A DNA stretch of 34,642 nucleotides, taken from the NCBI GenBank assembly GCA_001512555.1, contig LFSK01000053.1, positions 1-34,642 on the forward strand. Reading direction: 5' to 3'. The notes below the pieces were generated by a model. It worked only from the letters and a program-made list of their open reading frames with translations, was not told where the DNA came from and did not search any database. Both the position numbers and the translations under genes were made by a program. Positions 1-34,642 of this stretch are shown in pieces. The first letter of the stretch is position 1; the number at the start of each line of letters is the position of its first letter. This DNA comes from Clostridiaceae bacterium DTU059. Lineage in GTDB: Bacteria > Bacillota > Clostridia > DSM-8532.

Positions 1-166
1 ACTTCCATTTCTACTGGCCAGACTTTTTCAGGCCTGTGGGCATCAAGGTTGACGCTCCAAATTGTATATGATAAGTTATTTCTAACCTGTGGTACGCTCG
101 GCGGGCAGGTTATGCACATATCAACCGTGTCTGTTTCATCTTTTCTTTAGGAGGGCTTTTTTGAAC

Positions 167-1408
167 ATGAGGCCAAGGAAAAGGGCAGCCTTTACGCTCT
201 TGCTGGTGAGCATTTTCATCATGGCTTGCGCAACCACTGCCAGGTGTGAGGAAACCCTGCCAGACAGTACATATCAGGAGACCTATGACGAATTCCAGGT
301 TGATTCCGGTCTTCCGGAGGAAGAGATAGCTGAGCCTGAATACCCCAGAGGAAGGGTAATTGCGGTATTGGATCAAACCCAGGAGGAAACCGAGTTTTCT
401 GGGGGGAACTTCAACACCAGCATTCAGATGCTGGAGGTTCTCATTTTAAACGGCGCCCACACCGGTAAAACAGTTCAGGCACAATATATGCTGAACTACG
501 GCTTCAGCGACAAATATGAATATACGCGCCTGTCCAAGGGAGACGAGGTGCTTCTTTACCTTCAGGAGAATGAGCAGGGTGTTATCGAAATAGCCTATGT
601 GGCAGAGATTGTGAGGGACAAATACCTTCTTTACCTGGTCATCGGATTTATGCTGGCCCTGCTTGCTGTAGGAAGACTCAAAGGATTAAAGGCTATCATT
701 TCCTTGATACTTACTGCGCTGGCCGTTATTTATATACTGATTCCAGCCATACTAAATGGATGGGATCCAGTTAAAATCTCGGTTTTGATGTGTATTTTGA
801 TCATTGCCGTCACCTTGCTGATCATCAGCGGATTCAATAAGAAAACCCTCTCCGCCATTATCGGTACTGCAGGCGGGGTTCTCATCGCAGGGATCATCGC
901 TCTGATTGTGGGATCGGCGGCCAAGCTTACCGGGTTTGGGGATGATGAGTCACAGATGCTCATGTATATACCACAGAACATAACCTTCGATTTCAGAGGT
1001 CTGCTGTTTGCCGGAATCCTTATCGGTACCATGGGAGCTACCATGGACGTGGGGATGTCCATCGCATCGGCGATGCACGAGATTAAGGAGAACAGCCCGA
1101 ATATCAAGACGTCAGCTCTGTTCAAGGCGGGTATGAATGTGGGAAGGGATGCCATGGCCACCATGTCCAACACCTTGATTCTTGCCTATGCCGGCGGCTC
1201 TCTTCACCTGATGCTGCTATTAATGGCCTATGAAACGCCCTTTACGCATATCATAAACTGGGACATGATTGCATCCGAGGTTCTGCGATCCATTGCCGGT
1301 AGTATCGGCATCATCTTTGCCATTCCCATAACTGCTCTGGCTTCGGTGCTGATTGAAAAGTATGAGAAGAAGGATCCCCGCTTTTATGGAAGAAGCTACC
1401 GATACTAA
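167..1408 (+). CDS. YibE/F family multi-pass membrane protein
   Basis: ORF 89..1408; ATG at 167 (MRPRKRAAFTLLL) is preceded by 'aggaggg'. N-terminal signal peptide, soluble domain (RGRVIAVLDQ...), then many TM helices with the YibE/F-like 'GTMGATMDVGMSIASAMHEI...GRDAMATMSNTLILAYAGGSL' block. Confidence 0.85.
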   Translation: MRPRKRAAFTLLLVSIFIMACATTARCEETLPDSTYQETYDEFQVDSGLPEEEIAEPEYPRGRVIAVLDQTQEETEFSGGNFNTSIQMLEVLILNGAHTGKTVQAQYMLNYGFSDKYEYTRLSKGDEVLLYLQENEQGVIEIAYVAEIVRDKYLLYLVIGFMLALLAVGRLKGLKAIISLILTALAVIYILIPAILNGWDPVKISVLMCILIIAVTLLIISGFNKKTLSAIIGTAGGVLIAGIIALIVGSAAKLTGFGDDESQMLMYIPQNITFDFRGLLFAGILIGTMGATMDVGMSIASAMHEIKENSPNIKTSALFKAGMNVGRDAMATMSNTLILAYAGGSLHLMLLLMAYETPFTHIINWDMIASEVLRSIAGSIGIIFAIPITALASVLIEKYEKKDPRFYGRSYRY

Positions 1409-1484
1409 GCCCGGGTTATGCTGCCCGGCATGCATAGAATAGAAGGTTGATCCAAAACCGTGTATTTTGTTTTCGGTGGGAGTG

Positions 1485-2693
1485 ATGGCTATGATCGGCC
1501 TCGCACTTGAGGGTGGGGGAGCCAGGGGTGCTTTCCACATGGGTGTCATAAAGGCCTTTCTTGAGGAAGGCTATGAGATTGGCGGCGTTACAGGTACTTC
1601 TATAGGAGCCCTTAACGGTGCCATTCTGGTTCAGGGATCCTTCGAGGAGGGTTACAGAACCTGGGAGAACCTTACCCCATCCGAGTTGTTTGATATAGAT
1701 GATGAGGAATATCAGCGGCTTGTCAACCGTAGTTTAGATAAAAAAGCCGCCCTTCAGCTTGCTGCCAGGATCAGCAGGATTATCAAAAACAGAGGTGTGG
1801 ATACCAGCAAACTGAAGCAGTTCTTGCAGGGCCTTATCCATGAAGAAAAAATCCGCCAATCACCGATGGATTTTGGTCTGGTCACCATCTCCTTAACCGG
1901 GTTGAAACCCCTGGAGCTTTATAAGGAAGATATTCCAGAAGGGAAGATGATTGACTACCTTATCGCCAGTGCCAACTTTCCAGGGTTTAAGCTCAAGGAG
2001 ATAGAGGATAATTATTATATCGACGGAGGGCTGTATGATAACTGCCCCATCAATCTTCTCGCCCGAAAAGGGTATGAGGAGATTTATGCCATCCGAACGC
2101 TGGGACCAGGGTTTTTTAGGGAAGCTAAGTACCCCGGGGTCAAGGTTACCCACATACTGCCTTCTGAAAATCTGGGCAAGATCTTTGATTTCAGTCAGGA
2201 TCTGATCAGGCGTAATTTGAAAATGGGGTATTATGACGGCTTAAGGATCATCAGGGGGCTCAAGGGCATCAAGTACTGTATCAAGCCTGTGAAGGAAGAA
2301 CTGATACTTCGTGCCCTCTACCGGCTAACCGATCAGCAGGTCAACCATCTTGGCAGGCTTTTTGGACTAGGTCAGGCCGAATCCGGATGTATGCTGACTG
2401 ATAAGATAATGCCTGAAATAGGCAGCACGCTGAGGTTAAAGAAAGAAGCAGATCTACAGGACATCTTTGTAGGTCTGTTGGAACGGTTGGCGGAAGAGCA
2501 GGGGATAAATAAGTATCAAATCTACGAGATGAACGATTTTCTCACAGCCATCAGGGCAGGGAAGATGCCGGAAACGCCAGATGCCTTAAGTATTACCACT
2601 TCCATAAAAAACATAATAATAGAGAGTCTGTCAAGCAGGCACAGACTTTTAAGGGCAGGACAGATTATAGCCGAAAGTATAAAGTCGGTTTAG
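1485..2693 (+). CDS. Patatin-like phospholipase family protein
   Basis: N-terminus 'GLALEGGGARGAFHMGVIKAF' (oxyanion loop GGGARG), 'GTSIGALNG' (GXSXG nucleophile) and 'DGGLYDNCPI' (DGG catalytic Asp). Start may be 1485 or 1491. Confidence 0.9.
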   Translation: MAMIGLALEGGGARGAFHMGVIKAFLEEGYEIGGVTGTSIGALNGAILVQGSFEEGYRTWENLTPSELFDIDDEEYQRLVNRSLDKKAALQLAARISRIIKNRGVDTSKLKQFLQGLIHEEKIRQSPMDFGLVTISLTGLKPLELYKEDIPEGKMIDYLIASANFPGFKLKEIEDNYYIDGGLYDNCPINLLARKGYEEIYAIRTLGPGFFREAKYPGVKVTHILPSENLGKIFDFSQDLIRRNLKMGYYDGLRIIRGLKGIKYCIKPVKEELILRALYRLTDQQVNHLGRLFGLGQAESGCMLTDKIMPEIGSTLRLKKEADLQDIFVGLLERLAEEQGINKYQIYEMNDFLTAIRAGKMPETPDALSITTSIKNIIIESLSSRHRLLRAGQIIAESIKSV

Positions 2694-2708
2694 ACTGCAA
2701 TAAAATTA

Positions 2709-2754
2709 GGGACAATAAAAGAAACAGGGGGTTCAAGCCTGTTTTTATTGTCCC
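2709..2754. terminator. Hairpin, probable bidirectional terminator after the patatin gene
   Basis: gggacaataaaa (2709-2720) pairs perfectly with ttttattgtccc (2743-2754), with an inner acagg/cctgt extension. Confidence 0.5.
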
Positions 2755-2825
2755 ATCCATCTCCGGCCATTCACGACAGTACATAAGGATATCCAAATCA
2801 CTGGATTGGTTGAGGAGAGTGCAGC

Positions 2826-4127
2826 TTGTTTACCGATATACTGTTCCTTATTATCCTGATATTTGTTAATGCGTTCTTTGCCGCATCTGAAATCGCTCTG
2901 ATTTCCCTAAATGACAGCAAGATAAGGCATATGGCCGAAGGCGGCAATAAAAAGGCTGAATTGCTCCACAAGCTGATAATGGAGCCAAGCCGGTTCCTCG
3001 CCACCATTCAAATTGGGATTACTCTGGCGGGTTTTCTTGCCAGCGCCTTTGCTGCTGAGAAGTTTTCGGGCGGGCTTGTAAGCCTTATCCAAAGTACGGG
3101 TGTTGACATAGATGAAGGTGTTATAAAAACCATTTCCCTTGTTTTGATCACTCTCATCCTGTCCTATTTTACACTGGTCCTGGGAGAACTGGTTCCAAAA
3201 AGGCTGGCCATGAAGAAGACCGAGTCCGTATCCATGTTGGCTGCCCGGCCTCTTACCTTCCTGTCTGCCATCACGTCACCCTTTGTAAAACTTCTTACCC
3301 TGTCCACCAATTTCTTTGTAAGGCTTTTCGGTGTTGACCCCAGCCAGGGTGATGAAGAGGTCACTGAGGAGGAAATCCGCATGATGGTCGATGTGGGTGA
3401 GGAAAAGGGTGCTATTCACGGTACTGAAAGGGAGATGATCATTAATATCTTTGATTTCAACAATAAGACTGCCGATGAGATCATGACGCACCGGACCGAT
3501 ATTGTGGCGCTTCCCGTCAGTGCCGGATATGAAGAGATAATGGAGTTGATCAGGAAGGAAAAATACACAAGATTTCCTGTTTATGAAGAGAGCATGGATA
3601 ATATTGTGGGAATTCTCCATGTAAAGGATTTGCTGAGGTTCCTGGATGGACATGAGCAAAAGGGGGAGTTTGACCTGGAAAAGATAATCCGCCATCCCTT
3701 TTTTGTTCCACAGTCAAAAAAAGCCGATGCCCTGTTCCGGGAACTACAGAAAAACAAGACCCATATGGCCATCATCATTGATGAGTATGGCGGTACTGCC
3801 GGTATTGTAACCATTGAGGATCTGATGGAGGAAATTGTCGGCAATATCCTTGATGAATATGATGAGGACGAACAGGAGATTGAGAAGCTTGATGATGCCA
3901 CTTACATCATCAGCGGACAAGCCAGCCTGGATATGGTCAGTGACCTGTTGGATGCAGAGCTGCCGGTGGATGAATATTTTACGTTAAGCGGATTCGTTAT
4001 CGGCCAGATGGGGAGGATTCCCAGGGATGACGAAAGGCCGGAGATCGAATTCAACGGTGTGCTGTTCAAGGTCATCCAGGTGGAAGAAAAAAGAATTGAA
4101 AAGGTCAAGGTCTGCAGAACGGACTAA
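2826..4127 (+). CDS. HlyC/CorC (CNNM) family transporter with CBS pair and transporter-associated domain
   Basis: TTG start with 'gaggagag' upstream. CNNM TM domain (AFFAASEIALISLNDSKIR), CBS pair (MTHRTDIVALP...GILHVKDLL) and C-terminal 'AIIIDEYGGTAGIVTIEDLMEEIVGNILDEYDEDE' hallmark. Confidence 0.92.
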   Translation: MFTDILFLIILIFVNAFFAASEIALISLNDSKIRHMAEGGNKKAELLHKLIMEPSRFLATIQIGITLAGFLASAFAAEKFSGGLVSLIQSTGVDIDEGVIKTISLVLITLILSYFTLVLGELVPKRLAMKKTESVSMLAARPLTFLSAITSPFVKLLTLSTNFFVRLFGVDPSQGDEEVTEEEIRMMVDVGEEKGAIHGTEREMIINIFDFNNKTADEIMTHRTDIVALPVSAGYEEIMELIRKEKYTRFPVYEESMDNIVGILHVKDLLRFLDGHEQKGEFDLEKIIRHPFFVPQSKKADALFRELQKNKTHMAIIIDEYGGTAGIVTIEDLMEEIVGNILDEYDEDEQEIEKLDDATYIISGQASLDMVSDLLDAELPVDEYFTLSGFVIGQMGRIPRDDERPEIEFNGVLFKVIQVEEKRIEKVKVCRTD

Positions 4128-4241
4128 AACTATCGGTTTATTTAAATAATGGGATTTGATGCTCAGGTCATGAGATTTCTCACAGTAAATACCGGCCTGA
4201 ACATCAAATCCTTCACACATAGGCGCCGAAAAGTTGAAAAA

Positions 4242-4673
4242 CTACATCATTTCAGGCCTAGAGGGAGAAGAGATATCAGCCAGAGTGGAGGAAATCTCCA
4301 CATCCTGCTTAGCGCTGGTAGCCACATCGCCTAGAGCTACAATACCCACCAGCTGATTGTTTTCCACCACAGGAATCCTTCTGATCTTTTTCTCTGACAT
4401 GATACCGAAGACATCCCTTATCTCGGTCTCAGGGCCAACCGATGTCACTTCGCTGGTCATAACATCCCTCACAGGTGTCTGATGAGGATCCTTTCCATGA
4501 GCAATATTTCTTACAATGATATCTCTGTCGGTAACTATGCCGATGATACCGTTTTCATCACAAACAGGAACAGAACCCACATTGTGCTTCTGCATGAGCT
4601 GTGCCGCCTCCACCACAGTGGAGGCAGGGTTTATATAGGCAACGTTCCTGGTCATGATATCCTTTACTTTCAT
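4242..4673 (-). CDS. CBS-domain-pair protein
   Basis: MKVKDIMTRNVAYINPASTVVEAAQLMQKHNVGSVPVCDENGIIGIVTDRDIIVR...VRDVMTSEVTSVGPETEIRDVFGIMSEKKIRRIPVVENNQLVGIVALGDVA. ATG at 4673 has 'ggaaggga' upstream; the track ORF starts at a GTG at 4694. Confidence 0.88.
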   Translation of the reverse strand: MKVKDIMTRNVAYINPASTVVEAAQLMQKHNVGSVPVCDENGIIGIVTDRDIIVRNIAHGKDPHQTPVRDVMTSEVTSVGPETEIRDVFGIMSEKKIRRIPVVENNQLVGIVALGDVATSAKQDVEISSTLADISSPSRPEMM

Positions 4674-4775
4674 GATCCCACATCCCTTCCGCACAATTAT
4701 TCATTCTCTATTCTTCCCTCATGAAAAATAATAAGTACAGAGAATTATTGGATTTATGACTCTGTCTATGCAGGC

Positions 4776-4802
4776 AAAAGAAAACCAGCATTGGTATGCT
4801 GG
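4776..4802 (-). terminator. Intrinsic terminator of the minus-strand hydrolase gene
   Basis: On the minus strand: CCAGCAT-acca-ATGCTGG followed by TTTTCTTTT. Confidence 0.65.
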
Positions 4803-4874
4803 AAGAAAAATTCATTGTTAAGGGATTTTGTGGGAAAATTTATCGCAAGGAGGGATCCTTTCATTTGATCAATA

Positions 4875-6245
4875 TCAGGATCCCAATACCCAGGAGACTA
4901 TGTCCTCAATCACTTGATCGTCAACCTTTCCCGGGATGTTGTATTCCTGAGGATCTGGTGTGCCTTCCCCATGAATCATCAAATGGTTCAGCCCTTTATA
5001 GGATTTGAAAGTGACATCACTCTTCTGCCCAAGGGAGTCCTTCCATAGTTCAAATTCCTCCATGGTGACCTGGTAGTCCCTTTCGCCCTGCAGGACGAGC
5101 AAGGGTTTTTCGATGGCCTTTGCCGCCTCTGCCGGATTGTAATCCATAAGATCCAGCCAGTAGGAGGCCGGGGTACCGAACAACTGCTCGGGAGGGGTAT
5201 CTGAACCGGGTTCAAGGGCTTTTATGTTATCCCTCATGGCCTTATAGGCTTCCAGCATCTGATTCTCCTGGTCGGTTGCGGTTCCATCCAAATCGTTGAG
5301 ATACTCGATCTGTTTTACCATCAAATCCTCCAGGGGTGAAACAGGACCGGCCATAATGATATAACCAGCCGCACTGGGCGTTAATTCGGCTATCCGGGGG
5401 ATCAGCATGCCTCCAAGGCTGTGTCCGAGAATATAGATATTCTCCTGATCAATACTGTTGTTATCCTTTAAAAACTCGGCTGCCAGAACCGCATCTTCCA
5501 CCGTCTCATCGTATACTGTGATGTCGGTCAGGGCGGACATCTTCTGTTGGTGGGCATATGTTCTTTTGTCGTAGCGAAGGGTGGCAATTCCCTTTTGGGC
5601 AAGATCCAGGGCAATGTCCCTGAAGGGTTTATTCGGTCCTACTGTTTCATCCCTGTCGTTTGGCCCTGAACCATGAACCAGAACAATGGCCGGGAACGGA
5701 CCATCACCTGCAGGCTTGGTCAGGGTTCCGGGAAGCTCCCAGCCGCTTTTGCCAAAGGTTATTTCTGTTTCTGTAATGCCTTCAGGGGTTTCAGCCGGTG
5801 TGGCACCGTCCGGGTCGGGGGCAAAATTGAGCCCGGCCACCAGTTTTTCTGCATTAAAAACCACGTTGATATATAGCTTAGCCTTCTCAAAGGAGGTTTT
5901 AACCGAGATTATGTCATATTCCTGATACTGAGACGCCAGCGTTCCCGTAATTTCAGAGAATTCGCCATAGACGCTTATGAGAGGGTTCCATATTTGGTCC
6001 TTTATAAACTTCCCGTCGCTTATTACGGCTTTCATTTCCGGTGAGAAGGGATAGTACGAGACCACTTTGTCAAACTCTCCGGCTGCCATATCGGAAACCA
6101 AGCTCACCGCCATATCTTCTATGCTCATTTCATCCTGCCCGGGTGATACCGGTGCGGGTGTTGTTGTTTCCTCAGGGGCTTTCCCACCGCCACAGCCTGT
6201 CAGAATAAGCAGGACTGCCAGGATACTAACCAAATATCTTTTCAT
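4875..6245 (-). CDS. Lipoprotein alpha/beta hydrolase with DUF3887-like N-terminal domain
   Basis: Lipobox 'LLILTGCGGG'. N-terminal domain 'MAAGEFDKVVSYY...YGEFSEITG' resembles DUF3887. Hydrolase core: 'AIVLVHGSGPNDRDE', 'GHSLGG' nucleophile elbow, 'PLLVLQGERDYQV', catalytic 'GLNHLM'. Confidence 0.85.
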   Translation of the reverse strand: MKRYLVSILAVLLILTGCGGGKAPEETTTPAPVSPGQDEMSIEDMAVSLVSDMAAGEFDKVVSYYPFSPEMKAVISDGKFIKDQIWNPLISVYGEFSEITGTLASQYQEYDIISVKTSFEKAKLYINVVFNAEKLVAGLNFAPDPDGATPAETPEGITETEITFGKSGWELPGTLTKPAGDGPFPAIVLVHGSGPNDRDETVGPNKPFRDIALDLAQKGIATLRYDKRTYAHQQKMSALTDITVYDETVEDAVLAAEFLKDNNSIDQENIYILGHSLGGMLIPRIAELTPSAAGYIIMAGPVSPLEDLMVKQIEYLNDLDGTATDQENQMLEAYKAMRDNIKALEPGSDTPPEQLFGTPASYWLDLMDYNPAEAAKAIEKPLLVLQGERDYQVTMEEFELWKDSLGQKSDVTFKSYKGLNHLMIHGEGTPDPQEYNIPGKVDDQVIEDIVSWVLGS

Positions 6246-6554
6246 TCATCGTCCTCCATTTATATGATACCAATTGCAACTTACATCCCAGACCCAGAAC
6301 GACATTGCAAGTCCGGTGAAGCTGGGCGTGAAAGTCTCAGCATGGTCGCTTCCCTCCCGGAAATGGCACAAATAAAGATCCCATGGTTATTATAAAGCAT
6401 TGCCGGTTTGGTATACAACCCAGGCTGAACAGCTTTAGGCGATTTCATTATAGCTGGTGCCGGGTGTCTTATCTTGCCTTCATTTTTGATGTATGAAATA
6501 ATGGTGTAAGAGCCGAACCGCGGGTTTGGAATGTTCTTTTGACAGGGGTTAACT

Positions 6555-9500
6555 ATGAGTCTTAGACTGATCTATGGTCGGGCTGGAAGCGGGAAAACCC
6601 GATTCTGCCTTGAAGAGATTAAAAACAGGATTAATCAAAACTCCGGAAACCAATTGGTTTTCCTTGTGCCGGAACAGTTTAGCTTTCAAGCGGAGAGGGA
6701 TCTGATTTCCATCCTAGAGGCAGGAGGCATTATAAAAACCGAGGTTCTGAGCTTCCGCCGCATGGCCTTCAGAATCTTCAATCAATTGGGTGGCATCACC
6801 TATCCCCATATTCATCCTGCTGGAAAGTGCATGTTGATCTACCGCATCCTTGACAGGATGGGGGACAGATTTAAAGTCTTCTCGAAAGCCTATGAACGGG
6901 AGGGTTTTGTCAATACTGTGACCACCCTCATAACCGAGTTCAAGCGCTATAATGTAACTCCCGAGCACCTTAAAGAGGCCAGTGAACAGCTGGGGACGGA
7001 TCATCCCCTGACAGAGAAGCTCTTCGAACTCCACCTTATCTATGAAGAGTTCGAAAAAGCCCTATCTCTTCGTTATAGAGACTCGGACGACGATCTTACC
7101 CTTGCTGCACGCAAGCTTGAAGCCTCCTCCCTGTATAGCGGATCCGAGATATGGATCGATGGATTTGCCAGCTTCACATCGCAGGAGTATCTGCTGATCG
7201 AATCCCTGCTGAAAAAGGCCAGGAGGGTTAATATCAGTCTTTGTACCGACAGTATCGAGGTTGGTAAAAACGATGACGAACTTGATGTTTTCCGCAAGGT
7301 TAAACATGCCTGCCGCAAGCTTTACAAAATGGCGAAAGACAATAACATTGCCATAGAAGAGGCAGTCAACCTGAACCACGAACCACTGCCACGCTTCAGA
7401 TCAAGCCCCGAACTGGCTCATCTGGAAAAGAACCTGAATGCATGGCCATATCAGGTTTATGGGCAAAAGACCAGGGATATCTTTATCTTTTCCTCAGCAA
7501 ATCTCTTTTCAGAGGTGGAGGCTGCTGCAAGGGATATTCTCCGGCTCTGCCGTGATGAGGGGATGAGGTACAGGGATATTGCAGTGATTACCAGAGATCT
7601 TGAGGGGTACTCGGATATCGTGGAGGTTGTGTTTAAAGAATATGAGATCCCATATTTCATAGACCGTAAGGTGGATATTTCCAACCATCCCCTGGTACGG
7701 CTTGTCCTTGCCATGATGGATATTTTTATTGATAACTGGTCCTATGAGGCTGTATTCCGGTATTTGAAGACGGGACTGACAGGTATCCCTCAGAATATGA
7801 TAGATACCCTCGAAAATTATGTTCTTGCCTGTGGTATCAGAGGAAGCCGCTGGACCAGTGATGAAGACTGGCGGATGTCTCCCGGAATGGTTCAGGACGA
7901 AAAATCCCTTGAGGCTTACAGCGAGCATCTCAAAACCATCAATTACATACGTAAAAAAGTGATAGTGCCGCTGATGGAATTCAGGAAAAAGACCCTGGGG
8001 CGGAACAAGGCCTCTGATTTCTGTGCCGCCTTATATGATTTCCTCTGCGGGTTGGATGTGCCTAAGGCCATTGAGACAAGCATTGAGGACTTCAAAAAGA
8101 AGGGCGATTTGTACAGAGCCGACCAATACTCGCAGGTCTGGAACATCCTGATGGAGGTATTCGACCAGATTGTGGAGGTCATGGGGGATGAGACCTTCGG
8201 GCTTGAGCGGTTCAGTAAGATCTTGAGGATCGGACTTGGCGAATACAGGATAGGATTGGTTCCTCCATCCCTTGATCAGGTCATAGTAGGGAGCGCGGAG
8301 CGGTTCAGAAGCCATGAGATTAAGGCCATGATCCTGTTGGGAGCCAATGACGGCGTTTTCCCGTCCACAGCCATATCGGAGGGTGTTCTTTCGGATCAGG
8401 ACAGAGCCGCTCTTACCAATATCGGTCTTGAGCTTGCCAGTGATACAAGAACACAGGCCTTCGACGAGCAGTTTTTAGTCTACCGTGCCCTTACAACTGC
8501 CGAAAAATACATGAGGATCAGCTGGGCTATTGGTGACCAGGAAGGCAGAACCCTGAGGCCTTCCACGCTGGTTTCCCGGCTTAAAAAGCTTTTCCCTGCG
8601 ATCAGCCAGGGAAGCGATATCATACCTTCAGACTCCCTTGAAGAAGAGATGAGCCTGATAACCGGAAAGAATCCAACCTTCAGACATATGGTATCAGCCC
8701 TACGGAAACAAATGGACGGCGAAAGGGTTCAGCCACTCTGGAAAAGGGTATATGGCTGGTACGCCTCAAGAGGCGAATGGAAGCAAAGATGTGAATCGGC
8801 TCTTGAATCCATGAGCTACAGAAATATGGCACAACAGGTGAGTCATGAAAATGTTCGCTCTTTATACGGTTATCCGGCGGTATACAGTGTATCCAGGCTG
8901 GAGAAATATACATCCTGTCCCTTCTCCTTTTACGTTCAGTATGGATTGGGTGCAAAGGAAAGAAAGGTCTATCGCCTTAGCCCACCGGATATAGGTACTT
9001 TCATGCATGCCGTCATCGAGCGGTTTTCAAGGCTCATTGAGAGGCAGCATCTGTCCTGGAGGGAGATAAGCCGTGAACAATGCCAGGATATGGTCTCAAA
9101 GATTGTTGATGATATGCTGAGCAGAATGAAGGGCTCGGGAATGGCGGCATCCAAAAGATATATCATCCTCGCAGCAAGACTAAAGCGTGTTGTTGAAAGG
9201 GCGGTCTGGGTAATTGCAGAGCATATACGCCTGGGCGATTTCAACCCGGTGGATTATGAGGTTGGCTTTGGTGAGGGGGAGAAATATCCGTCCATTGTTC
9301 TGGAACTGAAGTCAGGCGAAAAGATATACCTGCAGGGAAGGATTGACAGGGTGGATGAACTTGAGACGCCGGAAGGAAAATACCTGAGAATCATTGATTA
9401 CAAATCAGGGTTCAAGGATTTCAGGCTTTCTGATGTTTACTACGGTCTACAGATTCAGTTGATTACCTATCTCAATGCCCTTTGGGAGTCCGGCGAAAGG

Positions 9501-10007
9501 TATGAGGGGGATGACACCGGCAGTAAGCCCTGCCACCCTGCCGGGATGCTTTATTTTAAGATCGACGATCCCATCATCAGGAGTAATTCACGGATATCTG
9601 AAGAAGAGATTGAGAAATCCATCCAGAAGCAGCTTAAAATGAGGGGGCTGCTCCTGGCCGATGTCAGGCTTATCAAAAAGATGGACAATAACATTAACGG
9701 CACTTCCACGATCATCCCCGCCACGATAAACAAAGGGGACGTTCTCGGAAAGAATACGTCGGGAGCCACAAAGGAACAGTTTGTACAGCTTAAGAAACAT
9801 GTTAAGAAGCTCATGGCAGCTATTTGTGAGGAGATAATGAAGGGGAACGTGTCTATAAGCCCATATAAGAAAAATAAAAGCACCCCGTGCACCTATTGCG
9901 GTTTCAAGTCAATATGCCAGTTTGATGCGGCTATGAAGGATAATCGGTATAGGATTTTACAGGACAGGAGCGACGATGAAATCTGGAGCCTGATGGGTCA
10001 GGAGTGA
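6555..10007 (+). CDS. addB: ATP-dependent helicase/deoxyribonuclease subunit B (AddB)
   Basis: 1150 aa. N-terminal 'MSLRLIYGRAGSGKTRFCLEEI', nuclease motif 'YLRIIDYKSG', Fe-S cysteines 'YTSCPFSFYVQYG' and 'TPCTYCGFKSICQFD'. Directly upstream of addA. Confidence 0.95.
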   Translation: MSLRLIYGRAGSGKTRFCLEEIKNRINQNSGNQLVFLVPEQFSFQAERDLISILEAGGIIKTEVLSFRRMAFRIFNQLGGITYPHIHPAGKCMLIYRILDRMGDRFKVFSKAYEREGFVNTVTTLITEFKRYNVTPEHLKEASEQLGTDHPLTEKLFELHLIYEEFEKALSLRYRDSDDDLTLAARKLEASSLYSGSEIWIDGFASFTSQEYLLIESLLKKARRVNISLCTDSIEVGKNDDELDVFRKVKHACRKLYKMAKDNNIAIEEAVNLNHEPLPRFRSSPELAHLEKNLNAWPYQVYGQKTRDIFIFSSANLFSEVEAAARDILRLCRDEGMRYRDIAVITRDLEGYSDIVEVVFKEYEIPYFIDRKVDISNHPLVRLVLAMMDIFIDNWSYEAVFRYLKTGLTGIPQNMIDTLENYVLACGIRGSRWTSDEDWRMSPGMVQDEKSLEAYSEHLKTINYIRKKVIVPLMEFRKKTLGRNKASDFCAALYDFLCGLDVPKAIETSIEDFKKKGDLYRADQYSQVWNILMEVFDQIVEVMGDETFGLERFSKILRIGLGEYRIGLVPPSLDQVIVGSAERFRSHEIKAMILLGANDGVFPSTAISEGVLSDQDRAALTNIGLELASDTRTQAFDEQFLVYRALTTAEKYMRISWAIGDQEGRTLRPSTLVSRLKKLFPAISQGSDIIPSDSLEEEMSLITGKNPTFRHMVSALRKQMDGERVQPLWKRVYGWYASRGEWKQRCESALESMSYRNMAQQVSHENVRSLYGYPAVYSVSRLEKYTSCPFSFYVQYGLGAKERKVYRLSPPDIGTFMHAVIERFSRLIERQHLSWREISREQCQDMVSKIVDDMLSRMKGSGMAASKRYIILAARLKRVVERAVWVIAEHIRLGDFNPVDYEVGFGEGEKYPSIVLELKSGEKIYLQGRIDRVDELETPEGKYLRIIDYKSGFKDFRLSDVYYGLQIQLITYLNALWESGERYEGDDTGSKPCHPAGMLYFKIDDPIIRSNSRISEEEIEKSIQKQLKMRGLLLADVRLIKKMDNNINGTSTIIPATINKGDVLGKNTSGATKEQFVQLKKHVKKLMAAICEEIMKGNVSISPYKKNKSTPCTYCGFKSICQFDAAMKDNRYRILQDRSDDEIWSLMGQE

Positions 10008-10030
10008 CTGATCGGCGGAGGTACTGGTTT

Positions 10031-13000
10031 ATGGGAAATACCAAATGGACAAATGAACAATTAGAGGCCATCGTGGACAATAGCGGAAATCTTTTGGTGG
10101 CGGCCGCTGCCGGAGCGGGGAAAACAGCCGTTCTGGTGGAAAGGATCATCCGGAAGATAACCAATCCTCAGGAACCTGTGGATATAGATAGATTGCTAGT
10201 GGTTACCTTTACCAATGCGGCAGCTGCCGAGATGCGGGAAAGGATTGGAGAAGCCATCTCACAGGCTCTGGAGAAGGATCCTGACAACCGCCAGATCCAG
10301 CGTCAGATGACCCTGTTGGGCAAGGCCAGCATTACCACTATCCATTCCTTCTGCCTGGATGTCATACGCAGCAATTTCCAGCATATTGACATCGATCCCA
10401 ACTTCCGGATCGCAGACGAGACCGAAAGCACGCTGATGAAGCTGGAAGCCCTCGATGAGGTCTTTGAAGAGCAGTATGAGAAGGAGGACAACAAAGACTT
10501 TTTAGAGCTATTGGAAAGCTATGGGGGAAACCGTGATGACCAAATACTCATGGATATGGTGTTCAATCTCTACGGCTTTATCCAAAGCAGTCCCTGGCCT
10601 GAAGCCAGGCTTAATGAAATGGCACAGGCACTATCCCTGGAAGAAGGGGCTGATTTCGGCCATACTTCGTGGGGCAGGATTCTTCTGGATGTTGCCCGAC
10701 TTGAGTTTCTGGGACTCAAAGAAATGGCCGGTAAGGCCCTGGCCCTAAGCCGTGAGGCCGGTCTGGATAAGTACCTGACTGTTCTTAAGAATGACTATGA
10801 TCAAATCGACTACGTGCTGCAGATGATTCCGGATCCGGCAGATTCTGAAGGTGCTGCCTTATCCCAAGGGCCAATTTGGGATAAGGTCTGCCGCCTCATC
10901 GAAAGCATTAATTTTGATCGTATGCCAACACTGGGCAAGGATGCGGACAAGGTAAGCCAGGAGAAAGTAAAAAAGATTCGCAATCAAGTAAAAGCAGGTA
11001 TAAGAAAGCTGCAGGAGAGGATTTTTACAGCCGGGTCGGAAGAAATCATAAAAGATCTCAACGCTCTCTATCCAAAAATGAGCTGCCTGGCCGGCCTGGC
11101 ATCTGATCTGGCCAGGAAATACAATGAAAAGAAAGCGCGAAAATCCATGGTTGATTTTAATGACCTGGAGCATCTATGCCTTGAGCTTCTCACTCAAAAA
11201 GATGAGGATGGCAACCTTATCCCTTCCCAAACTGCTGTAACCTACAGAGAACGTTTTGTGGAGGTAATGGTGGATGAATACCAGGACAGCAACCTGGTGC
11301 AGGAGATCATCATCAAAATGATATCCAGGGCTCCTGAGGGAAGGCCAAATGTGTTCATGGTGGGAGATGTAAAGCAGAGCATATATCGATTCAGACAGGC
11401 ACGCCCGGATATCTTCATGGAAAAGTACAACACCTACTCAATAGAAAAGGGGAGCCCTTATAGAAAGATCCTGCTTTACAAGAACTTCAGAAGCCGGAAA
11501 GAAGTGATTGATGCTGTCAATTACCTGTTCGGGCAGTTCATGTCAGAGCAGGTGGGTGAGCTGGATTACACCCAGGAAGAGGCTCTGAACCCGGGAGCTG
11601 TTTTCAATGACCCCGATGAAGGGATTACAGCAGGCGGAGAAGTAGAATTTCACCTGATCCAGACCGGAGGTGCAGATAAGGGATCCACAGATGTTGATGA
11701 GACCGATGATGCCGGTAATGATGAAAACGAGGATGGAGAGGTTCTGGACAATATTCAATGCGAAGCTAGGATTGTGGCCCGCCGGATAAAAGAGCTGCTG
11801 TCCCCTGATGAAGAAGGCAGAGTCTATTCTGTTTGGGATAAATCCAGGAGAGAGTACCGCCCCGTCACCTATCGGGATATTGTCATATTACTTCGCACCA
11901 CCAAGAGCTGGAGCGATGTATTTACCGAGGAATTGGGGATGATGGGAATCCCGGTATTCGCCGATACCGGAAGCGGCTTTTTCAAGACCATTGAGGTACA
12001 GGTGGTTCTGTCCCTTCTCCAGATCATTGATAACCCTCTCCAGGACATTCCCCTGTTGTCGGTACTCCGTTCTCCCATCTTCTCGTTCACCACCGATGAG
12101 TTGGCTGAGATTCGCCTGGCAGAGAGGAAGGGACTTCTGTTCGATGCTCTTTGCAAGCTGGCCGATTCCAAAAATGGCAATACCGCTGCCCGGGCGGCAG
12201 ATTTTTTGGATAAGCTTGAGAGATGGCGCGAGATGTCGCTATATATGTCAACTGACCAACTGATCTGGCAGCTTTATCAGGAGACCGGTTACTATGGTAT
12301 GGTGGGAGCCATGCCGGCCGGGGAACAGCGCCAGGCAAACCTGAGAATACTCTTCGACCGGGCCAGGCAGTTTGAAAAGACCAGCTACAAAGGGCTTTTC
12401 AACTTTATTACCTTCGTAGACAAGCTAAAGAGCAGCCGGGGGGATATGGGAAGCGCCAAGATCCTCAGCGAGAACGACAATGTGGTGCGCATCATGAGCA
12501 TACATAAGAGCAAAGGCCTGGAGTTCCCCGTGGTATTTTTGTCGGGCTGCGGAAAGAAGTTTAATTTTCAGGATATGAACAAGAGTATCCTTCTCCATCA
12601 GGATCTGGGATTCGGACCCGACGTGGTGGATACCAGGCTCAGGGCTTCATGGCCATCAGCTGCAAAACAGGCTATCCGGGAGAAGATAAGGATTGAAACC
12701 CTTTCTGAGGAAATGCGCATCCTCTATGTGGCACTAACAAGAGCCAGGGAAAAGCTTATCATAACCGGAGCAGTCAGGGATTTACCAAAGGCTCTGGAGG
12801 GCTGGGCAGAATCGGCAGATTCGGAAGAGCAGAGGCTTCCAGGATATAAGATGATTAAGGCAACCACTTACCTGGACTGGATGATACCTGCCCTGATGAG
12901 GCACCAAGGCTGCTGTGCATTGCGGGATAGCTTGCCGGCGGGTTATGATTTTAATAATCTTTTGCTTGATGATGAGTCTGTATGGCGGGTTATCTTCTGG

Positions 13001-13804
13001 GACAGGAATCAGGTGCCTGGAGATCCTGCCGACGACGAAGCTGAACAGGCTGGGCTTATCCAGTGGCTTGAGGGCGATGATAACAGTGAAGACCTGTCCG
13101 CATATGATATGGAGATTGACAGAAGGCTTGGCTGGGAGTATCCTTTTGCGAAATTGTCCCGGGTGCAGGCCAAGTTATCGGTCACCGAGCTCAAACGACG
13201 GTTTGACCCACAAATCTCAGATGAGAGAGGAGACCCGCCGGGGTATTTACCCCAAATGGTGAAAAAACCCATGTTCCTGGAGGAAAGGAAGGGATTAAGC
13301 GCTGCAGAAAAGGGTACGGTGATGCATTTTGTCATGCAGCATCTGGACTTTAGAAACCCTGATTTGGAAAAGCAAATCCAGGAAATGGTTATAAAAGATC
13401 TCCTGACGTTGAAGCAGGCCGAAAGCATTGATACAGGCAAGATCAGGCGGTTCATAAACTCGGATCTGGGAAGAAGGGTCTTGTCCTGTGATAGCATTAA
13501 CCGGGAGGTGCCATTTTATATTGAAATACCATGCCGGGAGCTCTACCCGGATATTGGGGAGGACATGGGGCATGAACCCGTCCTGCTCCAGGGAGTGATC
13601 GACTGCTTCTTTGAGGAGCCTGACGGGCTTGTTCTGATCGATTACAAAACCGATCATGTCCCACAAGGTAAGGAGGATATGATCAAGGAGCGTTATGCTA
13701 CACAGATCAGCTATTACTCCAAGGCTCTTGAAACCATCACAGGGAAAGAGGTGAAGGAGCGGTACATCTATCTCTTTACAAATGGAGAGATCATTGACTT
13801 GTAA
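10031..13804 (+). CDS. addA: ATP-dependent helicase/nuclease subunit A (AddA)
   Basis: 'TNEQLEAIVDNSGNLLVAAAAGAGKTAVLVERII' (Walker A), 'VDEYQDSN' (motif II), 'LYVALTRAREKLIITG', C-terminal nuclease 'LQGVIDCFFEEPDGLVLIDYKTDH'. ATG at 10031 follows 'ggcggagg'; the ORF-track start at 10004 lies inside addB. Confidence 0.95.
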   Translation: MGNTKWTNEQLEAIVDNSGNLLVAAAAGAGKTAVLVERIIRKITNPQEPVDIDRLLVVTFTNAAAAEMRERIGEAISQALEKDPDNRQIQRQMTLLGKASITTIHSFCLDVIRSNFQHIDIDPNFRIADETESTLMKLEALDEVFEEQYEKEDNKDFLELLESYGGNRDDQILMDMVFNLYGFIQSSPWPEARLNEMAQALSLEEGADFGHTSWGRILLDVARLEFLGLKEMAGKALALSREAGLDKYLTVLKNDYDQIDYVLQMIPDPADSEGAALSQGPIWDKVCRLIESINFDRMPTLGKDADKVSQEKVKKIRNQVKAGIRKLQERIFTAGSEEIIKDLNALYPKMSCLAGLASDLARKYNEKKARKSMVDFNDLEHLCLELLTQKDEDGNLIPSQTAVTYRERFVEVMVDEYQDSNLVQEIIIKMISRAPEGRPNVFMVGDVKQSIYRFRQARPDIFMEKYNTYSIEKGSPYRKILLYKNFRSRKEVIDAVNYLFGQFMSEQVGELDYTQEEALNPGAVFNDPDEGITAGGEVEFHLIQTGGADKGSTDVDETDDAGNDENEDGEVLDNIQCEARIVARRIKELLSPDEEGRVYSVWDKSRREYRPVTYRDIVILLRTTKSWSDVFTEELGMMGIPVFADTGSGFFKTIEVQVVLSLLQIIDNPLQDIPLLSVLRSPIFSFTTDELAEIRLAERKGLLFDALCKLADSKNGNTAARAADFLDKLERWREMSLYMSTDQLIWQLYQETGYYGMVGAMPAGEQRQANLRILFDRARQFEKTSYKGLFNFITFVDKLKSSRGDMGSAKILSENDNVVRIMSIHKSKGLEFPVVFLSGCGKKFNFQDMNKSILLHQDLGFGPDVVDTRLRASWPSAAKQAIREKIRIETLSEEMRILYVALTRAREKLIITGAVRDLPKALEGWAESADSEEQRLPGYKMIKATTYLDWMIPALMRHQGCCALRDSLPAGYDFNNLLLDDESVWRVIFWDRNQVPGDPADDEAEQAGLIQWLEGDDNSEDLSAYDMEIDRRLGWEYPFAKLSRVQAKLSVTELKRRFDPQISDERGDPPGYLPQMVKKPMFLEERKGLSAAEKGTVMHFVMQHLDFRNPDLEKQIQEMVIKDLLTLKQAESIDTGKIRRFINSDLGRRVLSCDSINREVPFYIEIPCRELYPDIGEDMGHEPVLLQGVIDCFFEEPDGLVLIDYKTDHVPQGKEDMIKERYATQISYYSKALETITGKEVKERYIYLFTNGEIIDL

Positions 13805-13873
13805 GGAGTCCGGGTTCTGCTTTTTCCGGCTGAGATAATTTAGCTTCAAAGACAACATCAGTGGAGGGAACAT

Positions 13874-14575
13874 ATGGGAACAAGAAGAGTTAAAACAGTT
13901 TTTCTGGCTATTATTATGGCGGCAGTTTTACTAGCAGGCTGTGGCCGGATCAGGGTCACTACTGGCAGCGATTTATCTGAACAGGAAACCGATATCCATG
14001 ATTTAACCGAAGAAGTTATTGGATCGAACTTGCTTGATTCAATACTCCCAACCGATAGCGGGGATGAAGGGATTGTGGAAGAGACTGAAAATGCCGAAGG
14101 GGAGGAAAATGTTACGGAGGCTGAACCGGAGCCCGAAGTCCATGGGGAGGAAATGGATGGTTCGGAATACATCGGCGTAATGCCCCGTACAAATCTTCCG
14201 GAAGGAATTGAAGAGTTTGGCGGCTGGGTAGTGGCCTATGATGGTGAGGATGTGAAGTACGTCTGCGGCCATTACTCCAAAGACGGTACTGAAATGATCT
14301 GGCTGGAAGAACTTCTCTATTACGAAGAAGGCAGAGCCCAAACAGTGGTTATTGATGTCCTGATACTGCCGGAAATTGAGGATGCATATTTTTGCTCAAG
14401 CATGTATTTTGATAATAATTATTCTTACGGACGGGCGTTTGGGTTGGTGGAATATGCCGACACCGAGATCTTGACCAATGTCTACAGGGTATGGGTGGTC
14501 GATCAGGAAGACGGCAAGTTTATAGAGGTTCCTAAGGAAGGATGGTTCGGCTACAACGAGGGTTACGGCGTTTAA
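13874..14575 (+). CDS. Putative lipoprotein of unknown function
   Basis: RBS 'ggagggaac' before ATG; signal peptide with lipobox 'AAVLLAGCGR', Glu-rich linker (EETENAEGEENVTEAEPEPEVHGEE), no recognised domain. Confidence 0.75.
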   Translation: MGTRRVKTVFLAIIMAAVLLAGCGRIRVTTGSDLSEQETDIHDLTEEVIGSNLLDSILPTDSGDEGIVEETENAEGEENVTEAEPEPEVHGEEMDGSEYIGVMPRTNLPEGIEEFGGWVVAYDGEDVKYVCGHYSKDGTEMIWLEELLYYEEGRAQTVVIDVLILPEIEDAYFCSSMYFDNNYSYGRAFGLVEYADTEILTNVYRVWVVDQEDGKFIEVPKEGWFGYNEGYGV

Positions 14576-14625
14576 CCACCTCAAACCACACCACCTCACC
14601 GGCTTTTCAATATTTACACCAGAAT

Positions 14626-14649
14626 AACAGGGGCCTGACGGCCCCTGTT
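14626..14649. terminator. Hairpin between convergent genes, probable bidirectional terminator
   Basis: Perfect 10-bp stem aacaggggcc-tgac-ggcccctgtt. Flanking T-tract is weak on both strands. Confidence 0.6.
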
Positions 14650-14676
14650 CAGTGTGATTGATGCTGCTGGTATGGA

Positions 14677-16446
14677 TTACTTCACCAGTTCAAGATCCGC
14701 GATGTTTTCAAGGCTTTGCCACGTGTTGTCGGAAAGATCGCTGAACTTCATGATGCTTACGCGGGTACCCGTATCATCGCTGTCGTTGACCTGGACATCA
14801 AATCCCATTACCATGCCTTCGGAGGCGGGATTCATCAGGGGAATGGCCATTTCCACGAGGTAGCCGTTGGGCGTTACCTTCGCAGCAGACCTGAACCCCT
14901 CCTTTTCGGGTATATTGCCGAAGGTTTCATGACCTTCGAAGTTTACACGGTAATGTCCGTCATCATCCTCATAGAAAGAAGTTTTCCCGTTGTTCTGGTC
15001 GAGGAAGACCTCAATGGAATCATGCTCGTAAGGATTTGCCGAATCCTTGTTCAGAACCGGATCTTCCACCTCAATCAGGCAATATACAAAGTTTTCATCC
15101 CAGAGGACCCGCACGATGCCCTTTGCGCCTTCCCAGGCCACAATGGGATTATTAACATGAATCTCGGGACATTTATCCCAAAGATCTTCCTTCACGCCGT
15201 CGATCTTTGGTGTGCCGTACATCGCCTGAGTTTTCTTAACCACCTTTTCCACGGATACTCCATGATCTGCAAGGTACTTGTCGGGATCCAGGACAGCGAA
15301 ATAAGCCTCCTTTGGAGAATAGTCGCGGTTGAACAGGCATGGGAACTTGTCACTGCGCCAGCTTTTATTATCGACGGTTCCCCAGAAGGTAACCCTTACG
15401 ATGGCATCCTTGTACTGTTTGAACAGCCTGAACAGCTTTGCGTATACGATGGCCTGCCTGACTTCCTGCTCTTCGGTCAGTGATCCTGAGGCGTTATTTA
15501 CCGTGACATCAAGTTCGGAGATGCTCACCTCAACGCCGAGCTGCGAAAACATCTTAATGCTGTTCTCTACCGAAGAAATGGAGACATCAGTGCTATAATG
15601 TCCCTGCATGCCGATGCCGTGGATGGGCACGCCCTTTTCCAGGAGGTCCTTGACCATGGCGTGGACTACGGTGGCCTTGGTATTAACGTTAAGGTTATAG
15701 TCGTTGTAATACAGCTTTGCGTCAGGGTCGGCCTCATGGGCAAACCGGAATGCCATCTCGATATAGTCGGGACCGATGGATCTCAGCCATTGTGTTTCCC
15801 GCAGGCATTTGGTCCAGTCGCCATCCGGAGGAAGCGGCCAGTCATCCTTCACCGCCTCGTTAACAACATCCCAGACCATGATCCTGCCCTTATAGTTGCT
15901 TACAACGGTGGTAATATGGTTACGAAGCTGTTCTATGGCCTTTTCACGGTCCGAAGTCTGGCCCAGGAATCTTCCGGACTGCTGGTGCCATACGAGGGTA
16001 TGTCCTACCACCTTAAGGTTGTTATCCTCGGCAAACTTCAGCATGGCGTCCGGCAGGGCGAAGCTGAACATGCCCTCACTGGGCTGCATGCCCTCAGGCT
16101 TCATGATGTTTTCGGGTGTGATGCAGTTAAACTGGTCGAGTACCAGGCTTTTTTCCGGGTCGATCAGGGTATTGGGTGTATAGATGTTGCCTATGAGAAA
16201 ATAATCGGAGTAGGCCTCGGCCAATGAAAACCCTGTAGGTTCATAAACAGGACCTTTCGGCTTTTTGTTTCCTGAATCGCCGGCATCGGGGGTTGATGTC
16301 GAAGTGGGAGCCGGATCAGGGGTGGATGGTTCCGGGGTTCCGGAGGTCTGGCTGCCTGCGCCGCAGCCTGAGAACATGAATACTGTGAGGCTGATAACCA
16401 GCGATAAAACGATGATCTTGCTTCTAGCGGATCTGATTCTGCGCAT
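14677..16446 (-). CDS. Endo-1,4-beta-xylanase, GH10, lipoprotein, with C-terminal CBM9-like domain
   Basis: Lipobox 'TVFMFSGCGAG'. GH10 motifs 'VVGHTLVWHQQ', 'VWDVVNEAVKD' (acid/base Glu), 'VSISELDVTV' (nucleophile Glu), 'VTFWGTVDNKSW'. C-terminus 'DGVKEDLWDKCPEIHVNN...VYCLIEVEDPVLNKDSANPYEHDSIEVFLDQNNGKT' is CBM9-like. Confidence 0.93.
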   Translation of the reverse strand: MRRIRSARSKIIVLSLVISLTVFMFSGCGAGSQTSGTPEPSTPDPAPTSTSTPDAGDSGNKKPKGPVYEPTGFSLAEAYSDYFLIGNIYTPNTLIDPEKSLVLDQFNCITPENIMKPEGMQPSEGMFSFALPDAMLKFAEDNNLKVVGHTLVWHQQSGRFLGQTSDREKAIEQLRNHITTVVSNYKGRIMVWDVVNEAVKDDWPLPPDGDWTKCLRETQWLRSIGPDYIEMAFRFAHEADPDAKLYYNDYNLNVNTKATVVHAMVKDLLEKGVPIHGIGMQGHYSTDVSISSVENSIKMFSQLGVEVSISELDVTVNNASGSLTEEQEVRQAIVYAKLFRLFKQYKDAIVRVTFWGTVDNKSWRSDKFPCLFNRDYSPKEAYFAVLDPDKYLADHGVSVEKVVKKTQAMYGTPKIDGVKEDLWDKCPEIHVNNPIVAWEGAKGIVRVLWDENFVYCLIEVEDPVLNKDSANPYEHDSIEVFLDQNNGKTSFYEDDDGHYRVNFEGHETFGNIPEKEGFRSAAKVTPNGYLVEMAIPLMNPASEGMVMGFDVQVNDSDDTGTRVSIMKFSDLSDNTWQSLENIADLELVK

Positions 16447-16798
16447 CTAAACCACCTCAATATGTATTTGACTGACTGAACCGGTGTAAAATCCAGGATG
16501 CAAGCAATCGACAGAACCGTCTTATATTACCGGTTCCTTTTGAGTATACCATAATTTATAGGGTATGTAACGACATTTCAATATTAGTATTTCAGTACCA
16601 TAGAACCGGGCTCTCCCTGGCTTTTACATAACTTCATCCAATAATGGTTAGAATAAGCCTCGGTTCTGTTTGTTTTTGGAAGATGTCACTGTATTGAACG
16701 ATGAAATTGGTATTAATGGTGGTATATATAAATAGGTACGAGTATCTGACATATCTTTCAGATATGCGAACCGTGCTATGGAAGGAGTTGGACTTAAG

Positions 16799-17833
16799 AT
16801 GAAAAGAATTGGTTTTTTTGATACTAAGCCCTATGATAAAATCTGGTTTGAAAAACTAAAGGATAAATACGGATTTGAGTTCAAGTATTTTGAAAGCAAG
16901 CTGAACAGCGACACAGCCATGATGTGTTCCGGGCTGGACGGCGTGGTTGCCTTTGTCAATGATGTTATTGATGAAAAGACCATAGATATCTTAAATGGTT
17001 ATGGCATAAAAATCCTGGCTCTGCGTTGTGCCGGGTACAATAATGTTGATTTCAAATCTGCCTTCGGCAAATTGCATGTTGTGCGGGTTCCGGCTTATTC
17101 ACCCCATGCTGTTGCCGAACATGCTATGGCCTTAATCTTAACCCTGAACAGGAAGATCCACCGTGCATATATAAGAACCCGCGACTTCAATTTCAGCATC
17201 AGCGGGCTTACAGGCTTTGATCTGTATGGTAAAACCATGGGCATCATCGGCACAGGAAAAATCGGGCGGGTGTTTGCGGATATATGTAAAGGATTCGGAA
17301 TGAAGATATTAGGCTACGATCCGTTCCCGGCTAAAGACAGCAATATAGAGTATGTGGATCTGGAGCAACTCTTCAGACAATCCGACATCATTTCCCTTCA
17401 TGCACCTTTAACAAAAGATACCTATCATGTTATCAACAAGGATACCATTGAGCTTATGAAGGATGGCGTCTACATTGTCAATACCTCCAGAGGAGCCCTG
17501 GTGGACAGCGAAGCCCTGCTGAATGCAATTAAGACCGGAAAGATCGGCGGTGCCTGCCTGGATGTGTATGAGGAGGAATCGGATATCTTCTTTGAGGACT
17601 ACTCCAATGTGGTCATAAAGGATGATATCCTCGCAAGGCTTATATCCATGCCCAACGTGATTGTCACATCACACCAGGCGTTCTTAACCGATGAGGCGCT
17701 TAAGAATATTGCAGAAACAACTCTGGAAAACCTGAGGGAATTCTATGAAAATGAAGGTCTCACCAATGAGATTTGCTATCAGTGCACCAGATATGGAAAC
17801 TGTGCAAAAAAGGAAAAGGAAAGATGCTTCTGA
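16799..17833 (+). CDS. ldhA: D-lactate dehydrogenase-like 2-hydroxyacid dehydrogenase (NAD-dependent)
   Basis: 'MKRIGFFDTKPYD', Rossmann 'GIIGTGKIGRVFADICKGFGMKILGYDPFP', 'YIVNTSRGALVDSEALL', 'SHQAFLTDEALKNIA'. ATG at 16799 has 'aaggag' upstream. Gene symbol by family resemblance only. Confidence 0.88.
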   Translation: MKRIGFFDTKPYDKIWFEKLKDKYGFEFKYFESKLNSDTAMMCSGLDGVVAFVNDVIDEKTIDILNGYGIKILALRCAGYNNVDFKSAFGKLHVVRVPAYSPHAVAEHAMALILTLNRKIHRAYIRTRDFNFSISGLTGFDLYGKTMGIIGTGKIGRVFADICKGFGMKILGYDPFPAKDSNIEYVDLEQLFRQSDIISLHAPLTKDTYHVINKDTIELMKDGVYIVNTSRGALVDSEALLNAIKTGKIGGACLDVYEEESDIFFEDYSNVVIKDDILARLISMPNVIVTSHQAFLTDEALKNIAETTLENLREFYENEGLTNEICYQCTRYGNCAKKEKERCF

Positions 17834-17853
17834 TAAAAGCGTTTAAGCCTTCA

Positions 17854-17884
17854 GGAGGGCGGTGCAAAGGATGCACCGCCCTCC
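17854..17884. terminator. Bidirectional hairpin between the D-LDH gene and the convergent XRE gene
   Basis: Perfect 13-bp stem ggagggcggtgca-aagga-tgcaccgccctcc. Confidence 0.75.
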
Positions 17885-17888
17885 GTGT

Positions 17889-18089
17889 TTATGCCTCCTC
17901 TTCCCAAAACAGCTCATCCAACGTCTTCCCAAGGATGCGGCATATAGCTATGCATAGCTTGATGGTGGGGTTATAGTCACCCTTTTCGATGGCATTGATG
18001 GTTTGCCGCGACACACCCACCGCATCGGCCAGATCTTGCTGAGACATGTCCAAAACCGCACGGGCAGCCTTCAATCTTAAGTTTTTCAT
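17889..18089 (-). CDS. Small XRE-family HTH transcriptional regulator
   Basis: 66 aa: 'MKNLRLKAARAVLDMSQQDLADAVGVSRQTINAIEKGDYNPTIKLCIAICRILGKTLDELFWEEEA', a canonical Cro/C1 HTH. Confidence 0.92.
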   Translation of the reverse strand: MKNLRLKAARAVLDMSQQDLADAVGVSRQTINAIEKGDYNPTIKLCIAICRILGKTLDELFWEEEA

Positions 18090-18092
18090 AAT

Positions 18093-18620
18093 CTACTCCG
18101 TTTCAGCATGTTTTTTATCGTACAGATACTTTGCCACCAGCGTTACATAAATGGGTATCAGCGCGATGACCGCGAACAGGTTCAAACTGTGAGTATTAAA
18201 AAGTCCGTTAGCCGCCATGGGAGTTCCGTCAGCCAGGTTCAGCAAGAAGATCATCAGGTTTGCGGCGATAACAATCAGAAATAGGGTGAAGTAGGGGCCT
18301 GGCCTGTCCCTGAAGGAGAAGAAGGAATCCGTGATGATGCATATTATGGCAAAGACTGCGATTGCCAGATATAATCCCATAAATGTTCCGGTTGTCGAGT
18401 CTGCCCATTGTATTTCGGCCACGTCATTCATGAATGCGGAAAAAAGTGAATATATAACAAATGTCCAGAAAGCGGCCTGGTAGGCCTTGCCTCTAGCTAA
18501 ACGCTGCCGCTCATCAAATTCCCTATTCCTGGCTCTTCTACGAAGCAGCAAGAAAATACCGATACCAAATGCAATGGTGACAGGAAAAAACAGTATAATC
18601 AGCAGATGGTCCAAACTCAT
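18093..18620 (-). CDS. Four- to five-TM membrane protein with 'FDERQ' motif, paired with an XRE regulator
   Basis: 'NREFDERQRLARGKAYQAAFWTFVIYSLFSAF' plus further hydrophobic helices; stop codon 3 nt upstream of the XRE start. ATG at 18620; the track ORF uses a GTG at 18629. Confidence 0.75.
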   Translation of the reverse strand: MSLDHLLIILFFPVTIAFGIGIFLLLRRRARNREFDERQRLARGKAYQAAFWTFVIYSLFSAFMNDVAEIQWADSTTGTFMGLYLAIAVFAIICIITDSFFSFRDRPGPYFTLFLIVIAANLMIFLLNLADGTPMAANGLFNTHSLNLFAVIALIPIYVTLVAKYLYDKKHAETE

Positions 18621-18667
18621 TACACTCACCCCTCAAATCAACATCGCTCCTTAAGTAGTATAAGGTA

Positions 18668-18695
18668 ATTATACAATATCTTTACATAATGTCAA
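18668..18695 (-). promoter_or_regulatory. Consensus sigma-A-type promoter for the membrane-protein/XRE operon
   Basis: Minus strand TTGACA (18695-18690), 16-nt spacer, TATAAT (18673-18668). Both hexamers are perfect consensus. Confidence 0.8.
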
Positions 18696-18722
18696 GTATA
18701 ATTTACATAATGTTAAATATAA
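18681..18722. repeat. Two tandem 21-bp repeats, putative operator
   Basis: TTTACATAATGTcAAgTATAA (18681-18701) and TTTACATAATGTtAAaTATAA (18702-18722), 19/21 identical. Each contains a pseudo-palindrome TTTACAT-A-ATGTYAA. Confidence 0.8.
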
Positions 18723-18777
18723 TTTTGACCATCCCTACCTGAAGGCCAGAAACCTCTGCCCTTATCACCTATATGGT

Positions 18778-18805
18778 TTTACAAACATTTGACATATCTC
18801 TGATT
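18778..18805 (+). promoter_or_regulatory. Possible Pho box upstream of pstS
   Basis: Hexamers TTTACA (18778), TTGACA (18789) and a weak CTGATT (18800) at 11-bp period, resembling TTAACA-type PhoP/PhoB direct repeats, followed by a CATAAT possible -10. Confidence 0.4.
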
Positions 18806-18867
18806 CATAATAAACACGGATACGTTATCATGCAGATGGATTGAACGGAGGAAGGAAGGTAAGAAAC

Positions 18868-19728
18868 ATGAAAAAAAGTTTTATGAGAGTCATTGCGGCG
18901 GTAATGGCCGCTGGTCTTCTTGCAGGATGTGGCGCAAAAGGGGATGATGTTATCACCGTGATATCCCGTGAGGAGGGCAGCGGAACACGTGGGGCTTTTA
19001 TAGAGCTCTTCGGTATCGAACAGAAGGATGCTGAAGGCAATAAGGTTGATCATACAACCGTTGACGCGGATATCACCAACAGCACATCTGTCATGATGAC
19101 CAGTGTGTCTGGCAATCCCCAGGCCATCGGATACATATCACTGGGTTCACTCAACAATACGGTAAAAGCGCTCGAAATAGACAATACAGCAGCGACAGTC
19201 GAGAATATCAAGTCAGGAAGTTATAAGGTCTCACGACCCTTCAACATTGCAACGGGAGCAGATGTTTCAGAGCCAGCTCAAGCCTTCATCGACTTCATCA
19301 TGAGTGCCGAGGGTCAATCAGTCATCGAGGAAAATGGCTATATTGCGGTGTTGGATAATGCGCCGTCCTATGCCGGAAGCTCAGTCACAGGCAAAGTGGT
19401 GGTGGCAGGTTCCTCTTCTGTATCACCTGTGATGGAAAAGCTCAGGGAAGCATACCTGGAAGTCAACCCCGGTGCCGAGATAGAAATACAACAAAGCGAC
19501 TCCTCTAGCGGTATGAATGCTGTCAAAGATGGCGTGTGCGACATTGGCATGGCCTCCAGAGAGCTTAAGGATAGTGAGCTGGCTGCCGGGCTTAAACCCA
19601 TGGTCATAGCAATGGATGGCATTGCAGTTATCGTGAACAATCAAAATCCTGTCATCGGCCTTACCAGCCAGCAGGTGCGTGCAATTTTCATGGGTGAGAT
19701 AACCCGCTGGAGTGAAATAGATGACTAA
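18868..19728 (+). CDS. pstS: Phosphate ABC transporter substrate-binding lipoprotein (PstS-like, lobes in permuted order)
   Basis: Lipobox 'AAGLLAGCGA', motifs 'ISREEGSGTRGAFIELFG', 'GNPQAIGYISLGSL', 'VAGSSSVSPVMEKL', 'SDSSSGMNAVKDGVCDIGMASRELK', 'DGIAVIVNNQNPV'. Followed by pstCAB. Confidence 0.9.
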   Translation: MKKSFMRVIAAVMAAGLLAGCGAKGDDVITVISREEGSGTRGAFIELFGIEQKDAEGNKVDHTTVDADITNSTSVMMTSVSGNPQAIGYISLGSLNNTVKALEIDNTAATVENIKSGSYKVSRPFNIATGADVSEPAQAFIDFIMSAEGQSVIEENGYIAVLDNAPSYAGSSVTGKVVVAGSSSVSPVMEKLREAYLEVNPGAEIEIQQSDSSSGMNAVKDGVCDIGMASRELKDSELAAGLKPMVIAMDGIAVIVNNQNPVIGLTSQQVRAIFMGEITRWSEIDD

Positions 19729-19786
19729 CAGAAACAATGGGTGGGTCGGAGCCATTTCTGGCCCACCCAAAGAAAAAGGATTGTAT

Positions 19787-20638
19787 ATGAAACAACTCAA
19801 AGAGGTACTGGCCAGAGGCCTTTTCACTGTCGCGGCCTGCATTTCAATTCTTGCGGTGGCGCTCATATGCATTTTTCTTTTTGTAAACGGTATTCCCGGC
19901 ATGGTACAAATCGGGATCGTGGACTTTATTACAGGCACCAGGTGGAAGCCGGGTAACAATATATATGGCATAATGCCCATGATAATCGGAAGCATTTATG
20001 TGACTGCCGGGGCGCTCATTATAGGGGTGCCGGGAGGAATACTTACAGCAGTGTTCCTATCAAAATTCGCATCAAAGCGTACTGTGAAATTCATGAAACC
20101 CGCTGTTTCGCTGCTTGCTGGTATTCCTTCAGTAGTCTTTGGATTCTTTGGGCTTGTGGTGATCGTACCGCTGGTTCGTAAGTTTTTTGGCGGCAGTGGA
20201 TCCAGCCTGTTGGCTGCCTGTGTATTGCTTGGCATGATGATCCTGCCCACGATCATTACTGTTTCGGAATCAGCTTTAAACGCTGTTCCCCATAGTTACT
20301 ACGAGGGAGCTCTTGCGTTGGGGGCAAGCCACGAGCGGGCGGTGTTCAAAGTGATGCTTCCTGCGGCAAAGTCCGGAGTGACAGCCTCCATCATACTGGG
20401 GATGGGCAGGGCTATCGGTGAGGCTATGGCGGTCATGATGGTGTCCGGAAATCGGGCTGTGGTACCCGACAGCCTCATAAAAGGTGTGCGTACCCTTACA
20501 ACCAATATTGTTATGGAAATGGGGTATGCCGCCGACCTCCACCGGGAGGCGCTGATCGCTACCGCTGTGGTGCTGTTTGTGTTCATCCTGATCATCAATT
20601 TATTGTTTTCCATTCTTAAAAGGAGGGCCAGACTATGA
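19787..20638 (+). CDS. pstC: Phosphate ABC transporter permease PstC
   Basis: 'FVNGIPGMVQIGIVDFITGTRWKPGNNIYGIMPMIIGSIYVT', 'AGIPSVVFGFFGLV', 'EALALGASHERAVFKVMLPAAKSG'-type EAA loop. Start likely ATG 19787. Confidence 0.92.
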   Translation: MKQLKEVLARGLFTVAACISILAVALICIFLFVNGIPGMVQIGIVDFITGTRWKPGNNIYGIMPMIIGSIYVTAGALIIGVPGGILTAVFLSKFASKRTVKFMKPAVSLLAGIPSVVFGFFGLVVIVPLVRKFFGGSGSSLLAACVLLGMMILPTIITVSESALNAVPHSYYEGALALGASHERAVFKVMLPAAKSGVTASIILGMGRAIGEAMAVMMVSGNRAVVPDSLIKGVRTLTTNIVMEMGYAADLHREALIATAVVLFVFILIINLLFSILKRRARL

Positions 20639-21471
20639 GTGCAAAAACCAGATCCCGCATGGTACGCATGCTGGTTTATGCCGGAGCGGCTTCTTCTATG
20701 ATGGTGCTGCTCTTCATCGTGGGATACATCCTTTATAAAGGGATACCCCATCTTTCGCCAAAGCTTTTTGCATGGGAATATAATACGGTTAATGTGTCGC
20801 TTCTGCCTGCGCTGATCAATACCCTGTATATGACCGTACTGTCCCTTTTCATCGCCGTCCCTCTGGGTGTGGGCGCCGCCATATATCTTTCGGAATACGC
20901 AAGGCGAAACAATAAACTCGTGAAGCTTGTACGCCTCACGACGGAAACTCTTTCTGGTATCCCTTCCGTTATTTACGGACTGTTCGGCGCATTGTTTTAT
21001 GTGATGTACCTCAGGATGAACCTGTCATTGATTTCGGGAGCATTGACCCTATCCATCATGATTCTGCCGCTTATCATGCGTACGACCGAGGAAGCGCTCA
21101 TTGCGGTTCCCAATGCCTTTCGCGAGGGAAGTTACGGGCTGGGTGCCGGCAGGCTTCGCACCACGTTCAGTATAGTACTCCCTTCGGCTGGTCCCGGCAT
21201 TCTTGCCGGAGTGATACTGGGGATTGGGCGTATTGTAGGAGAAACCGCGGCTCTAATCTATACGGCGGGAACCGTGCCCGAGGCAGCCACAGGTTTGCTG
21301 GATTCCGCACGAACCCTTTCGGTTCACATGTACACCCTTTCCAGTGAGGGTCTGTATATTGGCGAGACTTATGCCACAGCAGTTGTATTGCTGGTTATGG
21401 TCATTGGAATAAATGCACTGTCAATATGGACGTCAGAGAAGCTTGGAAGGAGAAACTATGGCAAAATTTAA
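20635..21471 (+). CDS. pstA: Phosphate ABC transporter permease PstA
   Basis: '[16 protein letters not shown]', '[16 protein letters not shown]', '[49 protein letters not shown]'. ATGA overlap with pstC. Confidence 0.93.
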
Positions 21472-22207
21472 AATTGAAAACCTCGATCTTTACTATGGTG
21501 CATATCAGGCATTGAAGGATGTAACCATGTCCATAGATGAGTTAAAGATCACTGCTTTAATCGGACCCTCTGGTTGCGGCAAGAGCACACTCCTCAAATC
21601 ATTGAACCGCATGAATGACTTGGTGGAAGGCTGCAGGATATCAGGGCGAGTACTGCTTGACGGTGAGGACATATACGGAAGCATAGACACCTCACTTCTG
21701 CGCAAACGCGTGGGTATGGTATTCCAAAAACCCAACCCCTTTCCCATGAGTGTGTATGATAATGTGGCTTTCGGCCCTCGCACCCACGGTGTCCGCAGAA
21801 AGGCAAAACTCGATGATATCGTAGAGCGTTCGCTGCGAGCTGCGGCCATATGGGATGAACTGAAGGATCGCTTAAAAAAGGACGCATTGGAGCTTTCGGG
21901 GGGACAGCAGCAGAGGCTGTGTATCGCCCGGGCATTGGCTGTTGAACCGGAGGTGCTGCTGATGGATGAACCGACGAGCGCCCTGGATCCCATATCCACA
22001 TCCAGGATTGAGGATCTTGTTGTATCCCTCAAACAGAATTATACTATCATCATAGTGACACATAATATGCAGCAAGCGGTAAGAATCTCCGATAAAACAG
22101 CTTTTTTTCTTCTGGGGGAACTCGTTGAATATAGTGAGACTCAAAAACTGTTCTCTCTGCCTCGGGATAAGCGTACCGAGAACTATATTACGGGGAGGTT
22201 CGGATGA
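21458..22207 (+). CDS. pstB: Phosphate ABC transporter ATP-binding protein PstB
   Basis: '[24 protein letters not shown]', Walker A 'GPSGCGKST', signature 'LSGGQQQRL', Walker B '[13 protein letters not shown]'. Confidence 0.96.
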
Positions 22208-22863
22208 TGAGAAACCGGTTTGATGAACAACTCTGCTTGCTGAACAAGGAACTTCTGGAAATGGGAGCCCTTATTGAACGATCTATCAAGAATGCGACCA
22301 AAGCCCTTCTAAAGCAGGATGTTGAGACCGCCAAGGCTGCAATAGGCTTCGATAAAGAGGTGGATCAAAAGGAACGCGACATAGAGGCGCTATGCATAAA
22401 GCTGTTGCTTCAGCAGCAGCCGGTTGCCGGTGATCTGAGGCTTATTTCGGCAGCAATGAAGATGATAACCGACATGGAGCGTATTGGAGACCAGGCGGCC
22501 GATATTTCCGAAATTGTAATCCATCTTTCTGGTACGCCCTATATAAAAAAGCTGGTGCATCTTCCCCTTATGGCCGATGGTGCCATCAACATGGTTTCCG
22601 CAAGTTTGGATGCATATGTAGCCAAGGATTTGGGGCTTGTCCGCAGGGTAATTGAGATGGACGATGTTATCGATAATCTGTTTGATATAATTAAGAACGA
22701 ACTCATAGAGCTTATACGAAAAGATGCGGCATACGGTACACAGGCCATTGACCTTTTAATGATCGCCAAATATTTTGAACGCATCGGTGATCATGCCCAA
22801 AACATTGCCGAATGGGTGGAGTATTCAATAACCGGCAAGCACAAAGGAGAGTACCTTACATGA
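22204..22863 (+). CDS. phoU: Phosphate signaling complex protein PhoU
   Basis: '[26 protein letters not shown]', '[14 protein letters not shown]', '[24 protein letters not shown]' tandem PhoU motifs. Confidence 0.95.
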
Positions 22864-23531
22864 TCTATTATGTTGAGGACGATGAAAACATCCGCGAACT
22901 CGTAGTATACACTCTGTCGCAAATGGGACTGCCGGCCAGGGGTTTTTCTGATGCAACGATATTCTGGTCTGCAATGGAAGAACAGTTGCCCGATCTCATA
23001 CTTGTGGATATCATGCTGCCAGGGGAGGATGGGCTTACCATATTAAAACGCTTGCAGTCCGATTATAGAACAGCGGAGATACCCGTCATCATGGTGACAG
23101 CTAAGGGAACCGAGTATGATAAGGTTCAGGGACTTGATCTCGGCGCAGACGATTATATCACAAAGCCTTTCGGAATGGCGGAACTGGTGGCGCGCGTAAA
23201 GGCAAGGCTTCGGCGGAAACCGGCAATGCCGGTCGAGGAAAAGATGGTAGCAGGTCCACTTGTGCTGGATGAAAAGGCGCACATCGTCACAGTGGAAGGC
23301 GCTGAGATCACATTAACGCTCAAAGAATACGAACTCCTGCGGATTCTTATGAAAAACAGGGGGGCGGTGCTAACCCGTGATCAACTCCTGGAGAGGGTAT
23401 GGGACTATAGCTATGACGGCAGTTCCCGTACCGTTGATGTTCATATACAGACACTGCGTGGAAAGCTTGGATCCTGCGGAGATATGATAGAAACTGTGCG
23501 TGGAGTTGGCTATAGGTTCGGAGGAAAGTGA
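22860..23531 (+). CDS. phoB: PhoB/OmpR-family response regulator
   Basis: Receiver 'YYVEDDENIRELV', 'LILVDIMLPGEDG', 'GADDYITKPF'; winged-helix 'LTLKEYELLRILMKNRGAVLTRDQLLERVW...RTVDVHIQTLRGKLG'. ATGA overlap with phoU. Symbol by context. Confidence 0.92.
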   Translation: MIYYVEDDENIRELVVYTLSQMGLPARGFSDATIFWSAMEEQLPDLILVDIMLPGEDGLTILKRLQSDYRTAEIPVIMVTAKGTEYDKVQGLDLGADDYITKPFGMAELVARVKARLRRKPAMPVEEKMVAGPLVLDEKAHIVTVEGAEITLTLKEYELLRILMKNRGAVLTRDQLLERVWDYSYDGSSRTVDVHIQTLRGKLGSCGDMIETVRGVGYRFGGK

Positions 23532-23532
23532 A

Positions 23533-25191
23533 ATGACAAAGCGCATCTTTCGGGGCATCTTTCTCACTGCCCTGGTTGCAATGATTCTGGCAACTGCATT
23601 GATGGTCATGTCCCTGTACGATGTCTATGAGAAGCGTATTACCGAGGAACTACGCTCAGAAGCAGGGTATATCCTCCATGCACTTTCCAGGGAGAATGAT
23701 GAATCTGAATTTTTTGATGGCTTTACCTCCAAAAACCGTGTAACTCTGGTTGCGGCCGATGGTACCGTTCTCTTTGACAGCACCGCTGATGCATCCAGGC
23801 TTGAGAATCACGCCAATCGTCCTGAAATTGCCAAGGCCTTAATTGCTGGTACTGGCGAAAGCCAGAGATATTCCAGCACGCTAGCAGAAACCACTATTTA
23901 TTATGCAGTGAAAACTCCTGATGGAAATGTTGTACGCCTATCCAACACCCGAAGTTCCATATTTGGGATATTCCTTAGGATAACACCCATTTTCATCGTT
24001 ATCATGTCCGCAGTTGCAGTTGTTTCGCTTATCATTGCCCGCTATGTTTCAAAACGAATAGTAAATCCCATAAACACACTCAATTTGGATGCGCCTTTGG
24101 AAAACGATGCCTATGACGAATTGTCCCCCCTGCTGCTGCGTTTGGATCGTCAGAGAAAGCAAATTGCCAGGCAGATGCAGAGCCTTGCCATGAAGCAGAC
24201 TGAGTTTTCCGCCGTAACCGGGAATATGCGGGAGGGTCTGATCCTGCTTGATCCAAACAACAATGTACTGTCTGTGAACGCAAGCGCAGCAAGAATATTT
24301 GGTGTTGAGGCTGACAAGGTGACCGGGAGCAATATTCTTGAACTTACACGCAACACTTTGGTGAGGGAGACCATACAAACAGCACGAAAAGGTGTAAGCG
24401 CCGATGCCATGATTGAGAGGAACGGCCGGTATTATCAAATACTTACAAGTCCTATTATGCAAAACGGCATAACCACCGGCGTTGTACTGCTTATGCTCGA
24501 TATTACAGACAAGTATACCGCAGAGATGAGCCGAAGGGAATTCACCGCGAATGTATCCCATGAACTTAGGACTCCGCTGACTTCCATATCCGGCTATGCT
24601 GAAATCATGCGGGACGGGGTGGCGCAGCCAGAGGACATGAAGAATTTTGCGGCACGTATCTACGACGAGGCAAACCGAATGATTACCCTTGTGAACGATA
24701 TCATGGAACTGTCACGTCTGGATGAGCATAAGGGCTTAGGCCAAAAGACCGATATCGCGCTTCTTGAAATGTCGAGAAGTGTGGCAAAGCATCTTATACC
24801 CCGTGCCGAGGAGAAGGGTATAGTTCTTTCTGTGGACGGCGAAGATCTGTCGGTCACTGGTTACCCGTCGCTTCTAAATGAAATGATCTATAACCTGGTG
24901 GACAATGCCATCAAGTATACAGACACGGGGGGCAGCATAAAAATCAACATTAACTGGGACTCCGACAGAGTGGTGCTCTCTGTGTGTGATACGGGTATTG
25001 GAATTCCCCATGAGCATCAGCCACATGTTTTTGAACGCTTCTACAGGGTAGACAAAAGCCATTCCAAATCCACCGGCGGTACGGGTTTGGGGCTTTCCAT
25101 AGTCAAAAATGGTGCGGCCGTACATGATGCTGATATTGAACTTGAGAGTGAAGAGGGGAAAGGAACCTGTGTACGCTTATTGTTCAGGTGA
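23533..25191 (+). CDS. phoR: PhoR-like sensor histidine kinase
   Basis: TM segments, PAS region, H-box 'FTANVSHELRTPLTSISGYAEIM', N-box 'LVDNAIKYTDTGG', 'CDTGIGIPHEHQPHVFERFYRVDKSHSKSTGGTGLGLSIVK'. Confidence 0.93.
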   Translation: MTKRIFRGIFLTALVAMILATALMVMSLYDVYEKRITEELRSEAGYILHALSRENDESEFFDGFTSKNRVTLVAADGTVLFDSTADASRLENHANRPEIAKALIAGTGESQRYSSTLAETTIYYAVKTPDGNVVRLSNTRSSIFGIFLRITPIFIVIMSAVAVVSLIIARYVSKRIVNPINTLNLDAPLENDAYDELSPLLLRLDRQRKQIARQMQSLAMKQTEFSAVTGNMREGLILLDPNNNVLSVNASAARIFGVEADKVTGSNILELTRNTLVRETIQTARKGVSADAMIERNGRYYQILTSPIMQNGITTGVVLLMLDITDKYTAEMSRREFTANVSHELRTPLTSISGYAEIMRDGVAQPEDMKNFAARIYDEANRMITLVNDIMELSRLDEHKGLGQKTDIALLEMSRSVAKHLIPRAEEKGIVLSVDGEDLSVTGYPSLLNEMIYNLVDNAIKYTDTGGSIKININWDSDRVVLSVCDTGIGIPHEHQPHVFERFYRVDKSHSKSTGGTGLGLSIVKNGAAVHDADIELESEEGKGTCVRLLFR

Positions 25192-25196
25192 ATCAG

Positions 25197-25234
25197 AAAA
25201 ATGGATCAGAATGCCGTTCTGCTGATCCATTTTT
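25197..25234. terminator. Intrinsic terminator at the end of the pst-pho operon
   Basis: aaaaatggatcag (25197-25209) pairs with ctgatccattttt (25222-25234). Perfect 13-bp stem with A/T tracts on both sides. Confidence 0.8.
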
Positions 25235-25408
25235 GCATTTCAGGGCAAAAACCTATACATTTCGGGTAAATGCGATCTTTTTCCTCGTGTTCTTCGCTAA
25301 TATAAGTCTGTGTGCTGAAAACCTGCAGTTAAAACACTGAGGGCGAAGAAGAGCCTGTAGTTTTCAGGTAAATCAGGCACACTTAATTCTTTGGGGGGAG
25401 AAGAGCAC

Positions 25409-26000
25409 ATGGTTAAAAGATTCATAAGTCTGGTCATTGTGTTATGCATGACCTTAACAATGCTGCCATCGTTGGCTTCAGCCGCAGGTGGGCTTGTGTT
25501 TGATATGAAAACAGGCACCGTCACGATTGAGAACGGTACCGGAAAGAATACATTCTCACCCCAAGCGTCAACAAACCGGGGCATGATTGTCGCCATTCTG
25601 CATAAGCTGAGCGGTTCGGAAGAAACACTGCAAAGTCCCTTCAGGGATGTAGTTTCTGGCGCATATTATGCTGAAGGGGTGGCCTGGGCTCAAAAGAATG
25701 GCATTGTTGCCGGATATGGAAACGGGTTGTTCGATCCAGAGGACAGCATCACCCGTGAACATGATAACCATTCTATGGAAATTTGCAGGATTTCCTGCTG
25801 CTGACACCACAAGCCTTGTTGTATTCAAGGATGCCGGTGAGATATCCACATATGCCGGATATGCTATGGCATGGGCGTATGAATCAGGCATTATAGCGGG
25901 TAAAGGTAACGGGATTGTTGATCCCGAGGGAATAGTCACCAGAGCAGAGACAGCGAAGATACTTGAGAGTTATCTAAGTAGTAGAGAAACTGGTAGGTGA
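25409..26000 (+). pseudogene. S-layer homology (SLH) domain protein, frameshifted
   Basis: Signal peptide 'MVKRFISLVIVLCMTLTMLPSLASA'. SLH repeats 'FRDVVSGAYYAEGVAWAQKNGIVAGYGNGLFDPEDSITRE' in frame 1 continue in another frame as 'MITILWKFAGFPAADTTSLVVFKDAGEISTYAGYAMAWAYESGIIAGKGNGIVDPEGIVTRAETAKILESYL'. Break at about 25760. Confidence 0.85.
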
Positions 26001-26014
26001 GTATCCCATGCGGA

Positions 26015-26048
26015 AAGGGTGCTGCGGGTCATGGTCTGCAGCACCTTT
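26015..26048 (+). terminator. Terminator-like hairpin after the SLH pseudogene
   Basis: ggtgctgc (26018-26025) / gcagcacc (26038-26045) followed by tttatt. Confidence 0.55.
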
Positions 26049-26080
26049 ATTCTACTATTGGGAAAGCCTCACCATCAGGA

Positions 26081-26557
26081 TCAATCTGGTTTGTGGCGGC
26101 AGGATTGCAGAAGTCTTTTGCCGCCCGATGCTGTACTTTTTCTGAATTCCTGTCCGCATTTGGGGCATCGAATGGTTATAATTTTCCCTTTTTCGGGCTT
26201 GCTGATCCGCACGGTTGCCTTGCAATGTAAGCATCTGTAGTATTTGTGTGTCTTTCGTTCACGCCAGATGTTTCTGCAAAGGACGAATCTGCTTCTGATC
26301 TTGTTTTTGATGGTCAGGTATTTCTGCCTTTCCATCTGCCGCTTGTAAATGTTCTTTGAGAATGACCTGAAACATGACCATACCAGCAAAGTGAGAGCAA
26401 CAATATAGAAAAAACCCAGGTACGGAATATATGACAATAATAACAGGACAAGTGCCGAAACGGATAGGAACCGGCATAGCTCATCATATCCGTACCGTCC
26501 CTGCATAAAGTATTGAATCCTATAACCCAGATTGCTAAACCACTTTTTCATCCTCAT
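26081..26557 (-). CDS. Small membrane protein with C-terminal zinc ribbon
   Basis: Two hydrophobic helices (FLSVSALVLLLLSYIPYLGFFYIVALTLLVWSCF) then 'YYRCLHCKATVRISKPEKGKIITIRCPKCGQEFRKST' (CxxC...CxxC). Confidence 0.75.
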   Translation of the reverse strand: MRMKKWFSNLGYRIQYFMQGRYGYDELCRFLSVSALVLLLLSYIPYLGFFYIVALTLLVWSCFRSFSKNIYKRQMERQKYLTIKNKIRSRFVLCRNIWRERKTHKYYRCLHCKATVRISKPEKGKIITIRCPKCGQEFRKSTASGGKRLLQSCRHKPD

Positions 26558-26609
26558 AACTTCCTTCTGTTCTTGTTGTAATGCACATTAATTCCAGGGT
26601 TATATCCAC

Positions 26610-27470
26610 CTAAAAATTAGATTGAATGTTTTCCCTGATCCAGTTGGTAATATGATAATCAGTGTCCGTTGGATAGTCCAGTTTGAGCTTGTTGGCTGTC
26701 TCAAAAGAAATTCTGCGGAAGAGACTCATTGATGCCAGCAGTCCCCTCAAGCTATCGGCCTTTTCAAATTGAGTAAAAGTACTTTTTAGTTCCCTTAATG
26801 TCTTTTGATCAGCCCATTCATGGAGGAATCGCCCCCCATGCCAAACATCATAATGATCGCCATGCAATGCCTTTGCATGCCATTCCATCATTTGAAGGAG
26901 CAGTACTCTAAGATCATTTTCCCTTGCTTTTGCTGTCCATAGTTCACCTCGCACAATTTGCTTAGCAATATACAGGGAACTGAAGAAAAACATATTAACT
27001 ACCTGAACAAAGGCATTCTCGTCAATTGGTGGAGTCGATACAGGTTTAAAATCTGAAGGGACAATATATCTGGCTGTGTTGTCCTTATCCACCAGTACCC
27101 TTACACCTCTGCGAAAATTTTCAGGGGTTATTCTGTCCTTAACCATCTGATAAAGACTACTGCTGGACAAAAATACTATGTCAACCTGATACCCGCCTTC
27201 AAATAAGGTAAGGCGTTCAGGTTCACCGATTGAAGTCTGATATGTAAATGTTACCCAAATATTCCCGAGCTTTTTCAGCCAATCAGTATTGTTCAAATAG
27301 AAATCACTGTTATTTGCATATAGAATAATGTCCATATCAGACCACTCATCTGCAGGGTGGTCAACACGTGATCTTGATCCCACAATAAAAGCAGCTCTTA
27401 TGTCGTCTATCGCATTTGCCCATGTTGTAAAATCTCTTTCAAATTTTTCATAAAAAATACCTGATTTCAT
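26610..27470 (-). CDS. Aminoglycoside 6-adenylyltransferase (ANT(6)/AadE-like) nucleotidyltransferase
   Basis: 'AFIVGSRSRVDHPADEWSDMDIILYANN' nucleotidyltransferase motif (GS...DxD), 'VTFTYQTSIGEPERLTLFEGGYQVDIVFL', 'LLLQMMEWHAKALHG'. ATG at 27470 is preceded by 'aggaggc'; an alternative ATG at 27494 overlaps the DUF362 stop. Confidence 0.82.
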   Translation of the reverse strand: MKSGIFYEKFERDFTTWANAIDDIRAAFIVGSRSRVDHPADEWSDMDIILYANNSDFYLNNTDWLKKLGNIWVTFTYQTSIGEPERLTLFEGGYQVDIVFLSSSSLYQMVKDRITPENFRRGVRVLVDKDNTARYIVPSDFKPVSTPPIDENAFVQVVNMFFFSSLYIAKQIVRGELWTAKARENDLRVLLLQMMEWHAKALHGDHYDVWHGGRFLHEWADQKTLRELKSTFTQFEKADSLRGLLASMSLFRRISFETANKLKLDYPTDTDYHITNWIRENIQSNF

Positions 27471-27490
27471 TGCTGAAATGCCTCCTATGT

Positions 27491-28582
27491 TCATATAAGG
27501 CTTTTTAGGTACTCTACAATATCGCGTGCTTTTGGCGGGCAGCCCCTAACGTATTTTTCAAATCCTGAAGTACAAGTGCCGATACCTATACCTTCGCAGC
27601 GCCTGTTTCTATAGCCCTGGCCGATGAATATTTTCTCTTTCAGTCTATTCAAAAGGCCTTTTTCATCAAGCCTATCAAGCGCATGGATAAGGCTTCCGTA
27701 GCAGGCTGAGCAGGCGCTGTCCTCCACAACATACCTTGCCAGTTGCTGTACCCTTCTTGAAGGTGTTGGTTTTACTGATCTGATATCCTTGTTCATTTCA
27801 ATAATATCCGCATTCGCAAGGTCGGCGTTGCCCGCGCCGATACTTTCGGCCATTCTGATATATGGGACTTCCTCTATGCTGAAGCCCATCAGGTTCGCCG
27901 CATATGCGTCTGTGAGCACAGGGTCATTTCCTGCTATAATCATGTTCATCTGAACCGGATTTCCACCTTCTTCGAAGTTGAGGTCTCCTTTCATGCCATC
28001 AACAATTATGAGGTCCTGCCTTATGAGCTTGTTCAGGTATGCTATGGGCTTGTGCAGACCCATGGTGTGAAACCGTTTTTTCTCGGAATCAGGTATGCAG
28101 CCCTTCATATTTTTCAAAGCGCAGGTAATGTTGGTCTGGCAGTGGCCTTTCAGAACCGGAACATTTATCAGGTAATCAACCTTTTTAACATAATCGCAGA
28201 TGTTTATAGCAAGACCGTTTATTTCATATGCAGTATATTCGTCTTTTTGAAGGTCGATGAGGGGAACATTGAATTTCTTTGACAACACCTCATATCCGCA
28301 TACCTTGAAGGCCACTGATGTCCTGTCGCCTACCCAGGAGCCTTCCATAATTACTATATTATCGCGTCCTTTGGATTTTAAATATTCGATGATGCCGGCC
28401 ACTATTTCAGGTGATGTTGTCGCGCCTGAACTCGAAGGCTTCGCCACAACGAGATTCGGCTTGATTCCAATGAGGGCGTTTCTATCTATTTCCTCCTCAG
28501 GTTTTATGGCTTCGAGCAACTCTTTTACCATTTGCCTGGGATTATCTCCGTAAATAATGCGGATTTCATTTCTGTCGTTCAT
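27491..28582 (-). CDS. DUF362 domain-containing protein
   Basis: 'IGIKPNLVVAKPSSSGATTSPEIVAGIIEYLKSKG', 'VDYLINVPVLKGHCQTNITCALKNMKGCIPDSEKKRFH', 'IAGNDPVLTDAYAANLMGF', Cys-rich C-terminus. Confidence 0.85.
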   Translation of the reverse strand: MNDRNEIRIIYGDNPRQMVKELLEAIKPEEEIDRNALIGIKPNLVVAKPSSSGATTSPEIVAGIIEYLKSKGRDNIVIMEGSWVGDRTSVAFKVCGYEVLSKKFNVPLIDLQKDEYTAYEINGLAINICDYVKKVDYLINVPVLKGHCQTNITCALKNMKGCIPDSEKKRFHTMGLHKPIAYLNKLIRQDLIIVDGMKGDLNFEEGGNPVQMNMIIAGNDPVLTDAYAANLMGFSIEEVPYIRMAESIGAGNADLANADIIEMNKDIRSVKPTPSRRVQQLARYVVEDSACSACYGSLIHALDRLDEKGLLNRLKEKIFIGQGYRNRRCEGIGIGTCTSGFEKYVRGCPPKARDIVEYLKSLI

Positions 28583-28948
28583 TTATTTCAGCTCCTTAAT
28601 CTATTCCTTTGCAGCCTCCATTCTTTTCCGGACGTTTACTTTGCAGTATCGAAATATCTCATATTTGACTGCAAACAATGAATGATATTCATCCTGTTAT
28701 CATCAGGGATGAACCGTCCCCGTTTTTTGGCTTCCTTTGTTGTATAGAATTATATAACTAATAGATATGGGATTCAAACCTTGCACTGATTTTGCAATAT
28801 GCATAGATAAAGTTGGAGTGTCGGCTTAAGTCGCATGACAACACTGTTTCAATGTGATTTAAACAGGGTAAGATATAATCTGTTGCGAAAAACAGCCGTT
28901 ATCTGCTGTTGTGAAATTCATTCATATGAGTGGACGGTATGATGGGGG

Positions 28949-29392
28949 ATGAGGGTTATTTATCTGGTAAGCGCTTGTTTGGCAGGCGAAAACTGCAGAT
29001 ACGACGGAAAAAACAGCAGGATAGAGGCCATTGCGGAGCTTGTACGGCAAGGCCGAGCCATTCCCGTATGCCCCGAACAAATGGGAGGCCTGTCCACTCC
29101 AAGGAGTCCCTGTGAGATAGTAAGGTCTGGAGATGGTGGCATAAAGGTGATGAGCAGGGATGGGCGGGACTGTACAAGAGAATTCCGTATTGGAGCCGAA
29201 AAGACATTGGCTATTGCTAAGGCTCATGGTATTAAGAAGGCCATTCTCAAATCAAAGAGCCCGTCCTGCGGCTGCGGACAGGTTTATGACGGCACCTTCT
29301 CGGGAAAATTGACAGAGGGTCATGGTATTACCGCCAGGCTTTTGATGGATCATCAGATTGAGGTTTTTACAGAAAACGATAAGGATGTGTGA
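28949..29392 (+). CDS. DUF523 family protein
   Basis: 'YLVSACLAGENCRYDGKNSRIEAIAELVRQGRAIPVCPEQMGGLSTPRSPCEI...AILKSKSPSCGCGQVYDGTFSGKLTEGHGITARLL', the conserved DUF523 Cys pattern. Confidence 0.92.
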   Translation: MRVIYLVSACLAGENCRYDGKNSRIEAIAELVRQGRAIPVCPEQMGGLSTPRSPCEIVRSGDGGIKVMSRDGRDCTREFRIGAEKTLAIAKAHGIKKAILKSKSPSCGCGQVYDGTFSGKLTEGHGITARLLMDHQIEVFTENDKDV

Positions 29393-29398
29393 GCAACT

Positions 29399-30760
29399 AT
29401 GGTAGTCGTTTCGTTGGATATAGGCACAACAAAAATATGCGCTATTGCCGTGGACGCAGATACGGGGGAGGTTCTGGAGGTTCTGTCAGGGGCTAATGCC
29501 TTCATGACTTCCGAAAGCTCCCATGAAAGAATTCAGGATGCTGACAGGATTCTTAAGATATCCAAAAGCCTTTGCGGTGAGCTTATCCGTAAGTATTCAC
29601 CCATACTCTGTATCGGGATAACCGGCCAAATGCACGGTATCCTCTATCTTAACCGCCACGGAGAGGCAATAAGCCCCTTGTATACATGGCAGGACCAATG
29701 CGGAAATCTGCCCTACAGGGATCAATTATCCTATGCGGAGTATCTAACCGGGAACAGCTCATACAGGATGGCTTCCGGATTTGGGCTGACCACCTGTTTC
29801 TACCATACCCATACCGGCCAGATTCCGCCGGAAGCCCATAAGATCTGTACCATTCAGGATTATGCTGCCCTGCACATGACCGGTGAAACCCATCCCATCA
29901 TACATACATCCAATGGGGCGGGTCTTGGTCTTTTTGACATATCCCGTGGAGATTTTGACAGGGATATTATAGACCGTTTTGGCATGGATACCGATTTACT
30001 GCCTGATGTCACCCCGGAATGCACGATCATCGGGAAAACCGCTGAAGGTATACCTGTGTGTGTCGCCATGGGCGACAACCAGGCAAGCTTTCTTGGGGCA
30101 GCAGGGGTGAATGGGGGCAGTATGCTGATCAATATCGGCACGGGCAGCCAGGTGTCGGTCTTATCCGATGGCCATGAGGTTTCCAGGGATGAGCTTTTGG
30201 AAGTCCGTCCATATCTTAAGGGAATGAACCTGATCACAGGCTCGCCTTTGTGCGGCGGAAGCTCCTATGCGCTCCTTGAGAAGTTCTTCCGTGAGGTTGT
30301 CCGGATGGCTGGGTTTGAGCTGGAGTCGGCCTATCCCCATATGGATGCCCTGCTCTCAAAAGCCTTACCTAATGGTGAACCCCTCATAGTGTCAACCCGT
30401 TTCTCCGGTACAAGGGTCAATCCTCATGAGAGGGGGAAAATCGAAAATATCAGCCTTGATAATTTCACACCTGCTGCGATGATGCTTGGCTTTATGGAAG
30501 GTATGGCGCAGGAGCTATATGATTTGGCTGAGCCCGTCCTTTCCGCTGGTTCCTTTAAGCTAAAGAATCTGGTTGCAGCGGGTAATGGTATGAGGAAAAA
30601 CCTCACTATGAGAGCCATTCTCTCCAATAAATTTGGTTTGCCGGTCAAGGTGCCGCAACATCACGAGGAGGCGGCATTTGGAGCTGCCCTGTTTGCGATG
30701 ACGGGTGTTGGAAGGTTTGCCAGCTTTGAAGAGGCGCAAAGGCTCATCCGATATGCTTAG
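29399..30760 (+). CDS. FGGY-family carbohydrate kinase, sedoheptulokinase-like
   Basis: 'VVVSLDIGTTKICAIAVD', 'IGITGQMHGILYLN', 'TWQDQC', 'VAMGDNQASFLGAAGVNGGSMLINIGTGSQVSVL', 'AAGNGMRKN'. Starts 6 nt after DUF523. Confidence 0.85.
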   Translation: MVVVSLDIGTTKICAIAVDADTGEVLEVLSGANAFMTSESSHERIQDADRILKISKSLCGELIRKYSPILCIGITGQMHGILYLNRHGEAISPLYTWQDQCGNLPYRDQLSYAEYLTGNSSYRMASGFGLTTCFYHTHTGQIPPEAHKICTIQDYAALHMTGETHPIIHTSNGAGLGLFDISRGDFDRDIIDRFGMDTDLLPDVTPECTIIGKTAEGIPVCVAMGDNQASFLGAAGVNGGSMLINIGTGSQVSVLSDGHEVSRDELLEVRPYLKGMNLITGSPLCGGSSYALLEKFFREVVRMAGFELESAYPHMDALLSKALPNGEPLIVSTRFSGTRVNPHERGKIENISLDNFTPAAMMLGFMEGMAQELYDLAEPVLSAGSFKLKNLVAAGNGMRKNLTMRAILSNKFGLPVKVPQHHEEAAFGAALFAMTGVGRFASFEEAQRLIRYA

Positions 30761-30878
30761 AAAACCTCCTGAATTACGGGGACTTGTTTTTCTAAAAGCG
30801 TCTTATGCCACATGGGTTCTGAACTTTTCCCACCCGTAAGAAATATTTACCATAACGGGAAAATATAAATAATGCTCT

Positions 30879-30907
30879 TTGTATCGGGCTGTATATCGTT
30901 ATATAAT
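30879..30907 (+). promoter_or_regulatory. Predicted sigma-A promoter for sbcDC
   Basis: TTGTAT (30879-30884), 17-nt spacer, TATAAT (30902-30907). Confidence 0.65.
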
Positions 30908-30911
30908 TAAA

Positions 30912-30944
30912 GACAGAACCCGTATAAGTGGTTTTGTCCTTTTT
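30912..30944 (+). terminator. Terminator/attenuator-like hairpin in the sbcD leader
   Basis: GACAGAACC-cgtataagt-GGTTTTGTC (one G-U) followed by cTTTTT. Confidence 0.55.
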
Positions 30945-30980
30945 ACAGGAACAGGTTATAGAGTGCAAAGGGAGGTAAAC

Positions 30981-32231
30981 ATGCGTATCCTGCATACCTC
31001 CGACTGGCATCTGGGCAGAAGCCTGGAGCAGATCAGCCGGATAGAGGAGCAAAGAGCATTTATTGATTTGCTGGTTGAAACATGTGAGGATCAGAAAGTT
31101 GATCTCGTCCTCGTCGCCGGCGATATCTACGATACATACAATCCACCTGCCTCAGCCGAAGAGCTCTTTTATGAGGCTCTTGAAAGGCTCAGCGGGAAAG
31201 GTAAACGGGCAGTTGTGGTGATCGCGGGCAACCATGACAATCCTGAACGGCTTTGTGCTGCAAGCCCGCTGGCCTATAAGAACGGTATAATTCTGTTGGG
31301 CTATCCTGCAAGCGATGCCGGTGAGTACAAAACCGGGGGTGGGATTCTCGTAACAGACTCGGGGCCTGGGTGGCTGGAGCTGGCTCTGCCATGCTGCGAT
31401 CATCATGCAATCATTCTTACTCTTCCCTATCCATCGGAATCACGTCTTGAAGAGGTCTTGTCCAGAGAGGCCGATGAAGCAATCCTGCAAAAGGCTTACT
31501 CCGACAAAATCGGTGAGTTATTGTCTTCCGGAAGCAGAAGGTTCAGAGAGGATACGGTCAATCTGATAGTAGCCCATATTTTTATGATGGGCGGCAGGGA
31601 ATCCGATTCCGAAAGAACACTTCAGGTGGGTGGCGCTTTAACGGTGGATCCCGCTGTGCTGCCTTCCGGAGCGCACTACGCTGCCCTGGGGCATCTCCAC
31701 AGGCCGCAGGAAGTACGTCGTGCGCCCTGCCCGGCTTTCTACTCCGGGTCGCCCCTGGCCTACAGCTTTTCTGAGGCCGAACACAGCAAGGCTGTGTATC
31801 TTGTAGAGGCCCTGCCCGGAAAGGAGACCCAGGTTACTCCAATCTATCTGAACTGCGGAAAACCATTAAGGAGATGGGTTGCAGAGGAGGGCTACGGACA
31901 AGCCCTTACATGGTGCGAGGAAGGCAGGGATAAGGATGCCTGGGTGGATCTGGTTATAGTTACCGACAGGATCCTCACCCTGGACGAACAAAAAAGGCTT
32001 AGAAGTTTGCATCCCGGTATCATAAATATCCGTCCACAATTGAAGGATCAGCCCACCACGGATACTTACTACAATGGCATTCGTGAGGGGGAAAAGATAG
32101 ATGAGCTTTTCATGGAATTCTACAGAAGCAGGATGGGTGTGGAGATTCCTGATGATGTTATGCAGGCATTCCTTGAAATAGTGAATGACCAGGATGAGGA
32201 GGTGGAAGCCGGTGAGGCCGATATCCCTTGA
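30981..32231 (+). CDS. sbcD: Exonuclease SbcCD subunit D
   Basis: 'MRILHTSDWHLGRSLEQISRIEEQRAFIDLL', 'LVAGDIYDTYNPPASAEELFYEALERL', 'VVIAGNHDNPERL', 'YAALGHLHRPQEV'. ATG 30981 has 'gggagg' upstream; the ORF-track start at 30879 overlaps the predicted promoter. Confidence 0.94.
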   Translation: MRILHTSDWHLGRSLEQISRIEEQRAFIDLLVETCEDQKVDLVLVAGDIYDTYNPPASAEELFYEALERLSGKGKRAVVVIAGNHDNPERLCAASPLAYKNGIILLGYPASDAGEYKTGGGILVTDSGPGWLELALPCCDHHAIILTLPYPSESRLEEVLSREADEAILQKAYSDKIGELLSSGSRRFREDTVNLIVAHIFMMGGRESDSERTLQVGGALTVDPAVLPSGAHYAALGHLHRPQEVRRAPCPAFYSGSPLAYSFSEAEHSKAVYLVEALPGKETQVTPIYLNCGKPLRRWVAEEGYGQALTWCEEGRDKDAWVDLVIVTDRILTLDEQKRLRSLHPGIINIRPQLKDQPTTDTYYNGIREGEKIDELFMEFYRSRMGVEIPDDVMQAFLEIVNDQDEEVEAGEADIP

Positions 32232-34642
32232 GATTGAAGGGCTGCAAAGCTTTAAAGAAAAACAGAGTATAGATTTCGAAACCCTGGGTGAAACCGGGCT
32301 CTTCGGGATATTTGGCCCCACCGGAAGCGGTAAATCCACTATTTTGGATGCCATCACCTTTGCTCTTTTTGGTGATGTCAGAAGAGCGAAAAATGGCACT
32401 CAGGGCATAATCAATATCAATTGCAAAACCATGAGGGTGTCCTTTACCTTTGAACTCTTAAAGGACGGTACCCGTAAAAGATACAGGGTGGAAAGGGTTT
32501 CACAAAAAAAGAAGGATTCCGACAATATAGCTGTCACCAAGATTGCCCGCCTGATGGAATTGACAGATTTGGGTGATGTTCCCATATGTGATAAGGCCAC
32601 CGATGTCACCAACAAGGTAACAGAATTAATCGGCCTTAACAAACAGGATTTCACCCGGGCTGTAGTGCTGCCCCAGAACAGCTTTCATGAATTCCTGCTA
32701 ATGAACAATGCCGATCGCCGCCGGATGCTGGAGAGGATTTTTTATCTTGAGGAGTATGGAAAACTTCTGTCGGACAAGTTGAACAGAAAGATAGACCGGC
32801 TGAGAAGCTGCATGGACACATTGTCAGGTGAGCTGCGGGGCTATCAGGATGCCTCGGACGAAGCCCTGAAGGAAGCCGGTAAAGCCATGGAAGCAGCTGC
32901 CGCAGAAAAGGAGAAGGCTCTTAAGTTATATAAAGAGCTGGAATTGGAGTACAACCAGGCAAAGGAGGTCTGGGAGCTGGTTAAGGAGATGGCAGATATT
33001 GAGGAGCGGGAAAAGCACCATGCCTCGTCGGCTCAGGAGATAGCAGATGCAAGGGCAAAGCTGGACAGGGCGGATAAAGCCGCCAGGCTGATTGAGCCCA
33101 TCAGAAAACACAAAGACCTGACCGAAAGACTTAAGAAAATAAATGTGCAACTGGCCGAAGTTCAGGGTAAGCTTCCTTCTGTCAGGGCGGATCTTCTAAG
33201 GTATCAAAAAAGTTACGGGTCTTTGAAAAAAGAAAGAGCGTTAAAGCAGCCTGAATTGGTGGCCAGGAAGGCAAGACTGGAAGATGCCCTTTCCCTTAAA
33301 GATGAGATCGACTCGTTGAAAAAGAAGCTGGAATCTCTTACAGAAACCCTTACCCGGCTAAAAGATGCAACGGAACAAAAAAACCTCCTGATAGGCCAGG
33401 AAACAGAGGAATATGAAAGGCTTGTGGCTGAGGCCGACCGCCTGAAAAAAGAATGGCATACCCTGGTCATTGATCCGGAATACAGAAAGCACATACAGGA
33501 GGGAGTAAGGCTTGAGGATGAGGGGGTCAGGCTGGAAAAAGACCTGAAAGGGCTTGAAAATGAGCATGAACTCTTAATAAAGATGGTGAGTGAATCAGAG
33601 GTCAGGCTTGAACAGACCAGAAAAGCCATCGATACCGCAATAGAGGAAGCGGAGGCTCTTACGGGGAAGAAAGCCCATCATGAAAGGATGCTTCAGGAAA
33701 ACAAAAACAATTATCAAAAGAAAGCCCAGGAGCTTCAGGACATAAAGGGAATCTTCAGGGTCATCCAGCTTCGCCAGGATCAGATCAGGGATCTGAAGTC
33801 ACGGATGGATAATGCAGGCTTGTTGCTTGAAAAAGCTGAAAAGAGGAATCAGTTGCTTATCAAGGCCAGGGACGAGGCAGAGGTTTCCTGTGAAAAATAC
33901 AGGCTTCAGCTTATAGAGGCAGAAAGTATGCTGGACAGGGATGCTGCCTTAAGACTAGCCGGGCAGCTTAAAGAAGGAGTTGCCTGCCCGGTGTGCGGAT
34001 CCGAGCATCACCCTAAGCCTGCCCATAGGGCGAATTTGGAGGAGTTATCCGAACTTGAATCCAGGGTGGGAGAGATCAGAAGCAGGCTGGAGGATGCTGA
34101 TAAAGCACTGAGGGATGCTGAAGCCGATCTGCTGATTAACGGGGAACAGCTAAAAGCAGCAAAGCTGCAGCATGATGAGGCGAGGGAAATCCTTAAGGCT
34201 CAAACCAGGGAATTAGAACTGGAAAGGCAGAAGCTCCCCGATGCATTAAAAAGCCTTGATACGGATGATTTGGCAACCCAACTGGAAGGTTTGGAGAGGG
34301 AGCTTAATCTAAAGCAGAAAGAATTGGAGGATGGGGAGAAAACCCTTTCAGATCTTTCGGAGCGCCTGAAAAAACTGAACGAAACCCTATCGGAGAAAAG
34401 GGCTCTAGAGAGTGGTATACTCTCGGAAATAAAGCTGGGAAGAGAAAGGGTTATGAAGACTGAACGTTCCCTTAAAGAAACCCGGAAGTTATGGGAGGAA
34501 AACCACAAGAAGGTATCCCGGTTCCTTGCCGAATGGTCTATATCAAGCATCCGCGACGAGATGGATCGCCTTGACCTAAACGATCAGAGAGCAAAGGCCG
34601 TTAATAAGGAGTTGGATCTTCTTAATCAGCAAATCGGCCTTA
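32212..34642 (+). CDS. sbcC: Exonuclease SbcCD subunit C, 3' truncated by window edge
   Basis: Not in the ORF track (no stop in window). GTG start at 32212: 'VRPISLEIEGLQSFKEKQSIDFETLGETGLFGIFGPTGSGKSTILDAITFALFGD' (Walker A), long coiled coil, zinc hook 'VACPVCGSEHHPKP' at about 33979-34020 in the same frame. Overlaps the sbcD end. Confidence 0.93.
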   Translation, partial: MRPISLEIEGLQSFKEKQSIDFETLGETGLFGIFGPTGSGKSTILDAITFALFGDVRRAKNGTQGIININCKTMRVSFTFELLKDGTRKRYRVERVSQKKKDSDNIAVTKIARLMELTDLGDVPICDKATDVTNKVTELIGLNKQDFTRAVVLPQNSFHEFLLMNNADRRRMLERIFYLEEYGKLLSDKLNRKIDRLRSCMDTLSGELRGYQDASDEALKEAGKAMEAAAAEKEKALKLYKELELEYNQAKEVWELVKEMADIEEREKHHASSAQEIADARAKLDRADKAARLIEPIRKHKDLTERLKKINVQLAEVQGKLPSVRADLLRYQKSYGSLKKERALKQPELVARKARLEDALSLKDEIDSLKKKLESLTETLTRLKDATEQKNLLIGQETEEYERLVAEADRLKKEWHTLVIDPEYRKHIQEGVRLEDEGVRLEKDLKGLENEHELLIKMVSESEVRLEQTRKAIDTAIEEAEALTGKKAHHERMLQENKNNYQKKAQELQDIKGIFRVIQLRQDQIRDLKSRMDNAGLLLEKAEKRNQLLIKARDEAEVSCEKYRLQLIEAESMLDRDAALRLAGQLKEGVACPVCGSEHHPKPAHRANLEELSELESRVGEIRSRLEDADKALRDAEADLLINGEQLKAAKLQHDEAREILKAQTRELELERQKLPDALKSLDTDDLATQLEGLERELNLKQKELEDGEKTLSDLSERLKKLNETLSEKRALESGILSEIKLGRERVMKTERSLKETRKLWEENHKKVSRFLAEWSISSIRDEMDRLDLNDQRAKAVNKELDLLNQQIGL

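Follow-up and report, generated by a model that had tools for sequence, protein, structure and literature searches.

A circularly permuted PstS heading a pstCAB-phoU operon in a Clostridia genome belongs to a single permuted clade that includes PstS2 of Streptococcus pneumoniae

PstS, a textbook example of a binding protein, also serves as a biosensor scaffold. In the stretch of DNA analyzed here (the window; 34,642 nucleotides, contig LFSK01000053.1 of Clostridiaceae bacterium DTU059), the gene at 18868..19728 encodes a PstS-like lipoprotein in which motifs typical of the canonical C-terminal half precede those of the N-terminal half. This arrangement raises the question whether the gene is truncated, misassembled, diverted to another ligand or genuinely permuted and, in the latter case, how many times the permutation arose. 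The product of 18868..19728 is a complete PstS in true circular permutation. The overall explanation that we favor, with a probability of about 0.93, is that it serves an ordinary, Pho-controlled Pst importer as its phosphate-binding lipoprotein and is a member of one old lineage of permuted PstS to which S. pneumoniae PstS2 also belongs.

The gene lies on the plus strand (ATG at 18868, stop codon at 19726-19728) and encodes 286 amino acids, beginning with a lipoprotein signal peptide (18868..18930) that contains the lipobox LAGC (residues 18-21, with Cys21); a simple lipobox motif is present in 102 of 127 permuted homologues. Residues 27-165 (18946..19362) correspond by alignment to the canonical C-terminal half, from the SGTR loop to the EGQ helix and tail (residues 117-244 of 4q8r and 140-278 of 1twy), and residues 175-286 (19390..19725) to the canonical N-terminal half, from the GSSS loop to IFxGEITxW (residues 3-113 of 4q8r), the chain stopping 5 residues past W281. 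The old C-terminus is connected to the old N-terminus by a linker of approximately residues 160-174 (19345..19389), delimited by the conserved spacing between Y158 and G181. The motif order reported in the initial annotation is thus reproduced in the open reading frame: SREEGSGTR, IGYISLGS, AFIDFIMSAEGQ, GSSSVSPVMEKL, DIGMASREL, DGIAVIVNN and IFMGEITRW. The protein passes the gathering score of the PBP_like_2 superfamily (PF12849; 121.4 bits against a cut-off of 27) in two stretches, the best of which places residues 168-283 on profile positions 3-125, and it misses the cut-off of the PstS subfamily TIGR02136 (197.1 against 206.6 bits), a linear NCBIfam model whose match is split in two by the permuted order. 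Linear profile models thus split or underscore permuted PstS, and at least one such protein is annotated merely as 'substrate-binding domain-containing protein'.

This genome also encodes a canonical PstS (L084:6208-7059, minus strand), which provides a built-in control for these comparisons. The local alignment score between the two proteins rises from 207 in linear order to 395 after rotation, with shuffled sequences scoring at most 66, whereas between two canonical PstS the rotation of one adds no more than 6 points. The PDB chains 4q8r, 4gd5, 1twy and 4n13 align to the permuted protein solely as two swapped pieces; the sole chain that matches it linearly is 4h1x (residues 27-284, E = 4.7e-63). 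Neither the PDB alignments nor the rotation test yielded a full-length linear alignment to a canonical PstS. The canonical gene belongs to a second pst system (L084:4449-7059 and 10843-11718), in which pstS, pstC and pstA lie together and pstB is several kilobases apart, with threonyl-tRNA synthetase-like and HolA-like genes between them on the other strand.

An AlphaFold2 model of the permuted protein, computed from an alignment with 68 permuted homologues (pLDDT 93.9, pTM 0.85), shows a complete predicted fold in which no PBP lobe is lacking. Together with the gain on rotation and the swapped PDB pieces, this agrees with the original proposal that both halves are complete and that the protein is permuted rather than truncated. 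Foldseek, a sequential aligner, gave one good full-length match to the model, namely 4H1X (TM 0.88/0.97, rmsd 1.2 over 258 columns), and aligned only half of it with the canonical 1twy (136 columns, TM 0.41); a model of the genome's own canonical PstS, built in the same way (pLDDT 94.2), aligns linearly with the PDB PstS set from end to end. After a cyclic shift, the strands and helices of the permuted and canonical models pair one to one: E30-34 with E148-152, H39-47 with H157-166, E86-91 with E194-199, E122-129 with E230-238, E175-182 with E31-37 and E243-256 with E98-112 (permuted element first). The permuted model additionally contains two short paired strands, at 51-53 and 59-61. Retention of the canonical PstS fold is the best explanation of the models, and the permuted topology is already represented by the solved structure 4H1X. 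Canonical members of TIGR02136 (4Q8R, 4GD5, 1TWY and the second PstS of this genome) share the fold elements, site motifs and operon with the permuted form but differ in chain order, the permuted form being cut in lobe 2 with its former termini joined.

The new ends fall in a loop between the helix that ends in EITRWSEI and the strand ITVISREEGSGTR. In nearly all canonical PstS, the tryptophan of EITxW and the arginine of the SGTR strand are spaced by 14 residues; permuted chains end 0-11 residues past this tryptophan (median 5). The distance from Y158 to G181, which spans the linker, is 21-25 residues across 120 permuted homologues, and the spacer between the lipid and the core ranges from 12 to 70 residues. 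In type II binding proteins, both canonical termini are located in lobe 1 and the loop between EITxW and SGTR in lobe 2. Given this layout, the permutation would make lobe 1 contiguous in the chain and divide lobe 2, with the two hinge crossings kept, and would shift the lipid tether to lobe 2, the lobes being assigned by homology and by the order of structural elements. The initial annotation described a permuted lobe order; this wording does not hold, because whole lobes are not swapped and the cut lies inside lobe 2, so that the halves do not coincide with the lobes.

The suggestion that other clostridial PstS homologues share this order proved correct: it was found in all 80 related loci from genome contigs, in a search that favored close relatives. 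Permuted PstS is encoded by 7 of the 32 genomes of the family, and G000, G028 and G015 have a canonical PstS too. Among 146 genomes of the class Clostridia, 29 (approximately one fifth) encode permuted PstS and 47 a canonical relative detectable with the permuted query. Across the phylum, permuted PstS was found in 12 of 300 genomes (counting that of the window and leaving out the tandem protein described below). It also occurs in some Actinomycetota, and a closed Treponema saccharophilum plasmid carries it together with pstCAB-phoU; bins assigned to Synergistaceae apparently have it as well. In the phylum of Enteroscipio, a full-length linear match is present in 5 of 150 genomes, the central one included. 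In G121, two adjacent permuted pstS genes head one pst operon (L172:1227-3220, minus strand), with approximately 40% and 49% identity to the query. The long reading frames of L009 and L056 resemble upstream read-through rather than fusions.

In the window, permuted pstS heads a full pstCAB-phoU operon on the plus strand, as originally noted, with all four downstream genes above the equivalog cut-offs: pstC (19784..20638; TIGR02138, 276 bits, cut-off 196), pstA (20635..21471; TIGR00974, 268 bits, cut-off 193), pstB (21455..22207; TIGR00972, 412 bits, cut-off 343) and phoU (22204..22863; TIGR02135, 210 bits, cut-off 130). Next on the same strand are genes for a PhoB-type response regulator (22857..23531; Response_reg and Trans_reg_C) and a PhoR-type sensor kinase with PAS, HisKA and HATPase_c domains identified with Pfam (23500..25191, start approximate). 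The gene order S-C-A-B-U is kept in most of the 73 loci with enough flank. A Pho box, TTTACAAACATTTGACA (18778..18794, plus strand), a direct repeat of the PhoB/PhoP type, begins 90 bases before the pstS start codon and is the only mismatch-free match in the window. Upstream regions of permuted pstS contain a perfect Pho box in 47 of 116 cases and one with a single mismatch in 51 more (0.1 and 6.3, respectively, expected from shuffling); a perfect box precedes 24 of 41 canonical pstS genes. No Pho box was detected upstream of the canonical pstS of this genome, where the best match has 3 mismatches.

Several other features flank the operon. A divergent gene (18093-18629, 178 aa), followed by an HTH gene (17889-18089), has a 12/12 TTGACA-16-TATAAT promoter-like site on the minus strand (18668-18695) that is overlapped by repeated TTTACATAATGT motifs. 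Downstream of the sensor kinase, S-layer homology domains are encoded in two overlapping frames (25391-25804 and 25668-26000), suggesting that the SLH protein at 25391-26000 is frameshifted or decayed. A gene of the streptomycin adenylyltransferase family (PF04439; 26610-27494, minus strand) adjoins one for a DUF362 protein.

From its genomic context and motifs, the permuted PstS most likely functions in high-affinity phosphate uptake under phosphate limitation; it would bind phosphate in the cleft and hand it over to PstCA as PstS does. The closest characterized relative is S. pneumoniae PstS2 (SP_2084; PDB 4H1X, released 2012), which shares the permuted order and clade and aligns linearly over residues 27-284 with 46% identity (Foldseek alignment). 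The pneumococcal pst2 operon has been described as an inorganic-phosphate transporter (Zheng et al., PMC4913102); in that organism a Pho box is located upstream of pstS1 and none is recognizable for pst2, both systems being treated as phosphate importers (PMC4913102). The placement of the Pho box is thus reversed, accompanying the permuted but not the canonical system here, and pstS1 but not pst2 in S. pneumoniae.

An alternative assignment is that the permuted protein is a paralogue with a ligand other than phosphate, such as a different oxyanion or a phosphate ester. Both the additional short-strand pair at residues 51-61 and the coexistence of the two forms in 3 of the 146 Clostridia genomes would be compatible with such a role. 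However, permuted pstS heads pstCAB-phoU and carries a Pho box, and the RxxxSGT, GSSS and SSG site motifs are conserved, the putative phosphate-site residues R34, S38, G39, T40, S182, S184, S212, S230 and R231 being invariant in 68 permuted homologues. Furthermore, the two forms are largely mutually exclusive (26 genomes with the permuted form only, 44 with the canonical form only; Fisher p = 0.004, uncorrected for kinship), a pattern that fits replacement of one PstS form by the other. A different ligand therefore appears improbable. Still less can be said for an assembly or annotation artefact, that is, a misassembly that joined halves of two pstS genes: although the window comes from a draft genome of 215 contigs, the same junction is found in 120 distinct homologues, including those in single-contig genomes and on the closed Treponema plasmid, as well as in the crystallized protein 4H1X, and these independent copies already refute this reading.

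The phylogenetic trees, for which the sequences were first rotated to a common order, show that the permutation arose once. Permuted PstS form one clade in a 108-row tree (SH-aLRT 99) and in a careful full-length tree (100/98, with 4H1X inside), in which a single change accounts for the distribution of the two orders in 100% of bootstrap trees; the clade is placed among canonical sequences. Repeated independent permutation at the same cut finds some room in the half-domain trees, which are poorly resolved: the A half requires one change, with weak support, and the B half by itself requires two. Against this stand the full-length tree, the constancy of the breakpoint and linker, and the cognate permeases, PstC and PstA from permuted operons forming one clade (SH-aLRT 100), which also indicates that the binding protein and the permeases travelled together. 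We regard several origins as very improbable, even more so than a different ligand.

Under the single origin, the chain would have been cut once, in the lobe 2 loop adjoining the SGTR phosphate-binding strand, and the lobe 1 ends joined by a short linker. The likely route is a tandem duplication and fusion of pstS, after which the first N-terminal half and the last C-terminal half would have been lost. A tandem lipoprotein consisting of two complete canonical PstS domains is encoded in two species of one genus from another Bacillota lineage (L171:1350-2981, minus strand, in G385, and L219 in G616; 75% identical), and in G385 it heads pstCAB-phoU. The G385 protein, at 45%, had been a candidate for a divergent permuted protein, and was dropped from the permuted count once the two canonical domains were recognized. 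The tandem protein cannot be taken as the ancestor of the permuted clade, since its place in the tree is among canonical PstS and not as sister to that clade, but it may be viewed as a present-day counterpart of the duplication intermediate that this route predicts: the duplication-fusion step does occur and persist.

Circular permutation is known in other binding-protein families, including glycine betaine- and molybdate-binding proteins (PMC2395249). Among these, OpuAC of Bacillus subtilis is a type II glycine betaine-binding protein and a circular permutant of its relatives (PMC2395249); it differs from permuted PstS in ligand and family and gave the second-best, weak fold match to our model (TM 0.46/0.49), which does not suffice to assign both the same cut. 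The tethered substrate-binding lipoprotein TpMglB-2 of Treponema pallidum (Type Ic / Cluster Bc) is likewise permuted in nature and has retained ligand binding (PMC4990184), but it is a type I glucose binder with another cut and a fourth hinge crossing. For PstS, the permuted form is present as 4H1X and apparently undiscussed: the papers outside subscription that we searched contained nothing relevant on PstS permutation and no mention of 4H1X, and a prior remark in the subscription literature is possible.

The permuted clade provides a natural, single-origin permutation of PstS with paired canonical controls, one of them in this very genome. With it one can test how binding and docking depend on where the tether sits, on the order of the chain and on hinge connectivity. 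It is conceivable, if rather doubtful, that the permutation is functional rather than neutral: with its tether on lobe 2 instead of lobe 1, the protein might be presented differently to PstC and PstA in its open and closed states, and a matched unit of permuted PstS and PstCA might have been fixed and spread as such. If so, the permuted systems would constitute a distinct class of Pst transporter.
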